Shown in pieces: positions 1-64,000 of a DNA stretch of 64,000 nt. How positions within the stretch are numbered: the first letter of the stretch is position 1; every line of letters starts with the position of its first letter. A program made the position numbers and the translations under genes. The notes below the pieces were generated by a model. That model had not been told where the DNA came from. It ran no database searches and saw only the letters and a program-made list of their open reading frames with translations. The DNA lies in NCBI RefSeq assembly GCF_015207375.1, contig NZ_JADEWY010000015.1, forward strand, positions 1-64,000. Direction: 5' to 3'. Source of the stretch: Coleofasciculus sp. LEGE 07092. GTDB taxonomy: Bacteria; Cyanobacteriota; Cyanobacteriia; Cyanobacteriales; Coleofasciculaceae.

Positions 1-40
1 GCTAGGGGGCTAGGGGGCTAGGGAGCTAGGGAGCTAAGGA
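1..40. repeat. G-rich short tandem repeat
   Basis: Four to five copies of a 9-10 base GCTAGGGGG/GCTAGGGA unit stand at the extreme left edge. The same G-rich word recurs inside the element at 55681-55780, so it looks like dispersed intergenic repeat material. No coding potential is visible. Confidence 0.8.
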
Positions 41-60
41 AAAGAGTAACACCTCAAAAA

Positions 61-116
61 TCTCCTTGTCTCCTTGTCTCCTTGTCTTCTTGTCTCCTTG
101 TCTCCTTATCTCTTCC
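61..116. repeat. TCTCCTTG octamer tandem repeat
   Basis: About six head-to-tail copies of TCTCCTTG, one with TCTTCTTG, lie just downstream of the stop codon of the leftward linker gene. The array is polypyrimidine on the + strand. A similar purine array with period 7 occurs near 54670. Copy number probably varies between strains. Confidence 0.8.
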
Positions 117-131
117 CCTTGAAACTGATGT

Positions 132-1196
132 CTAACCAGAAAATGTGCGGCTGCGCCACTTATTGAGCCGAGCTTCTCCAATTGCCGCTAAACTTCGCGC
201 TTGGGCGATTTGCTGTTGCAGTGCTGCAATTGTCTCAGTTTGTTTCTGAGCCAACTGCTGCCACTCTATATAACTAACTGACTGTCCTGGAGTCGCAGGG
301 TTCTGGGCGGGAGTTCCCAAAGCCATACTACTCTCAGGAGTTGTGGGAGGACTATAAGACTGCCACTTATTCGTCCAAGCCTCTCCTAAAGCAGCAGTAG
401 GTCGCAACTGAGCTAACTGTTGCTGTAACTTTTTAATTAATTCTGCCTGTTCTTGACACTGACGCTCCAATGTTGGATCGATTCGAGTATAGCTTGGGGC
501 TGTACTCTTGGTGCGCTGCACTGCCGCCGCTACCAACTTTTGAATCCGATCAGGATCTTCCCGTCTGAGAGTAACCGAAGTGCTTACTGGAATAGACGAT
601 GGCAGGTTCTGGGCGATTTCTCGGGTGAGTTTAGCGAGGTTGCTGCTGGTTTGGGCGCGATCGCTATTGGCATAGCCCCGGTACAGTTGGAATATTCGGT
701 TGTAACCAACGGTTTTTTGACCTAATTGAGAGGTAAATCCGCGATAGTAGGGAACTATGTTATAGCCAAAATTATCCTCATACTCATTTGAGTCAATATA
801 GGAGTTAATTTCCGCCGCATATCCTTTTTTGGCGTATAAATCGACGTGATCAGCAATCTCCGACTCATCGTAAGGAGCACGTCCTAATAAATGCTTGTAA
901 TTGAGTTCGATAAACCGAATCTGCTGACTTGAGTAGAAAAACTTTTGACGGTAGAGTTCTGACAGCGCAATCGCCCGCACAAAATCCTGAACGGTAAGAT
1001 CGCCTTGACGCAGCAGCGATTCGGCACTGGTTAAGCGATCGCTTTTCATGATGTAATCATTTCCTAGCACCTGACGGTAAGCCGCTCGGATTACCATTTG
1101 CAGGTCTTCTTCCGTCCAGTTAGACCTCAGTTCTATCCTAGGGGCAGTTTCAAAGGGTTCAATTCCCAACCGTTCTGCGACTGTCAAATTCGTCAT
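132..1196 (-). CDS. phycobilisome rod linker with coiled-coil tail
   Basis: This is a phycobilisome linker, predicted to dock into phycobiliprotein hexamers of the peripheral rods. Residues of about 20-160 form a PBS linker domain, with [21 protein letters not shown], a family signature, and [17 protein letters not shown]. The C-terminal CpcD-type domain of ordinary rod linkers (compare the two linkers at 6190 and 7048) is absent. Instead there are two copies of a Gln-rich heptad-like helix ending in a GEAxxNKWxS motif, at about residues 245-280 and 313-350. It is the last gene of the pec operon, where PecC-type function is expected. The ATG at 1196 gives 354 aa; the frame is open a little further upstream only through a TTG overlapping the pecF stop. 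The role as a PEC rod linker is inferred from context; the tail function is unknown. Confidence 0.85.
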
Positions 1197-1219
1197 ATTT
1201 GAAATTCTCAAAAAATTTA

Positions 1220-1858
1220 TCAAACTCTCAATTGCGCGATCGCACGTTCCAGCCGAACCCTGACAACCTGATCAGACTCTTTCTTTAGTGCCTGTTCTAA
1301 GGTAGGGATAACTTCAGGGCTAGCCATGTCTTCCAGGGAGACTACTGCTGCATACCGAAGCCCCCAATCTTCAGGATTCAGTAATGCCCATGTTAGTTTA
1401 TCCACTGCCTGACGGATAATTTCTGGGTCATTCGCCAAACGTCCAATGTGTCCCAGCCCCCTTGCTGCCACTCGCCGAACATTCCCCTGGCAATGGTTGG
1501 CAACTGATACCCCAACCACCTCCGCCAATAGTTCAACAGCTCTGGCGTCACCGATTCGAGCTAAGGCTTGAATGATATAGGCTTGCACTCCCTGATCCGA
1601 AACCGTCTCGAATGCCGTAATTAAGGGTTCCACCGTAGCTGGCGCAAGTTGTACCAACCCATTGACTGCTGCTACGGCGACAGAGGGATGGTGATGGCTT
1701 AATGCTTCAATTAAAACTGCGATCGCTTCCTCGCTAATCTCTGTTGTATCCGCCACCAACGCCTCAATCGCTGCTACTGCCTCAGCCATGGTAGCCGCAC
1801 GACGGAATTGATCTATTAATAGATAGCTTGTGCGATCGCTAATAGGAATCGTGTTCAT
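1220..1858 (-). CDS. pecF: phycoviolobilin lyase-isomerase subunit PecF
   Basis: PecF works with PecE to attach phycocyanobilin to Cys84 of PecA and isomerise it to phycoviolobilin. The 212-residue protein consists of HEAT-like alpha repeats of the CpcE/CpcF family. The motif NHCQGN at residues 121-126, described for PecF as needed for the isomerase step, is present. That separates it from plain CpcF lyases. It starts 16 bases after pecE and its stop lies 23 bases before the linker ATG, so it belongs to one leftward operon. The ATG at 1858 follows a GAG; an in-frame TTG two codons upstream is less likely. Confidence 0.9.
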
Positions 1859-1874
1859 GCTCAAGCTGTGATTT

Positions 1875-2648
1875 TTATAGCTGAATTAACAAATTATCAA
1901 TTTCTCCAAGCAGAAACTGAGATTTGTGCTGTTTTGTTTGCTCAGTTTCCCCATCACTATCCAATACGGCTTCTAAAATTCGCTTTAAGTTCAGGAGTTT
2001 TAAACTATTCGGAACAGTCGCCTGAATAATTGCTTGTGCGGCTTGCAAGTGACCAATTGCCCCCAGGTCAAACATCGCTGCCCAGCGCAAATACATATTG
2101 CGGTGATCCAGATTTCTCACAATTCGCTCAATATACTGTGGCTCTTTAGTCAACAAGTATAAATACTGAGCCGCCGCACATTGTACCCGCTCCGATTGAT
2201 GCTGGAGAAATGGCTCAATTTTGGGACGGGCTTCCCAAACCTCTAGCGTTCCCAAGGCTTCAATCAGAGCTTCATAGGGTTGCTCTTGACCAGAGTGCAG
2301 CAGATTGAGCAATGGTGTTACCGCACGGCGATCGCCAATCGCTGACAAGGCTTGAATGACTGCTTCGCACAAGTTTGAGTCGGGACACTCTAGCGCCTCG
2401 ATTAAAGCGGGTACAGCTTGGGGATTTTTCAACTGTCCCAAAGCCCGTGCAGCTTGTCGCCGCAGGGGATAGCCACCAGCTTCTGTGCGATAACTCTCGT
2501 CTTTGAGTGCTTCACACAGCACTGCCCAAGAATCCTGGATTTGGTGTTTTCCTAGCCACCATGCCGCATAATAGCGTAGCTGATTATCGTCTCCCCGCAA
2601 GGCAGCGATCGCAGCATCAGCAGAACAGATCGGTTGGGGAGGAATCAT
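1875..2648 (-). CDS. pecE: phycoviolobilin lyase-isomerase subunit PecE
   Basis: PecE is the lyase partner of PecF in phycoerythrocyanin alpha-subunit maturation. The 257-residue protein is made of HEAT/PBS-lyase repeats. YYAAWWL at residues 26-32 matches the motif noted as important in PecE. Repeats such as RRQAARALGQLKNPQAVPAL and EAVIQALSAIGDRRAV are typical of the family. It lies 99 bases downstream of pecA and 16 bases upstream of pecF. A CpcE identity is possible in principle, but the PecA substrate and PecF partner argue for PecE. Confidence 0.9.
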   Translation of the reverse strand: MIPPQPICSADAAIAALRGDDNQLRYYAAWWLGKHQIQDSWAVLCEALKDESYRTEAGGYPLRRQAARALGQLKNPQAVPALIEALECPDSNLCEAVIQALSAIGDRRAVTPLLNLLHSGQEQPYEALIEALGTLEVWEARPKIEPFLQHQSERVQCAAAQYLYLLTKEPQYIERIVRNLDHRNMYLRWAAMFDLGAIGHLQAAQAIIQATVPNSLKLLNLKRILEAVLDSDGETEQTKQHKSQFLLGEIDNLLIQL

Positions 2649-2747
2649 AATTCATAATTCATTACTAATTCGGGTCTGACAGATAGACAACAACTCATCC
2701 ACCAGGAAAGTACTGCCTACCTACCAGACCCGACAGGGGTAGTGATA

Positions 2748-3236
2748 CTAACTCAATGCATTAATGGAATAGTTGAGGTAGATATTAGCTTCACCTGCTA
2801 CATCACCGGAAAGACCATGGTTGTCGCGGACGAACTCTAATGCTGCTACATACCAGCTTGGAGACAAACCGAGAGCCGCGTTAAATTCTTTAACGCCTGC
2901 AACCACGTATTCATCCAGAGGACCTGTGCCACCCACTACGCAGCAGTAGCTGATGACGCGCAGGTAGTTGCTGATATCCCGCACGCATTTAGACTTGCCT
3001 TCTTGGGTAGAGGCATATTGAGGTCCTTGCATTTGGGTGGTGTAGGGGAATTTCTGATAGACGTGATTGGCAGCCGCCTCAGCCCAACCTGGACCATTGT
3101 CAGCAAAAGCTTTAGCCGCTTTTAGACCCGCATTGGCACGGTTGAAGCGACCAAAGATGGCTTGCATTTCGGTATTAGTCAGATAGGAACCGCGCATATC
3201 GGCGGCGGAAATAGCCTCAGTAATCGGGGTTTTCAT
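2748..3236 (-). CDS. pecA: phycoerythrocyanin alpha subunit
   Basis: This is the alpha subunit of phycoerythrocyanin, a green-yellow absorbing rod phycobiliprotein. The 162-aa length is the family norm. Chromophore Cys84 lies in [27 protein letters not shown] and [20 protein letters not shown] match PecA more closely than CpcA. The immediately downstream pecE/pecF supply the dedicated lyase-isomerase, which supports PEC over a second phycocyanin. A Shine-Dalgarno AGGAGA sits about 10 bases before the ATG. It is 103 bases behind pecB. Confidence 0.95.
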
Positions 3237-3339
3237 CGTTGTCTTGGATCTCCTAAAGGGTTGGCTTTGTATAAGTTGTCTGATTGTTGATCAAAAGCTA
3301 GCAAAAGCTAGTGAACTAATGCTGTCTTCCAAAAAGAGC

Positions 3340-3858
3340 CTAGACAACAGCAGCAGCAGCAGCGTCAAAGTAACCTGCCAATTCGGACATCAGAGCGCTG
3401 CAATCGCCTTGGGTGATACCTTTTGAGTCGTTAGCAATTGAGACTGCCGCATCCTTCATTTGTTGGATACCGGAAGCTACTGCATCCCCAGGAGTACCCA
3501 GCGCTTGATAGGTTTCCCGCAGACCATTAAGGCAACGGTCGTTCATCACACTGGTATCGCCAGCTAGCATAGAGTAGGTGACATAGCGCAAGATGAAGCC
3601 CATGTCACGAATGCAAGCTGCATGATTGCGGTAGTGGTCGCATTGACCGCCAGGAGCAAACACTTGGGGGCGTTCAGCTACTAATGCCCGGTAAGCATTG
3701 GCAACGATACTGGAAGCGTTGCTAGTCAGGCGGTTAACTGTATCTAGACGCTTGTTGCTCTCCGATACCATTGATGAGAGAGCATTGATTTGGTCACCAC
3801 TAAGGTAGGAACCACTTTTGTCAGCTTGTTCGACGACGCGGGAAAAAGCATCAAGCAT
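3340..3858 (-). CDS. pecB: phycoerythrocyanin beta subunit
   Basis: This is the beta subunit that pairs with PecA to form phycoerythrocyanin hexamers. The 172-residue globin-like protein begins [16 protein letters not shown], a PecB-type N-terminus. Its two phycocyanobilin cysteines are in HAACIRDMG (near 82-84) and GDCSALMSE (near 153-155). AAGGAG lies upstream of the ATG. It is the first gene of the leftward operon, and its promoter must lie in the 1.1 kb region shared with the divergent cpc operon. The C-terminal Ala run is encoded by repeated GCT codons. Confidence 0.95.
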
Positions 3859-4993
3859 TTTGTTAATTTCTCCTTAACTTAATCGAATCCTTTATTAACA
3901 AGTCCAGGTGAGTACATGAACCTGGGTAGGACACCAGTCAAATTCAACCAACCAGAACCTGATAGCAGTAGTCTGCGAAATCCTGTATCTGTTGCTTTTG
4001 CTTTACAGATAGTCGCCAGTACTTCGTTACAAAAGACTAGTGCAGTAATTTGCCGTTTATGAGAAATAAGCAAAAGGAAGATTTCTGTTTGGCTTTTCTT
4101 GCCTTAAATGCCTTACAGGTTCTTTATACAATAGGCTGTAGTTTTTTTATGATTACAAATTATTAATATGTATTACTTAGTACAGGCTTTTCCTGAAACC
4201 TGCTCTATATAAAGCCTTCTTAAGGTTCAGATCCTGAAAATTCTTCCAATTTCAATAGGTTAGTTAACTTTTTTGATGAAGTTTTGTAAATAAAAATCTA
4301 GGGTTTTTTAGGAGAAACTCCATATCCCACAAGGTATTCAGACTTTAATTCAAGATTAGTCATTCTGGAAAATACTTTACGTTTCTTAATTTTATCAGTA
4401 GTTGACTAAGTAATATTACTTAGCCAGGTAACTACCTTTACCTGTAGAGGCAAGTCTCGAAATCTTAAGAAATAATAAAAAAGCTTAGGGTTAACCCTAA
4501 GAGAATATACTTAGTTGAAAGAATTTTCCCGAAAAAGGTGCTGTGAAAAATAGTCCCTGACCTGATACCTCCAGTTAGAGTAATAATCTGCAAAAGCCAT
4601 ACCCTGCAAAGGGTTTGTCCTTTTTAGTTCTCTTCCTAAAGCTCTCAATCCTGAAATTCTTAACAATATGTAACAAACATTGACTCAACATCGGTGTATA
4701 AAAGTTACCTGAAGGGTAAAGATGACAGGCAAACGTTAATCAAAACACCGATTGACCACCCGTTCTCGGTCTCTCATAATAGACATGAAGTTTTCTCAGA
4801 TTTCTAAAAAACCGTTGTGTTTCCCACTAGTGGTGGAGCAGGCGGCATCTGAGACAACCAAAGACCGGAGGTGTGTTAAGTAACTGTCTTCGACCTTTCC
4901 AAGTTCCCTAACAGGGCTTGGACTGGTAAAATTAACAATCCAGTCTTCAACTTAAGACTAAACTCAACCAAACGATAAGGAGAAATTGAGTTC
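3859..4993. promoter_or_regulatory. divergent pec/cpc control region
   Basis: This is 1135 bases without a credible gene between the start codons of pecB (-) and cpcB (+). It is AT-rich and contains a perfect 18-base palindrome (4484-4501) and candidate -10 hexamers such as TATAAA at 4697. It also holds a long pyrimidine-rich leader before cpcB. Both operons must be initiated here, so light- or nutrient-responsive operators are expected. A short leftward frame at 3879-4073 has no recognisable product and is not called. Promoter positions cannot be fixed by eye. Confidence 0.75.
4484..4501. promoter_or_regulatory. perfect 18-base palindrome, candidate operator
   Basis: CTTAGGGTTAACCCTAAG is identical to its reverse complement and lies near the middle of the pec-cpc intergenic region, flanked by A/T-rich DNA. 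There is no T-run immediately after it, so it looks more like a dimeric regulator site than a terminator. The binding protein is unknown. Confidence 0.5.
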
Positions 4994-5512
4994 ATGTTTG
5001 ATGCATTCACCAAGGTGGTTTCTCAGGCTGACGCACGGGGCGAAATGTTGTCTGAGTCTCAGCTCGATGCTCTGAGCCAAATGGTTGCTGAAAGCAACAA
5101 GCGGATGGATTCTGTCAACCGCATCACCAGCAACTCTTCCACCATCGTTGCTAACGCTGCTCGCTCTCTGTTTGCTGAGCAGCCCCAACTAATTCAACCC
5201 GGTGGTAATGCCTACACCAGCCGTCGCATGGCTGCTTGCTTGCGCGACATGGAAATCATCCTGCGCTACGTTACCTATGCGATCTTCGCTGGCGATCCTA
5301 GCGTCCTGAACGATCGCTGCCTGAATGGTCTGCGCGAAACCTACGTAGCACTGGGCGTTCCCGGAGGTTCTGTGGCTGCGGGTGTTCAAAAAATGAAGGA
5401 AGCTGCGATCGCGCTTGCTAACGACCGTAACAACATCACCCCTGGTGATTGCAGTTCTCTGATGTCTGAAATCGGTAGCTACTTCGACCTGGCTGCCTCT
5501 GCAGTTGGCTAA
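4994..5512 (+). CDS. cpcB: C-phycocyanin beta subunit
   Basis: This is the beta subunit of C-phycocyanin, the main rod pigment absorbing near 620 nm. The 172 residues begin [17 protein letters not shown]. The bilin cysteines are in [10 protein letters not shown] and PGDCSSLM, and Asn72, methylated in the family, is in [16 protein letters not shown] sits 14 bases before the ATG. It heads the rightward cpc operon, with cpcA 83 bases downstream. The coding sequence is clearly less diverged from classic CpcB than the pecB paralogue on the other strand. Confidence 0.97.
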
Positions 5513-5595
5513 ACAGCTCAACGATTGCCCGTTGAAGTTTGAACTTCATCCATACCTTTGAAAAAAATCCAAAACATTAAGGAGATATCTCAACG

Positions 5596-6084
5596 ATGAA
5601 GACCCCGCTAACCGAAGCAGTCGCGGCTGCAGATTCCCAAGGACGTTTCCTGAGCAGCACTGAAATCCAAACTGCCTTTGGTCGTTTTCGTCAAGCTAAT
5701 GCTAGCTTGCAAGCTGCTAAAGGTTTGACCTCCAAGGCTCAAAACCTGATCGATGGTGCGGCTCAAGCCGTCTACAACAAGTTCCCCTACACCACTCAAA
5801 TGCAGGGACCGAACTACGCTTCTACCCAAGAAGGTAAAGCCAAGTGTTCTCGTGACATTGGTTACTACCTGCGCATGGTGACTTACTGCTTGGTTGCTGG
5901 TGGCACAGGTCCGATGGATGAGTACCTGGTTGCAGGTATTGATGAAATCAACAGCACCTTCGAGCTGTCTCCAAGCTGGTACGTTGAAGCTCTCAAGTAC
6001 ATCAAAGCTAACCATGGTTTGAGTGGCGATCCCGCCGTTGAAGCCAATTCATACATTGATTACGCGATCAACGCTCTGAGCTAG
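5596..6084 (+). CDS. cpcA: C-phycocyanin alpha subunit
   Basis: This is the alpha subunit of C-phycocyanin, carrying one phycocyanobilin at Cys84 ([13 protein letters not shown]). It has 162 residues, the exact family length, and ends in the conserved YAINALS-type tail. AAGGAGA precedes the ATG. It is cotranscribed with cpcB, and a hairpin follows the stop codon. No cpcE/cpcF lyase genes follow in this operon, so the CPC alpha lyase must be encoded elsewhere. Confidence 0.97.
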
Positions 6085-6092
6085 ATTAGCGT

Positions 6093-6110
6093 CTTGCCCG
6101 GGAAGGCAAG
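6093..6110 (+). terminator. hairpin after cpcA
   Basis: CTTGCC-CGGGAA-GGCAAG forms a 6-bp stem with a 6-base loop directly after the cpcA stop. There is no immediate U-run. In cyanobacteria such hairpins between cpcBA and the linkers commonly stabilise or attenuate the message so that the pigments outnumber linkers; that role is inferred here. Confidence 0.5.
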
Positions 6111-6189
6111 CAGTTGTTAGCGAAAAGGGTTAGCAATTGTTTGTTTTTCCGGGCATCGTTTTATCTGGAACGACTAAGGAGGCTTCATA

Positions 6190-7008
6190 ATGACAAGTTT
6201 ATCGGCAGCAAGACGGTTGGGAATTTCCGCCGTAGCCGAATCACCGAGAGTAGAACTGCGTCCCCATTGGACAGAAGATGATTTAAAGGTCGTGATCCGC
6301 GCCGCCTACCGTCAGGTACTCGGCAATGATTCCTTCATGGAATGCGATCGCTTAATTAGTGCCGAATCACTGCTGCGTCAGGGAGAAATCACAGTTCGGG
6401 AGTTTGTGAGAGCGCTCGGTCAGTCAGAACTGTACCGACGCAAGTTTTTCTTCTCTAATCCACAAAATCGATTTATCGAGTTAAATTACAAGCACTTTTT
6501 GGGAAGAGCTCCCTACGACCAGTCAGAGATTGCTTATCACACTGACCTTTATAATCAACAAGGTTACGAAGCTGAAATCAACTCCTATATCGATTCGGTA
6601 GAGTATCAGGAAAACTTTGGCGACTCAGTTGTTCCTTACCATATCGGGTTTGAAACCCAACGGAGTCAAAAAGCCGTTGGATATCCCCGTCTTTTCCAAT
6701 TGTACGGCGGGGTAGGCAGCAGCGATCGCACTCAACCGACTGGTAATCGGGCGCGACTGATTCGGGAAGTTGCCCGCAACAGTGCTTCACCCATCTATGC
6801 CGACCAGAAAGGACAAGTTATTCCTGGGATTGCAGGGGGTAGCAGGCAACAAATCTATCGTCTGCGGGTAATCCAAGCAGCACCAGGCGGACGAGCCAGA
6901 GTGCGGCAGAGCAATATGGAGTATCTCGTGCCTTACGAGCAGTTGTCTCGTAAATTGCAGCTCATCAATCGGATGGGTGGTAAGGTAACGAGCATTACAC
7001 CCGCTTAA
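6190..7008 (+). CDS. cpcC: phycocyanin rod linker CpcC (copy 1)
   Basis: This rod linker joins phycocyanin hexamers. Of 272 residues, about 20-155 form the PBS linker domain ([22 protein letters not shown] and [13 protein letters not shown]). Residues of about 215-270 form a CpcD domain ([32 protein letters not shown]). AAGGAG lies 8 bases before the ATG. It is 105 bases after cpcA, across a hairpin, and 39 bases before the second linker. The two linkers are tandem paralogues, as is usual for long phycocyanin rods. Confidence 0.93.
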
Positions 7009-7047
7009 AGATTTTGAATTTTGGTGTTTTGATCGGGAGAATTTTAA

Positions 7048-7920
7048 GTGGCTATTACGGCAGCAGCGTCCCGACTGGGGACATCAGCTTTTAGCAATGA
7101 GCAACCGGTTGAACTACGCCCAAATTGGACGGAAAGTGATGTGCAAGCGGTCATTCGCGCCGTCTACCGTCAGGTTTTGGGCAATGATTACCTAATGAAG
7201 TCCGAACGTCTAAAAAGTGCAGAATCTCTTCTGCGCAACGGTTACATTAGCGTGCGAGAATTCGTGCGTTGTGTGGCCAAGTCGGAGCTTTACAAAATCA
7301 AGTTCTTCTACAACAATTTCCAGACCCGCGTTATCGAACTTAACTACAAGCATCTGTTGGGTCGCGCACCTTACGATGAGTCGGATGTAGTTTACCACCT
7401 CGACCTTTACGAGACTAAAGGGTTCGATGCTGACATCGACACTTATATCGATAGCGCCGAGTATCAGGAAAACTTCGGGGACTCTATCGTTCCCTACTAT
7501 CGCGGCTTTAATACTCAACCGGGGCAAAAAACCGTAGGGTTTACCCGGATGTTCAGACTGTATCGCGGTTATGCCAATAGCGATCGCGCTCAGTTAGAAG
7601 GCAATGACTCTCGTCTTGCCACTGAACTCGCTCAAAATTTTTCCTCTGCCGTGGTTGGACCATCTGGAGCGAACGAAGGTTGGGCTTACCGTCCTTCTAA
7701 GCAAGGTCAAACTCCCACTAAAGCACTGGGTGGACCTGTACCCTATGGAACTCAAGGCAAAGTTTACCGTGTCGAAGTGTCTGGGATAAATACTCCCCGA
7801 TATCCTAAAGTTCGGCGCAGCAGTAAAGCCTTCTTAGTTCCCTACGAAGAGCTATCCAACAAACTGCAACAAATTAATAAGTTGGGTGGTAAAGTCGCTA
7901 GCATCACTCCAGCTAACTAG
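7048..7920 (+). CDS. cpcC: phycocyanin rod linker CpcC (copy 2)
   Basis: This is the second rod linker, 290 residues, with the same PBS plus CpcD architecture ([41 protein letters not shown]). The start is a GTG at 7048, chosen because [21 protein letters not shown] is the expected N-terminus and because GGGAGA lies about 10 bases upstream. It differs from copy 1 mainly in a longer spacer between domains. Rod position (proximal or distal) cannot be assigned from the sequence alone. Confidence 0.92.
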
Positions 7921-8035
7921 CCTTTAGTTAGGCTATTCTGCTGGGACTGGAGACTGGGGACTAGAAAGTAGAAATTGGGAATATTTATTCTCTGTATCAC
8001 CAACTTTCTGAGCCTCCAGACTCTAGTCCCTTCGG
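7918..8035 (+). other. hairpin-rich spacer between cpcC2 and cpcD
   Basis: TAGCCT-TTAGTT-AGGCTA overlaps the cpcC2 stop codon. Further on, GGGACTAG near 7957 can pair with CTAGTCCC near 8023. The 250-base spacer to cpcD therefore has attenuator- or processing-like structure, with no U-run strong enough to call a full terminator. Confidence 0.4.
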
Positions 8036-8170
8036 TATTTGTAGAAATCTGTAGAAACCCTCTAATTAGGTGAACTATTAACCTAAATCAATAACCATAG
8101 TAAAGTGGATATAACTCCACACTCAAAACCATAAAATAGAGCATCAAAAACGTAAGGAGAATTAATTACA

Positions 8171-8410
8171 ATGCTAGGTCAAGCTGCAATTGGTAGTGCT
8201 GCAAATACCCAATCAGGAAGCCGCTTCTTTGTGTATGAAGTCACAGGTTTGCGTCAAAATGAAGAAAACGACAAAAATGATTATCCTTTCCGCAGTAGTG
8301 GCAATGTCTTTATCAAAGTTCCCTACACTCGCATGAATGAAGAAATGCGACGGATCACACGCATGGGTGGCAAGATTGTCAACATTCATCCCGTGAATTC
8401 TGACAACTAA
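8171..8410 (+). CDS. cpcD: rod-capping linker CpcD
   Basis: CpcD is a small 79-residue linker consisting only of the CpcD domain (FFVYEVTGLRQNE; VPYTRMNEEMRRITRMGGKI). It caps the distal end of the phycocyanin rod. AAGGAGA lies 9 bases before the ATG. It is the last gene of the cpc operon in this window, and a long inverted repeat follows it. Confidence 0.95.
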   Translation: MLGQAAIGSAANTQSGSRFFVYEVTGLRQNEENDKNDYPFRSSGNVFIKVPYTRMNEEMRRITRMGGKIVNIHPVNSDN

Positions 8411-8447
8411 CTTCAATTTTTCACAATTTCTAAATCTCTTTAAGGAA

Positions 8448-8520
8448 GGTGTTAGATTCTAGGTATTAGATGTTAGCCAAATGGTCTAATTTTTAATACC
8501 TAAAACCTAGCACCTATTTT
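8448..8520 (+). terminator. long imperfect inverted repeat after cpcD
   Basis: Arms of 21 bases at 8448-8468 and 8494-8514 pair with three mismatches, and TATTTT follows. It lies between cpcD (+) and the convergent lipoprotein gene (-), so it probably ends the cpc transcript and possibly both transcripts. Confidence 0.65.
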
Positions 8521-8542
8521 CGTAATCTTTCTATCAACGCTT

Positions 8543-9319
8543 TTAACGCATAAATTCCGAAGGTGAGAGCGGAGAATTAGTCTGCTCTGTTTTAAAGGTT
8601 TCTACAGGGATGTTTTTAGGTGCTGGTGGTTGGGGTGGAATTTCGTAACGTTTGCCCCAACCCCAATTAATATCCTCTGGCTTAACCGTCGGGGGAGGTT
8701 TCCTGCCAGTTGGCAGAGGAACTCTTAAAGTTTGGCTCGTTTTTACATAAGGATCACCTTCGTTATTAAACCGGACGAGGCTGCCTTGCAGTTCCGGTGT
8801 CTTAACTTCTTGCTGTTCAGCAGTTGGCAGTTGACCGTTAGGATCGAAGGTGGCGACAAAGGAGACTTCATTTCCGGGTTGCAGTGAGGCTTCGAGAGAC
8901 GAGCGCTCTAGCTGCCATGCTTCCCGGAAACGACCGTCTGGCGCAATCTGCCACAGATTGAGAGTGGCTTGCCATTGCCCATCTTCTACTCTCACCACTT
9001 GCCGATCCAGAATCGAATAGATAGTCTTCGATTCAGAACTCATCCATTGCTGGTCTTCGGGACGCAAATAGCGAATCGCCGCCACCGTAATTTGACTTTG
9101 GTTGGGGAGATTAGTCGTCCCAGTCAAGCTATACAAACCAGGACGACCCGCTGGTTGCACGTTGAGGTTTAGCTTCGCGTCTGGGGGTTCTCTAGATGAG
9201 CAACTAGCCGACAAAACAACGAGTGAAAGAATAACAGTCCACTTGCTCAGAGAATAGAGGCATTGGACTTTTCGGGTGACCAACTGGCAAAAAGAATTGA
9301 ACATAGCAATCAAAGGCAT
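8543..9319 (-). CDS. conserved hypothetical lipoprotein
   Basis: This protein of 258 residues has an N-terminal hydrophobic stretch and a lipobox LSASC at about residues 37-41, so it is predicted to be lipid-anchored after signal peptidase II cleavage. The mature part is beta-rich with a proline-rich C-terminus and has no catalytic motif I recognise. ATG codons at 9319 and 9304 are both possible; neither has a good ribosome site. It is convergent with cpcD and lies just downstream of the hydrolase gene on the same strand. The function is unknown. Confidence 0.7.
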   Translation of the reverse strand: MPLIAMFNSFCQLVTRKVQCLYSLSKWTVILSLVVLSASCSSREPPDAKLNLNVQPAGRPGLYSLTGTTNLPNQSQITVAAIRYLRPEDQQWMSSESKTIYSILDRQVVRVEDGQWQATLNLWQIAPDGRFREAWQLERSSLEASLQPGNEVSFVATFDPNGQLPTAEQQEVKTPELQGSLVRFNNEGDPYVKTSQTLRVPLPTGRKPPPTVKPEDINWGWGKRYEIPPQPPAPKNIPVETFKTEQTNSPLSPSEFMR

Positions 9320-9385
9320 TAACCGCTATCTTAACAACTTTCTCCAGATAGTCACCCTCACCAGGAAAGAGCAGAAAATTAGAAA

Positions 9386-10282
9386 TTAATGGGACAAAAT
9401 CCAATCCTGCAAAAGTGGATTAACGATCTCTGGTGCTTCATCCTGAGGACAATGACCCAAGCCTTCTAACGGCATAAATTTTTCTACCTTTGGAAAATTT
9501 TCCCACTCTCGTGCCAAGGCAATTGGTTCCCAAGGGTCTTCCGTTCCCCATAAAATTATGGCTGGACAAGATAGGAGGGGTAACAAATCTTCCGGTAGAG
9601 GACCTTGAGAATAGCGGGTAAAGGCTACAAAGACATCAACCGCCCCTAAATCAGCCGCCGGTGCCATGAGTAAATCCACTAACTCATCCGTGACAGCTTC
9701 CTGATTCCGGTAGGCTTGCAACAAGATTTTGCGTACAACTTGGGGTTTTGCCAGTTGACTGAAAAATAACTCACCAATCCACTTCACCCCTAGTAATCCC
9801 TGCACCACAGGTACTCCTATTCGCCGATGCCAGGGCAATGTTACCCGTTTGCGATCGTGCAGCAGCCGCAGGGAACAGTTGAGCAGGGCAACACCCAAGC
9901 TAATATCGGGATAATCCACAGCAGCTTGCAGAACAACAATACAGCCAATAGAATTACCGATTAAAAATGCTGGACTACCAACAACGTCCCGGCAGAAATC
10001 AGCAACTTGCTGCCCCCAAGTTTCAAAGGTATAGTCTACGCCTATTCCTGGAGTTGGTTTGGCGGAAGCCCCAAAGCCGATTAAGTCCAGGGCATAACAC
10101 CGACAGGTTTCTCCCAAGACGGGTAAATTCTTACGCCAGTGTCCCGAAGATGCCCCAAAGCCATGCACCAGGACTACAGCCGGTCCCTGGTTGCCTTTGA
10201 CTTGGTAGGCAATGGGGAAGTCGCGCCACCTCCAGGTTTTGGTTTCAAAAGTAGAGCTATTGGCAGGGGTAGAGGAAATCAT
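9386..10282 (-). CDS. alpha/beta hydrolase
   Basis: This is an alpha/beta-fold hydrolase of the cyanobacterial epoxide-hydrolase/lipase-like group. VLVHGFGASSGHWRKN gives the oxyanion-hole HG motif. The nucleophile elbow is GNSIGC (Ser), the acid is in WGTEDPWEP, and the His is in EGLGHCPQDE. This start gives 298 aa; the frame stays open 19 codons further upstream, but MISSTPANSS is the more typical N-terminus. The substrate is unknown; homologues are sometimes linked to pigment or lipid metabolism. Confidence 0.85.
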   Translation of the reverse strand: MISSTPANSSTFETKTWRWRDFPIAYQVKGNQGPAVVLVHGFGASSGHWRKNLPVLGETCRCYALDLIGFGASAKPTPGIGVDYTFETWGQQVADFCRDVVGSPAFLIGNSIGCIVVLQAAVDYPDISLGVALLNCSLRLLHDRKRVTLPWHRRIGVPVVQGLLGVKWIGELFFSQLAKPQVVRKILLQAYRNQEAVTDELVDLLMAPAADLGAVDVFVAFTRYSQGPLPEDLLPLLSCPAIILWGTEDPWEPIALAREWENFPKVEKFMPLEGLGHCPQDEAPEIVNPLLQDWILSH

Positions 10283-10456
10283 ACAGGAAAAATCTATAAA
10301 TTTTATTGAATTCTTCTTTACATTCTGTAATAAAATCAAAGAATCTACCGCAAACCAACCCTAGACTCAGAGCCGTAGTTACTCAAACGTTTCCTTTGCA
10401 GCTAGCGTTGGGATTGTGTCACGATTAATTCTGAGAAATTTTTTGGTACTTCCCCG

Positions 10457-11365
10457 ATGCTGGTGCAAACCCCTACTGCTGTTGTCCCGTTCCTGGGCAG
10501 TGAAATTAAGGCGTCCTACGAAACTTCACGAGTTGTTGTCCTCCCGATTCCCTACGAGGCAACGACAACGTATCGCAAAGGCTGCGAGAATGGACCGGAC
10601 GCCCTCTTAGATGCATCTCCTCAATTGGAATACTACGATGATGAGCTAGAGCGGGAATCTTGTTGGGATGCTCAGATTTACACTCATTCTCCCATCGCTG
10701 ATACGAGAGGAGGTCAATCAGTTTCCTCAGAAACCATGCTGCGTCTCACCCGCGAGACAGTATCCCGGTTGATTGAGGATGATAAGTTTGTGATTGCTCT
10801 GGGAGGCGAACACAGTATTACAACTGGGATTGTCGATGCCTACCGCCTTGCTTCCTCAGAACCCTTTACCGTAGTGCAAATCGACGCCCACGGCGACTTG
10901 CGGCATGAGTATGAAGGCTCGATTTACAATCATGCCTGCGTAATGCGCCGGATTGTGGAGATGGGCTTGCCAACCCTACCTGTGGCTATCCGCAGTCTTT
11001 GCCAGGAAGAGGCTAATCTGATTAAGGAAAAATCGATTCCGGTGATGTGGGCGCGGGATATCGCCCAAGACTCGAATTGGATCGATCGCGCGATCGCCAA
11101 TATCTCTACCCAGTGTATATTTATTACCATTGATTTAGATGGAATAGACCCCGCCATGATGCCAGGGGTTGGTACACCTGAACCCGGAGGGTTGAATTGG
11201 TACGCACTCACTGCCTTTTTGCGGCGATTGTTTGAAACCTATGAAGTCATTGGTTGCGACGTGATGGAACTAGCTCCTGTCGTTGATTCAGTTGTCTCTC
11301 AATTTACAGCCGCTAAACTTGTCTATAAGTTAATGGGTTATCAAGTTTTAGCGAAAGGTTGGTAA
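10457..11365 (+). CDS. speB: agmatinase (ureohydrolase family)
   Basis: It hydrolyses agmatine to putrescine and urea in polyamine synthesis. At 302 residues it is of normal length. The binuclear manganese ligands are visible in GGEHS, QIDAHGD and TIDLDGIDP, and GVGTPEPGGL is the family signature. Arginase or guanidinobutyrase activity cannot be fully excluded, because ureohydrolase specificity is hard to read from sequence. The ATG at 10457 is preceded by no strong ribosome site. Transcription is monocistronic or shared with the next gene 78 bases on. Confidence 0.88.
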   Translation: MLVQTPTAVVPFLGSEIKASYETSRVVVLPIPYEATTTYRKGCENGPDALLDASPQLEYYDDELERESCWDAQIYTHSPIADTRGGQSVSSETMLRLTRETVSRLIEDDKFVIALGGEHSITTGIVDAYRLASSEPFTVVQIDAHGDLRHEYEGSIYNHACVMRRIVEMGLPTLPVAIRSLCQEEANLIKEKSIPVMWARDIAQDSNWIDRAIANISTQCIFITIDLDGIDPAMMPGVGTPEPGGLNWYALTAFLRRLFETYEVIGCDVMELAPVVDSVVSQFTAAKLVYKLMGYQVLAKGW

Positions 11366-11443
11366 GGCAGTTTTAAGCAAGTAGTTGGGTTTTAACGTGG
11401 GTTGGGGTGGGAAAGAGAGAATTGTCTAAGAACAACAACTGAT

Positions 11444-11998
11444 ATGAGTCTAATGGAAAAGCTCGGTACTCCCATTGGTAGCTATGCTCCAGATTTTGAA
11501 CTGTTAGGGATTGATGATACAGTTCATCACCTCTCCCGTTATCTGGAAAAGTGGAAGGGAGTGGCAGTGGTATTTATGAGCAACCAATGTCCTTATGTCT
11601 CTTCCTACCTAGATAGGCTCAAACAAATTCAAGCGGAGTTTCAAGATCGGGGATTTACGCTGATTGGCATTAATTCTAATGATCCGAATCAGTACCCAGA
11701 GGATACCTTTAGCAAAATGAAACACTTTGCTAGGTCTAACAAACTGAATTTTCCTTATCTTTGGGATTCAACTCAAGACGTAGCTCAAAGCTTTGGTGCT
11801 GAGAAAACTCCAGAGGCTTTTGCTATTGATGAAGGGGGGGTATTGCGCTATTGCGGTCGAATTGACGATAATGCAAGAGATGCGGCTGCGGTGCAAGTGC
11901 CTTACTTACAGAATGCGATCGCGGCTTTACTGGTTGGGGAAACCGTTTCTCCCAAATCGACCTCCCCTATCGGCAGCCTCGTGGCATGGCGCAGCTAG
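11444..11998 (+). CDS. thioredoxin-fold peroxiredoxin-like protein
   Basis: This AhpC/TSA-type thioredoxin-fold protein has about 185 residues. The active-site-like [10 protein letters not shown] puts Cys49 at the N-terminus of a helix, and [17 protein letters not shown] is the usual C-terminal strand. Related cyanobacterial proteins tend to end PIGCSIKW; here the end is PIGSLVAW, so the C-terminal Cys is replaced by Ser. The start ATG at 11444 is chosen because the frame upstream encodes a non-family Arg-rich stretch. A redox role is inferred. Confidence 0.75.
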
Positions 11999-12066
11999 AG
12001 ACATTAGAACCAAGGGCTGTTATTGTATGGGGGGAGACAAATAGTCAAGAACATAAGAGTCGTAGC

Positions 12067-12795
12067 ATGGGGATGAAATACCGACGGGTTTTACTAAAAG
12101 TCAGCGGTGAAGCCTTGATGGGCAAACTGAGCTACGGCATCGACCCAGCAGTGGTTCAAGACATCGCAGCAGAAATTGCCGAGGTAGTGAGAGATGGCAT
12201 CCAGTTAGCCATGGTTGTGGGTGGCGGTAACATTTTTCGTGGCATCAAAGGAGCAGCAGCGGGCATGGATCGGGCAACCGCTGACTACATCGGTATGATT
12301 GCCACAGTGATGAATGCCATGACCTTGCAAGATGCCTTAGAGCAAATGGGAATACCGACCCGAGTACAAACGGCAATTTCTATGCAAGAAGTGGCAGAAC
12401 CCTATATCCGCCGACGTGCCATCCGCCACTTAGAAAAAGGACGTGTCGTCATTTTTGGTGCCGGCTCGGGAAATCCATTTTTCACCACGGATACCACTGC
12501 CGCCCTGCGAGCCGCAGAAATCGACGCCGAAGTAATCTTTAAGGCTACAAAAGTAGACGGGATTTACGATTCAGACCCCCAGATCAATCCCCAAGCTCAC
12601 CGATATCAAACCCTAACCTATGGGTACGTCCTAGCTCAGGATTTGCGGGTAATGGATAGTACAGCGATCGCCTTGTGTAAAGAAAATAATATCCCGATTA
12701 TGGTATTTGATCTGACAGTGCGGGATAATATCCAACGTGCTGTTAAGGGGGAATCTGTAGGAACATTTGTGGGAGGTTTTTGTGAAGTTAGCTGA
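12067..12795 (+). CDS. pyrH: UMP kinase
   Basis: It phosphorylates UMP to UDP. The amino-acid-kinase fold is clear: [40 protein letters not shown] and the nucleotide loop [10 protein letters not shown]. It has 243 residues from the ATG at 12067; the upstream open frame is an extension without homology. It overlaps frr by 14 bases, the classic pyrH-frr pair, which implies translational coupling. Confidence 0.97.
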
Positions 12796-13330
12796 CGTTG
12801 AAAGTCATATGCAGAAAGCTGTTGAGTCAACGCAACGGTCTTTCAATACGATTCGCACGGGTCGCGCTAATACCAGTCTCCTAGACCGGATCATGGTGGA
12901 ATATTATGGCACTCCAACCCCCCTAAAATCTCTGGCAAACATCAACACGCCAGATGCAAGCACAATTACCATTCAACCTTACGACAAGGGTAGCCTAACC
13001 CAGATTGAGAAAGCGATATCGCTGTCAGATGTTGGCTTAACTCCCAGCAACGACGGTCAGATCGTTCGGTTGAACATTCCACCCCTAACGAGTGAACGCC
13101 GCCAGGAATTCGTAAAAATGGCAGGCAAGTATGCCGAAGAAGGGAAAGTCTCTATTCGCAACATCCGCCGCGATGCCGTTGACTCTGTCCGTAAACAGGA
13201 AAAAAACAGCGAAATTTCGGAAGATGAATCGCGAGACCTTCAGGATCAGATTCAAAAGTTAACTGATAAGTACGCCAGCAAAGTTGACGAGTTGTTAGCT
13301 GAGAAAGAACAAGATATCACCACAGTTTAA
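12782..13330 (+). CDS. frr: ribosome recycling factor
   Basis: RRF dissociates post-termination ribosomes with EF-G. This 182-residue protein has the family landmarks [20 protein letters not shown] and [10 protein letters not shown], and the C-terminal helix ending in a DELLAEKE-type segment. The start is the GTG at 12782 ([15 protein letters not shown]), which lies inside the end of pyrH. GGGAGG lies 8 bases upstream and supports this choice over the TTG at 12767. Confidence 0.97.
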
Positions 13331-13354
13331 TGTTTTTGGGAACGTTTAAGCATA

Positions 13355-14488
13355 ATGTTTGACTGCATAATTGTCGGTGCAGGTCCTGCTGGTGGAACTG
13401 CCGCTTATCACCTCGCAAAACGAGGACGTTCGGTTCTGGTTCTAGATAAAGAAACTTTCCCTCGCTACAAACCCTGCGGAGGTGGAGTTTCACCAGCCGT
13501 TCAACAGTGGTTTGATTTTGACTTTGCACCTGCCATATCCCTGAAAACTAGCAGAGTGCGCTACACCTGGAATATGAGCGATCCGGTGGATGTGAATCTG
13601 AAGAATATCGAACCTGTTTGGATGGTGCAGCGCGATGTTTTCGACCAGTTTTTGATTCAGCAGGCACAGCAACAGGGAGTTCAATTCCAAGACGGAACAG
13701 CAGTAACGAGTATTGCGTTTAAAAGCGATCGCTGGCAAGTCAGCACTGCCAATGGCACAATGGAGGGCCGCTACCTGATTGCGGCTGACGGAGCTAAGGG
13801 ACCTATGGCAAAATGGCTGGGTTTTAAAGAACGCCAACAGCGTTCGGCAGCAGCTTTAGAGGCTGGAAACTCAGTATCAGCCACAGCCGAACCAACGATT
13901 CACTTTGATTTCGGTCAACTGAAAAACGGCTACATCTGGAATTTTCCCAAAGCAGGGGGGATTTCGATTGGTATCGGCAATCTTCGCGGTGGTGGCAATC
14001 AAGATTTGACCAAGATAGTTGGCAATTATGGCAAGCAGTTGGGTCTGGATCTGAAAACCTCTCAACAATATGAGCATACTCTGTGCCTGTGGGATGGCAA
14101 CCAAAAGCTGCACGCCCAGAATGCTCTTTTAGCTGGGGAAGCGGCTAGTGTGGTCGATCCGTTTACGGCAGAGGGAATTCGTCCCTCAATGTACAGCGGT
14201 TTAAAGGCGGCTGAGGCGATTGATGGGGCTTTAGCAGGCGATGCTAATGCTTTGGAAAACTACACCCAGGTAATCCATGAAGAATGGGGGAGTGATATGG
14301 TATGGGCGCAGCGCTTGGCAGGCACGTTCTACCGCTTCCCGAAGGTTGGCTATAAAGTCGGTGTGAAGCGACCCCAGGCGACAATGATTATGCTCAAAAT
14401 TCTCTGCGGAGAACTGCGTTACTCGGAGGTGGTAAACAGTGCCCTTAAGCGCTTGGGTGGCAGCTTTATTCCCGGAATGGGGGGTTGA
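13355..14488 (+). CDS. geranylgeranyl reductase family flavoprotein
   Basis: This FAD-dependent oxidoreductase belongs to the geranylgeranyl reductase family. Residues 5-20 carry the dinucleotide fold IIVGAGPAGGTAAYHLA, residues near 45 carry YKPCGGGVS, a family hallmark, and GEAASVVDPFTAEGI is the second FAD motif. At 377 aa it is shorter than typical ChlP, so it is more likely the paralogue often found after frr in cyanobacteria than chlP itself. The substrate, probably an isoprenoid chain, is not known. A terminator follows. Confidence 0.85.
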   Translation: MFDCIIVGAGPAGGTAAYHLAKRGRSVLVLDKETFPRYKPCGGGVSPAVQQWFDFDFAPAISLKTSRVRYTWNMSDPVDVNLKNIEPVWMVQRDVFDQFLIQQAQQQGVQFQDGTAVTSIAFKSDRWQVSTANGTMEGRYLIAADGAKGPMAKWLGFKERQQRSAAALEAGNSVSATAEPTIHFDFGQLKNGYIWNFPKAGGISIGIGNLRGGGNQDLTKIVGNYGKQLGLDLKTSQQYEHTLCLWDGNQKLHAQNALLAGEAASVVDPFTAEGIRPSMYSGLKAAEAIDGALAGDANALENYTQVIHEEWGSDMVWAQRLAGTFYRFPKVGYKVGVKRPQATMIMLKILCGELRYSEVVNSALKRLGGSFIPGMGG

Positions 14489-14510
14489 TCGTATTGTTAT
14501 AAAGTCAATG

Positions 14511-14543
14511 AAAAATCCCACGGAAACGGTTCTGTGGGATTTC
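14511..14543 (+). terminator. intrinsic terminator after the flavoprotein gene
   Basis: AAATCCCACGGAA pairs with TTCTGTGGGATTT through a 13-bp stem with one G-U pair and a short loop, giving A-tract/T-tract borders on both strands. It separates the frr/flavoprotein unit from the next gene. Confidence 0.8.
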
Positions 14544-14592
14544 GTGGATGTTTGGCTCGATTGTCGCCAAAAGTGAAAATTACTGGACAGCT

Positions 14593-15210
14593 ATGACAAG
14601 CAGCAATCAACTTCAAACCACTCCCTCAATAGATCCAGCACTCGAAGAGGCGATCGCATTTTTAACCACTTCATCTGCAACACCACCTGCGTCTGAATCT
14701 GTGGTTGAAGCACTACTACAAGCAGAGAAGACGGCTAAAAAGGTTAAACTGCGCCATAGCTATTCCCAGTTGTTAGGCAGTTGGCGATTGGGATTTATAA
14801 CGGGGACAAAGCGATCGCGAAAAAGAGCAGGGGTTATCCTAGGAGCAGGACGGTTTTTGCCGAAGTGGGTCAAAATTCACTTATCGTACTCTCCATCAGA
14901 ACCCGGTACTGAGCAAGGAACTGTGCAAAATTCCGTTGAACTTGGACTGCTACAGATAGTTCTCACAGGTCCCACACAGTTTTTTTCAAAGACCAATATA
15001 CTAGCATTCGACTTTACCCGGATAAGAGTGTCATTATTGGGACTAAACTTATACGAAGGGTACATTCGAGGGGGTCGAAACCGGGAAGCCCGCTTTTATG
15101 AGCAAAGTGTGAAAGAGCAGGCATTTTTCACCTACTTCCTGGTGCAAGAGGGTTCTATTGCTGCTAGGGGTCGGGGAGGTGGATTAGCGTTGTGGGCAAA
15201 GGTGAGCTAA
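14593..15210 (+). CDS. conserved cyanobacterial protein, fibrillin-like
   Basis: This protein has 205 residues. After a low-complexity N-terminus, LLGSWRLGFITGTK, a central beta-rich region with LSYSP and FDFTRIRVSLLG, and the ending ARGRGGGLALWAKVS suggest a lipocalin/PAP-fibrillin-like barrel. That is a shape judgement, not a firm family call. The ATG at 14593 is chosen over an upstream ATG that would lie inside the terminator region. It has no signal peptide or membrane segment. The function is unknown. Confidence 0.6.
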   Translation: MTSSNQLQTTPSIDPALEEAIAFLTTSSATPPASESVVEALLQAEKTAKKVKLRHSYSQLLGSWRLGFITGTKRSRKRAGVILGAGRFLPKWVKIHLSYSPSEPGTEQGTVQNSVELGLLQIVLTGPTQFFSKTNILAFDFTRIRVSLLGLNLYEGYIRGGRNREARFYEQSVKEQAFFTYFLVQEGSIAARGRGGGLALWAKVS

Positions 15211-15262
15211 TGTGATCGCCCAATATCATAGAACCAATGCGATCGCCATCGTCAGGGTTGGC

Positions 15263-16519
15263 TTACGGAAAAACTCGACTCGGAGAGGTTACAGGAGCAC
15301 TGGGATGATTGTAAGTACCCCATTCTCGAATACCGCGATCGCTCAATACTGATTCAGCATGGCGAATTTGAGGTTCAGTCCCCTCAATCAGAACCAGATA
15401 CTCTCCATTCGAGACGCGATCAATGTAAATTTTGGCTCGATCTTCAGGAATACCCATCCCAATTAACACACCTAAAAAACCACCAGCCGCAGCACCAATC
15501 GCACCTCCGGCTAAAGTAGAAGCGATCGCTGTCGCTTCGGCTCCCACAAACACAATGGGACCAATACCAGGAACTGCCAAACTTCCCAAACCAACCAGCA
15601 AGCCTGTCAATCCGCCCAAAGCACCACCGGCAAGCGCACCCGTTGCAGCACCCTCACCCGCTTTAGTATCAGTAGGTTCGCTCATATCAGCCCCAGCAAC
15701 CTGTTCTCGACCCTGATTATCTCGCGCAATCACAGAAACCTTGCTCATATCAAACCTAGCCGCTCTCAATGTATTAAGGGCAGCGTCAAGTTCTGCATAG
15801 CTCGGAAAAACCCCAACCGCTCGTATGCGGTGAGTCACGGGTGTAGCCGCAGTAGTTGGAGTTACAGTCGCAGGAGGTAAGGGTTCACCCAAAGGTCCGG
15901 TAGTCGTCGTTCCCAGTGGCGCTGGATATCCAAAATTCCCAGCGGCAATGGGACTGGTATACATAGGATCGGCAGTATTAACCGGGGGAATTTCATAAAT
16001 TCTCCATTCTTGTACTCCTCGCAGGGTAAGCACAGAAGCCGCACGCTTCATATCTTCATCCGTGCCGTCTACAATCACCAAATATTCCCCTCTCTCAAGC
16101 CGATCATGGTAGATATACGCTTCTGATTCGGGAATACCCAAACCCATTAATGCACCCAACAAGCCACCAGCCGCCGTGCCAATTGCACCGCCAGCCAAAG
16201 TCGTACCAATAACAGAAGCTATTGCCCCCCCAACCAGAATAGGTCCTACTCCCGGAACCGTAATTGCACTTAAGGCTCCGATTAAACCGATAATCCCTCC
16301 TGCAACGCCACCCGTGACGGCACCCGCAGCCGCACCCTCAGCCGCCTCATTACCCGTATCATCTTGCACATTTACACCGGCGATGCGATCGCTATCTCGT
16401 GCAATGATCGAGATTTTGCTCATGGGAAAACCAGCATCCCTAAGTTCTTGCAGTGCGCGTTTTGCTTCTTGACGAGTTGAAAAAATACCAATTGCCCGCT
16501 TGTGTTGACCTAATACCAT
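15263..16519 (-). CDS. duplicated glycine-zipper stress protein (17M-like)
   Basis: This 418-residue protein has two copies of the same module. Each copy has an AIGIFSTRQEAKRALQEL/AVGVFPSYAELDAALNTL domain resembling the general stress protein 17M fold. Each also has a long Gly/Ala-rich hydrophobic glycine zipper and a YLVIVDGTDEDM/YLVLIEGTEPQI strand. The zippers may insert in or associate with membranes. GGAGGA lies 7 bases before the ATG at 16519, which decides the start. It is divergent from the kinase gene at 16916. A stress role is inferred from family resemblance only. Confidence 0.75.
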   Translation of the reverse strand: MVLGQHKRAIGIFSTRQEAKRALQELRDAGFPMSKISIIARDSDRIAGVNVQDDTGNEAAEGAAAGAVTGGVAGGIIGLIGALSAITVPGVGPILVGGAIASVIGTTLAGGAIGTAAGGLLGALMGLGIPESEAYIYHDRLERGEYLVIVDGTDEDMKRAASVLTLRGVQEWRIYEIPPVNTADPMYTSPIAAGNFGYPAPLGTTTTGPLGEPLPPATVTPTTAATPVTHRIRAVGVFPSYAELDAALNTLRAARFDMSKVSVIARDNQGREQVAGADMSEPTDTKAGEGAATGALAGGALGGLTGLLVGLGSLAVPGIGPIVFVGAEATAIASTLAGGAIGAAAGGFLGVLIGMGIPEDRAKIYIDRVSNGEYLVLIEGTEPQIRHAESVLSDRGIREWGTYNHPSAPVTSPSRVFP

Positions 16520-16915
16520 TATTTCTTCCTCCATCTAGGAATTACCAGACCAACACTACTCTTAAATCAAATTAAAGTTTCAGCTTTGTGCTGGCGCTGC
16601 TACCTTCCTATTGCTACATTTTTGGAGAAGCAATTCATCAGTCGATAGAGATAATCAACAAAGCTTTTCCCCTATCTACAGAAAGATTTTAGAAAATTGA
16701 TGGAATGAAATCCTAACCAACGACAGCTAAATTTTAAAAAAATGGTTTCAAAAATAGTTTAAATGCCAGCCCTCAAAACGGATCTGCCTTTAGAATCAAG
16801 CTATTCACGGAAATTTCGACTAATAAGTTCGGTTTTACGACCCCAGATCGATGAACGATCCCAGTATCCTCGTAATTAGACGAGTGGAACTTGCTGTGCA
16901 TGGGGATAGAAAGCG
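16520..16915. promoter_or_regulatory. divergent intergenic region
   Basis: These 396 AT-rich bases lie between the glycine-zipper gene and the kinase gene. They must contain both promoters. I see no tRNA, repeat or strong hairpin in it. Confidence 0.5.
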
Positions 16916-18553
16916 GTGCAAAAGTGGTTGTTACCAAGCTTAAGTGAAGTTCTAGCCCAGAGTATACAAACTGGGCAACATGATAAAACTGTGCCTCCGG
17001 TCGAACCAACGACTGTAACCGAAAAGGGACAGCGAGGTGCTACAAGTTCCTGGACTAAGGAACTAATACGATCGCAACGGGAGTGGAAAAGCGCGATCGC
17101 GTCCTTAGAACAGTTGCTATTGCAATTAATTTCTCAAGCAGGTAGCGGTTGTGATTCCCTATCGCTTCAAGGATTAGTACTATCGGGTCCTGTACCCATT
17201 TTATGTCACGCCGATCTACTTTCCCGTTTCCAAACCGGGATTTTTACGACCGAGGCATTGAAAGGTTGGAGTTGGATGCCTTTTCAATTGCCTGCTGCCA
17301 AACAAAAACAACCTCCACAGGTTAACGCTAGTACCTGTGAACTACCCTTGTTTCCTGCTGACCCCTTAGCATCAGAGCAGTTTTGTTTGGTATTTACCCC
17401 TAACTTTAGTTTAGTGATGGTCTGCGGTCAAGACCAGACGGGGATTCCTGCTTTTCGTTTCTCCTTCGATCCAGAAGATATTCAACAGGCTTGGGCATCC
17501 CTTTACCCCCGGCTATTATTGACGAGTCCCCATCAGCTCAGTCGATTAGAAACTTTGGTCAAACAGTTTGATACCCAACCACCAGATTACCGCTTTGTAA
17601 TGCAATTTGGGCGTCTGTTGCTCCAAAATTTACCCGATATGCCCCAAGCTGAGAAAATCGAAACCATACCCATCACACCTAGTTGTCCGGTGACTCAAGC
17701 TTTTAAATCTCAACCGGCGAGTGAGACATTACGCGATCGCGAGTGGCAACCGTTGACGAAAAACGAGCCGCGCAATGGGAGCAAGCTATCTCAGTCTCCT
17801 GAGGCTACCCCTGATATTGAACTTTTGCAAGCTCTAACCCATGAAATTCGGACGCCACTGACGACGATTCGCACCCTAACTAAACTGTTGCTCAAGCGCC
17901 GCGATTTGGTTCCGGAAGTAATCCGACGTCTAGAAATTATTGACCATGAATGTACTGAACAAATCAATCGCATGGAATTGATTTTCAGGGCAGTAGAATT
18001 AGAAACAGCAGCAGCCAAAAAAGCGCCAGTTAACCTGACGTCTATGTCCCTGGCTCAAATCTTCCAGCACAGTATCCCCCGTTGGCAAAAGCAAGCACAG
18101 CGGCGCAATTTAACCTTAGATGTTGTCCTGCCTCAAAATCTGCCCACGGTGGTGAGCAATCCTAACTTACTCGATCAGGTACTGACCGGTTTAGTGGAGA
18201 ATTTTACCCGCACGCTGCCGGCAGGCAGTCACATTCAGGTGCAGGTTACTCCGGCTGGCGATCAGTTGAAGTTGCAATTTCAGTCTCAGTCTGATGATGA
18301 AAATTCTGATAGTCAAAATAATTCAGAAAATTCAACCTGTTCAACACTAAAGTCAATTGGTCAGCTTTTGATTTTCCAGCCAGAAACAGGTTGTCTTAGC
18401 TTAAATCTGAATGTGACCAAACATCTGTTTCAAGCATTGGGTGGAAAACTAATTGTGCGCCAGCGTCCTCAAGAAGGGGAAGTGATGACGATTTTTTTAC
18501 CCCTAGAGGTGGGTAACACAACCCTTGATACTCAACGGGAAATCGTGGCTTGA
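16916..18553 (+). CDS. histidine kinase-like protein with degenerate ATPase domain
   Basis: This protein has 545 residues. The N-terminal sensory half (about 1-230) has no membrane segment. The stretch LPLFPADPLASEQFCLVF resembles the corresponding part of the kinase at 18714. HisKA holds the phospho-acceptor His309 in ALTHEIRTPLTTI. In the ATPase region only an N-box remnant (LVENF) remains; the DxGxG and GxGLGL boxes are missing and replaced by a Ser/Asn/Asp-rich insert and an IFQPETGCLSLNLNVTKHLF segment. Autophosphorylation by itself therefore looks unlikely. The start is GTG at 16916 (VQKWLLPSLSEVL). It is convergent with the next kinase gene. Confidence 0.8.
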   Translation: MQKWLLPSLSEVLAQSIQTGQHDKTVPPVEPTTVTEKGQRGATSSWTKELIRSQREWKSAIASLEQLLLQLISQAGSGCDSLSLQGLVLSGPVPILCHADLLSRFQTGIFTTEALKGWSWMPFQLPAAKQKQPPQVNASTCELPLFPADPLASEQFCLVFTPNFSLVMVCGQDQTGIPAFRFSFDPEDIQQAWASLYPRLLLTSPHQLSRLETLVKQFDTQPPDYRFVMQFGRLLLQNLPDMPQAEKIETIPITPSCPVTQAFKSQPASETLRDREWQPLTKNEPRNGSKLSQSPEATPDIELLQALTHEIRTPLTTIRTLTKLLLKRRDLVPEVIRRLEIIDHECTEQINRMELIFRAVELETAAAKKAPVNLTSMSLAQIFQHSIPRWQKQAQRRNLTLDVVLPQNLPTVVSNPNLLDQVLTGLVENFTRTLPAGSHIQVQVTPAGDQLKLQFQSQSDDENSDSQNNSENSTCSTLKSIGQLLIFQPETGCLSLNLNVTKHLFQALGGKLIVRQRPQEGEVMTIFLPLEVGNTTLDTQREIVA

Positions 18554-18713
18554 GAAATAAATGAGGTTTAATACAAGGTTTTGCTCTTACTCCTAGCCCA
18601 TTGGTGACAAGTTATTGGTTTAAGCCTCTTCTAAAATAGCTGTCTTACTTTACTTTTATGTCCCTTTTGTGTCCACGAATCAAATCCACCTGCTATAGTC
18701 TAAAGGAGCGAGG

Positions 18714-20135
18714 CTAAGACTCTTTACTGCCAGGAGCAATAGGTAACAACAGTTTAAACGTAGAACCTTTGCCCACTTTACTCGAAACCGAAATCGAACC
18801 ACCGCAACGAAGCAACAACTGCTGCACAATCGTTAGTCCCAAACCTGCTCCCATCTCTGCACCTGGAATAGGTCGTCCGCGATAAAAACTGTCAAAAATC
18901 TTAGGAATTTCACTCTCAGCGATGCCCATGCCCGTGTCAGTAAAAGTAAGCTGAATGCATTCACCCTGAAGACTTGCCAATACTCTCACCTGACCGCCTG
19001 TCGATGTAAACTTTAAACTGTTGTGAAGCAAATTGATAGTAATTTGCCGCAGCCACGCTTCTAAGCAGGACACGGGTGGCAAGTCTGAGGGTATCGTATA
19101 ACCGATCTGGATTCCTTTTTCTTGAGCCAATGGTTGATAGGTGCTGACCACACCAGGGATAATATCTGCCAGTTCCACTGGTGTTATCAGCAAGTTTTGA
19201 GGTTGGTCAACTTGAACGAGATCAAGTAATCCTGCAATTAAGGAATTCTGGCGATCGCATTCAGTATTGAGTAGCTGCATATAGCGCTGGCGTTGTGTGG
19301 GCTTGATTTGTGGCGAATCCAGCAAACTCAGGGCTGTTTTCATATTCGTCAGGGGTGTTTTGAGTTCCTGAGCGACTTGCTTCAACAGCTCATCTTTATT
19401 GCGTAAATCCTCAGGTAGTGAGGTAAGTGTTGTTTTGTCTGTCACTAATTGAGAAACCGTCGATGGATGCAAAATTTCCTCAATGCGCTGTAGTTGCTTC
19501 ACCAATACCTGAGTCAGGAGATCTCTTTCGTCAGCCACCCAATGCAATGGAAAACGGCTTCCCCAACGCTCTAGCAACTCATCTGGGGTACTATCGGCTA
19601 CTGCAATTATGCTGGTTATCCCCTCTAAAACTCGCTGAATGACCCGCCGTTCAAAGGTGCAAACCACCTGGAAAGATTGGCTTTGACCTGGGTCTGCTGG
19701 TTCAGTTTGGGGTAGCTGAGAGGCTACAATTAGACTGCTAAACTGGTCAGAGAGAACTAACAGAAACAACTCCCGCCTGAGCTGACTCCCTGCTGCTAGC
19801 GGGATAGGAAATAGGGGATAACTTTCATCCACCTCACGGGCTTCACCAATGATAGTCGCAACCTCGGCAGATTCATCTCCAATACAGTGACACAGGTACA
19901 TTGCTTGAAGCAAACCAACCTGTTGCAGATACCCCTGTAGTTCTGACTGCCAATTGGTGATAGGCAGAAATTTGACCCAAAGCGTAGCCGGAATTTTCTC
20001 CTCAACCATTACATCAAGGGTTGCTCCTACCAGGGATTTGAGCAAGGCTGGACTAATTTTAAGAGACTGGGGAGTGGTGAGATTGTCTAGGGCTATCTGG
20101 TAAAGAGATAAATCTGGAGTTGGTGACGGGTTCAT
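18714..20135 (-). CDS. histidine kinase-like protein lacking the phospho-acceptor His
   Basis: This protein has 473 residues. The N-terminal half is a cytoplasmic sensory region. HisKA reads VAQELKTPLTNMKT, with Gln256 (CAG codon) at the position of the conserved His. The ATPase domain is intact: NLLHNSLKF (N), FTDTGMGIAESE (G1), FDSFYRG (F) and GAGLGLTIVQQL (G2). It can presumably bind ATP but cannot autophosphorylate in the usual way. It is tail-to-tail with the His-bearing, ATPase-degenerate kinase at 16916, 160 bases away. A pseudokinase or trans-acting kinase role is inferred. Confidence 0.85.
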   Translation of the reverse strand: MNPSPTPDLSLYQIALDNLTTPQSLKISPALLKSLVGATLDVMVEEKIPATLWVKFLPITNWQSELQGYLQQVGLLQAMYLCHCIGDESAEVATIIGEAREVDESYPLFPIPLAAGSQLRRELFLLVLSDQFSSLIVASQLPQTEPADPGQSQSFQVVCTFERRVIQRVLEGITSIIAVADSTPDELLERWGSRFPLHWVADERDLLTQVLVKQLQRIEEILHPSTVSQLVTDKTTLTSLPEDLRNKDELLKQVAQELKTPLTNMKTALSLLDSPQIKPTQRQRYMQLLNTECDRQNSLIAGLLDLVQVDQPQNLLITPVELADIIPGVVSTYQPLAQEKGIQIGYTIPSDLPPVSCLEAWLRQITINLLHNSLKFTSTGGQVRVLASLQGECIQLTFTDTGMGIAESEIPKIFDSFYRGRPIPGAEMGAGLGLTIVQQLLLRCGGSISVSSKVGKGSTFKLLLPIAPGSKES

Positions 20136-20191
20136 GGCTATTAGCCGTTAGCGATTAGAGTCTAAATCCAAGCTAACTCATGTGACATCCA

Positions 20192-20222
20192 CCCACACTA
20201 AATCTGGCGATTATAGTGTGGG
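20192..20222. repeat. perfect hairpin CCCACACTA/TAGTGTGGG
   Basis: A 9-bp perfect stem with a 13-base loop lies in the 545-base gap between the kinase gene and the RR-kinase gene, next to a transposase-like remnant. It may be the end of a decayed mobile element or a terminator on the minus strand. There is no U-run. Confidence 0.5.
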
Positions 20223-20265
20223 CTTCCAACATCGCTGTTAGACATTGCTGCCCTACGCCACTTAT

Positions 20266-20532
20266 CTAGGCAAAATGCCCCCGACACCGCCCAGAAGGAT
20301 GATCCAAAAGTCGAATCCGAATCAAGGGCGGGTCGGCGGTTCGCTTATGCCGGGGAATTTTGTTCGGCTGAAATGCTAAGTTAAGTTTGTATTCCAACTC
20401 TGCAAGCCGCGTTATTTGGGCCGTCACCATCCACCCCAAGGCTTTGAGATGGCGTAAGTCACGAGCCTGACTATATTGACGCAGGAAGTTGAATAATTGA
20501 CCATACAGGTGGGTAGAGTTTGTCATGTTCAT
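20266..20532 (-). pseudogene. transposase N-terminal remnant
   Basis: The 88-codon frame begins with HLYGQLFNFLRQYSQARDLRHLK followed by LGWMVTAQI. That resembles the start of IS4/IS701-type transposases (an FLRQ...W.DxRHL...WM pattern). From about residue 40 the similarity stops and the sequence turns basic and proline-rich. No DDE residues follow. It is either a truncated, frameshifted insertion sequence or an unrelated small gene; I favour the remnant. Confidence 0.45.
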
Positions 20533-20680
20533 TGGCTATTTGTGTGGTAATTTTAGCCTCTCATGCTCTCTACCCTTTTCTATCAATCCCTTCCCATCCT
20601 AGCTTTCAACCACTTCTGTCAGGCAGTCAGGGCTGGTCTTATATTTAATAGATATAATCTTTGATTGACTGGGGGAGTAG

Positions 20681-21787
20681 TCACATAGGCAGTACCACCC
20701 GTACCTTTGTTGGTTGGTTGGGTGTACTTTCAACGGTTAACTCCCCACCCAGCAATTCGGAAAGACGCTTGCAGATAATCAATCCTAATCCCGAACCTTT
20801 TTGTTCGTAGAGTTGGCGTTCAAATTGCCGATAGGCTCCTAGTTCAGCAATTTGAGCAGCACTCATCCCACGCCCTTGGTCAGCTATTGATAAGCTGTAA
20901 AACAACTCGGCTGATTTGCCGTGACTCATCAGAGTGCCAACCACTTGAATCGGCGTGCCAGGAGCGGAATACTTTAAGGCATTATCAATCAGTTCTTCTA
21001 CAATTTTTTCCAGTCTGGCTTTAGCGCTCTGAATGCTGGAATCTTGCAGTTTTAGTTGCAAATCAGCTTCTCGCCCTACCCGTCGAGCCTGCTGTACGGC
21101 TGTCTGTTCGATCAAGGGTGCAACTGAGCTAGTTCGAGAACTCCGCAGTGCCTCTATGCGATCAGGATCAGTGGCAATTAGTTCGAGTTCGGCATAGAGC
21201 AAAAAGTTTTGAATCAGTCGGTGCAAGCCTTCGGCAGACTTGCGGATGCTTTCCGACATTTGCCGGATTTCTTGCCGTTCCAAGGAATCGGCTTCTTCTA
21301 TTAGTAGCTGTGAAAACCCGAGAATATTGGTGAGGGGCGATCGCAATTCGTGCGGTAAAGACAGGGTGATGCTATGGCGCAACCGATCCAGTTTTTGGGT
21401 TTGCTGTTGTTCAATAACAGCTTGTTTTTGCAGTCGCGCTGAAATTGCGCCCAGCAGTTCCACTCGGGAAAATGGTTTAGTTAGGTAATCATCCGCCCCT
21501 AATTCCATGCCCTGGCGTAAATCAGTTTTATCCGCTCTAGCCGTCAGAAACATGAACGGAATCATTGCCGTAGCTGGGTTTTGGCGTAACGAACTCAAGA
21601 CCCCAAAACCGTCAAGTGTTGGCATCATTACATCACAGATTATCAAATCTGGCAAATGCTGTTGAGCCAAATTAACACCTGTGCAACCATTATCGGCACC
21701 AAGAACCTCAAAATCTTCTGCATCAAGCAAATCAAGGAGATTTTCTCGTACCGATTCTTCATCTTCGATTACCAAAATCTTTGCCAT
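20681..21787 (-). CDS. response regulator-histidine kinase hybrid
   Basis: This protein has 368 residues: REC at 1-120 (ILVIEDEE; phospho-Asp in IICDVMMP; Lys in DYLTKPFS), then HisKA with His in LPHELRSPLTNIL, then HATPase with NALKYS, IADQGRGMS and GSGLGLIICKRL. There is no membrane segment, so it is a cytoplasmic relay in which the receiver gates a kinase. It lies 26 bases downstream of the RR-GGDEF-EAL gene. Its REC is a close paralogue of the other two RECs in this cluster. Confidence 0.9.
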   Translation of the reverse strand: MAKILVIEDEESVRENLLDLLDAEDFEVLGADNGCTGVNLAQQHLPDLIICDVMMPTLDGFGVLSSLRQNPATAMIPFMFLTARADKTDLRQGMELGADDYLTKPFSRVELLGAISARLQKQAVIEQQQTQKLDRLRHSITLSLPHELRSPLTNILGFSQLLIEEADSLERQEIRQMSESIRKSAEGLHRLIQNFLLYAELELIATDPDRIEALRSSRTSSVAPLIEQTAVQQARRVGREADLQLKLQDSSIQSAKARLEKIVEELIDNALKYSAPGTPIQVVGTLMSHGKSAELFYSLSIADQGRGMSAAQIAELGAYRQFERQLYEQKGSGLGLIICKRLSELLGGELTVESTPNQPTKVRVVLPM

Positions 21788-21813
21788 TTGTCTAGTCCTT
21801 CCTTTTTAATCCA

Positions 21814-23565
21814 TTAATCAATGGAATTGGCACCGATAGGTATCGGTAATGATTTACGGTTAATTAGTAATTTCTCAAACTCGTTAGCTGATAAGGGACG
21901 GCTGAATAAATAGCCTTGCATTCCATCGCATTGGTGTTGACAAACAAAGGCAAGTTCAGTTTCAGTTTCTACTCCTTCTGCAATTAATTTTAATTTCAAA
22001 CTTTTTGCCATTTGAATAATGGCTTGAGTAATGGCAGCATTACTAGAGTTGTCCATAATATTACGAACAAAACACTGGTCAATCTTTAAAACATCGAAAG
22101 GAAATTGTTGCAAATAGCTCAATGATGAATAACCCGTACCAAAATCATCAATAGCAATTTCTACGCCTAGCGCTTTTAAGGCATTCAATCGACGAATCGC
22201 TACCTCAACATTTTTGATCAGCATACTTTCCGTTAGTTCTAACTCTAAATACTGAGGTTGAAGGGCAGTTTGATTCAAAATTTTGACTAACCGTTGACGC
22301 AAGTCTACTTGATTGAATTGACGACTCGACAAATTTACTGCTACTCGCAGAGAAGAAAAGCCCGCCCTCTGCCAGTCTTTAGTTTGCTGGCAAGCTGTCT
22401 GCAACACCCATTCCCCAATCGGGACAATTAAACCCGTTTCCTCAGCGATGGGAATAAATTTACCGGGGGACACCATACCCCGTTCTGGATGCTGCCAACG
22501 CAAAAGGGCTTCAGCACCCATAATTTGTCCGGTTCGGAGATTGACTTGAGGTTGGTAATAAACCTCAAGTTCATTCCGTTCCAAAGCATGGCGTAGGCTA
22601 GTTTGTAAGGCGAGGTTATCTGAAGAACCCGTGTTTAAGACTGAGGAATACCACTGATAGAGATCGCCCCCCTGTTGCTTTGCCTGAACCATCGCCTGGT
22701 TCGCCCGAGCCAGTAACTGCTCAATATCAGCGCCATCACGGGGAGAAAGTGCCATACCGATACTGGCAGTCACAAACAGTTCTTGCTCCTGCACAACAAA
22801 CGTTTGAGAGAAACTTCTCAAGATAGCTTGAGCAACTTGAATGGCATCTTTTTTATGATGAATGGTGGCTAAGATAATGGCAAATCGATCTGCATTTAAG
22901 CGAGCAACGATATCCTTAGAACCAACACAGGCAGTAAGGCGTTGAGCAACCGCTTGCAATAACAGATCGCCAAAGGCTTGCCCCAGGTTATTATTGACTT
23001 GGTTGAATCGATCTAAACCGAGACAGAGAACCGGAATTAAGGATTGAGTTTCAGTGGTTTGTACCTGATTGAACTGTTCTCTCAGGGATAGCTGATTGGG
23101 TAATCCAGTCAAGCTATCATGGTGCATCAGGTAATTTAGTTGTTCTTTGGCTACTTGGAGTTCACTGTCGTAGAACTTTTGCACGGCGGCTTGCTTTTTG
23201 AAGCGCGTTGCTATTGCTCCTAAGAGTTCGGCTCGGGTAAAGGGTTTCGTTAGATAATCATCGGCTCCCAATTCCATACCCTGACGAAAATCGGCTTTAG
23301 CGGCTTTTGCTGTTAAGAAAATAAAGGGAATCGCTGTCAAAGCCGAATCTTGGCGGAGCGCTGTTAAAACCCCGTAACCATCGAGGGCTGGCATCATCAC
23401 ATCGCATAAAATCAAATCCGGTTTCTGTTCTCTTGCTAAATCGATACCAATGTTACCGTTTTCTGCACCAATTCCTTCTATTCCTTCAGCATCTAAGAGT
23501 TCCAGAATGTTTTCCCGAACGAATGTTTCATCTTCAATCACTAGAATTTTTTTCGTCATGTTCAT
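21814..23565 (-). CDS. response regulator with GGDEF-EAL output
   Basis: This cyclic-di-GMP phosphodiesterase candidate has 583 residues. REC covers 1-120 (phospho-Asp in LILCDVMMP). A GGDEF domain follows (HHDSLTGLPN) whose catalytic signature is NADRF instead of GG(D/E)EF, so it is probably inactive or GTP-sensing. The EAL domain has GAEALLRWQHPE, LELTESML, IDDFGTGYSSL, LKIDQCFV and AEGVET, all expected for hydrolysis. The start codon lies inside the 3' end of the preceding kinase gene (32-base overlap), implying translational coupling. ATG codons at 23565 and 23559 are both possible. Confidence 0.92.
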   Translation of the reverse strand: MNMTKKILVIEDETFVRENILELLDAEGIEGIGAENGNIGIDLAREQKPDLILCDVMMPALDGYGVLTALRQDSALTAIPFIFLTAKAAKADFRQGMELGADDYLTKPFTRAELLGAIATRFKKQAAVQKFYDSELQVAKEQLNYLMHHDSLTGLPNQLSLREQFNQVQTTETQSLIPVLCLGLDRFNQVNNNLGQAFGDLLLQAVAQRLTACVGSKDIVARLNADRFAIILATIHHKKDAIQVAQAILRSFSQTFVVQEQELFVTASIGMALSPRDGADIEQLLARANQAMVQAKQQGGDLYQWYSSVLNTGSSDNLALQTSLRHALERNELEVYYQPQVNLRTGQIMGAEALLRWQHPERGMVSPGKFIPIAEETGLIVPIGEWVLQTACQQTKDWQRAGFSSLRVAVNLSSRQFNQVDLRQRLVKILNQTALQPQYLELELTESMLIKNVEVAIRRLNALKALGVEIAIDDFGTGYSSLSYLQQFPFDVLKIDQCFVRNIMDNSSNAAITQAIIQMAKSLKLKLIAEGVETETELAFVCQHQCDGMQGYLFSRPLSANEFEKLLINRKSLPIPIGANSID

Positions 23566-25402
23566 CAGTGGATAGCGAATTGTATAGTGGCAATGTAACC
23601 GTAAACGTAGTGCCTACCCCGATTTCACTGTCTACACCAATCTGTCCGTGGTGGATTTCCACGCATTTTTTAACAATTGCCAATCCTAATCCAGTTCCAG
23701 CAATTGTGCCTGCATTAGTGGCGCGGTGGAATGCTTCAAATAACCGTTCTTGATCCTCAGTTGGAATCCCGATACCGCGATCGCAAATTTCAAAGACTGC
23801 CCAGTCAGCATCACAGTTCAGGGTAAATCTGATGGTGCTACCTGTAGGAGAATACTTCATCCCATTGCTCAACAAATTTTCCAAAATTTGCCGTAGCAGT
23901 TGTTTATCCATGCAGGCAATAGGAGATTCAGCTTTTTCCCCCTCTAGTCCCCAATTACAAGTAAATGCGATCGCGTGTTGATTGGTATCACTCAGTTGCA
24001 TTTCTGCCGCTAAGGTGCGGCAGAAACTTTCTAAGTCGAATGGCTCTGGCTCTAACTTGAGTTTACCCGCGTCTGCTTTACCTATCATCAACACATCATT
24101 CAACAACTTAGTCATATAGTTAACAGAGATTTGAATGCGGTGCAGGTGAGCCAGTTTTTTTTCTTGGGATAATTTATGACCGTAATGTTCCATTAATTCC
24201 GCTGAGGATTGAATTGTGGTTAGGGGTGTGCGGAATTCGTGGGATGTAACGGTGATAAAGCGAGATTTCAAGTCACTGAGTTCTTTTTCTTTAGCCAAGG
24301 CGTTGAGAATGTCTGTTTGGGCTTGCTCTAGTTGCTCCTCGATCCTTTGGCGCTCGATAATCTCGGCTTTGAGAACTTCATTTGTTTTTCTCAAGGCTGC
24401 CGTGCGCTTTTCAACTCGCTCTTCTAACGCATCATTGACTTGTTCGAGGATGAGTCGCCCTTGTACACGCTCCGTAATGTCTTGCACGATAATGGAAACT
24501 TCGTCTAACCCGCTTTCGACAATGCGGGCTTCAAAATTACGAGCTTTGCTGTTCAACCACAGTTGATATTCAACAATCTGAATTTCATTGGTTTCCAATG
24601 CTTGCTCGACACGCTCCCACATTAGCCCCGCTACCTCCTTCGGCAGCACCTGATGCAAGTGTTTACCGACTATTTCAGTCGCAGATATCGGTAAGGTATC
24701 TGCTTTGGCAGCTTTCGAGTCTAGATAAATACCATCTCGCGTCACCCGAAATATGGCATCCGGTACGACTTCCAGAAGAGCGCGGTGTCGGGCTTCACTT
24801 GCTTGTAAGCCGGATAGTATCTTTTGCCGCTCTTGGATTGCCGTTTGGTAGTGCTGTTCGAGTTCGGTTTGGTAAAATGCGATCGCCCACTGATCGGCAA
24901 TTGCTTGCACAAAAGTAATCTCTGCGGGCATCCACTGCCGTTCATTTCCCGTTACTAACAGGCTAATTGCGCCGTAACAAGACTGGTGGTGCAACAATGG
25001 TACGACTAAGATGCCACACAAGCCACAGACTGTCATCCAATCTTGAAGTTCAATTGATATTTTTTCGTGCAAATCTGGTATAATTAGGTGCTGCTCTTGA
25101 TTGTGCCAAAAGCGATAGTGTTCGCAAAACTCCCAAAAGACACTAGCAGGTTGGAAAAGTGTCTCACTATCTAAAGATGCTACCCGTGGCTGGGAATCTG
25201 AAGCCGAAAAAATCAGACAGCCACTAACTTGCAAAACTTCGCGTAACTGATTGGCGGATGCCTGTAGCACGTCCTTGAGAACCAATACCCCCCGTGTAAC
25301 TTGGGCAATCTGATTAATCGTTGCCCCTTGAGCTGTTAACAGATGATAGTCTATCCTTTCCTGTCCAGTCCTTTTGGAGATAGGTAGATGCTGGGGTGAC
25401 AT
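23534..25402 (-). CDS. GAF-PAS sensor histidine kinase
   Basis: This 622-residue cytoplasmic sensor kinase has a GAF domain at about 45-190 and a PAS domain at about 205-325 (LLEVVPDAIFRVTRDG). A coiled coil and HisKA follow (His in VTSHEFRTPLTTI), then HATPase with LENLLSNGMKYS, EICDRGIGIP and GTGLGLAIVKKC. The GAF lacks an obvious bilin Cys next to a His, so I do not call it a photoreceptor. It sits between a single-domain RR and the RR-GGDEF-EAL gene, the natural phosphotransfer partners. It overlaps the latter. Confidence 0.9.
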   Translation of the reverse strand: MSPQHLPISKRTGQERIDYHLLTAQGATINQIAQVTRGVLVLKDVLQASANQLREVLQVSGCLIFSASDSQPRVASLDSETLFQPASVFWEFCEHYRFWHNQEQHLIIPDLHEKISIELQDWMTVCGLCGILVVPLLHHQSCYGAISLLVTGNERQWMPAEITFVQAIADQWAIAFYQTELEQHYQTAIQERQKILSGLQASEARHRALLEVVPDAIFRVTRDGIYLDSKAAKADTLPISATEIVGKHLHQVLPKEVAGLMWERVEQALETNEIQIVEYQLWLNSKARNFEARIVESGLDEVSIIVQDITERVQGRLILEQVNDALEERVEKRTAALRKTNEVLKAEIIERQRIEEQLEQAQTDILNALAKEKELSDLKSRFITVTSHEFRTPLTTIQSSAELMEHYGHKLSQEKKLAHLHRIQISVNYMTKLLNDVLMIGKADAGKLKLEPEPFDLESFCRTLAAEMQLSDTNQHAIAFTCNWGLEGEKAESPIACMDKQLLRQILENLLSNGMKYSPTGSTIRFTLNCDADWAVFEICDRGIGIPTEDQERLFEAFHRATNAGTIAGTGLGLAIVKKCVEIHHGQIGVDSEIGVGTTFTVTLPLYNSLSTDEHDEKNSSD

Positions 25403-25446
25403 GATCGTTTTTAAAAATTAGAGCGGGAGTGGGTAAGAAAACTAAA

Positions 25447-25475
25447 TGTACCTCACTAGATTGGGAACCGCTATA
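25447..25475 (+). repeat. 29-base dispersed repeat module, copy 1
   Basis: A module starting TGTACCTCAC and ending CCGCTATA, preceded by GAAAACTAAA, lies between the RR gene and the kinase gene. Related copies occur at 27305-27333 (inverted), 27366-27394 and 41380-41408, with a truncated copy at 26066-26082. Confidence 0.7.
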
Positions 25476-25497
25476 TTTATGCTCAATGGAAGTTGCC

Positions 25498-25872
25498 CTA
25501 GACTTGTGGCAGTGCTTGTGCGATCGCTTCGAGCAGTTCCCGTATCGTAAACGGCTTAGTCAAATAAGCATTGGCACCCAATTCTATCCCCTGGCTGACA
25601 TCCGTTTTCATCACTTTGGCAGTGAGAAACATAAACGGAATCGTTGCAGTTACATCATTAGAACGTAATGCCTTCAGAACACCATAGCCATCCAACTCTG
25701 GCATCAGCACATCACATAAAATCAAATTGGGATGCTGCTGTTGCGCCAGATACAAACCGATAGAACCATTTTCTGCCTCAAGGGTTTCAAATTCCTCCAC
25801 TTCGAGCAGTTCTAAAAGATTCTCTCGTACCGATTGCTCATCTTCAATTACTAAAATTTTTGTCATTTTCAT
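25498..25872 (-). CDS. single-domain response regulator
   Basis: This is a stand-alone receiver of 125 residues: acidic pocket EDE, phospho-Asp in LILCDVLMPELDGYG, Thr in FLTAK and Lys in YLTKPFT. GGGGGAG sits 5 bases before the ATG at 25872; an ATG four codons upstream is encoded by the ribosome site itself and is rejected. It is the first gene of the leftward signalling cluster, 95 bases before the GAF-PAS kinase gene. It likely acts as a phosphate shuttle or a protein-interaction output. Confidence 0.9.
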   Translation of the reverse strand: MKMTKILVIEDEQSVRENLLELLEVEEFETLEAENGSIGLYLAQQQHPNLILCDVLMPELDGYGVLKALRSNDVTATIPFMFLTAKVMKTDVSQGIELGANAYLTKPFTIRELLEAIAQALPQV

Positions 25873-26065
25873 TTTCTCCCCCATCTAATGCAATCCAACA
25901 TCTACAAAACTGCACCGAGCAGAAACGATTAACGTGAGTGGAGGATTAACCTCCACTTTGATAAATTGTTGCATAGAAGTTTTTTGCAGCCCTCGTGGAA
26001 ATTACGGGGTTGTGAGCGCTAGTTAAGGATGGTTATCTGTAAATTCACTTTATTGAGATAGTAAA

Positions 26066-26082
26066 AAAACTAAATGTACCTC
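26066..26082 (+). repeat. truncated copy of the 29-base repeat
   Basis: AAAACTAAATGTACCTC matches the left part of the module at 25437-25475 and then diverges. It lies just downstream of the truB stop codon. Confidence 0.55.
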
Positions 26083-26138
26083 AGCCGTTGCGATGACGTT
26101 AGCACCCAGATACACGCAGGTTAACAAATCTGGGAACT

Positions 26139-27032
26139 CTAGCTCGCTTCCAACACAACCAGAGGAATGACTCGCATATCTGTTCCAGAATCAACGAACC
26201 GACCGATGCCTAAAAAACTACCCTCTTCGGAGTACACTTGCAGGGGATTAGCAGATAAATCTGCCTGGGGGTACAGAATTTTTTGTCCTTGGCACCAGCG
26301 ACGGGCATCGTTGGCGGGTAAGGTAATGGTGGTGAGATGGCGTAATGCTCCTTCTGGGGGGGTGGGGGTAAATGTTCCTATTTTTATTTGGTTTTCCAAT
26401 TCCTCTAAAGTTAGGCTATCTTCTAACTGGAAGCCACTGCTTTGGGTACGAGTCAGAGATGCTAAAGTGCCGCCAATAGTAAGAGATTCCCCTAAATCAC
26501 GAGCGATCGCACGAATATAGGTTCCACTACCACAAGCGATCGCGACATCCAGTTCTGGAAACTCTCCCGGACGCCAATCCAATACGTCTATCTGATAAAC
26601 GTCTACCGTTCGCTTGGGAACTTCAACCGTTTCACCCGCCCTAGCTAAATCATACAAGCGTTTGCCCTTCACCTGAATGGCGCTGTACATCGGTGGGACT
26701 TGCTCTATTTTGCCTTTAAACTGTGCCAGTAGGGGCAGAACCGTCTCCAGAGTCAAGTTAGGAGCGGAGTATGTAGCAACGATTTCTCCTTCTAAATCAT
26801 CCGTTGTTGTCTTTACCCCCAGTCGAATGGTTGCCTGATATGCCTTACCCGATTGCATATACTGCAACAGGCGCGTTGCTTTACCGAGAGCAATGGGTAA
26901 AACCCCTGTGGCAGCCGGATCGAGGGTTCCCCCATGTCCTACCCGCTTCAGACGCAGCAGACGGCGAACTTTGGCAACGCAGTCGTGAGAGGTGAATCCA
27001 GCAGGTTTGTTTAAGTTCAAAAATCCTTGCAC
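26139..27032 (-). CDS. truB: tRNA pseudouridine-55 synthase
   Basis: TruB makes pseudouridine 55 in the T-loop of tRNAs. The 297 residues begin [15 protein letters not shown]. The catalytic Asp is in [30 protein letters not shown] and [12 protein letters not shown] are further family motifs. The start ATG is unambiguous. It is transcribed alone, upstream of the signalling cluster on the same strand but separated from it by 254 bases. Confidence 0.96.
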
Positions 27033-27202
27033 GCTTTTACCTGCATGGGTTAAATCAAGTGAAAAAGCAGGGGGGAAGTTTTTATCCGAGATGATTCAGC
27101 AAAAAATTCTCCCCTACTTTCAAAATTACCTACCTAAACGGTAGCCAAAACGTTGTACTTGTATTACACTTTATTCTTTCGGCTTAATTCACGGGTTCAA
27201 AC

Positions 27203-27231
27203 AGCTCCAGAGATTCTCTGGAGCTTTTCTT
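27203..27231 (+). terminator. orphan intrinsic terminator
   Basis: AGCTCCAGAG-ATT-CTCTGGAGCT is a perfect 10-bp stem with a 3-base loop followed by TTTCTT on the + strand. No rightward gene lies upstream (truB runs leftward), so it may end a short untranslated RNA starting near 27150. Confidence 0.7.
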
Positions 27232-27304
27232 GTCGTGCTATGATAGCAAACTTTTTATATCAGTTGACTAATCTTTGCAATTTCTGCTTAACTCGCAAGC
27301 GATA

Positions 27305-27394
27305 TATAGCGGTTCTCTATCGGGTGAGGTACACCCTGATGAAGGTAGGGAGTAGGGAATGGGACTGTACTTCATGTAAGTGAGAATCGCTATA
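27305..27394. mobile_element. MITE-like element with 29-base inverted arms
   Basis: Arms at 27305-27333 and 27366-27394 are imperfect inverted copies of the same 29-base module. The outer 13 bases, TATAGCGGTTCTC against TATAGCGATTCTC, differ by one base. The centre is a G-rich GGGAGTAGGGAAT filler. Single arms of the same module lie at 25447 and 41380. Confidence 0.6.
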
Positions 27395-27522
27395 GGATGG
27401 GTAAGATGCCTATCCCATCAAAGTTTTCACAACAACAATAATTCTTCACGGCAGGGGGGGAGTATCACTCCCGTCTTTTGTGATTGTGCCAAAATTGACC
27501 TAAGTTTTGAGATTAGCAAACC

Positions 27523-28548
27523 ATGGTTTGGGCTACAGGGGATGCGCTCTATAACGGTAAGTACATTCTGGAGAGATAACTGGGACAAGGGCGTTTAGGG
27601 ATTACCTATCTGGTAAGGGATAGAGACGATTGTCGCTGGGTAATCAAAACCTTGAATGATGCACTCCTCAATTCCCTCACCCCACAAGAACAAAATCGAC
27701 TAGAAACTAAGTTTTGTCAGGAAGCGGTAAAACTCAGAGGGTGTAATCATCCTCATATTGTTAAAGTCCGAGAACTTTTTAAACAGGGGAAACGGTGGTG
27801 CATTGTTATGGATTATGTGGATGGGGTAAGTTTAGCCTACCGCGCCCAGAAAATGCTTCCAGAAGCCGAAGCCCTCAATTATATTCAGCAAATTGGTGAG
27901 GCGCTGATTGAGGTGCATCGGGATGGTTTGATTCATCGGGATGTGAAACCGGGCAATATTATTGTCCATGTTCGTGATGGAAAAGCGGAAGCTGTTTTAA
28001 TTGATTTTGATTTAGCGCTGGAGTTTGACTGCGAGGTAACTTCAGTACGGACAAAAGAAGCCTCAGACGGGTTTGCGCCAATGGAACTGTATTCTCGCTT
28101 GGCTGAGAAACCGGGAGAATATACAGATGTTTATTCCTTAGCGGCGACATTGTATGAACTGTTAACCGGACACAAACCTGTGAGTGCGATTAAGCGTAAG
28201 TTAGATCGAGAGCGATTAGTCCCACCGAAAGAGTATAACGATCAGATTAGCGATCGCACAAATCGGCTGATTCTCCAGGGTATGGGGTTAGAACCGAAGC
28301 AGCGCCCCCAGTCGATGTGAGAATGGTTAGATTCTCTGGGGTTGATCAGTGAAGCTTCTCCCCCTGCACCCACACCACCGCCTGCGAAGAGAGGATTAAC
28401 CTTAGAGCAAAAACTTGCGATCGCGGGGTTGATTGTAACAATGCTAGGTGTAATTGTGGCATTCTTTGGACCCTTGTCAGACTGGATGGATCGATTAAAG
28501 CCTCAGTCACCCACGTCTCCTACTCCATCATCGACGATTTCGCCATAG
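27523..28548 (+). pseudogene. Ser/Thr protein kinase interrupted by two stops
   Basis: One frame reads from ATG 27523 (MVWATGDALYNGKYILER) to 28548 as a complete Hanks-type kinase with a C-terminal membrane segment. It is interrupted by TAA at 27577-27579, inside the Gly-rich loop region, and TGA at 28318-28320, just before EWLDSLG. Both stops are in frame; there is no frameshift. The kinase motifs are VIKTL (Lys), HRDVKPGNI (catalytic loop) and IDFDLAL (DFD in place of DFG). The tail has PPAPTPPPAKRG and one transmembrane helix near AGLIVTMLGVIVAFF. It is probably a recent pseudogene of the neighbouring kinase family; a shorter product from an internal start would lack the Gly loop. Confidence 0.85.
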
Positions 28549-28576
28549 ACAATTCTAGAATTACCTCAAAATAGCC

Positions 28577-29692
28577 ATGGTTTGGGCAACAGGGAAACAA
28601 TTACAAGGCGGTAAATATGTGATTCAAGGAGTTCTGGGACAAGGCGGTTTCGGAATCACTTATAAGGCGTGGCACGTATCCCTTAATCATTATGTTGTGA
28701 TTAAAACGCCTAATGAGTATCTGCAATATGAGCCAGATTATAACAAGTATTTAGTTCGATTTATTGAAGAAGCCCAGATATTAGCCCGATTATCCAGAGA
28801 TCCGCATCCCTCTATTGTCGGAGTGCATGACTTGTTTCAAGAAGGGATAATTTCCTGCTTGGTGATGAATTTTGTCGAGGGGGAAAATTTGTTTGAGTTA
28901 GTTAGGCGTAGGAGAGCGATACCTGAAGCTGAAGCGGTGAGATATATTCGCCAAATTGGGGAAGCTTTAACTCTAGTGCATCAGGTAGGGTTGACTCATC
29001 AAGATGCTCATCCGGGAAATATTCTATTGCGACAAAATGGCAGAGCGGTTTTAATTGATTTTGGTATTGCTAAGGAACTGGTGCCCTCGACATACACTTC
29101 GACAGGAGCAGTTGGTAATGAGGGATTTGCGCCTTATGAGCAGGTACACCGGGGAAGTCGGGAGCCAAATGTCGATGTTTATTGTTTAGCGGCAACGCTG
29201 TATTATGCACTACCTCCAATTGTTCTAAAAATAAAAATTGTTCCCTGGGTTAACCTACTGGTAATAGCAGGATACTACCTCGTGATAGGCTTTTTATTGG
29301 TTGAGGGTGGAGTTTGGGGTGTGGTTGTGGCTGGGGCTGGGGCTGGGTTTTTTGCTGTGAGTTTTGCTGTGACTTTGTTTGAGCCTACTGTGGCTGGGGA
29401 TGTTGTGCTTATATCTATGATTTTGGCTGGGGCGTTTGCTGTGACTTGGGCGTTGGATCTGGCTGGGTTTTTGCCTGTGCTTTCGGTGTTGGGGGAGGAT
29501 GCGGTTCTGAGTGTGCGTAGTTATGGGTCTTTTGTTGTGGGTCTGGCTGTGCGTTTTGCTGGGTTTTTTGCTGTGTCTTTGGCTGGAATCGAGTTAGAAG
29601 AATCCTTCAGCAAGTTTCACACCTTTCTAATTTTGCTGGGAACATCTTGGTTAGGACTTGGATTAGGATGGCTTCTAGGTTCAATATTCTAG
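28577..29692 (+). CDS. Ser/Thr kinase-like protein fused to hydrophobic repeats
   Basis: This protein has 371 residues. The N-terminal kinase lobe is good (LGQGGFGITYKA; VVIKTPNE), but the catalytic loop reads HQDAHPGNI, so the Arg before Asp and the Lys after it are both replaced. IDFGIAKE keeps DFG. The C-lobe stops at DVYCLAATLYYAL (subdomain IX). About 150 residues of Gly/Ala/Val/Phe hydrophobic repeats follow, encoded by an unusually G+T-rich strand, probably several membrane helices. It is likely a degenerate or pseudo-kinase created by fusion. It shares the MVWATG start and its local context with the broken kinase upstream. Confidence 0.75.
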   Translation: MVWATGKQLQGGKYVIQGVLGQGGFGITYKAWHVSLNHYVVIKTPNEYLQYEPDYNKYLVRFIEEAQILARLSRDPHPSIVGVHDLFQEGIISCLVMNFVEGENLFELVRRRRAIPEAEAVRYIRQIGEALTLVHQVGLTHQDAHPGNILLRQNGRAVLIDFGIAKELVPSTYTSTGAVGNEGFAPYEQVHRGSREPNVDVYCLAATLYYALPPIVLKIKIVPWVNLLVIAGYYLVIGFLLVEGGVWGVVVAGAGAGFFAVSFAVTLFEPTVAGDVVLISMILAGAFAVTWALDLAGFLPVLSVLGEDAVLSVRSYGSFVVGLAVRFAGFFAVSLAGIELEESFSKFHTFLILLGTSWLGLGLGWLLGSIF

Positions 29693-30059
29693 TGAGAAAC
29701 TCAGCTATTAAGATTAGCAGTTGAAACCACAGTGACACCCACTCAGAGACAGCAGGAAAGCAATGCCGTTAGGAAAGAGCGATCAATCAATGGGGAATTT
29801 AGGGGGCAAGATCAACTCAGACGCAAACCAGGAAACTTGTGTATACCCAGTAGCGCTGCACCAGAAAAAAGGGTTTATCTGACTGGGGATAAGGATTTTG
29901 GTTATTTCTGCTCAAACAATGTCAGTCTCACCCATGATATTGCTACAATTAACCAAAGTTGCTGGTTAGACAAGTAAGGGAGTGACCAGAGATATATTAA
30001 GCATAGGATAGCTCATCTGACCTATCGGTAAAGTTAGGGGCTTCAACGGAGGTTTTTTG
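29693..30059. other. intergenic region without recognised features
   Basis: This stretch holds 367 bases before the pentapeptide gene. An open frame at 29732-29977 has no family resemblance and is not called. The promoter of the next gene is presumed here; AACGGAGG at about 30046 is its ribosome site. Confidence 0.5.
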
Positions 30060-30833
30060 ATGAAACGCGCAATCCTCGCCACTGCTGCTCTCATTACTGC
30101 AACCAATGTGAGTGCAATAGCCACGGCTGAAAATCTGCAACACATTCAACAGTTACTTTCCACCAAAGACTGCTCGCAATGCGATCTGCAAAATGCAGGT
30201 CTAGTTATGGCGGAGTTGGTGGGTGCTAACTTGAGTGGGGCAGATTTGAGTCGTGCTAACCTCAGTCGTGCTAATTTAATGGGAGCTGACCTCACACAGG
30301 CAAATCTCAGTGGTGCTTCCCTGAATGGTGCCAATCTTGCAGGGGCAAACCTCAGTGGTGCTATTCTTGAGGGGACTGACCTGAGAGATGCTTATCTAGC
30401 CAATGCTCAGTTATTTGGAACCAATCTAAGTAACGCTTATATTCAAGGAACGATTGGCATTCCCCAATATGCGGGAACGGCTGAAGATTTTTATGCTTGG
30501 GGCGTTATCGAAGCTGAACGAGGAAACTACAACGCTGCCATTGAGAAGTATAACCAAGCCCTCAGTATCAAATCAGACTTTGCGCCAGCGTTTTTAGCTC
30601 GTGGAGTCGCTCGTTTCCGGTTGGGGGATGAAGCAGCAGCAACTAGCGATGCTCAGATCGCCAGTCAACTGTTTACCGAACAAAACGATCCATTTGGATA
30701 CCAAGCATCGCAGAATTTGATTCAATTGGTAGAACTTGCGCTCAATCCCCCGGAAGTTCGCGAGCGCCCCTCGCTAGGAAATGCCTTAGTTGGTATTGGT
30801 TCACTGCTATTGCGATTTCTTTCACCATTGTGA
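30060..30833 (+). CDS. secreted pentapeptide-repeat and TPR protein
   Basis: This protein of 257 residues has a signal peptide (MKRAILATAALITATNVSA) and then a CSQCDLQNAGL segment. About 16 A(D/N)Lxx pentapeptides follow at about 50-130 (GANLSGADLSRANLSRANL), forming a right-handed beta helix. A pair of TPR-like helices at about 140-200 (YAWGVIEAERGNYNAAIEKY) and a C-terminal hydrophobic stretch complete it. It is likely periplasmic or lumenal; the function is unknown. The ATG at 30060 follows GGAGG; an adjacent upstream TTG is ignored. Confidence 0.85.
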   Translation: MKRAILATAALITATNVSAIATAENLQHIQQLLSTKDCSQCDLQNAGLVMAELVGANLSGADLSRANLSRANLMGADLTQANLSGASLNGANLAGANLSGAILEGTDLRDAYLANAQLFGTNLSNAYIQGTIGIPQYAGTAEDFYAWGVIEAERGNYNAAIEKYNQALSIKSDFAPAFLARGVARFRLGDEAAATSDAQIASQLFTEQNDPFGYQASQNLIQLVELALNPPEVRERPSLGNALVGIGSLLLRFLSPL

Positions 30834-30926
30834 CGTTAGGGGTAGAGACACAATTAGTCGCCTCTCTACTGCAATGGCACAAGCCTTGTTAGGATCGAAA
30901 TGATTAGTCATTCTTAAAGACTGGGT

Positions 30927-31397
30927 ATGTCGTCAACCTCAACCTCCTTACCAGATTCCCTCGCCAAAATTGTAGAGCGGTTTAAGCGGAGGACAAATCC
31001 CAAACAGCGTTATGAACAGTTACTCTGGTACGCCAAGAAGCTTAAAGAGATGCCAGAGGAGGATAAAGTGCCAGAAAATAAAGTTCCTGGCTGCGTTTCC
31101 CAGGTTTACCTGACTGCCAACCTGAACGAGGGCAAGCTTTGCTATCAGGGAGATTCGGATGCTCAGTTGGTGAAAGGGTTAGTGGCACTGTTAATTGAAG
31201 GACTTAACGGACTGACTCCCGAAGAAATCATGCAAGTCTCTCCTGATTTTATCCAAGAGATGGGCTTAAACGTCAGCTTAACGCCATCCCGTGCTAATGG
31301 CTTCTACAATATCTTTCAAACGATGAAGAAAAAGGCGCTAGGATTCCAACTCGGAACCTCTTTCCAGGCGGTGGTTGACACCCCTGTACTCCCTTAA
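30927..31397 (+). CDS. sufE: SufE cysteine desulfuration protein
   Basis: SufE accepts sulfur from the cysteine desulfurase SufS for Fe-S cluster assembly. It has 156 residues. The acceptor Cys56 is in NKVPGCVSQVY, and the partner motif GLNVSLTPSRANGF is at the C-terminus. It is of normal length. It stands alone, not in a suf operon, as is common in cyanobacteria. Confidence 0.94.
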   Translation: MSSTSTSLPDSLAKIVERFKRRTNPKQRYEQLLWYAKKLKEMPEEDKVPENKVPGCVSQVYLTANLNEGKLCYQGDSDAQLVKGLVALLIEGLNGLTPEEIMQVSPDFIQEMGLNVSLTPSRANGFYNIFQTMKKKALGFQLGTSFQAVVDTPVLP

Positions 31398-31519
31398 GGC
31401 AGTACACCGTTTTTGTAAAAATACATCGGCAGGGGAGCAGGGGAGCAGAGGTGCGGGGGAGAATTTAGATATAGACTCTCCTGCCTTTCCTGACATTTGC
31501 TGATTTGGGGATGCTCCCG

Positions 31520-33064
31520 TTAACGCAACACCGGAATTAAATATTGGGATAGGGTAAATGCATCCACCCCCAACTCAGTCCGCTCCCTTGCTGCCAAAAT
31601 TCCGGCTTGAGCGTGCCACCATGCCCCTGCTGCAACTATGGCTTCTAGGGGTAACTTAGTGGTTGCAGGTTGCGCCACTAAACCTCCTATCAGACCGGTT
31701 AGAATATCTCCACTACCACCACGAGCTAGAGCAGGCGTACTTTCAGGAACCAGCCATACCGAACCCCCCGAATGAGCGATCGCACTTCTCGCTCCCTTTA
31801 ACAACACCACGGATTTACTGAGCTGGGATGCCTTGCGTACTGCACTGACGCGATCAGGAAGTAAACCTGCTGAGTCTGGAAACAAGCGCTTGAACTCACC
31901 GATATGGGGCGTTAATACAGTAGAAGCCTGACGCCTCAACAAGGTTGGGATAGTTCTCAGTTCGGCAAGGATATTTAAGCCATCTGCATCTAAAACCAAG
32001 GGACATTCTGCATCCATTACCCCTTGTACCACGGACTTAGCACCGAGAGTCAAACCTGGACCACAAGCGATCGCACTAAACTTACTTAAATCAACAGTAT
32101 CCGGTAAATGAGCGATCGCTCCCTCTGGCGTCTCTGGACAACCGATCACCAACGCCTCTGGTAAATGAGTCACCAATAAAGGTTTGAGGGATTCTGGCAC
32201 GGCAATCGAGAGCATTCCCACTCCACTGGCACGCGCTCCCAATGCTGTCAAAATTGCCCCACCCGAATACTGACGAGAACCACAAATGATTAATAAATGT
32301 CCTTCTTTATATTTATACGTGGTCGGTGGACGAGACAGGGGCAGACAATTTAAAGCAGTAGCTTTAGTCATCCGCATCATACCCGCAGGCTGACCCAAAA
32401 TCGACCACACATCCATGAGGGGAATGCCAAAATCAATTAACTCAGCATCACCAACATACTCCAACGCTTGGTCTTGTAAAAATGCCAGCTTCCACAACCC
32501 TAAGCAAAACGTGCGAGTAGCCCGAATCGCCGTTCCTAGTACCTCACCCGTATCCGTATGAATTCCAGAGGGTAAGTCAATACTAACTATAGGTTGCGAC
32601 CATTGATTCAACCGATTAACAGCATCAGCAAGAGTACCTGCAAGCGATCGCGTTTGCCCAAACCCAAACAAGCCATCAATAATCAAGTCGCACGACTGCA
32701 ACGGCTCAATCTGCTCATAACAAGGAATCCCCAAACTCTTTGCATACTGGTAATGTTGGGATGTCAGTTCCTTGAGTTTAGCGATCGGACGGTAAATCAA
32801 TACATCGTAACCCTGAAAATGCAACTCCCGCGCCACCACCAAGGCGTCCCCGCCATTATGTCCCGGTCCCACTAAAATACCCACTCGCCTGCATTCAGCC
32901 AGGGGATAAAGCGCCTGAATACGAGCTGCAATCAGTCCTGCCACCTTTTCCATCAAGGCGGCTACTGGCATACCGGCATCAAAAATGCGCCCTTCAATGT
33001 CGCGCATCTGCTCGGCTGTCACCACGACTTGTTCAATCTGTTCTCGGCGTTGTCTAGGCTGCAC
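31520..33064 (-). CDS. nnr: bifunctional NAD(P)H-hydrate epimerase/dehydratase
   Basis: This enzyme repairs hydrated NAD(P)H. The N-terminal YjeF_N epimerase domain (about 1-215) has GPGHNGGDALVVAREL. The C-terminal ADP/ATP-dependent dehydratase (about 235-510) has ADGLNIL, TPHIGEFKRL, KGARS and the catalytic Asp in GSGDILTGLIGG. The 514-residue start is a GTG at 33064, with no in-frame ATG nearby. It is divergent from the permease gene. Confidence 0.95.
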   Translation of the reverse strand: MQPRQRREQIEQVVVTAEQMRDIEGRIFDAGMPVAALMEKVAGLIAARIQALYPLAECRRVGILVGPGHNGGDALVVARELHFQGYDVLIYRPIAKLKELTSQHYQYAKSLGIPCYEQIEPLQSCDLIIDGLFGFGQTRSLAGTLADAVNRLNQWSQPIVSIDLPSGIHTDTGEVLGTAIRATRTFCLGLWKLAFLQDQALEYVGDAELIDFGIPLMDVWSILGQPAGMMRMTKATALNCLPLSRPPTTYKYKEGHLLIICGSRQYSGGAILTALGARASGVGMLSIAVPESLKPLLVTHLPEALVIGCPETPEGAIAHLPDTVDLSKFSAIACGPGLTLGAKSVVQGVMDAECPLVLDADGLNILAELRTIPTLLRRQASTVLTPHIGEFKRLFPDSAGLLPDRVSAVRKASQLSKSVVLLKGARSAIAHSGGSVWLVPESTPALARGGSGDILTGLIGGLVAQPATTKLPLEAIVAAGAWWHAQAGILAARERTELGVDAFTLSQYLIPVLR

Positions 33065-33331
33065 CCCACTTGCTCCCGTTTAAGCTACCAACTTTAAACC
33101 ATCCTTACGACTCATTCATATTCTGAACTTATAACTCAGGCAGGATGAGGATTTCAAGCCTTCTTTCCTGATACCGGGTTCCCAAATCCTGAATGATAAA
33201 TTACACTGATCAATCGCCAGTTAAACGTTATGCCACCCTGATCCCCAAGCCAAGGGACTACCCTCTTGAACTGATACAATGGCGCTGACTGGCTCGTTAA
33301 GCCAAAGACACTATCCTTGATCGCTAAATAC

Positions 33332-34372
33332 ATGGATAAGCTGAACAACGCCTTCACCCTTTTTTTTAGTTTACTGGTCGAGGCAATGCCGTTTTTGCTG
33401 ATTGGGGTTTTGTTCTCCGGCTTGCTGCTGCTATTTGTTGATGAGCGCAAGCTGATTGATTCCCTGCCTCGCAACCCCTTGTTAGGTGCAATCGTTGGTA
33501 GCTGTGTGGGCTTTTTATTCCCTGTGTGTGAATGTGGCAACGTACCCGTGTCGCGGCGTTTGCTACTTCAAGGAGCACCCGTATCCGTGGCAATGGGGTT
33601 TTTGTTGGCAGCACCCACCATTAATCCCATCGTAATTTGGTCTACTTGGGTAGCATTTCGAGATCAACCAGAAATTGTAGTGTTGCGAGTCGTGTTTTCC
33701 CTAGGCATTGCGATTGTTATGGGCTGTGTGTTTAGCGTGCAGAAAGACTTGCGTCCCCTGCTACAACCCGCCATTACACGTTCAATGCTACGCTCAGTCC
33801 ATTCAGTCGGGAAAGGTGTCAAAGATACGACTATCCAGGATGAACGGAAACCCGTACTCCTCCAATCCGGATCGTTTTTACTGAGTCAGCAAGGAGCACC
33901 TTTGCGAATGGATGCGAGTGTGATGCAGGCATCTCTAGCCGCCGCCAAACCTAGCAAACCTCTCTCAATTCGACTGCGGCTATTCTTAGAGAATACAGTA
34001 CAGGAGTTGCGGGAGTTGGGAAGTGTCTTGATTTTGGGAAGCGCGATTGCCGCAATCATTCAAGTTGCCGTACCCCGCGAAGTCATTCTCAGCCTAGGTC
34101 AAGGTCCAGTAACATCCATTTTGGCAATGATGCTTTTGGCAGGGGTGGTGTCTATTTGTTCAACCGTCGATTCGTTCTTTGCCCTTGCCTTTGCCTCAAC
34201 CTTTACGGGGGGTTCGCTACTCGCTTTTTTGGTCTTTGGTCCGATGATTGATATCAAAGCAATTGGTTTAATGTTATCGGTTTTTAAGGCGAGAGCACTC
34301 GTTTACTTGTTCGCAATAATCGCGCAGTTAATATTTCTACTGACCTTATTTGTTAATTTGCATATTAGTTAG
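33332..34372 (+). CDS. ArsP/DUF318-type permease
   Basis: This integral membrane permease has 346 residues and two homologous halves of four or so helices each. The first half carries the conserved LFPVCECGNVPVSRRLL and LLAAPTINPIVIW. The second carries VVSICSTVDSFFALAF and LVFGPMIDIKAI. Permeases of this family export organoarsenicals or are paired with TIGR03943 proteins of unknown substrate. The immediate downstream partner here argues for the latter group, a YcgR-like system. The ATG at 33332 is preferred to an upstream TTG. Confidence 0.85.
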   Translation: MDKLNNAFTLFFSLLVEAMPFLLIGVLFSGLLLLFVDERKLIDSLPRNPLLGAIVGSCVGFLFPVCECGNVPVSRRLLLQGAPVSVAMGFLLAAPTINPIVIWSTWVAFRDQPEIVVLRVVFSLGIAIVMGCVFSVQKDLRPLLQPAITRSMLRSVHSVGKGVKDTTIQDERKPVLLQSGSFLLSQQGAPLRMDASVMQASLAAAKPSKPLSIRLRLFLENTVQELRELGSVLILGSAIAAIIQVAVPREVILSLGQGPVTSILAMMLLAGVVSICSTVDSFFALAFASTFTGGSLLAFLVFGPMIDIKAIGLMLSVFKARALVYLFAIIAQLIFLLTLFVNLHIS

Positions 34373-34421
34373 TGTCTTTTTTTTGTAAACAACAACAACG
34401 AACGAGTAACGTTCAAGGCGT

Positions 34422-35216
34422 ATGAGTTCAGCCGAAAAATTAGGGAGTTCCCCCAGAAAACCTCCTAGCATTGAGAGAATTTTGCTACCGCTGCTAGACA
34501 CACTTGCTCTCGGTTTGTGGGGAATCTTGTTGCTTAAATACTGGTTGACTGGGGAGTTAAATTTGCTGATTCACCCCAATTACTTCGGGCTAGTTATTGG
34601 CAGCAGTTTTATTTTATTAATACTTGCAGCGTTGCGGATTGTCCAGCTAATTATTCAGGTGCGTCAGCGCCGAATCGTATCAGAAAGTCCGCATATTAGC
34701 TTCTTGCCTCCAAGTTGGAGCCGTGCGTTACTGATCGGCACAGCTATTTTGGGGTTACTGATAGAACCGAAAGTATTTACGAGTCAGATTGCTATCCAGC
34801 GCGGTGTTACAGAATCGCTAACTACAACGCGAATCCAACCCCAATCCTTCCGCAGTGCTGACAATCCTGAAGAGCGATCGCTGATTGAATGGATACGGAC
34901 GCTTAGTGTTTACCCAGAACCTGATGAATACACCAATCAAAAGGTAAATGTTAATGGTTTTGTGGTTTATCCACCAGACCTGCAATCCGAATATCTGTTA
35001 ATTACCCGCTTCGTCATTACCTGCTGTGCTGCTGATGCTTATCCTGTTAGTTTACCTGTAAAACTGCAAGAAAAACGCGAGGCTTATCAACCTGACACTT
35101 GGATAGAAGTGAAAGGTCAAATGATGACTGAAACCTTAAAAGGGAAGCGTCAGTTGGTGATTGAAGCCAATGATGTTAAAGAAATTCTCGAACCCGAAAA
35201 TCCTTACTCTTATTAG
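34422..35216 (+). CDS. TIGR03943-type permease partner
   Basis: This protein has 264 residues. Two or three N-terminal membrane helices are followed by a soluble domain with NVNGFVVYPPD and the conserved ITCCAADAYPVSLPV (Cys pair). That matches the YcgQ/DUF1980 family, which accompanies ArsP-like permeases. The Cys pair and the Zur control of the Bacillus homologues suggest a metal-related role, but that is knowledge of relatives and is not visible here. It starts 49 bases after the permease gene, so one operon is likely. Confidence 0.85.
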   Translation: MSSAEKLGSSPRKPPSIERILLPLLDTLALGLWGILLLKYWLTGELNLLIHPNYFGLVIGSSFILLILAALRIVQLIIQVRQRRIVSESPHISFLPPSWSRALLIGTAILGLLIEPKVFTSQIAIQRGVTESLTTTRIQPQSFRSADNPEERSLIEWIRTLSVYPEPDEYTNQKVNVNGFVVYPPDLQSEYLLITRFVITCCAADAYPVSLPVKLQEKREAYQPDTWIEVKGQMMTETLKGKRQLVIEANDVKEILEPENPYSY

Positions 35217-35280
35217 CTATCTGTTGATTCAACCAGTTACCCGTCATGAATGATTGGTCACTGTTAAATGTCCACCAAGT

Positions 35281-35655
35281 TTACCAATTTAAAAGCTCTC
35301 TGACTTGCTGAATCAACCTCAAGGGGTCAAAGGGTTTGGCAATCACTCCGGTAATACCTAACTCATTGAATTGAGCTAAATCATCGGTTAACACCTTAGC
35401 CGTTAGCAAAACCACAGGAATATGCTGAGTCACCGGATTTTGCTGTAACGTCTGAAATAGGGTGATTCCATCCATGTCAGGCATCATGATATCCAGTAAA
35501 ATTGCATCGGGTTGGTAGGTTTCAGCTTTGAGCAGCCCTTCTTTCCCCGTTTCAGCAGTTACAACATTCCATCCCCCCAGCGTTTCTAGACAAGCTTGGA
35601 TAACGCTACAGAGATTTGTTTCATCATCAATGACGAGAAGATGCTTGGCTGACAT
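35281..35655 (-). CDS. single-domain response regulator
   Basis: This receiver of 125 residues has VIDDE, phospho-Asp in AILLDIMMPDMDG, VLLTAK and the Lys in VIAKPFD. No output domain follows. The ATG at 35655, preceded by AGGTAG, is preferred over an upstream extension that overlaps the neighbouring gene. It lies 94 bases downstream of the multi-receiver regulator gene on the same strand and probably acts with it. Confidence 0.88.
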   Translation of the reverse strand: MSAKHLLVIDDETNLCSVIQACLETLGGWNVVTAETGKEGLLKAETYQPDAILLDIMMPDMDGITLFQTLQQNPVTQHIPVVLLTAKVLTDDLAQFNELGITGVIAKPFDPLRLIQQVRELLNW

Positions 35656-35749
35656 GATTCTACCTGGCAACAAATGGTATTTATTGAGAATAGCAAAAGC
35701 ACTTGCTGAACAGGCAGTTGCATATCTGAAATAACCCCCATAAAAACGG

Positions 35750-37654
35750 TCAATCCTTCTCCCCTGCTGTATCAATCGGCAAGTTAGATGGGTGAGAGCT
35801 AACCATTTTGTGCCGCAGTTTTGTCCGCTCCAACCGATTCAGAACACGAGCAATCAGTTCGGATTCCACAATCGGTTTTTTCACATAGTCATCAGCACCC
35901 CTTGCAAATACCTCTTGCACGATTTGGGTATCGGCATGGGCTGACAAAAATAGAATGGGGAGGTTCTGCCAGTGGGAGTCATTGCGAACAACCTGACATA
36001 GCTCAAGCCCGTTATACGCTGGCATTTCTATATCTAAAATCAGCAAATCGGGAACCACTCCTTCTAGTACCTCCCAAAATCGCTGGGGATTGTCTAGGGT
36101 TGTTACCTCCAGTCCCCAAGGTTGTAGTAAGTGGTGCAAGGTAGCCAGCACCTGAGAATCGTCATCGACTACCATCACGTTGGCTTCGGTGAGTTGGGTT
36201 TGGTTAAGGGCTTCCGTGGCAGCTTTGAGGATATCTCCCGGTGGAATGGGTTTGTGTAAAAAGGTATGAGCGCCTAGACGAACGGCTTCTAATCGACTGC
36301 TCAACTGATTTTGTCCAGTAACGACTAGAACGGGAATTTCGGGTTTGCGATCGCACAATTCTGCTAAAAGCACTAGACCATTCTCGGTCGTATCGGGAAA
36401 GGTCAAGTCTAACAGGATAACATCAGGACACTGACGAGCGATCGCTTGTCTTGCGGCTTTCAGATCACTTGCCACATTGACTCGCAAACCCCAGGCTTTA
36501 GCCTCCACTTCAATCCGTTCAGTCAACACCTTATCATCATCAATAATGAGCAGTCGCGCCGAGGAAACCCCAGAAACTGGAGCAGCCGTTGTCGAAAAAG
36601 GCTGCCGCTCCAATATTTCTTCAAGCCACCCTACTAATTGCTTCAGTCGTCTGGCTCCTTCTTGAGCTGAAAACCTCTGGGATTGTAGCAACTGTTCGAT
36701 CTCCCGTGCCACCGTCGAGCCTTCTGGAAAGCCAAAGGAACCCAATGAGCCGATTAAGCGGTGAGCTTCCCCTCGCGCTTTTTGCTGCAATTCTTGATCC
36801 AGAGCATCGCTAGCAAGGGCAACACTGACGTTCTCAAATAATGCCAGCTTTTCCGGCAGACTATCTTTGAACTTGTTCCATATCTGAGCGATTGTTGCCA
36901 TGACTTTGACTTGGGCTGGACTTGCCTCACCACTGTGTTCTTGGGTTCCCCCGTTTTCCTGCTTCTGTTGTTCCTCCTCCGGAGGAGCCTTGAGCCGATA
37001 GCCCAATCCGTATACTGTCTCGATTAAACCGATACTCATCCCACCCGCTTTCAGCTTTTGCCGCAGTCCTTTAATTTGGGTGGTAACGGCTTCTTCTCCG
37101 GGGAATTCGTTTATAGACCAGATGTGATCGAGAATGGCACTCCGGCTGAAGATACGCCGGGGATGGCGCAGAAAAAGCTCTAGTAAGCTGTACTCTTTAG
37201 GAGTTAGATGCAACGGTTTTTCCCCATAGCTCACTTCGCAGCTATCTGGGTCAAACCGCAGTTTTTCCCAAGTCAGTATAGTGGATAGGGTTGAACTGCC
37301 TCGTCGTAGTAACGCCCGAATCCGAGCCATTAATTCTGACAAGTCGTAGGGCTTGACCAGATAATCATCAGCTCCTGCTTCCAACCCTGTGATCCGGTCG
37401 GTACTGCTGTCTTTGCCACTCAACAGCAAAATTGGTATTTGCAGCCCTTGCGATCGCAGTTGGCGACAAAGGCTAATACCATCTAGCTTGGGAAGCATGA
37501 TGTCTAGCAGGATTAGGTCATAGTGAAAGGTCTGGGCTAGCTCCAACCCTGTTTGACCATCCTCTGCCGTGTTGACGGTGTAGTGATAGGTCGTGAGAGC
37601 GTCTGCTAGAACCGAAGCGGATGCTTTGTCGTCATCGACGAGAAGAATTTTCAT
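35750..37654 (-). CDS. OmpR-type regulator with HPt and two extra receivers
   Basis: This protein has 634 residues with the order REC1 (1-120, LILLDIMLPKLDG), OmpR winged helix (about 130-220, LTPKEYSLLELFLRHPRRIFSR...GLGYRL) and HPt-like helical domain (about 250-345). The HPt candidate His is in EAHRLIGSLGSFG. REC2 (about 370-490, VILLDLTFPD) and REC3 (about 495-610, LLILDIEMPAYNG) follow. All three Asp acceptors are present. It could receive, relay and act on DNA in one chain. It has no cognate membrane kinase nearby. Confidence 0.9.
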   Translation of the reverse strand: MKILLVDDDKASASVLADALTTYHYTVNTAEDGQTGLELAQTFHYDLILLDIMLPKLDGISLCRQLRSQGLQIPILLLSGKDSSTDRITGLEAGADDYLVKPYDLSELMARIRALLRRGSSTLSTILTWEKLRFDPDSCEVSYGEKPLHLTPKEYSLLELFLRHPRRIFSRSAILDHIWSINEFPGEEAVTTQIKGLRQKLKAGGMSIGLIETVYGLGYRLKAPPEEEQQKQENGGTQEHSGEASPAQVKVMATIAQIWNKFKDSLPEKLALFENVSVALASDALDQELQQKARGEAHRLIGSLGSFGFPEGSTVAREIEQLLQSQRFSAQEGARRLKQLVGWLEEILERQPFSTTAAPVSGVSSARLLIIDDDKVLTERIEVEAKAWGLRVNVASDLKAARQAIARQCPDVILLDLTFPDTTENGLVLLAELCDRKPEIPVLVVTGQNQLSSRLEAVRLGAHTFLHKPIPPGDILKAATEALNQTQLTEANVMVVDDDSQVLATLHHLLQPWGLEVTTLDNPQRFWEVLEGVVPDLLILDIEMPAYNGLELCQVVRNDSHWQNLPILFLSAHADTQIVQEVFARGADDYVKKPIVESELIARVLNRLERTKLRHKMVSSHPSNLPIDTAGEKD

Positions 37655-37758
37655 AACCAGGGAAGGGGAAACGGGATTTTTCCTTTTCGATCTTTACGCT
37701 TTTTTCCTCAATCCTCTAAGGAAGAGTACACAATACTTCAGAAAATTTGCTCTCCCCC

Positions 37759-39078
37759 CTAACCCCCAAACCTCAACGCTTCCCCCCGCACATCAGTATG
37801 CAGTTGCCCCCGTTCAAAAACCACTTGACCCCCGACAATCGTATACAGGGGCCATCCCGTCAAATTCCACCCTTCAAAGGGACTCCAACCACATTTTGTT
37901 AAAAGTTCCTCCCGTCGAACAGGGTGGTAATTATCCAAATCTACCAGTACCAAATCCGCATCATAACCAGGAGCGATCGCACCCTTTTTAGGAATTTGAT
38001 ATGCCTTCGCCACAGCCGTAGACATCCAGTTTGAGACTTGGGCAACGCTACAGCGCCCCTGCACGGCTTGAGTCAGCATTAACGGTAGAGATGTTTCCAC
38101 TCCCGGCATTCCCGAAGGACTGTTGGGATAGGGTTGGGCTTTTTCCTCTAGAGTATGGGGGGCGTGATCCGTGGCGATAAAATCAATAACACCATCTAAA
38201 AGGGCTTGCCAGAGAACTTCATTATCATGGGGCGATCGCAAAGGGGGATTCATCTGTGCCAGAGTCCCAATTTTCTCATAGGCACTGGTATTAAGCAGCA
38301 GATGCTGGGGGGTTACTTCTGCCGTCACCCAACTCGGCTTATCTTGCCGAAGTAACTCCGCTTCTTCTGCGGTAGACAGATGAAGGATATGTAGGCGTCG
38401 CTGATATTTTTTAGACAGCTTCAGGGCTAATTGAGTCGCATTGAGTGCTGCTTGATTATCCTGAATTTGGGAGTGAATCGCCGGATCACTGATGCCCGCG
38501 AATTCTTGGCGTCGTGCCATAATCCGGGTTTGGTCTTCGGCGTGAACGGCAATTAAACGGCTTCCTTCGGCGAAAATAGGATCGAGCCGTTCCTCAATAT
38601 CGACCAGCAGCGGTCCGTGCATCGAACCCATAAAAATTTTAATGCCGCAGGTGGGTTGAGCATCTCGCAAGTCGGGCAAATTTTCAGCCGTTGCCCCGAT
38701 AAAAAAGCCATAATTCACTAAGCACTTATCGGCTGCTCGTCGGAGCTTGTCATCCAGTGCGGCTTGAGTGGTTGTGAGAGGGCGAGTATTCGGCATCTCT
38801 AGAAAAGACGTAACCCCACCCTTTGCACAAGCACAACTGGCAGTAAACAGGTCTTCCTTATATTCCAGTCCCGGTTCCCGAAAATGAACCTGCGGATCGA
38901 TAACCCCAGGCAACAAAGTTAACCCTGTTGCGTCTATCTCCTTATCCGTCTCAGCGGATAGTTCCGGGGCAACCTGGACAATCTCTCGACCGCGACACAG
39001 GACATCTCCGACTGAGAACTCACCCGTTGGTGAGAGAATGCGGGCATGGCGGATCAACAGGTATAAATCAGAGGACAT
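37759..39078 (-). CDS. pyrC: dihydroorotase family protein (PyrC-type)
   Basis: This class I amidohydrolase would cyclise carbamoyl-aspartate in pyrimidine synthesis. It has 439 residues. The metal motif reads DPQVHFREPG, with Gln in place of the first His of HxH, a variant also seen in other annotated dihydroorotases. The carboxylated-Lys region is GIKIFMGS. Other motifs are HILHLST, VTPQHLLL and the catalytic Asp in ATDHAPHT. A second family member is encoded at 39905-41188. Of the two, this one keeps more catalytic residues. Confidence 0.87.
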   Translation of the reverse strand: MSSDLYLLIRHARILSPTGEFSVGDVLCRGREIVQVAPELSAETDKEIDATGLTLLPGVIDPQVHFREPGLEYKEDLFTASCACAKGGVTSFLEMPNTRPLTTTQAALDDKLRRAADKCLVNYGFFIGATAENLPDLRDAQPTCGIKIFMGSMHGPLLVDIEERLDPIFAEGSRLIAVHAEDQTRIMARRQEFAGISDPAIHSQIQDNQAALNATQLALKLSKKYQRRLHILHLSTAEEAELLRQDKPSWVTAEVTPQHLLLNTSAYEKIGTLAQMNPPLRSPHDNEVLWQALLDGVIDFIATDHAPHTLEEKAQPYPNSPSGMPGVETSLPLMLTQAVQGRCSVAQVSNWMSTAVAKAYQIPKKGAIAPGYDADLVLVDLDNYHPVRREELLTKCGWSPFEGWNLTGWPLYTIVGGQVVFERGQLHTDVRGEALRFGG

Positions 39079-39239
39079 AAGAGAGTGTTACAATTCGACG
39101 AAGCTGGTGTACTCCTACTTTAAAGTTAATTTTGTACAGTTATATGTAGGGAACCCCATAGGTTCCACTTGATGGATAGCAAGACAACTTGCTTGTTGTG
39201 TTTAGTTCAATTCGTTAATCTTAAGGTGATTGAACGACT

Positions 39240-39842
39240 ATGACTCCTGTGCAGGATCAAGAGCCTGAGAAACAACTTCCTCAAAAGGTAGAAAATCCTT
39301 GGGTAGAAGGAATAAAGACGGTTATTTTGAGTGGCTTTCTTGCCTTTGGCATTCGCAGCTTTGTGGCGGAAGCCCGGTATATTCCGTCAGGCTCGATGGA
39401 GCCAACGCTCCAGATTAACGACCGCCTGATTATTGATAAGTTGAGTTACAACTTCCGCAAACCCGACCGGGGAGATATAGTCGTATTTTCCCCCACAGAC
39501 GAACTCAGGAAGCAAAATTTTAAGGATGCCTTTATCAAGCGGGTTATTGGTCTTCCTGGCGATACGGTGGAAGTGAAGGGGGGGCGAGTGTATGTCAACG
39601 ACCAAGCCCTGCGAGAGAATTACATTGAAGAGGAGCCTAACTATTATTTCGGACCGGTGAAGGTGCCTAGCGATCAGTACCTGGTTTTGGGAGATAACCG
39701 CAACAATAGCTACGACTCTCACTACTGGGGCTATGTCCCTCGCGATAAGATTATCGGTCGAGCAATTGTGCGGTTCTGGCCCATGAATCGGGTAGGGGAA
39801 ATCGATCCAGAACCCGCTTATGCAGATTCGCCGAGGGAGTAA
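39240..39842 (+). CDS. lepB: signal peptidase I
   Basis: It removes signal peptides from exported proteins at the plasma or thylakoid membrane. It has 200 residues. One N-terminal membrane helix (about 25-43) precedes the catalytic Ser52 in PSGSMEPTL. The general base Lys100 is in [11 protein letters not shown], and [14 protein letters not shown] is box E. It is of normal length for a cyanobacterial LepB. It lies between the two dihydroorotase-family genes on the opposite strand. Confidence 0.96.
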
Positions 39843-39904
39843 GAGCATTGAACAACGGACAAAGGCAGAGATTCTTTGCCCTTTCTGTCTTACCCTTTTT
39901 CCCC

Positions 39905-41188
39905 TCAACCTTTTGCTGGACACCACGTTTGTACGACACGACCGACAATCTGTTGGTTGAGCCAAGGAGTGTTACTGGATAAGGACTTGAGGGTATTTTT
40001 GTCAGCAGTCCAGGTTTGTTCAGGGTTGAACAGAACGAGCTCAGTGGGTCGATTCGGCGCGATCGCAGCGGGTTCTTGTCCTAGACAAATTGTAGGAGTT
40101 GTGCTAATACTCTGCCAAAGTTCAAGGGCTGACCACTCTCCTGTTTCAACTAGACTATGCCAGAGTAGGGGGAGGGCAAGTTCTAAGCCAATTGCCCCCG
40201 GTGGCGCTTCCGTAAAGGCGACAGTTTTTTCTTCGTAGGTGTAGGGAGAGTGATCAATCGCGATCGCATCAAGAATTCCCGTTTTTGCAGCGTGTAGCAG
40301 TGCCCCTTGGTCATCGGGATTGCCGAGGGGTGGTTCTAAGCGTAAATTGGGATCGTAACGGCTCAAGTCGTCGGTATTTAGTAGCAAGTGCATCCAAGAG
40401 GTACTGGCAGTGATAGGCAATCCTCGTGCTTTGGCATCTTGGATGAGTTCGACACCGCGACGGGTGGAGATGCGCATCAGATGCACAGGGGTGCCAATCG
40501 CCGCAACAACTTCTAAGATAGCAGCGACGGCAGCAGATTCAGCGATCGCTGGATTTCCCGGTAAGCCGAAGCGGATGGAGTTCGCGCCTTCTCGCATCAC
40601 CCCATTCCCCTTTAACTTCGAGTCGCAAGGCACTAGGGCGATGGGTTTCCCTAACGGTTGCAGGTATTCTAACAACCGCCGTAGCAATAGCAGGTTCGAG
40701 AGAGGACGCCCATCTGCAAAACCCACCACTCCTGCGGCAGCTAACTCGGCAACCTCCGTCATTTGCTGCCCTTCGACTCCCATCGTGAATGCACCCCAGT
40801 AGTAGAGGTGAGGGAGAGGGGGAGAAATGTCTTGAGAATTGAATGGCTGCTGGCGCACTCGGGCTAACCCAGAGAGATTGTCTAACGGGGGCATTGTATC
40901 CGGTAAGATTGCCACGCGGGTAAAGCCACCTGCGGCGGCAGCAGCTAGAAGGGAGAACCATGTTTCCCGTTCTTCAAATCCCGGTTCTCCAGAATGGCTG
41001 TAGAGGTCTACCAATCCTGGTGCTAAAATTAGTCCCCGGCAGTCTCGCACTACAGTATCGGCAGACAAATCAGACAGGTGAGTGTCTATTGCCTTGATGA
41101 AACCGTCTGCAATCAGCACATCAGCCAATTGGTCAGTTCTAGAAACCGGATCGACAACCCGGACTTGTTGAAGCAGTTCGCTAGTCAT
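39905..41188 (-). CDS. dihydroorotase-like amidohydrolase, probably non-catalytic
   Basis: This protein of 427 residues has the amidohydrolase fold of dihydroorotase. The metal motif DxHxH is DLYSH (VDLYSHSGEPG), and the carboxy-Lys region is poorly conserved. Later motifs are HLMRIST, TSWMHLLL and AIDHSPYTYEE. With the first His lost, catalysis is doubtful; such DHO-like proteins can act as structural partners of aspartate carbamoyltransferase in other bacteria (family knowledge). The ATG at 41188 is chosen over an upstream TTG. Annotation pipelines may simply call it pyrC. Confidence 0.82.
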   Translation of the reverse strand: MTSELLQQVRVVDPVSRTDQLADVLIADGFIKAIDTHLSDLSADTVVRDCRGLILAPGLVDLYSHSGEPGFEERETWFSLLAAAAAGGFTRVAILPDTMPPLDNLSGLARVRQQPFNSQDISPPLPHLYYWGAFTMGVEGQQMTEVAELAAAGVVGFADGRPLSNLLLLRRLLEYLQPLGKPIALVPCDSKLKGNGVMREGANSIRFGLPGNPAIAESAAVAAILEVVAAIGTPVHLMRISTRRGVELIQDAKARGLPITASTSWMHLLLNTDDLSRYDPNLRLEPPLGNPDDQGALLHAAKTGILDAIAIDHSPYTYEEKTVAFTEAPPGAIGLELALPLLWHSLVETGEWSALELWQSISTTPTICLGQEPAAIAPNRPTELVLFNPEQTWTADKNTLKSLSSNTPWLNQQIVGRVVQTWCPAKG

Positions 41189-41511
41189 GGGGATTGAGAT
41201 GAACGGATTAGAGGTCAAACGTCAGTGGCAAAAACCATTAACAACTGCCAAATAACGACTTTCCCACTATAGGGTCTCCGATCGCAAGAGTTGCAGTTCT
41301 AGAGAAAAATAGAACAGGGAGTGGGGAGTGGGCTTTCGCCGTGAGCTTCAGTCGAACGGGAGTAGGGAGGAAAACTAAATGTACCTAACGAGGTTAGGAA
41401 ATGCTATATTTACTCCCCTAACAACAGCGTAGGGAATATGTCGTGCTACTGCCAAAACGCGATCGCCGTGCTAAGGTTTTGAATTAACATCCCAACGTGG
41501 GCAAACACGTC
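41189..41511. other. intergenic region with repeat module
   Basis: These 323 bases hold G-rich filler (GGGAGTGGGGAGTGGG near 41320) followed by one arm of the 29-base dispersed module. They presumably also hold the divergent promoters of the amidohydrolase and pentapeptide genes. Confidence 0.5.
41380..41408 (+). repeat. 29-base dispersed repeat module, copy 4
   Basis: TGTACCTAAC...GCTATA is preceded by GGAAAACTAAA and G-rich filler, the same arrangement as the copy at 25437-25475. It is upstream of the pentapeptide gene. Confidence 0.65.
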
Positions 41512-43365
41512 ATGAAGGCTCATGAGGTTCTAACGCGATACGCTGCTGGGAGACGTGATTTCAGTGGTGAAAATTTGAGAGGTCAATCGTTTAAAGGAAA
41601 AGACCTCTCTGGGGCAGATTTTAGTGAGGCGGATATCCGAGGGGCAAATTTTACTAAGGCTAAGTTGACGGGTGCGAACTTTAGCGGCGCTAAGGCGGGA
41701 CTACAAAAGCGTTGGGCAACAGTTTTGGTTATTAGTTCATGGATACTCGCAGGGATATCAGGATTGTTGTCAATAGCCATTAGTATTTTGGTAGGGTTGA
41801 TTTTTGATAGTGGCACTACCGAGGACATTATTGCGGGCTGGGTAAGTTTGATAATTCTGGCAATCTTTTTTGTTGTCATGCTCCGCAAAGGTTTAGTCGC
41901 TGGAGCTGTCGCTGGAGCTGTCGCTGGAGCTGTCGCTGTCACGCTCTTCAGCACTTACATTGGCTGGCGAGCCATCAAGGGAGATGAAAGAGAGGCTTGG
42001 ATTCGGGGAGTGGCAATTGCCTTTGCTGCTACGGGCGGGACAAGCTTTTACCATGCTGACTTAACCGATGCTAATTTTACATCTGCCAAACTCAAAAGTA
42101 CCGACTTGAGACAGGCTACTCTTATCCGTACTTGCTTTCATCAAGCTCAAAAACTCGATCGCGTTCGCCCTGGCATCACTTATATTAAAGATGCTCAGGT
42201 GCGACAACTATTAATTACTCGCCAGGGACAAGCTCAAACCTTTGACCGCAAAAACCTGCGCGGTGTCAACTTACAAGGGGCAAACTTAGCCAATACCAGT
42301 TTTATCGGTGCTGACTTAAGCGAAGCGAACTTACAAGATACTGACTTATCCAGAGCCAAACTTGTCCAAACCCAACTCGACTACACGGATTTAACTGGAA
42401 CCACATTAACAGGTGCTTGTATTGAAGATTGGGGTATCACTCCAGAAACCCAACTTAATGGAATACAGTGTGATTATGTCTTCATGCGCCTACCTAATAA
42501 CCTTGACCCCAATCCCCACCGCAAACCGGATGATTGGAATAAAAACTTTGAAGAGGGTGAATTTGCCGACTTCATCGCCCCCATGGTACAAACCCTTGAC
42601 CTTTATCAAAACCAAGTGGATGACCCGCGTTTAATTGCCATGGCATTCCAACAGCTTACCGAAACCCATCCTGAAACTGAACTGGATATTGTTTCGATTG
42701 AGAAGCGGGGGAAGCATCGCGATAAAGTGTTACTTCGCGCCGAAACTTCACCTCAGGCAAACCTATCTGAACTGCATAGCGACTATTTCACTACTTATAA
42801 TAATTTGCAAGCCTTGTCCCCCGCTGCCCTACAACAACTTCTAGCGGAGAAAGATGGACAAGTTAAGATGCTGACAGGTTTGGTAGCAACAGCTATTCAG
42901 CGTCCCAGTCTTTATGCCCATACTTATCACAGTGAAGGAGATACTATGTCTGAAAAGAGCGAAATCAAAGTATCGGCTGGCGGTAGCGTCGGTGCAGTTG
43001 GCGGCGGTGATGTCACTAACCCAGTGATGAACCTGGGTGAAATTAGCGGTACTGTTAGCAATTCTATTAATCAATTACCCGACTCTCCCGAACCGGATAA
43101 ACCTGGAATCAAAGAACTTCTGGCGCAACTGCAAGCGGCAATTAACGACCCAAATTTACCCGACGACGACAAAGCCGAAGCACTAGAACAGGTAAAAGTC
43201 CTCGCAGAAGCCGGACAAAACCCCAACAACGAAACTGCCAAAAAACAAGCAAAACGAGCAATGGGATTTTTGAAAGTGATTACTGAAAGCTTACCCAGTG
43301 CAGCACAATTGGTGCAAACTTGCAAGGATGTATTGCCTGCGATCAGGCTTTATTTTGGATTTTGA
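41512..43365 (+). CDS. pentapeptide-repeat membrane protein with helical tail
   Basis: This protein has 617 residues. A first pentapeptide block (about 18-62; GADFSEADIRGANFTKAKLTG) is followed by two or three membrane helices (about 66-150). The helices include an AVAGAVAGAVAV stretch encoded by three tandem 12-base repeats (41899-41934). A second pentapeptide block covers about 180-300, then comes a soluble middle region. A Gly-rich beta segment (SAGGSVGAVGGGDVTN) leads into a C-terminal helical domain (LLAQLQAAINDP...QAKRAMGFLKVITESLP) that I have seen in cyanobacterial multidomain proteins. The ATG at 41512 is preferred to a GTG at 41497. The function is unknown; a membrane-associated effector or scaffold is a guess. 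Confidence 0.8.
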   Translation: MKAHEVLTRYAAGRRDFSGENLRGQSFKGKDLSGADFSEADIRGANFTKAKLTGANFSGAKAGLQKRWATVLVISSWILAGISGLLSIAISILVGLIFDSGTTEDIIAGWVSLIILAIFFVVMLRKGLVAGAVAGAVAGAVAVTLFSTYIGWRAIKGDEREAWIRGVAIAFAATGGTSFYHADLTDANFTSAKLKSTDLRQATLIRTCFHQAQKLDRVRPGITYIKDAQVRQLLITRQGQAQTFDRKNLRGVNLQGANLANTSFIGADLSEANLQDTDLSRAKLVQTQLDYTDLTGTTLTGACIEDWGITPETQLNGIQCDYVFMRLPNNLDPNPHRKPDDWNKNFEEGEFADFIAPMVQTLDLYQNQVDDPRLIAMAFQQLTETHPETELDIVSIEKRGKHRDKVLLRAETSPQANLSELHSDYFTTYNNLQALSPAALQQLLAEKDGQVKMLTGLVATAIQRPSLYAHTYHSEGDTMSEKSEIKVSAGGSVGAVGGGDVTNPVMNLGEISGTVSNSINQLPDSPEPDKPGIKELLAQLQAAINDPNLPDDDKAEALEQVKVLAEAGQNPNNETAKKQAKRAMGFLKVITESLPSAAQLVQTCKDVLPAIRLYFGF

Positions 43366-44097
43366 CACTCCCCGACGTGAACCCACGGGGATTCTTGGTT
43401 CAGCCAGTCGATTTGCTCGTTGATGTCACCACCAACGAGTAGAGATCAGTCTGTTTCATACTGCTATTCAAAAGACTACAACCACTGTGACATCCTCTGT
43501 CGCTAATTTTTACAAATATAGGGACAGCTTCCCAATTATAAAAACTAGATTGAATGCCGTAGGACTTCAATTATAAAAAATTGGCAATTAATACAAAAAA
43601 CTTGTGGCAGGTAAAAATACTCCAGAATAAGTAGGTAAACGGGAAGAACCCAAAGTATCTGCCAAGGGTAAAGATGCCTGAAACCCTTACCAACTATAAA
43701 TGACTGTTAACAAATGACAAGTCTCATCTGTTAAGTTTAATTGTGCTGATCTACTTAATTTTAATTGAATTTAGTAAAAATTAGATGGTAAGATGGAATG
43801 CCGAGTGCCAGACCAGAAAAATGAAAGCATTTTTGCTTAGGGAGATTCGGTTGGTAGAATAAGTTCTAACTAAACAGTGACTCTCTAAAATCGTCTCGGA
43901 TAACCTTGTCATCAGAAATGCCGATCAAAAACAAAGAGGACAGTTTGACATTTATCGTGTAACTTAGATAAGGCATTGTTTTTAAATTTTATTGATTTTT
44001 TTGTGAGGGTTTTGGCAAAAATTTGGAGATATTCAATCCCAATTCAATGGGTAGGCATCGGCAACGTGATAAGAATGATCGATTTATAGAACGCAGC
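43366..44097. other. long intergenic region
   Basis: These 732 bases have two hairpins at the left end (annotated separately) and then AT-rich DNA with no recognisable gene, tRNA or riboswitch. The promoter of the FecR-cyclase operon is presumed near the right end. The segment around 43640-43690 has short inverted words (GGGTAAAGATGCCTGAAACCC) but no known RNA motif I can name. Confidence 0.5.
43370..43439. mobile_element. paired hairpins resembling an IS200/IS605 end
   Basis: CCCCG...CGGGG (43370-43374 with 43386-43390) and CTCGTTG...CAACGAG (43416-43422 with 43433-43439) form two adjacent stem-loops around GGATTCTTGGTTCA. This arrangement is reminiscent of subterminal hairpins of IS200/IS605 elements in cyanobacteria. 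No tnpA or tnpB lies nearby, so it would be an isolated end or a non-autonomous derivative. Confidence 0.35.
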
Positions 44098-45249
44098 ATG
44101 GCAAAACAGAATTATTTAAAGAGTTTTTTAAAATTAAGTCAAATCTCTCTACGGCTATTATCTCTAATGATTTTAGCGGCTCCAGGGCTAATGCATCCAG
44201 CAGTTGCTAGTTCTAGTTTGCCATCACTAATCCTGAATCGAGAAACCACCGCTGGCAATTCCCTAAAACCTCTCTCTGTTGTTCCTCATCCTGCACCGAA
44301 CTCGGCACCCCTGGAGTTAATTGCTCCCTCTGAAGTGATTGAAACCTCAGTATTTTCATTGACCTCGGATACACTCAAGCAGGCTCAAGCCTATCAAGGT
44401 GGATTAGTAGTCAAGCAAGTTCGGGGTAAGGTGACACTAAGACAGGAAGTTGTGCAAGTGGGGTCTCGCTTGACAGCAGGGGTAGAAATTAACACTGGTA
44501 ACGATTCTAGCGTAAGTTTAGAAATCGATGACCATGGGGGTTTGGTTGAAGTTTCCGAGAACACGAACCTGCAAATTAAAAATCTCGCAGGTTCAGATAG
44601 CAGCGAGGCTACGGTCTTTTTTATTTCTAAAGGACAGGCAAGATTTTCAATTCCCTCTCTGCAAGGGACTGCTAGCGATCGCTCTGAAGAGACAACTTCT
44701 TCAAGGGGAGGTAGTGAAAAACGTCTCCTAGCTCAGTCGAGTGGGGTAAAGACGCTGGCGGATAGGGGTGAAGCGTTGTTGCTGGCACAACGCAAGTCGA
44801 GTCGAAATTATCCGGTAAGAGTTGAGACGCCGGCAGGGATTGCAGGCGTGCGTGGAACGTCTTTTGGCGTCAGTGTTGGACCGGATGGAAAGACAGGTAT
44901 TTCTGTCATTAAAGGAAGTGTTGGTGCGATCGCTCAAGATCAGGAAGTAATTTTCACAGATGGTCAATATGTCGTACTCAGTCCCGGAACATCACCAACA
45001 CAACCGGGAGTGACTCCTGAACTTGCTAAACTCCGCATCCGCAGCGTAGTCAGAACGAGTCCGTATACAGCTCTTGTGACTGGTCAAGTTGACCCGATGG
45101 ATATAGTCTTTATCAATGGAAAGGCTATTGAGACAGACTCCCAGGGAAAATTTAAAGTGGCTGTCGCTTTACCCCCGAGTCACCGTCTCAGTTTTGTGGT
45201 GCGCGGACCAACGGTAAGAATGCGATTTTATGAAGTTGTGGCGTTTTAA
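44098..45249 (+). CDS. secreted FecR-domain protein
   Basis: This protein of 383 residues has an N-terminal signal peptide (LSLMILAAPGLMHPAVASSS). A FecR domain covers about 100-300 (VKQVRGKVTLRQEVVQVGSR; VETPAGIAGVRGTSFGVSVG; VIKGSVGAIAQ; GQYVVLSPG), followed by a beta-sandwich tail. FecR-like proteins in cyanobacteria commonly precede CHASE2-cyclase genes and probably act in the periplasm as the sensor part. The cyclase gene starts 6 bases after its stop codon. The start at 44098 is chosen for the signal peptide; an in-frame ATG at 44047 would add a charged leader. Confidence 0.82.
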   Translation: MAKQNYLKSFLKLSQISLRLLSLMILAAPGLMHPAVASSSLPSLILNRETTAGNSLKPLSVVPHPAPNSAPLELIAPSEVIETSVFSLTSDTLKQAQAYQGGLVVKQVRGKVTLRQEVVQVGSRLTAGVEINTGNDSSVSLEIDDHGGLVEVSENTNLQIKNLAGSDSSEATVFFISKGQARFSIPSLQGTASDRSEETTSSRGGSEKRLLAQSSGVKTLADRGEALLLAQRKSSRNYPVRVETPAGIAGVRGTSFGVSVGPDGKTGISVIKGSVGAIAQDQEVIFTDGQYVVLSPGTSPTQPGVTPELAKLRIRSVVRTSPYTALVTGQVDPMDIVFINGKAIETDSQGKFKVAVALPPSHRLSFVVRGPTVRMRFYEVVAF

Positions 45250-45255
45250 ACTAGC

Positions 45256-47103
45256 ATGGCTTTTAAAAAGTGGATAGAGCGCTGTCAAAAATATCTGGTC
45301 GGCAATCATCCCTGGCTACCGGGAGGAATCGCTGCGGTTTTATCTATGGGGATGTGGCAGCTTGGTGCTTGGCAATCTCTAGAACAATCAGGGTACAGCG
45401 CTCTATTTAGATTCCGTCCCCAGCTCGATTGGGATGATCACGTTGCCGTGATTGCTATTGATGAAGCCAGTTTGGACGCCTACGGACAGTTTCCCTGGTC
45501 GCGCGATCGTTATGTGCAACTGTTGCAAGCTCTGCAAAAAAATCCACCCGCCGCGATTGGATTCGATATATTGTTTGTCGATCCTAGTTCTGCTGATAGT
45601 AGGTTGGCTGAGGCAATCTCTGATAGCGGTAATGTAACATTGGCGATCGCTTGGAATGAAGAGGGGTTGCTTCTCCAACCCTTACCTATCCTTGACGAGG
45701 CGGCGGCTCAGATTGGTCACATTTATCACCAGCCGGACAAGGATGGTATCAGCCGTCAAGCAACGGTGTTTGTAGAATCTGTGCCATTTTTGGGTCTAGC
45801 AACGCTGAAACTTGCTCGTGAACGCACTGCCGCCGATTGGTTGCCGCAAGCATCTCAGATCCCTGAACCCAGAGCCGATGGAGACGTACAAAATCTCTGG
45901 ATTAACTGGCCCGGAAACACAGAAGGGGTAGCGACTTATTCCTTTGTCGATGTTGTTGAAGGTCGAGTAGATCCTAACGCTCTAGCGAATAAGTTAGTTC
46001 TTGTTGGAACGACAGCAACGGGTTTAGACCCTCTCTCAACTCCCTTAAATCAAACTCCCCCAACAGGAGGAGTCTATATCCATGCAGCTTTAATCGATAA
46101 CTTAATCAATCAGCGCCAGCTCATACGCTTGCCATTTTCAGGAACTCTGCTTTTATTGCTAGTGATTGGTCCGGCTAGTAGCTGGTTGTTGTTCAGGCTT
46201 GATCCACGAGGACGAATCGTGATCGCCCTGCTGTTGCCAGTGGCTTGGTTTGCGATCGCTGTAGCTGCCTTCAGTTTAGTTTACTGGTGGCTGCCAGTTG
46301 CGGCACCAATCGGCACTGTATTGCTAGCAGGGGTTGGCGTTCAACTGCGCGAACAGTATGAAAAGCAGCAATTAATGAGCCTGTTTTCTAAGTACGTTGC
46401 CCCAGAAACGGCAGAGTTAATTTGGAAACGCAAGGCAGAAATTTTTGAAAATGGGGAACTCGAACCCCAAGAACTAACAGCAACGGTACTCTTCTCAGAT
46501 ATTCGGGGATTCACCACCATCTCAGAGAAACTGCCACCACGAGAGTTACTCGGATGGCTCAACCTCTACTTGGATACGATGAGTCGCTGCATCATGCAGC
46601 ATGGTGGCGTGATTGATAAATATATTGGTGATGCAATTATGGCAGTGTTTGGGGTACCCTTTGCCCAAACTGATGAGAAGGATAAGCCGCGCCATGCACT
46701 CCAAGCAATAGCCGCTAGCATTGCTATGCACGAAAAATTACAGCAGCTAAATCAGCGTTTTAAAGTTGAAAATAAGCCTTTAATTGAAATTGGAGTTGGC
46801 ATCCATACCGGAGTCGTTGTTGCTGGTAGTTTAGGAGGAGCTCAGCGACTGAATTATTCCGTAGTCGGAGATACCGTTAATGTGGCGGCGCGATTAGAAA
46901 CCATGAATAAAGAGGTGAATGTACAGCGACCTTATAATATTTTGGTCAGCGGTACTACCTTGGATTACGTGAGTGATAATTATCTGGGTCAAGAAGTGGG
47001 AACTATTCAACTGAAGGGTAAAGAAACAACAACGAGAGTGTATTCCATTGTGGGAGAGCATTCCCCTAAGCAGTTACTAAAGTTAGACCAAAAATCTGGT
47101 TGA
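45256..47103 (+). CDS. CHASE2-domain class III adenylate cyclase
   Basis: This membrane cyclase has 615 residues. An N-terminal helix precedes the extracellular CHASE2 domain (about 45-285; VIAIDEASLDAYGQFPWSRD). Three membrane helices (about 290-365) and the class III catalytic domain (about 410-590) follow. The two metal-binding Asp are in LFSDIRGFT and KYIGDAIMAVFG, the substrate Lys is in VIDKYIGD, and VVGDTVNVAARLE provides the Asp/Thr pair and the transition-state Arg. All point to cAMP rather than cGMP. It is coupled to the FecR gene upstream. Confidence 0.93.
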   Translation: MAFKKWIERCQKYLVGNHPWLPGGIAAVLSMGMWQLGAWQSLEQSGYSALFRFRPQLDWDDHVAVIAIDEASLDAYGQFPWSRDRYVQLLQALQKNPPAAIGFDILFVDPSSADSRLAEAISDSGNVTLAIAWNEEGLLLQPLPILDEAAAQIGHIYHQPDKDGISRQATVFVESVPFLGLATLKLARERTAADWLPQASQIPEPRADGDVQNLWINWPGNTEGVATYSFVDVVEGRVDPNALANKLVLVGTTATGLDPLSTPLNQTPPTGGVYIHAALIDNLINQRQLIRLPFSGTLLLLLVIGPASSWLLFRLDPRGRIVIALLLPVAWFAIAVAAFSLVYWWLPVAAPIGTVLLAGVGVQLREQYEKQQLMSLFSKYVAPETAELIWKRKAEIFENGELEPQELTATVLFSDIRGFTTISEKLPPRELLGWLNLYLDTMSRCIMQHGGVIDKYIGDAIMAVFGVPFAQTDEKDKPRHALQAIAASIAMHEKLQQLNQRFKVENKPLIEIGVGIHTGVVVAGSLGGAQRLNYSVVGDTVNVAARLETMNKEVNVQRPYNILVSGTTLDYVSDNYLGQEVGTIQLKGKETTTRVYSIVGEHSPKQLLKLDQKSG

Positions 47104-47209
47104 TCGGAGATCTTGCACCCTCGTTAGTCAACGCTTTGATCCCTTCCTTAAAATGTTATATTTTCCGCAATTGGTCGATCCCACCTTTCCTGCAATCACC
47201 ACTACTTTT

Positions 47210-48025
47210 TTAACTCTGCATCTCCTGAAACACTTTAATAGGTTCCTTCCCTCCAGGAAGATCAGCTCCGACAACATAAAAATTTTGCGGATAGATCCAG
47301 TGGGTGCCTAGAGGTCCGTGAATTAAAATTCCGGTCATGACGGCATACTTGAATACCGAGTGATCCAGAGTATTTAAAAGCTTTTCAACATCGTTGGCAA
47401 TAATTTGAGACGCCAATTTTGTAATTTCTATTAAATTGGGTTTCTCCCCATAGGTAAGAGTTGAAAGAATTCTCTGCCGGATAATCGTTTGTTCAATATC
47501 CTGCATATCCATTTCTAGTTTCAGGTGCCCAGATGCCAACTCATTGACAACTGCTTCTAATGCTCCACAAGCATGGGACGCTTTTTGAACACCCTCTCGA
47601 TAGACTTTGCCAATATCGCCATGTCTAGAAATGGCAATGTGAGGCATAGCATAGAAGGTAAAACGACGGCTACCATCAATGATAGGGGTATGGTCTGTCG
47701 CCGAGGCTAACCCGGTTTTCCCCATCATCAAGAACCCAGCTAAACTGCAACAATTAAAGGTTTTCCCCCAATATCGAATCACTTCGGCAAATAAGGATTC
47801 GGCGAGTTCATCCCGACAAATCGCAATCATACCCATCGTGTTTTCGTCACAAAAATCGTAAGCACTCAAGCACTGAAACGTCTTTCTCATATAACTGCTC
47901 ATGGGTAATGCCCCTGGAAAGTGCGTTTGCAGCGTTTGATGAAAGGCTGGGAACACATTCGGGTCATAGGCATTCAGCGTTTGGGGGATAGTTTCGCCAA
48001 GCTGATTGATGGGACTCTGACTCAT
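47210..48025 (-). CDS. LCIB-type (theta) carbonic anhydrase homologue
   Basis: This 271-residue protein has the signature of the LCIB/LCIC family known from algal CO2-concentrating mechanisms. It shows AICRDELAESLFAEV (Cys70, Asp72), TFNCCSLAGFLMMGKTG, FTFYAMPHIAIS (His129) and SHACGALEAVV (Cys153). Cys70, His129 and Cys153 are the likely zinc ligands by comparison with the beta-CA-like fold of that family. It has no signal peptide. It is a single gene, convergent with the cyclase gene. Catalytic activity is inferred; some family members are inactive alone. Confidence 0.82.
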   Translation of the reverse strand: MSQSPINQLGETIPQTLNAYDPNVFPAFHQTLQTHFPGALPMSSYMRKTFQCLSAYDFCDENTMGMIAICRDELAESLFAEVIRYWGKTFNCCSLAGFLMMGKTGLASATDHTPIIDGSRRFTFYAMPHIAISRHGDIGKVYREGVQKASHACGALEAVVNELASGHLKLEMDMQDIEQTIIRQRILSTLTYGEKPNLIEITKLASQIIANDVEKLLNTLDHSVFKYAVMTGILIHGPLGTHWIYPQNFYVVGADLPGGKEPIKVFQEMQS

Positions 48026-48430
48026 CTCTTAACGGCTCCTCACTAGCTGGTAAAATCTGTCCTTGAGTTACCTTAACGTCATACCCATCCTTGAGGATTT
48101 GAGTACTATTCGGTTTTAACACTAGATAGAGTCAAAAAGCTCCTGCTGTTGCCGTTTAACCCAACGTTGGCAAGCTCTTGCTACAAGACGTAATTGGGGT
48201 TGCCGTCGCCAACGTTCCGAATCACCCGAACAGGTTAACCCACGGCATGAAGACAAGCATATTTAACTTCAGCGAAAATATGTCATAGATAGGGATTCAG
48301 GTTAAAGACTTTTCCGTAGTGCTGCTTCGCTAACGCCTGCTATGCCCAGCTCCTGTTGCCCGTTCTACAGGACAATTTATTTTTTGGAGTTCCCTCTCAT
48401 TCACTCTCGCTCAAAACTCTTCAACTAACG
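48026..48430. other. intergenic region with repeat
   Basis: These 405 bases contain a CCAACGTTGG palindrome near 48162 and a second inverted match GCCAACGTT near 48208. They also hold a 22-base sequence shared with 57998-58019. No gene or RNA is recognised. Confidence 0.5.
48374..48395 (+). repeat. 22-base dispersed sequence, copy 1
   Basis: AATTTATTTTTTGGAGTTCC plus CT is identical to 57998-58019. It lies upstream of a lipoprotein gene here and downstream of an ATPase gene there. Confidence 0.6.
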
Positions 48431-48985
48431 ATGAAAGCTCAAAATTTGGTACGATTGACAACTAAATTAGGATTATTGTCAGCACTCCTAATCACAGCAG
48501 CTTGTACCACGGGCGCAACGAGTCAAACCCCAACCGACTCCCAGCCAGAGTTAACGCCACAAACTCCGACCGAAACTCCAGTCGATTGGTTTGCTCAAAC
48601 CCAACGACAGCCTAATGTTCAGTTTAATGTTCAGCGTCAGGCAGGAACCTGTCCTCAGACCGTTGGGCTGTGGATATTTGCGCAGGGATATGAAGGGGGT
48701 GCTGACCATACCGTGGTTGCTGACACCCAAGCGATCGCCTCTGCCCCTGCTAAGTTGATAGCATCAGAACCCAAACGGGTCGAATACGAAGCGCCACTAA
48801 ACAGCGAGTATGTCTCTTGTGTTGGTCAGGCAAAGTCGGAACAGCTTAGAGCTTACACCTTCCAATTCCGCGATGGTAAGGTGTATTTTCAGATGGATGT
48901 TAGCTGGGCTGATGGCTATCAGGAAATTATGTATAAAGGTGTGTCGGCGTTTCGTCCCTATATTCACTGGCGAGCAGAAGAATAG
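48431..48985 (+). CDS. hypothetical lipoprotein
   Basis: This protein of 184 residues has a type II signal peptide with lipobox LITAAC (Cys at about 24), then a Thr/Pro/Gln-rich linker and a compact beta domain containing two more Cys (AGTCPQTVG, YVSCVGQAK) that may form a disulfide. The ATG at 48431 is chosen because it gives the signal peptide directly. Lipid-anchored at a membrane surface is predicted. The function is unknown. It lies 19 bases before dtd. Confidence 0.75.
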   Translation: MKAQNLVRLTTKLGLLSALLITAACTTGATSQTPTDSQPELTPQTPTETPVDWFAQTQRQPNVQFNVQRQAGTCPQTVGLWIFAQGYEGGADHTVVADTQAIASAPAKLIASEPKRVEYEAPLNSEYVSCVGQAKSEQLRAYTFQFRDGKVYFQMDVSWADGYQEIMYKGVSAFRPYIHWRAEE

Positions 48986-49004
48986 TTACCCCTAACCCCT
49001 ACTT

Positions 49005-49460
49005 ATGCGTGTTGTTATCCAGCGAGTTAAATCTTCTGAAGTGACGGTTAACGGTGAAGTGGTCGGTAAAATTGGTCGTGGACTCAACCTACTTGTCGGT
49101 ATTGCCGATACGGATACGGAAGCCGAACTCGACTGGATGGCACGTAAATGCTTGGACTTGCGCTTATTTCCGGCGGATGACAGCAGTAGCGATCGCTGGG
49201 AATGTTCCGTGCAGGAGATTGGTGGAGAACTGCTAGTCGTCAGTCAGTTTACTCTCTACGGTGACTGCCGCAAAGGACGCCGCCCCTCCTTCACTCGTTC
49301 AGCAGCACCAGAACCTGCACAACAACTTTACGAACAATTTGTCAACAAGTTGCGCCAAAGTGAGTTAAAAGTAGAAACGGGTCAATTTGGGGCGATGATG
49401 CAAGTCTCGATTGACAATGATGGTCCGGTAACGCTCCTGCTGGAACGAGAGAGGGAGTAG
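49005..49460 (+). CDS. dtd: D-aminoacyl-tRNA deacylase
   Basis: It hydrolyses D-aminoacyl-tRNAs, protecting translation from D-amino acids. It has 151 residues. The cross-subunit GP motif is in [11 protein letters not shown] and the [18 protein letters not shown] motif is complete. [18 protein letters not shown] is a standard start. It follows the lipoprotein gene closely, so cotranscription is possible. Confidence 0.96.
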
Positions 49461-49650
49461 GGGAGCTCCGGGAGCGGGGGTGCAGGGGAGCAGGGAAAAT
49501 ATTTAATTCCCAAAGATGACCATCCGTTACGCTCATCATACTGTATGGGCTAGGTGTGAGTGTCGGTTAGGATAGAAGGCAATCTGCTGTTAGTAAGTTT
49601 GGTGATAAGAGACGAGTTGCAAGCAGCGATCGCCTCAATCCGTGGAACTG

Positions 49651-51156
49651 ATGACAAATTCGCTGAAAGCATCCACTGAGGGACTAGCCATTGTAGATGG
49701 AGTCAGGAAGCGTCGCGGCTGGACGAAAACCAGTACCGCTCGTTGGTGGCAAGATGCTCACACCTCCAGAGCTACCCTACGACGTTTTTGGCGAGGGGAA
49801 CGCATTCAAAAAGAGGCGTTTATTGCCATCTGTCAGACTGTTGGCATCAGCGATTGGCAAGCGATCGCAGAATCTCCCGGAAGTCTTATCGCCGATTTAC
49901 CAGAACTCGATTCTCCCCTAATGGATTGGGATGAAGCCCCAGATATCGATCATTTCTACGGACGCACTCAGGAATTGAGTCAGTTAGAGCAATGGATTAC
50001 GATAGACAACTGTAAGCTGGTGGCAATTGTCGGCATTGGGGGTATTGGTAAAACAGCACTCACACTTGCCCTAACTGATCGCATCCAAGAGGAGTTTGAT
50101 TGTCTCATTTGGCGATCGCTTGTCTACGAACCCTCCCTTCTGACTCTACTCGACAGTCTCCTGAACGTCTTTGAGCCAACGGCGATTCAAGATGTTCAGC
50201 AAGGAAAAATGCAACTGAGGCATCACCTACAACAGCGACGCTGTTTACTTGTCCTCGACGGACTTGATGCTGTTTTGCCAAGGAAAGAAGACATTGAGGA
50301 ATACGGTAAGTTCTTGCGATCGCTGAGTCTCAACCGTCATCGGGGTTGTATTCTGGTAACGAGCCGTGAGCAACTGCCAGCATTTGACGTGATTGCAGCT
50401 AACTCTCAATGGATTCGCTGTCTAACGTTGCAAGGCTTACAGACATCTGAGGCATTAAAGCTACTGCAAGCAGGGGGATTCACAGGTAAAGAACGGGGAC
50501 TCTCGGCTCTTAGCCAACTTTATAGCGGCAATCCCCTAGCATTAAAAACGATAATACCGCTGATTCAGTCAATTTTTGGCGGGAATGTGGCAGCATTTCT
50601 CAAACAGAATACCTTAGTACTCAGCGATCGCCTACAAGCTCTGCTCGCCCAGCAATTCGACCGACTGTCGGAAGCCGAACGCTCAATCGTTTACTGGTTA
50701 GCAATCTGGCAAGAACCGATCACATTATGCCGATTGCAAATTCATTTGCTCCATTCACCCAATCCGTCTGCTGTTTTAGCAGGAATTGCGGCTTTAGAAA
50801 AGCGATCGCTACTTGAAAAACGATTCAGCGCCGATGAACCCTCCTTTACCCTACAACCGCTAGTGATGAAAATGGTAACTGATCGATTAGTCGAGCAAGC
50901 GGTAGAAGAAATCGAGCGGGTTGTCAAAAGCAGCAATATCCACGATTTCCAAGTATTGAGAACCCATCGGCTACTGCGTCCCGGTACGGATGACATTGCA
51001 GGCGATCGCATTCTCTCTCAACTCCGGGAAAAATTGTGGCAGGTATACGGCAGTCCTCAACCTCAAATTCTCCATCAAATTCTGCCACTCCTCAAAGAGC
51101 AACCTCCCTTGGTGGTTGGCTATATCGGTTGCAATTTGAAGGCACTGCTCTATTGA
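49651..51156 (+). CDS. NB-ARC/STAND ATPase without C-terminal repeats
   Basis: This STAND NTPase has 501 residues. An N-terminal helical adaptor (about 1-75; WWQDAHTSRATLRRFWRGE) resembles the helix-turn-helix-like module of cyanobacterial NB-ARC proteins. Walker A is at about 127-136 (VGIGGIGKTAL) and Walker B near 205 (LLVLDGLDAV). GNPLALK and winged-helix segments follow. The protein ends at PLVVGYIGCNLKALLY, where relatives usually continue into WD40 or pentapeptide repeats. The missing sensor suggests truncation or an unusual activation mode. Start ATG 49651. Confidence 0.85.
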   Translation: MTNSLKASTEGLAIVDGVRKRRGWTKTSTARWWQDAHTSRATLRRFWRGERIQKEAFIAICQTVGISDWQAIAESPGSLIADLPELDSPLMDWDEAPDIDHFYGRTQELSQLEQWITIDNCKLVAIVGIGGIGKTALTLALTDRIQEEFDCLIWRSLVYEPSLLTLLDSLLNVFEPTAIQDVQQGKMQLRHHLQQRRCLLVLDGLDAVLPRKEDIEEYGKFLRSLSLNRHRGCILVTSREQLPAFDVIAANSQWIRCLTLQGLQTSEALKLLQAGGFTGKERGLSALSQLYSGNPLALKTIIPLIQSIFGGNVAAFLKQNTLVLSDRLQALLAQQFDRLSEAERSIVYWLAIWQEPITLCRLQIHLLHSPNPSAVLAGIAALEKRSLLEKRFSADEPSFTLQPLVMKMVTDRLVEQAVEEIERVVKSSNIHDFQVLRTHRLLRPGTDDIAGDRILSQLREKLWQVYGSPQPQILHQILPLLKEQPPLVVGYIGCNLKALLY

Positions 51157-51203
51157 TACTCCCATGTGGGGAACAGAGCCAGAATCAGAGTCGAGGCTCA
51201 AAG

Positions 51204-51229
51204 CCCCTCTCCCAAACGTGGGAGAGGGG
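51204..51229 (+). terminator. hairpin CCCCTCTCCC/GGGAGAGGGG
   Basis: A 10-bp perfect G+C-rich stem with loop AAACGT lies between the STAND gene (+) and the FHA-VWA gene (-) and is followed by TTTGGGGTGAGGG. It is a common dispersed hairpin in cyanobacterial genomes and may end both transcripts. Confidence 0.6.
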
Positions 51230-51283
51230 TTTGGGGTGAGGGATAAAGACTTTTGTCGTCGGTCAACTCAGCGAGCGAGAAGG

Positions 51284-54091
51284 TCAAGGCTTAATTCGCA
51301 CCCGTAGGTGAACTATACCACTCTCAGATTGAGGAGGGAGCCATAGAAGAAGGGCTCGCCGAATCATTGCCGTCACCTCCCGATCTTTTACAGATGAGGC
51401 TTGCTCATCAAGGGCTACCTGTGAGACGCGACCTTTGCTGAGGAAAAATTCAAAGACGAGTTCGCCACTGACACCTGAGGGTAGTTTAATCGACTGCAAA
51501 TGTTTAGTCAAAAACACACGAGCGATCATCACTTGATCCAGTCCAGTTAGGCTGATAATTTTTAGACGATGAGCAGACTTTTTGCTGTTTCCCATGAACC
51601 CACCAAAAACTCCAGATTGCTCAGAACGGGAAGGAGCAGCAGGCGGTGGTGATGTTGGTGTTTTTCTTTTAGGAGCTTTTGCTGGTGGTGGTGAGTATAG
51701 AACCGTTGTATCCGCGTCCGCCATCATGTCGGGACTGATCAGGGTGAGATCAAACTCGTCAGGTTCACTATAATCCTCAAACGCATAATCAACTTCTGGC
51801 AGAGCACTCCGAGCCACATCTCCAAAAATCCCCTCATAACTGACCCCTTCCGGCATTTCCACTGGCACTTGCACCGAGACAGAAGGCTCCCACGGATTAA
51901 CCCGCACCTCATCGCTAACGGCAACAAAGGCAGTATATTGAGACAATAATTGATAAGTTAAAGCCGTATCAGTCACGGCATCAACGCCGACTTTTGTCTC
52001 TCCCTTGAGCATTTGGTTCGTTAAGTCCTTAATCCGGGCACGACCCCACAGTTGAGCGATCGCAGGATTTCCAGTATCCTCAAAATTGAGGTCAAAAGTT
52101 TGCTGATAGCACTCTCCTCCGGCAACGGTTCCTGTAACTTCCAGCATTCCAGGTAAAGCATCGCTTTTGCGTCCAAATAGTACTAATGGCTGTTCGGCAA
52201 ACAAATCTGGTGGAGTAGCGGGATAAATTATCGGAGGCTCACCATCACCGGCCCAGTACAATTGAATATTAGTCAGCACTGGATTATTTATTTGCCGAAA
52301 GAACTGCTCAACCACTTGCTCAGTCGGTTCATCATAGCGGATAATCTGAGAAATTCCCCGTCCGATTTCAGCAATTCGATTCAGCAGGAAACGATTTACC
52401 GAACTACCTGCACCAAAACTGTGAAGGCGATTTCCTAATTTTAAATGGCTTTGAACTTCTGCCAAAATTTGATTTTCATTGCCAATATAGCCATCAGTTA
52501 GCAACACGATACTCCGCAACCGTCCCGGATCGACCTCTGGGAAGTTAAGCACCACCTGAATACCCCGCAGCATTTGAGTGCCGCCACTGGCGTTTAATTG
52601 ATTGATATAATTCATGGCACGGTTGCGGTTTTGCACCGTATTCGACAAGGGAAGGGGTGAAAGTTGGCGGGTGGTATCGGAAAAATCGATAATACTGAAA
52701 GTATCATCGGGATTAAGTTCGTTGATAAAGCGGCGCATCAATTCCTGACACTTCCGTAAAGGTTCGCCGCTTTGAGAACCAGATGTATCAATCACGAATA
52801 CCATATCTTTGGGGACAAATTGATCGGGGTTATACTCAATTGCAGGAATCAAATAAACTGCAAAATGTCCCCCACGCTCATCAAATTCAGAAAGTACTGT
52901 GGTTTGAGTGCGATCGCCTGCTACCTGATAGCGTAAAATAAAGTCTTTATTGGGAATTGTGTCTCTGCGAGATAGCGTCACTCGCATCCGGTGTCCTTCG
53001 CGCTCAATTTGAATTTGGTGGGATGGAGAATGCATGTCTTTAATCTCAACCCCTGCATCAATCTCTACCGTCACAGTAATATCGTGTCCAGAACGAGCTC
53101 CGGGTGGTAGAATCGGCGCATTTAATCGCGAGGCATCTGGCACCAAATCGGTATCTTGATTTAGTGTCATCGGTGCAGGTGCTGAACCACCGCCTATGAT
53201 ATTTTCATCAATGGTTGTTCCTGGAATATAGCGGGGCCCAACTACCATCGGGAAAACAAAATCGTAGTTGCCTCCATTAAATTTTAGGCTATCGGTGTAG
53301 CGAATAATCACATCAATTTGCTCACCGGGTTTGATATTAGCAAGGGATTGGGTAAAAATATTATCCCGTTCCTGTTCTAATAATCCTGCCGTGCGTCCTC
53401 GTTTTTTTGCTTGCTCGTAAATAGCTACAGCTTCTTGGCGTTTTTTGATGTTACCTTTAATGATGCGATCGCCAATCCGAATCTCCATGTCATCAACGGC
53501 GGCTTCATCGGGTAAGGGGAAGATGTAAGTTGCTTCTAGGGTAGTGCTGAAGGGATTTTCAAAGGTTTGTGTTACCTCCAACCGCGAGACATTCCCCGTT
53601 ACCTTGGCTTGCACTTCCGTATGCTTTAGGGGAAAGACTAGCAGGTTTACTTCTGAAGATTTAACGTATAAACCACCTAATTTGGGGGGGTAGGATGGCA
53701 TGGTAGGTCGAGTATTTTTGGTGTTCCGAGTCACTCGAACTAGGGAATCTGGATCTTTCCGAAGTATGTAGTAATTGACACTGACATCGGGACTTAACAT
53801 AATCTTGTCTTCATCTTGGAGATGATGCACTTTGCACTTTTTACCGTTAATTAACAAACCATTGGCACTCAGCTTACCATTGGCATCACCATCAACGATT
53901 TGGTAACAGTAACTGCCATTGTCTCGAACTTGTCGGATTAATGTTGCGTGTCGGCGGTTAACAAACTGTGACAAGATACGGATATCGCATTTTGAATCTC
54001 GACCCATTGAATAAACAGGTTCTGTTAAGGTACATACCTTGCGCCCCTTGTTGTCTTCAATAATCAACAGATGGCAAGATTGAATTGACAT
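51284..54091 (-). CDS. FHA-VIT-VWA protein
   Basis: This protein has 935 residues. An FHA phosphothreonine-binding domain covers about 1-115 (YSMGRDSKCDIRI; RRHATLI; SANGLLINGKK). A VIT domain covers about 150-280 and a VWA domain about 425-600, with MIDAS DTSGSQSG from Asp435 and LLTDGYIGN. A Pro-rich linker contains PDEFDLTLISPDMM (Thr783). The C-terminal 120 residues (FLTKHLQSIKLPSGVSGELVF) resemble an AgmX/PglI- or TonB-like C-terminal beta domain. It has no signal peptide. It is likely a cytoplasmic scaffold controlled by Ser/Thr phosphorylation. The small gene upstream shares a segment with its VIT start. Confidence 0.88.
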   Translation of the reverse strand: MSIQSCHLLIIEDNKGRKVCTLTEPVYSMGRDSKCDIRILSQFVNRRHATLIRQVRDNGSYCYQIVDGDANGKLSANGLLINGKKCKVHHLQDEDKIMLSPDVSVNYYILRKDPDSLVRVTRNTKNTRPTMPSYPPKLGGLYVKSSEVNLLVFPLKHTEVQAKVTGNVSRLEVTQTFENPFSTTLEATYIFPLPDEAAVDDMEIRIGDRIIKGNIKKRQEAVAIYEQAKKRGRTAGLLEQERDNIFTQSLANIKPGEQIDVIIRYTDSLKFNGGNYDFVFPMVVGPRYIPGTTIDENIIGGGSAPAPMTLNQDTDLVPDASRLNAPILPPGARSGHDITVTVEIDAGVEIKDMHSPSHQIQIEREGHRMRVTLSRRDTIPNKDFILRYQVAGDRTQTTVLSEFDERGGHFAVYLIPAIEYNPDQFVPKDMVFVIDTSGSQSGEPLRKCQELMRRFINELNPDDTFSIIDFSDTTRQLSPLPLSNTVQNRNRAMNYINQLNASGGTQMLRGIQVVLNFPEVDPGRLRSIVLLTDGYIGNENQILAEVQSHLKLGNRLHSFGAGSSVNRFLLNRIAEIGRGISQIIRYDEPTEQVVEQFFRQINNPVLTNIQLYWAGDGEPPIIYPATPPDLFAEQPLVLFGRKSDALPGMLEVTGTVAGGECYQQTFDLNFEDTGNPAIAQLWGRARIKDLTNQMLKGETKVGVDAVTDTALTYQLLSQYTAFVAVSDEVRVNPWEPSVSVQVPVEMPEGVSYEGIFGDVARSALPEVDYAFEDYSEPDEFDLTLISPDMMADADTTVLYSPPPAKAPKRKTPTSPPPAAPSRSEQSGVFGGFMGNSKKSAHRLKIISLTGLDQVMIARVFLTKHLQSIKLPSGVSGELVFEFFLSKGRVSQVALDEQASSVKDREVTAMIRRALLLWLPPQSESGIVHLRVRIKP

Positions 54092-54135
54092 GATGGTTCT
54101 CCTTTTGTTTATAACTTTGGAACTGGTACAATTGA

Positions 54136-54423
54136 TTAGTCAGTCTGAGTCATGTTTTGCAATTCTCGTGATTCTTGCTTCACGCAACCTGTCATAACGG
54201 CATTCTGTAACGTCCAGAAGGAATTTAAGTCATCGGCGTTTAACTTGCACCGCAACAACTGCCGCAGTTGGTTTTCGGCGGCGACACTCAGATAACCTGT
54301 CGTCAGTGCCTGTTGCACAATATCTCTGATTTCCATTCCTGAACTATTTCCCGTTACCCTGGCTTGTACCTCCGCTTGTGGGAGGGGAAAGGCAAGCGGC
54401 TGGCGAACAAGTGTCTGAGTCAT
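54136..54423 (-). CDS. small protein sharing the VIT-start segment
   Basis: This protein has 95 residues. Residues 12-31 (FPLPQAEVQARVTGNSSGME) match the beginning of the VIT domain of the next gene (FPLKHTEVQAKVTGNVSRLE). The rest (DIVQQALTTGYLSVAAENQLRQLL...FWTLQNAVMTGCVKQESREL) is an alpha-helical module that I recall from small cyanobacterial proteins of unknown role. It starts 45 bases upstream of the FHA-VIT-VWA gene, so one transcript is likely. AGGAGG lies before the ATG. The function is unknown; interaction with the VWA protein is a guess. Confidence 0.75.
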   Translation of the reverse strand: MTQTLVRQPLAFPLPQAEVQARVTGNSSGMEIRDIVQQALTTGYLSVAAENQLRQLLRCKLNADDLNSFWTLQNAVMTGCVKQESRELQNMTQTD

Positions 54424-54670
54424 CGGAATAACCTCCTGTACGCTTTTGTCTTTCTGTTCTCAGCGTAAGGGCGGTTTTTGGGTGGAAGTGTTCAGTCTTT
54501 GACTCACCCTTTGACTCAGGAATTGACTCAGTTGTGGAGACGAGCCGTAAAATCGATTTGTCTAGCCCTGAAGAGTACCCGTAGCCGTAAAAACCAATTC
54601 TCTGTTCTATCCACTGTTGCAAAGTGGAATAGCACTGACTTAAGACAAATCGCTGCATGATTAGGAGAAA

Positions 54671-54722
<52 letters not shown>

Positions 54723-54836
54723 GGGAGTAATTTTTCTCCCCCATCTCCGTTGTCTCTTCTAGTCCTTAAGTCAGTGACATTCGTTTCAAAGTGCGATCGC
54801 TTCCCACGTAGGTAATGGCACAAGAGAATACACTCA

Positions 54837-55035
54837 CATCTTGCACCTGGCGGTTGTAGACGCGAAGCGGCTTGCCGTTCCCCGTAGGGGTTGCCGAAGG
54901 CTAGGCTAACCGCAGCTACACAAACGAAACCTGCCGGGAGCAGGTTACAAAACCCTTGATTTTCGGTAGTCCGCCTGCGCGGACTTAGAATGCAATAGCC
55001 CCTCCAATTCTATTCTGAGGGCTTGGTGCAAGATG
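54837..55035. mobile_element. MITE-like element, CATCTTGCACC ends (copy A)
   Basis: CATCTTGCACC (54837-54847) and its exact reverse complement GGTGCAAGATG (55025-55035) bound 199 bases, with TCA on both outer flanks. Inside are a GACGCGAAGCGGCTTGCCG-type palindromic repeat and the AGTCCGC-CTGC-GCGGACT palindrome at 54968-54985. There is no transposase. A shorter element with the same ends lies at 55681-55780. Confidence 0.55.
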
Positions 55036-55070
55036 TCAGACAAAATAGTTTAAATATGATGTATTTAGGA

Positions 55071-55112
55071 GCGAAGCATACCCTTTGGGAAGGCTGACGC
55101 CTACGGGGAGCA
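55071..55112. repeat. cyanobacterial short palindromic repeat
   Basis: GAGCGAAGCATACCCTTTGG and the following GAAGGCTGACGCCTACGGGG resemble the widespread cyanobacterial REP-like sequence also seen inside the element at 54850-54915. It is downstream of the 55182-55574 gene. Confidence 0.55.
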
Positions 55113-55181
55113 ATTTATCGGGATCGCTTACAATTTTCTGTCCGAATGCTTCGCCCTAAGTAAGGGGTTTATGAACAGCTC

Positions 55182-55574
55182 TCAAGGGTGATGACTCGGA
55201 AATTGCGCATCCAGAGGTTCGCAAAAACTGCTCACACCTTGGCGAACAACATACATTACCACTGGTGTTGCCAAGATTGAGGGTAACAGAGGCGTTCCTG
55301 CCAGGTACTCAATCGCTCCCCCATAGGAACCCTTTTGCAAATCTGCTCGAAATTCTGGCTGGCAAATTACCGCACGGCATTTTTTTGCCAGTGCGTCTAA
55401 CCATTGAGCATTATCGGTTTGGGGTTGCTGTCCGGCACGGATAGCTAGAGCGATCGCGGCATCTTCCAAATCTCCCTCACAATCTTCAATGGCATCAAGT
55501 GCGTCCATCGCATCGGGAAAACTGGATAATTGAGAGCGAAACTGAGCAATCTCTTGAGAGGTAACAACTGTCAT
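55182..55574 (-). CDS. conserved hypothetical protein
   Basis: This protein of 131 residues has an acidic N-terminal helical half (SSFPDAMDALDAIEDCEGDLEDAAIALAIR, part of which resembles a helical bundle). A C-terminal hydrophobic stretch (GTPLLPSILATPVVMYVV) may be one membrane helix or a core strand pair. No motif identifies a function. The start ATG at 55574 is chosen over an upstream extension. It is flanked by repeat elements on both sides. Confidence 0.6.
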   Translation of the reverse strand: MTVVTSQEIAQFRSQLSSFPDAMDALDAIEDCEGDLEDAAIALAIRAGQQPQTDNAQWLDALAKKCRAVICQPEFRADLQKGSYGGAIEYLAGTPLLPSILATPVVMYVVRQGVSSFCEPLDAQFPSHHP

Positions 55575-55680
55575 AGAATAGTTTTGGCAACTGCCCAGCA
55601 TCAACGGCAGCTAAGTAACTACCCTATTGTGCCAAATTGCAACCCCTCATGCCCAAAGAAAGGGAAAAGGTAAACTTAGA

Positions 55681-55780
55681 TCTTGCACCAGGCTTTTTAC
55701 CCCTCCCCAACCTTCCCCTTATCAAGGGGAGAGAGCTAAAGTTCCCCCCTTAGTAAGGGGGCTAGGGGGGTGGTGCAAGA
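55681..55780. mobile_element. MITE-like element, TCTTGCACC ends (copy B)
   Basis: TCTTGCACC (55681-55689) and GGTGCAAGA (55772-55780) bound 100 bases. They hold two hairpins of the CCCCTTATCAAGGGG and CCCCCTTAGTAAGGGGG kind and a GCTAGGGGGG word. It is the same end sequence as copy A, which argues for one family. Confidence 0.55.
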
Positions 55781-55823
55781 TGTGATGTGAGTCAACTTAT
55801 TCATACCATTCCCCTTCCCCTTT

Positions 55824-56195
55824 TTAAACGCCGAGCAATAAATCGCCTACTTCTGAACCACCAAGCTGTCGGGCGATCGCTAATCGTGCTTCTAGTTTGG
55901 CAACGCTAAACTGGTTTCGCATATAATCTAGATGAGCCAAAGCGTTCGCCTTTTGCACGGTTAGCCGCATCAATGTGTTGAAGGCGTGCTGATATTCTAA
56001 ATTCACCTCCAACAGTTCAAAGCGGCGAGCTTTGCGTTGAGCGTCGTTTTTCAAGTCTGACTCGAAGGCAACTTGTTTATCTACACTGGCTTCCAACCTC
56101 TCAATCGTTAATTGCACTGCTCTCATCTGAGCGTCTAACTCATTAACAGCTTGAGTGGCTTGAGCGATCGCGGCTGGGTACTGACTCAGATTCAT
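55824..56195 (-). CDS. coiled-coil protein in LexA-boxed unit
   Basis: This protein of 123 residues is almost entirely alpha-helical with heptad-like spacing (AVNELDAQMRAVQLTIERLEASVDK; RRFELLEVNLEYQHAFNTLMRL). It has no catalytic motif. GGAAGA lies about 8 bases before the ATG at 56195, which decides the start against a GTG five codons upstream. It lies 75 bases downstream of the 88-residue gene, the same strand and presumably the same transcript, controlled by the LexA box at 56610. I do not recognise the family. Confidence 0.65.
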   Translation of the reverse strand: MNLSQYPAAIAQATQAVNELDAQMRAVQLTIERLEASVDKQVAFESDLKNDAQRKARRFELLEVNLEYQHAFNTLMRLTVQKANALAHLDYMRNQFSVAKLEARLAIARQLGGSEVGDLLLGV

Positions 56196-56270
56196 CTTAT
56201 TTTCTTCCACAGGAATATTGACAAGGACAATTTGTCGTCCGGTTGTCTGATAGCGCGGAAATTTGGTTGA

Positions 56271-56537
56271 CTACGCCACCCATTCCGAACGTTGAGAGTT
56301 GAGCGCAACAGGTGGCACATCAACGGGAACTCTTTGAGGTTGTTGATTTGGAGCTTTTTCTAAAACTTTGACTTCAATGTTAACTTCCACTAAGTAAGAA
56401 CCCGTCTCATCTCCCACCGCTTCAGAAATTAACCTGGCAAAATCTGGACGTTCTGCTGTGATGGGGTTCCGCAGGATACGCTGTTCCCATTCATAGTCGG
56501 CATCGGGATTGATACTGAGGATGTAATGCTTCGTCAT
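56271..56537 (-). CDS. small protein downstream of a LexA box
   Basis: This protein of 88 residues begins MTKHYILSINPDADYEWEQRI and continues with RPDFARLISEAVGDETGSYL and VEVNIEVKVLEKAP, then has a Pro/Val-rich tail. It may be a small alpha/beta fold. It contains no Cys or His that would suggest metal or redox chemistry. It is the first gene after a perfect cyanobacterial LexA motif 73-86 bases before its ATG, so DNA-damage induction is predicted. The function is unknown. Confidence 0.65.
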   Translation of the reverse strand: MTKHYILSINPDADYEWEQRILRNPITAERPDFARLISEAVGDETGSYLVEVNIEVKVLEKAPNQQPQRVPVDVPPVALNSQRSEWVA

Positions 56538-56609
56538 AAGTAAAAACCTTGAATTTTCAAAGGTTCAGGCGTTAAAGGGCGAACTCTCTTACTTCTACCC
56601 TTCTATTAT

Positions 56610-56623
56610 AGTACACTTGTACT
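56610..56623 (-). promoter_or_regulatory. LexA (SOS) box
   Basis: AGTACACTTGTACT fits the cyanobacterial LexA consensus RGTACNNNDGTWCB on both strands. On the minus strand it is followed by TATAAT, so the operator overlaps the spacer of a likely promoter for the 88- and 123-residue genes. No second copy is seen in the window. Confidence 0.75.
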
Positions 56624-56805
56624 GTATATAAGGGAAACGTTAGAAACGAGGGGAAAAATTCAGTTAAAGTCCCCCGTGATATCCAAATTGATATTATTGA
56701 TTAGAAACTGGATCTTGAGAATGTCCACACTGTTTACAATACGGCAAATATTTTTAGGTCAACCAGCCATATAGTTCCAAAATCTAGCGGCTGGAGACAT
56801 CTGGC

Positions 56806-57897
56806 TCATCCCTCTCCCTCCAGTGCGTCTTTTAATCGCTTCAGTAACTCCTCGGCTGGAACCACTTGTAGCAACGCCAGGATAACCATAATTAGAATCA
56901 GTGTTCCCGATAGTAAGTTGCTGATATCATCAGATCTATTGCCAATTGCTCCGGCAATTCGTCTCAATCCTAGGGGCAACCAGAGTAACAACTGCATCGG
57001 ACGCTGCCACCAACGCACAGCCACTCCTGACTGAGACACGCCCTGGGCTTCCTGTTCAAACTTCTGCCTTGCCCACCCATGCGGACGATTTTGTTGCTGC
57101 GCCTCCCACAACCAACACCCCGCCAATTGCAACAAAAAAGGATGCCGCTTTCCCCAATCCAACCCTAGTTTCTGCCGTTCTAAACTCAACGCTGCTGTTG
57201 CCCCCGCTATTTTAGTTTCCGGCAAGCGTACTAACTCTGTCGCTTCCGCTTCCGTCATTCCCCCCAACGGTAGAACGTGACCTAAATTGAAAAACGAGGA
57301 TAAAAAGCGATACTGGCGACGGTAAATATCCAGGTTCCGATAAGACGCCACCACTAGCATCAAGGCATTGCGATCCATCAAAGAACGCAAGTTATCGTAA
57401 AATTCATCATTAAATTCTTGAGGTTTGTGCAACAATTTCTCAAACTTATCCAGGCACACCACAGGCAAAACATTCTCTGCTTTCCAGGCATTAATTGCCG
57501 CCGAAAAACTTTGCCTATCCAGTGACGCACTTTGTAACGGTGCCGTCAAAGCAGGATTTGCTTGCACCACCGGTCGATTTAGCAACTTCTGGGCGACTGC
57601 CTGATAAAAATTGACCTCTTGCCGACAATGGGCATCTTGCAGCGACAGGTAAACCACCACATAATTACCAGGATTTTTCCCGTAACGCTGCACCCGTTGC
57701 TCGTAGGTCTGAAAAAAATGATACAGGAGCGACGATTTGCCAATCTGTCGTTCTCCCACCACATTAATACTCGTCGGCTGGGCGGCAGTCATCCGCGAAG
57801 TAATAAAATCTAGTTCCTCTCGACGCCCAACAAAAAACTTTGGGTCAATAATCATCGACCCAGGGATAAAAGGGCAAGGTGGCAGCGACGAGTTCAT
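56806..57897 (-). CDS. AAA/STAND ATPase with C-terminal membrane helix
   Basis: This protein has 363 residues. ATPase core: FFVGRREELDFI, Walker A GERQIGKSS (about 48-56), Walker B-like LPVVCLDKFEKL and sensor region VVASYRNLDIY. RKP-type substitutions are absent. A lid with WGKRHPFLLQLAGC follows, then a C-terminal hydrophobic helix (GTLILIMVILALLQVV) that should anchor it to a membrane. The family is the cyanobacterial nSTAND-like ATPase group. It lies on the same strand as the LexA-boxed genes but upstream of their promoter, so it is not in their unit. Substrate and partners are unknown. Confidence 0.8.
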   Translation of the reverse strand: MNSSLPPCPFIPGSMIIDPKFFVGRREELDFITSRMTAAQPTSINVVGERQIGKSSLLYHFFQTYEQRVQRYGKNPGNYVVVYLSLQDAHCRQEVNFYQAVAQKLLNRPVVQANPALTAPLQSASLDRQSFSAAINAWKAENVLPVVCLDKFEKLLHKPQEFNDEFYDNLRSLMDRNALMLVVASYRNLDIYRRQYRFLSSFFNLGHVLPLGGMTEAEATELVRLPETKIAGATAALSLERQKLGLDWGKRHPFLLQLAGCWLWEAQQQNRPHGWARQKFEQEAQGVSQSGVAVRWWQRPMQLLLWLPLGLRRIAGAIGNRSDDISNLLSGTLILIMVILALLQVVPAEELLKRLKDALEGEG

Positions 57898-57954
57898 GAA
57901 TCCGTTTTAACACGGTTTGAAACTTGTCGAGAAGAGGCACTACCCTGGACATAC

Positions 57955-57988
57955 ATCTTGCCTGTCCTACGGGATAGACAGGCAAGAT
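57955..57988. repeat. perfect 12-bp hairpin ATCTTGCCTGTC
   Basis: ATCTTGCCTGTC (57955-57966) pairs exactly with GACAGGCAAGAT (57977-57988) across a 10-base loop. The stem start resembles the CATCTTGCACC end sequence of the nearby MITE-like elements. It lies upstream of the ATPase gene and downstream of the LEA-like gene's strand partner region. Confidence 0.7.
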
Positions 57989-57997
57989 ATGTGGGAT

Positions 57998-58019
57998 AAT
58001 TTATTTTTTGGAGTTCCCT
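57998..58019 (+). repeat. 22-base dispersed sequence, copy 2
   Basis: It is identical to 48374-48395 and follows the hairpin at 57955-57988 by 9 bases. It may be the edge of a decayed element. Confidence 0.6.
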
Positions 58020-58067
58020 AAGCTAGCGGCATTCCACTGAACATAGGTTCCCCTTTCACTTTTCACC

Positions 58068-58784
58068 TTACAAATGCTGGTCGGTTTCGCGGTTAAAGAA
58101 CCCTTGCCGAGCTATGTCAGAGGTTTCATCATAATCATAAACGTCCCTCTGAGTTACCTCTGTTCCTGAGAATGTTTCTGTACCAAACGCTACTGATGTA
58201 TCTTCTACAATGGGACTTGGTTCAATAATAACGCGCTCTTTTACCTCAACGGATTCGGTATCTTGATGGTGAGAGGGCTTCCCCTGTTCTGCTTTATCGT
58301 GGACTTTATCGGCAGCACCGATAGCAGTATTTTTAGCTTTGTCGGCGGCACTTTCAATAGCAGGTTTGGCACGTTCTGCCTTATCCTGAACTTTATCGGC
58401 AGCACCGATAGCAGCACTTTTAGCTTTGTCAGCAGCACTTTCAATCGCGGGTTTAGCACGTTCTGCCGCATCTTGAACTTTATTAGCAGCGTCTTCCGCC
58501 GCACCTTTTAGTTTGTCTCCTGCATCATCAGGCGTTGCCTTACCAGCCAAACCCCCTGCTACTGCACCCGTCACAGCACCAAGAATTGCACCTCGCTTGC
58601 CAGCCACTCTACCACCAACAACTGCACCAACGGCTGCACCGGCTACGCTTGCACCGATAGTACCCTTACCTTCACTAGTTGAAGAATCTTCCGGTTGCGG
58701 TTCAATGGGTTCAAAAGTAGTTTCGTTAACTAACTGGGGCGTTGATTCGATATTTTTATCTAAAAATGGCTCGTTACTATTCAT
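58068..58784 (-). CDS. LEA-like protein with glycine zipper
   Basis: This protein has 238 residues. A glycine-zipper segment at about 43-83 (GASVAGAAVGAVVGGRVAGK) is followed by Ala/Lys-rich amphipathic repeats at about 90-165 (AADKAKSAAIGAADKVQDKA, repeated). These resemble group 3 LEA proteins, which protect membranes or proteins during drying. The C-terminus is acidic (VYDYDETSD). It is probably intrinsically disordered until dehydrated. A desiccation role is inferred from composition. Confidence 0.75.
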   Translation of the reverse strand: MNSNEPFLDKNIESTPQLVNETTFEPIEPQPEDSSTSEGKGTIGASVAGAAVGAVVGGRVAGKRGAILGAVTGAVAGGLAGKATPDDAGDKLKGAAEDAANKVQDAAERAKPAIESAADKAKSAAIGAADKVQDKAERAKPAIESAADKAKNTAIGAADKVHDKAEQGKPSHHQDTESVEVKERVIIEPSPIVEDTSVAFGTETFSGTEVTQRDVYDYDETSDIARQGFFNRETDQHL

Positions 58785-59148
58785 GTTGATTTCCCTCGCT
58801 TATCGATTTCTTAGGTATCTACTGGTAACTTAGCAGTTACGAGTGAGAGTTTACGCCAAGCTAAAGGAGGATATTTCCAAGTTAGGAGTCAGTCGTTAGA
58901 TGTAAACCTTCCGGTTGGACAAAGCTTCAATTTATTTTGGTAAAATTTTTACACGATTGCTCTCAACCTAAAACCACCCAAAAAATAACAACGAATGTGA
59001 TGATTGCTGTTTTGTATATCTTAGTTTCAGTAATCCTCTTTAATAAAAAAATAAAAAACTGAAATTTTGATCACAATTCCAGCACAACTGATAAGAATAA
59101 AAGTGCTGACTAGGGAGTGCGTTACTCAGCGTCAGAACGGCTATCACT
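58785..59148. other. AT-rich intergenic region
   Basis: These 364 bases lie between the LEA-like gene start and the holB stop. They hold AAAGGAGG-like and oligo-A stretches near 59040 but no gene, tRNA or strong hairpin. The LEA-like promoter is presumed on the left side. Confidence 0.5.
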
Positions 59149-60120
59149 CTAACCCTCTTGACTCAGCTCTAATAGCGTCACCTCCCAAACCAGCCGAGGT
59201 TGAACTAGCTTCAGGAGATAGGTTCGGGCTTGTTCTAATTTTTGAATAATGCCTCTGTGATGGCGATGTTGCCAGTAAGAGTGCTGTAAATAATCCGTCA
59301 GCCATACCTGGGTTGAAGGATCAAGGGTTTTATCAATTTCCTTTGCCAGTTCCAGTGCCGCGCGGGAAGAGTTGGGTAACTGGGTGAGTTTGGTAAGCAA
59401 CTCCGGTGGGATGGCTTGGAGTTGTGCAAACGCTGCAATCGCTCCTCCCGGACTTCCTTGAGCGATCGCCAGCACTGACGGTTCCTGAAGAATCTCCTCA
59501 TACCCCCGTTGCCGCAACACCTCTGCCATATCTCCTTGAGCCAATCGATAAAATGGAATCCGCTGACAGCGAGATACCAGCGTCGGCAGCAACGATTCTG
59601 GACTGGGAGCAATCAAAATTAACGTTGCTCGTCCTGGTTCTTCTAGTGTCTTGAGCAAACCATTCGCTGCTGCCTCTGCCATGGTTTCCGCTGCCTCGAG
59701 CACCACCACCTGACGGGATACCTCTAGGGGCGAACGACTCAAAAACTGAGCAATTTCCCGAATCTGTTCTAGGCGAATTTGAGGCGGTGTTTTGCGCTTC
59801 AGACCTTTTTCCGCTGCTTCGGCAGCAGACAAGCGAACCCCATTTTGGAGGTACGTTGGCTCCACCCACAATACATCAGGATGATTACCCTGTTGCAAAC
59901 GCTTTTGGACTAAGGGTTGCTTCTCGGGCGAGATATCCTGAAAAAATAATAATTCGATAAACGCCCGTGCTGCCAACCCTCGCCCTACTCCTGGAGATCC
60001 AGCAAACAGATAGGCAGGGGCAACACGATTGGCTTTAACTGCCCCCTCTAATAATGCGATCGCTTGGCTTTGCCCGATGAGGGAAGCAAAGCTATTGATT
60101 TGTCCCTTGTCATTTATCAT
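59149..60120 (-). CDS. holB: DNA polymerase III delta-prime subunit
   Basis: This clamp-loader AAA+ subunit has 323 residues. SLIGQSQAIALLEGAVK opens the core. The P-loop reads GSPGVGRGLAA, with Arg for the Walker Lys, the expected non-hydrolysing delta-prime form. LLKTLEEPG and LVSRCQRIPF (SRC motif) follow. The N-terminal codons (MINDKGQIN) fall in a repeated GACAAAT-rich stretch, so the true start may be a few codons downstream. It is 23 bases after tmk, the usual tmk-holB order. Confidence 0.92.
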   Translation of the reverse strand: MINDKGQINSFASLIGQSQAIALLEGAVKANRVAPAYLFAGSPGVGRGLAARAFIELLFFQDISPEKQPLVQKRLQQGNHPDVLWVEPTYLQNGVRLSAAEAAEKGLKRKTPPQIRLEQIREIAQFLSRSPLEVSRQVVVLEAAETMAEAAANGLLKTLEEPGRATLILIAPSPESLLPTLVSRCQRIPFYRLAQGDMAEVLRQRGYEEILQEPSVLAIAQGSPGGAIAAFAQLQAIPPELLTKLTQLPNSSRAALELAKEIDKTLDPSTQVWLTDYLQHSYWQHRHHRGIIQKLEQARTYLLKLVQPRLVWEVTLLELSQEG

Positions 60121-60143
60121 TTGTCCTTTGTTTTTACCAATGA

Positions 60144-60809
60144 CTAATGTGGCAACGGATTAAACCGCTGGCGCAAAACATCTCGAATGACTAACTGTAC
60201 AGCGTCTTCATCCTGACTGGCATCAATTCTAACAATCCGATCAGGATAGGAAAGGGCTAATTTTGCAAAACCTTGCTCCACTCGCTGGTGAAAAGCTAAC
60301 TCCGCTTGCTCCATCCGGTCAGCCGCCCCTCGCTGTCGCGCTCGCTTCAGCCCCGTTTCGGCATTTACATCTAGCCACAGGGTCAAATCGCTTTCTAGTC
60401 CACCCGTAGCCACTTGATTGAGTTGCTCGATTAATGCCAGGTCAAGCCCCCGTCCGTAACCTTGGTAGGCAATTGTGGAATCTGTGTAGCGATCGCACAA
60501 AATAATTGCCCCCTTTGCCAGTTGAGGCTTAATAAATTCTTCAATATGCTGTGCCCGGTCAGCAGCGTACAGTAAAAGTTCGGTGCGGTTGTAAAGGGGT
60601 GAATCGGTTTCCCCTAGCAACAGTTGGCGTAGTTCTACACCCAAGGAGGTTCCCCCTGGTTCTCTCGTCACCACGACGGGCGTCTTATTGCTAAAATCTC
60701 CTGACAAGTCCAGCAAACCACTGGCTAGAAGCCAACCGTGCGATCGCTGTAATTGAGTGGTTTTGCCACTGCCTTCGACTCCTTCAAACACAATCAGCCG
60801 ACCGCCCAT
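60144..60809 (-). CDS. tmk: thymidylate kinase
   Basis: It phosphorylates dTMP to dTDP. It has 221 residues. The P-loop is VFEGVEGSGKTTQ, followed by the DR(Y/H) region LCDRYTDSTIAYQGYGRG, the TREPGG motif and a lid with RARQRGAADRME. It is slightly longer than usual through an insertion after the P-loop (LLASGLLDLSGD). It is paired with holB. Confidence 0.96.
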   Translation of the reverse strand: MGGRLIVFEGVEGSGKTTQLQRSHGWLLASGLLDLSGDFSNKTPVVVTREPGGTSLGVELRQLLLGETDSPLYNRTELLLYAADRAQHIEEFIKPQLAKGAIILCDRYTDSTIAYQGYGRGLDLALIEQLNQVATGGLESDLTLWLDVNAETGLKRARQRGAADRMEQAELAFHQRVEQGFAKLALSYPDRIVRIDASQDEDAVQLVIRDVLRQRFNPLPH

Positions 60810-60988
60810 CTCCTAAATTTCCATCTCCAAGTTTTATAGCTGGGTAATCTTTAATCCGGATGAATCGTTAAGATACTGGTAGCTGATAACAGTTGAGCAC
60901 CAATTTGTTCGTTCAGCCTTCTGTCATGACCCTTAACAGAGGTTCGGTATGATAAGAAGGTCTAGCTATCTGACGTCTAGGGTTAAAT

Positions 60989-61336
60989 ATGGCTCGCTAC
61001 ACTTGTTCTTTCACGGTTGCAGTTTCCCTTGATCGTCTTCAGCAGTCACTGATTGAAGTTTTGCGATCCTGCAATTTCGACATTATCTACGACACTGGGG
61101 ACTATTTAATGGCACGGGAGATCCCCGGTCAAGTTGCCTTTGCCAAATTGGTGACTGTAGAAGTACTCATTGACAAATCGACGGCTACAGCTCAAGAAGT
61201 ACGCATGAATTTCGTTATTAAAAACGAAGAGTTGCCTCTTCAGGTTGATAACCACTGCCATCAGATGTTTGATCTCGTCCATGAGGCAGTCGCTCAAAAC
61301 CGTCAATGGCAGCTCTTGGAAAGCGTTGCCGGATAA
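60989..61336 (+). CDS. conserved cyanobacterial protein of unknown function
   Basis: This protein has 115 residues, predicted alpha+beta, with ARYTCSFTVAVSLDRLQQSL at the start and VRMNFVIKNEELPLQ in the middle. It has no signal peptide or catalytic motif. It resembles small conserved cyanobacterial proteins found near tmk. GGGTTAAAT precedes the ATG. It is convergent with the FHA gene. Confidence 0.65.
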   Translation: MARYTCSFTVAVSLDRLQQSLIEVLRSCNFDIIYDTGDYLMAREIPGQVAFAKLVTVEVLIDKSTATAQEVRMNFVIKNEELPLQVDNHCHQMFDLVHEAVAQNRQWQLLESVAG

Positions 61337-61376
61337 CCCCGGTTTAGATTTTGAGGAGAGTCACTCCTAGTTACTC

Positions 61377-61817
61377 TCAATAATTTAATTCATCTGGGTC
61401 TCCCATCTCTCCCATCATATTAGGGCTAATTAGGGTTATATCAAACTCATCGGGTGGCCCAGTTGGAATAGAATCTCGCTTAAGCACGTAATACCTGGCA
61501 CTGACTTGGGGTCCAAACACGATCTCATCCTCATCTTCGAGATCGTGGGATGGCAGTTTTTTGCCGTTAATCAAAATTCCGTTGGAACTCGTTTGGCCCT
61601 TTAAGTTACCATCGACAATCTGGTAGTAGTTGCTGCCGTCTTCCCGCTCACGCCTGACTAAGGTGGCATGTCGGCGAGAAACAAACTGTGAAAACAGGCG
61701 GATATCCGACTTTTCGTCTCTCCCCATGGAATAGACAGGCTCCTCCAAGGTAACTTCCTTGCGTCCCCTTTCGTCTTCAACAATTAATAAGTGATTCTGA
61801 TTTGCTTTAAAAACCAT
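61377..61817 (-). CDS. standalone FHA-domain protein
   Basis: This protein has 146 residues. An FHA domain spans about 9-113 with YSMGRDEKSDIRL, SRRHATLV and SNGILINGKK, the expected phosphothreonine pocket residues. The tail carries PPDEFDITLISPNMM (Thr128), almost the same as PDEFDLTLISPDMM in the FHA-VIT-VWA protein. Thr128 may be phosphorylated and bind an FHA domain in cis or trans, as in GarA-type switches; that is inference. The ATG at 61817 is chosen because the upstream open stretch lacks FHA homology. Confidence 0.85.
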   Translation of the reverse strand: MVFKANQNHLLIVEDERGRKEVTLEEPVYSMGRDEKSDIRLFSQFVSRRHATLVRREREDGSNYYQIVDGNLKGQTSSNGILINGKKLPSHDLEDEDEIVFGPQVSARYYVLKRDSIPTGPPDEFDITLISPNMMGEMGDPDELNY

Positions 61818-62179
61818 CGAACATCGAAGAAATAGGAATAGAGAATAGGATTCGTTCCAAAAAAGCGCTACCTTACTCGTTTTGGTAGACTTTTCAACGG
61901 ATTTTGCTAAATTCGGTAGAAAAAACCCCACAATTGCCGACCTTTAACTGGGAGTTCTTTAATAAACGATCATAAGCCCTTGTGCAGCTAATTGAATAGA
62001 TTCGTTACAACTCCCTAAGCTTCAACAAATTCGCGTGAGTCCCCAAGTTCAACGAAATAACTGTGGGTCATTAACGATAGCAGAACCCCTGTTTTGTCTA
62101 GGGTTGTACCCTGTCTTTAGAATTCTCCATCTCTTATTGTGGCACATCGATTCAGCAGTCAGTCGTTGAGGAGAAGGTT
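61818..62179. other. intergenic region without recognised features
   Basis: These 362 bases lie between the FHA gene and the ATPase stop. They contain only AT-rich DNA and the FHA promoter region. No hairpin or repeat stands out. Confidence 0.5.
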
Positions 62180-64000
62180 TTAAGACAGCTTGGGGCTAAA
62201 ATCCCCACCCTCTTCTTCCCCCACTCCCCACTCCTTACTCCCAAATTCCTTAGATAACCAGCCACGCCGCAACAGCAGCGAATTCGTCACTACTGTGACG
62301 GAACTAAACGCCATTAAGCCACCTGCGGCAGCCGGATTGAGGGCAATGCCAAATGCAGGTAAAAGCACACCCGCAGCGATGGGAATTCCGAGGACGTTGT
62401 AACCCAATGCCCAAAAGAGGTTCTGACGGATTTTGTTAAACGTGGCACGGGAGAGTTCAATTGAACTGACAACATCGAGCAAGTAAACAGCCCGATTTGG
62501 TGTACTGCTAACGCGCATCAACACAATATCTGCGGTTTCCACAGCCACATCCGTGCCGCCGTGCAGGGAAATACCTACATCAGCTTGTGCTAAGGCTGGG
62601 CTGTCATTGATCCCATCCCCAACCATTGCCACGCAACTGCCAGTCCCTTGCAACTCTGAAATGGCGGCGGCTTTGCCATCGGGACGCACTCCAGCAATAA
62701 CATCAGTTGGAGCAATAGCAAGCTGTCTAGCCATTGCCGCCGCCGCCTCGGGTTGGTCGCCAGTGAGCAGCATCACCCGCAATCCCAAGGTTTTGAGGCG
62801 TTCTACCGTCACTTTAGCATCGGGTCTGGGTATATCTGTAACGGCAATCATGCCCACCAACACGCCATCAACTGCCACGTAGACAACAGACTTTCCCGCC
62901 ACCGCCAGCCTTTGACACGTCGCTTTAGCCGTCTCGCTAATTGCCACGTCTTGCTGATGCAACCACTCGGCTGAACCCAGTAACAACTGCCGATTTTCAA
63001 CCCGCGCCGATACTCCTAATCCCGGTTCCGTGTAAAAGTCCCGCGCCGCCAATATCGATAACTGCTGCTGCTGGGCAGCGTTGCAAATTGCCAAAGCCAG
63101 GGGATGAGACGTACCGCTTTCGGCAGTGGCAGCAAGTTGTAGGAGTTTGGAGCCAGGAAATTCTGCCCAGTCCCCCAGACAAAAGCAATCAGTAACAGTC
63201 GGTTGCCCTGTCGTCAGCGTCCCCGTTTTGTCAAAAACTACGGTATCGAGCTGATGAACTCGTTCTAAGATATCGCCGCCTTTGACAAGCAAGCCGTGTT
63301 CTGCACCCAAACTGGTGCCGACTAAAATAGCTGTGGGTGTTGCTAAACCCAAGGCACAGGGACAGGCAACCACTAAAACAGCGATCGCTAATTTCAAACT
63401 TAAGAGTAACGGCGAAGTCGGGTGAACCATCAAGTGACCCATTCCCTCAGTCATGGGTGATAAAACATCCGACCAAATTCGAGTGCCGACGAAGTACCAG
63501 AACAAGAATGTCACAGAGGCGATTGCCAGCACACCGTAGGTAAAATATCCCGCTACCGTATCTGCTAGCTGCTGAACCGGCGCTTTGCGGGTTTGGGCGT
63601 CTTCAACCAATGCTAAAATTTGCGCCAAGGTTGTTTCTGTTCCTGTGCGGGTGGCTTTAATGGCGATCGCACCCGACTGATTTAAGGTGCCTGCGGCGAC
63701 TGCATCTCCTGGTTGCTTCAAGACAGGTAAAGGTTCCCCTGTTAGCATCGACTCATCCACCGACGACTGACCTGCAACCACTTCACCATCAACGGGTATT
63801 TTTTCCCCTGGCAAGACTCGCAGCCACTCCCCGACTCGCACTTGCTCAACCGGAATTTCGATACCGAGTTCTTCCGCCCCTTTCAAGGCTGATTTGCCAA
63901 TCAAACGTGCCACCTTGGGTTTAAGTGCCAACAATGCCTCAAATGCCCCGGATGCCTGATGCCGCGCCCGTTGTTCTAAGGTACGACCTAATAGAATAAA
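62180..64000 (-). CDS. copper-type P1B ATPase, 5' end beyond window
   Basis: This heavy-metal translocating P-type ATPase would pump Cu(I) across a membrane. The visible part has 607 codons and is open to the right edge. TGEPLPV (actuator) lies near the start of the visible part; [16 protein letters not shown] carries the CPC metal motif. DKTGTLT holds the phospho-Asp, SHPLALAI the HP locus, and [14 protein letters not shown] the hinge. The C-terminal helices are complete and the tail is charged. The N-terminal metal-binding domain and first helices lie outside the window. Cyanobacterial relatives are PacS (thylakoid) and CtaA (plasma membrane); which one this is cannot be decided. Confidence 0.9.

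Follow-up and report, generated by a model that had tools for sequence, protein, structure and literature searches.

Complementary defects in two convergent histidine-kinase relatives of Coleofasciculus: a possible ATP-blind member of the Hik2–Rre1 pathway and a DICT kinase family with glutamine in place of histidine

Two neighboring genes of Coleofasciculus sp. LEGE 07092 encode histidine-kinase relatives, each lacking a feature that the other retains, which raises the question of whether the two proteins assemble into one working kinase or belong to separate signaling systems. The window, i.e., the whole stretch of DNA analyzed, comprises the first 64,000 nucleotides of contig NZ_JADEWY010000015.1. 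As originally predicted, the pair is convergent, with gene A on the forward strand and gene B on the reverse strand:

16916..18553, + strand: gene A, encoding a histidine-kinase-like protein of 545 aa (GTG start), a candidate Hik34-family member; HisKA with His, without a G1/G2 box
17321..17656, + strand: A residues 136-247, related by hhalign to the second half of the DICT domain and the following linker of B
17819..17971, + strand: A HisKA domain, residues 302-352 (Pfam, alignment); His309 codon at 17840-17842
18161..18508, + strand: A residues 416-531, pseudo-catalytic domain; sequence conserved, G1/G2 boxes absent, N box degenerate
18714..20135, - strand: gene B, encoding a DICT–HisKA(Gln)–HATPase_c protein of 473 aa
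19719..20114, - strand: B DICT sensory domain, residues 8-139 (Pfam)
19203..19397, - strand: B HisKA-type domain, residues 247-311 (Pfam, alignment); Gln256 codon at 19368-19370
18735..19061, - strand: B intact HATPase_c domain, residues 359-467 (Pfam, motifs, structure match)

The distribution of both families was assessed across a class sample of 195 cyanobacterial genomes. A profile search identified A in 185 of these, genomes of 1.6–1.9 Mb among them; an N-terminal query recovered it in 161/195, missing divergent members. B was scored as present at E < 1e-50, a threshold set in the gap between 2.9e-55 and 8.3e-37, and was found in 87 genomes.

In the window protein, the HisKA domain of A exceeds the Pfam cut-off (30.6 vs 26.9 bits) and its HATPase_c domain falls below it (20.4 vs 26.4 bits). 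A had been predicted to keep the phospho-acceptor His309 but to lack the DxGxG and GxGLGL boxes, and this pattern proved to be a property of the family. With one row per genome (n = 86, B being present in 48 and absent from 38, after removal of duplicates and one truncated locus), the histidine is present in 86/86, and DxGxG and a GxGLGL-like box are each found in 0/86. Twenty further A loci likewise contain no G1/G2 boxes, and all 18 with a readable H-box retain the histidine; these 18 lack B and, together with the 38 above, bring the B-less genomes in which it is retained to all 56 read, of 98. The N box is degenerate, with Asn at position 429 in the window protein and in 14/86 genomes, and the phospho-acceptor helix is complete (His-Glu-x-x-Thr-Pro). 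Structure comparison placed the RetS/GacS co-complex (Z 17.2) and DivL (16.6) in the first two rows, with HK853 (16.5) tied. Judged by these motifs, A, if phosphorylated from ATP, probably needs the ATP site of another protein.

Protein B shows the opposite pattern, as predicted: an intact ATP-binding domain with Gln256 in place of His. Its Pfam scores are 87.3 bits for DICT (cut-off 23.8), 82 for HATPase_c and 42.3 for HisKA, and DICT (PF10069) is present at E ≤ 0.01 in 48/48 relatives. Glutamine occupies the acceptor position in 54 of the 57 B genomes read, out of 87 (52/55 in the one-row-per-genome table, plus G163 and G183, taken from other loci with Gln), the exceptions being His (L058), Arg (L130) and Glu (L145). 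The ATP-site residues N372, D400, G402, G404, G429, G431 and G433 are all retained in 53/55. Because glutamine replaces histidine, the usual phosphorylation of its own acceptor is not expected of B. This substitution is rare in the Coleofasciculus genome, where 116 HisKA matches were found and only 3 of the 94 stronger ones, which were read, carry Gln (B and two others), the rest carrying His. Seven proteins of about 625-660 aa that combine DICT with a kinase were read from the fetched stretches, and all have His. The complementary defects of A and B are thus real and conserved. Searches for a closer family returned little: no NCBIfam family lay above its cut-off among the 25 rows listed for each protein, PDB sequence searches gave distant kinases only, and Pfam at E ≤ 1 listed HisKA and HATPase_c but no CheA domain in either.

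The N-terminal halves had been thought to share similar segments, and profile comparison traced their relationship to the latter half of the DICT domain. Restricted to these halves, hhalign aligned A 136-247 with B 104-223 (probability 96.5, E 8.6e-10), against 0.8 for a reversed control and at most 0.5 for ten column shuffles. Single-sequence BLASTP recovered kinase cores and chance matches only. The Pfam DICT model scores below its cut-off in A (14.8 vs 23.8 bits) and reaches E ≤ 0.01 in 1/50 A relatives.

Which kinase could serve the histidine of A is suggested by its specificity helix (H+7 to H+20). Compared with 81 helix segments from its own genome, collected by a six-frame motif search that may include a few chance matches (mean 8.2, sd 7.6), the helix of A scores best against K (38), a Hik2-like kinase with an N-terminal input part; B scores 14. 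A second candidate, S, is a small Hik2-type kinase without an input domain. By coordinates, S lies directly downstream of A in all 14 genomes that contain it (early-branching relatives from three families; 14/195 of the class sample); in the eight loci read, the two genes overlap by 1 base at one extreme and lie 96 nt apart at the other. Beyond S, all eight stretches read, one of them cut by a contig end, carry a regulator belonging to a single family, which resembles Rre1 and is a likely target of the kinase; the three scanned with Pfam consist of a receiver plus a LuxR domain, and relatives of this regulator occur in 189/195 genomes. In a quick tree, whose sequences do not include a named Hik2, K groups with S in a single clade (SH-aLRT 95). 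Matches of 385 aa to the small-kinase profile were at one stage considered SasA; this was dropped, and they are taken as Hik2-type because searches with K hit the same places.

Gene order and presence do not couple these partners tightly, which counts against placing A in one pathway with them. The A–S–regulator cluster is confined to few genomes, and in Coleofasciculus A, K and the best match to the regulator lie on contigs 231, 274 and 46. K is present and A absent in 6/6 f27 g33 genomes; at E ≤ 1e-50, K is absent from 28/195 genomes, two of which have S, and 14 of the 20 K-less genomes listed are f12 genomes with A.

The literature describes a protein with much the same profile as A. Synechocystis Hik34 (slr1285) carries only the H1/HisKA motif, with neither a conserved ATP-binding motif nor a transmembrane domain, and is unique among 47 kinases (PMC4390874). 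Rre1, a LuxR-type regulator, acts with both Hik2 and Hik34 (PMC13421787, PMC9321951, PMC3264485). For Gloeobacter and two JA strains of Synechococcus, PMC5904244 reports class II Hik2, which lacks the GAF domain of class I. K and S fit class I and class II, respectively, and the missing input domain of S was counted in favor of a Hik2-type identity. A differs from Hik2, the chloroplast sensor kinase type, in lacking its ATP boxes, and the part of PMC5904244 available mentions no A-like gene beside class II Hik2. A is accordingly a candidate member of the Hik34 family, matched to the published description and not to the sequence of Hik34; a scan of contigs, which kept its best 80 matches to A, listed none named as PCC 6803.

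Two published statements stand against this assignment. Recombinant Hik34 reportedly phosphorylates itself in vitro (PMC4390874, PMC3264485), contrary to an ATP-blind, partner-dependent A. PMC4390874 also found no Hik34 orthologues in other bacteria, which, if other cyanobacteria were included, is at odds with a near-universal family.

Taking these observations together, we infer, as an evenly balanced judgment, that the Hik2–Rre1 stress pathway includes A as an ATP-blind component and that B represents a DICT kinase family of its own, in which Gln replaces His. A would combine a DICT-related input segment, a full phospho-acceptor helix and a conserved catalytic fold without ATP boxes. Its histidine would be served in trans, most likely within a mixed oligomer by a Hik2-type kinase; alternatively or in addition, A would exchange phosphate with the response regulator or remove phosphate from it, acting as a brake. 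B could be a DICT-sensing kinase core that acts on another protein, a regulated phosphatase or a scaffold.

For B, a narrower proposal is a serious possibility, though short of an even chance: a DivL-like kinase relative serving only as phosphatase or scaffold, tied to murE and cell-wall synthesis and not to A. Besides the conserved glutamine, B retains phosphatase-type residues, with Glu following the acceptor in 59 and Thr (44) or Asn (11) at the motif position in an alignment of 67 rows, 8 of which are S and not B. A murE-like gene lies near B in 32/57 genomes fetched, counted within about 1.5 to 10 kb of flanking sequence; three such neighbors were named murE by NCBIfam, and the others, found as phmmer matches to one of these proteins, could include other Mur ligases. 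An initial reading of this neighbor as murF was dropped after the NCBIfam result. In the window itself, the next gene upstream of B encodes a receiver-kinase, not murE. That neighbor weighs against the proposal, as do the lack of any regulator linked to B and the structure comparison, in which WalK (Z 24.7) matched better than DivL (22.9).

For A, the brake could be the main function: a phosphatase or competitor for an Rre1-type regulator, opposing Hik2 and keeping the histidine for back-transfer. This overlaps with the Hik2–Rre1 reading and, as the principal role, seems somewhat unlikely. The His-Glu-x-x-Thr motif is retained (Glu in 88/92 and Thr in 92/92 rows, duplicates and partial copies included), and heat-shock transcripts rise on hik34 loss and fall on its overexpression (PMC3264485); nevertheless, Hik34 is also reported to act positively during salt and osmotic stress (PMC4390874).

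Spo0B and ChpT are kinase-like dimers that do not bind ATP. A phosphotransferase of this kind, with dead catalytic domains shuttling phosphate between receivers and no kinase partner, is an unlikely role for A. In its favor, A retains a kinase fold (Z 16-17 to RetS, DivL and HK853) without G1/G2 boxes, is nearly universal and mostly unlinked, and comes from a genome in which many HisKA matches lie in open frames of >1,000 aa, possibly those of hybrid kinases. In the deep lineages, however, its neighbors encode a simple kinase plus a regulator that binds DNA, and not a receiver-bearing hybrid kinase. A differs from Spo0B and ChpT in having a canonical HisKA H-box.

The heterodimer that prompted this analysis, in which the ATP-binding domain of B would phosphorylate His309 of A to yield a single functional kinase that receives two DICT-type inputs, now appears distinctly improbable. 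Beyond the complementary defects and related N-terminal halves, it is supported by gene order: A and B are convergent within 4 kb in 14/87 B genomes, spanning eight families, and in 28/80 named loci (the best 80 matches to A, partly overlapping the class sample). B never occurs without A (0/87), which says little because A is nearly universal. Conversely, A occurs without B in 98/185 genomes, so the expected co-occurrence of the two families did not hold. Being convergent, the genes do not form an operon and are not co-transcribed; the murE-like gene is the commoner neighbor of B, even where A is distant, and the specificity helices of A and B are unlike. The proposed A:B kinase is therefore not well supported.

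A broader variant, which we regard as a long shot, proposes a split kinase common to the whole class, with A as its shared phospho-acceptor subunit: A, GAF-less Hik2 and an Rre1-type regulator would be clustered in deep-branching cyanobacteria, and elsewhere A would receive phosphate from class I Hik2 and, in genomes that have it, also from B, whose acceptor would have been lost as B phosphorylates only A. If true, one A histidine would integrate several kinases. That A and B are decaying, functionless paralogues is barely credible, for although each lacks one feature of an ordinary kinase, the reading frames of both stay open over a long distance and both are strongly conserved throughout a bacterial class.

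Separation of the ATP site and the acceptor onto different proteins has a precedent in CheA3/CheA4 of Rhodobacter sphaeroides (PMC3591291, PMC6829392); those proteins are CheA-type, whereas A and B are HisKA-type. Atypical kinases acting through another kinase include RetS–GacS of Pseudomonas and DivL–CckA of Caulobacter, which differ from A and B in lineage and inputs. The acceptor position of DivL is Tyr, compared with Gln in B. In the literature searched, which covered few subscription journals, neither the A–GAF-less Hik2 cluster nor the Gln-acceptor family is mentioned.

The conserved exchange of His for Gln in B, with the ATP site kept, offers a natural case for studying a kinase core unable to phosphorylate itself. 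The cluster of A, GAF-less Hik2 and a LuxR-type regulator, read against the available parts of the published accounts, provides a testable answer to two questions, namely how Hik34 is phosphorylated without ATP motifs and why certain early cyanobacteria carry a Hik2 lacking a sensor domain: the sensor and catalytic parts may reside on two proteins.

The two genes are convergent, 160 bases apart:

16916-18553, forward strand: A, a kinase-like protein of 545 aa, candidate member of the Hik34 family
18714-20135, reverse strand: B, a DICT-HisKA(Gln)-HATPase_c protein of 473 aa

Pfam assigned a HisKA domain with His309 to A, whose C-terminal domain fell under the HATPase_c cut-off. B was assigned DICT and a complete HATPase_c, with a HisKA-type domain carrying Gln256 between them. 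The original prediction that A keeps its phospho-acceptor without DxGxG and GxGLGL, and that B has Gln for His beside an intact ATP-binding domain, was borne out by these assignments and across relatives. With one row per genome, A kept the His in 86/86 genomes, whereas DxGxG and a GxGLGL-like box were each found in 0/86; the H-box is retained including its Glu and Thr, the usual ATP boxes are absent, and the N-box Asn at 429 occurs in the window protein and 14/86 genomes. Among 20 further A loci from small or distant genomes, the H-box was readable in 18, all with His, and neither box was detected in the 20. The C-terminal pattern of A is conserved in its own right in the alignment of relatives. 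In B, the acceptor was Gln in 54 of the 57 genomes read (His, Arg and Glu once each), and all seven ATP-site residues checked were retained in 53/55. A and B each represent a conserved family rather than a broken gene.

The B orthologue with His (L058:880-2535) has Gln counterparts in L057 and L059 of the same genus code, and represents either a natural reversal or a retained ancestor. A kinase-like protein of the same genome as the window (L309:487-2094) has a Gln acceptor (QELRTP) and no ATP boxes by motif scan, making it doubly deficient. Replacement of His by Gln thus extends beyond B, and a third kinase of this genome (L317:715-2580, QELRNP) shows it too, with its GxGLGL-like box retained.

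AlphaFold2 models (pLDDT 80.8 for A, 84.7 for B) retained the kinase fold in both proteins; the top matches of A were RetS in complex with GacS, then DivL, tied with the ordinary kinase HK853. The predicted similarity of the N-terminal halves was confirmed by profile comparison of these halves alone, which related A 136-247 to B 104-223 (second half of DICT plus linker) with probability 96.5; none of the eleven controls exceeded 0.8. Pfam DICT was under cut-off in A and reached E <= 0.01 in only 1/50 of its relatives. Another common type of DICT protein, about 430-500 aa long (L233:1489-2850 and relatives), showed no kinase core by inspection.

Among 195 class genomes, drawn evenly with at least 90% completeness requested, A was present in 185 and B in 87 (E < 1e-50). 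Co-occurrence, proposed as a check on an A-B heterodimer, held in one direction only: 0/87 B genomes lack A, but 98 of the 185 A genomes lack B, and His was kept in 56/56 A proteins read from these. In 14/87 B genomes, from eight families, the two genes converge at a distance of no more than 4 kb, measured between the matched parts; two more genomes have them on one strand, no more than 5 kb apart. Of the 80 named loci with the best matches to A, 28 have B convergently downstream and one has it on the strand of A; in the other 51, B was absent from the stretch examined, sometimes a short one. A murE-like gene, named by NCBIfam from three such proteins, occurred around B in 32/57 B genomes, with A in 14 of those 57 stretches; it also occurs downstream of A in three loci without B (L077, L177 and L218) and, at greater distance, in L209 and L215. 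This is most simply explained by a murE-B-A neighbourhood that was retained in some genomes and broken up in others, rather than by an obligate A-B pair. In many lineages (L041, L044, L112, L114, L140 and others) the murE-like gene immediately precedes B, in the same orientation, and a link of B to cell-wall synthesis is possible.

Elsewhere in the window, three further signalling genes (20681-25402) lie upstream of B on its strand, two being a receiver-kinase and a GAF-PAS kinase (Pfam) and the middle one a receiver protein with GGDEF/EAL-like stretches by eye. A 423-aa protein (15263-16534) has, by eye, a glycine-rich hydrophobic segment in two copies; nine loci have a look-alike upstream of A.

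PMC4390874 describes Hik34 as having the HisKA motif only, with no conserved ATP-binding motif or transmembrane domain, unique among 47 Synechocystis kinases. A family in 185/195 genomes should occur in Synechocystis; therefore A is most likely Hik34, as judged from that published description. The Hik34-Rre1 module is reportedly conserved, by the title of Kobayashi 2017. Two statements in PMC4390874, in vitro autophosphorylation of Hik34 and no orthologues found in other bacteria, speak against this identity or against ATP-blindness.

A better candidate partner for A than B is S, a small kinase with His and ATP boxes but no input domain (208-277 aa in those read). In 14 genomes of three families (f15 7, f24 6, f36 1), the coordinates place S immediately after A and in the same orientation; in the eight loci read, the spacing ranged between an overlap of one base and 96 nt. 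Of the kinases fetched from the genome of the window, K (contig 274, 500 aa) matches S best, at 197.9 bits against 152.2 for the next, and a quick tree of 108 kinase cores placed K and S in one clade (SH-aLRT 95). By architecture, K, with an N-terminal input part, is a candidate class I Hik2, and S matches class II, the form without GAF that PMC5904244 describes from Gloeobacter and two JA strains. Next after S, in 8/8 stretches (one ended by its contig), stands a regulator of one family, receiver plus LuxR in the three scanned, with relatives in 189/195 genomes. This is the make-up expected of Rre1, a LuxR-type regulator working with Hik2 and Hik34 according to PMC13421787, PMC9321951 and PMC3264485.

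The specificity helix of A was compared with 81 other segments from a motif search of fetched own-genome stretches. K was nearest to A (67 over 26 residues, next 59), also over H+7 to H+20 alone (38, next 21; mean 8.2, sd 7.6). B scores 14 over these last positions. A therefore appears shaped to engage the response regulator that Hik2 uses, and not the one that B uses.

Counting against this proposed role in the Hik2 pathway, the A-S arrangement is limited to 14/195 genomes; K was not found at E <= 1e-50 in 28/195, two of which have S; 14 of the 20 K-lacking genomes listed belong to f12 (1.6-3.0 Mb) and retain A; and A is missing from six f27 g33 genomes that do have K. If A does act with Hik2, the two may form a mixed oligomer in which Hik2 phosphorylates the His of A. 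Alternatively, this His may exchange phosphate with the regulator, making A a brake, which fits the rise of heat-shock transcripts on hik34 loss reported in PMC3264485. Since Gln at its acceptor excludes ordinary autophosphorylation, B would either phosphorylate another His protein or act as an ATP-gated phosphatase or scaffold. The A-B pair first proposed is less likely, but where a genome carries B, both B and Hik2 could act on A.
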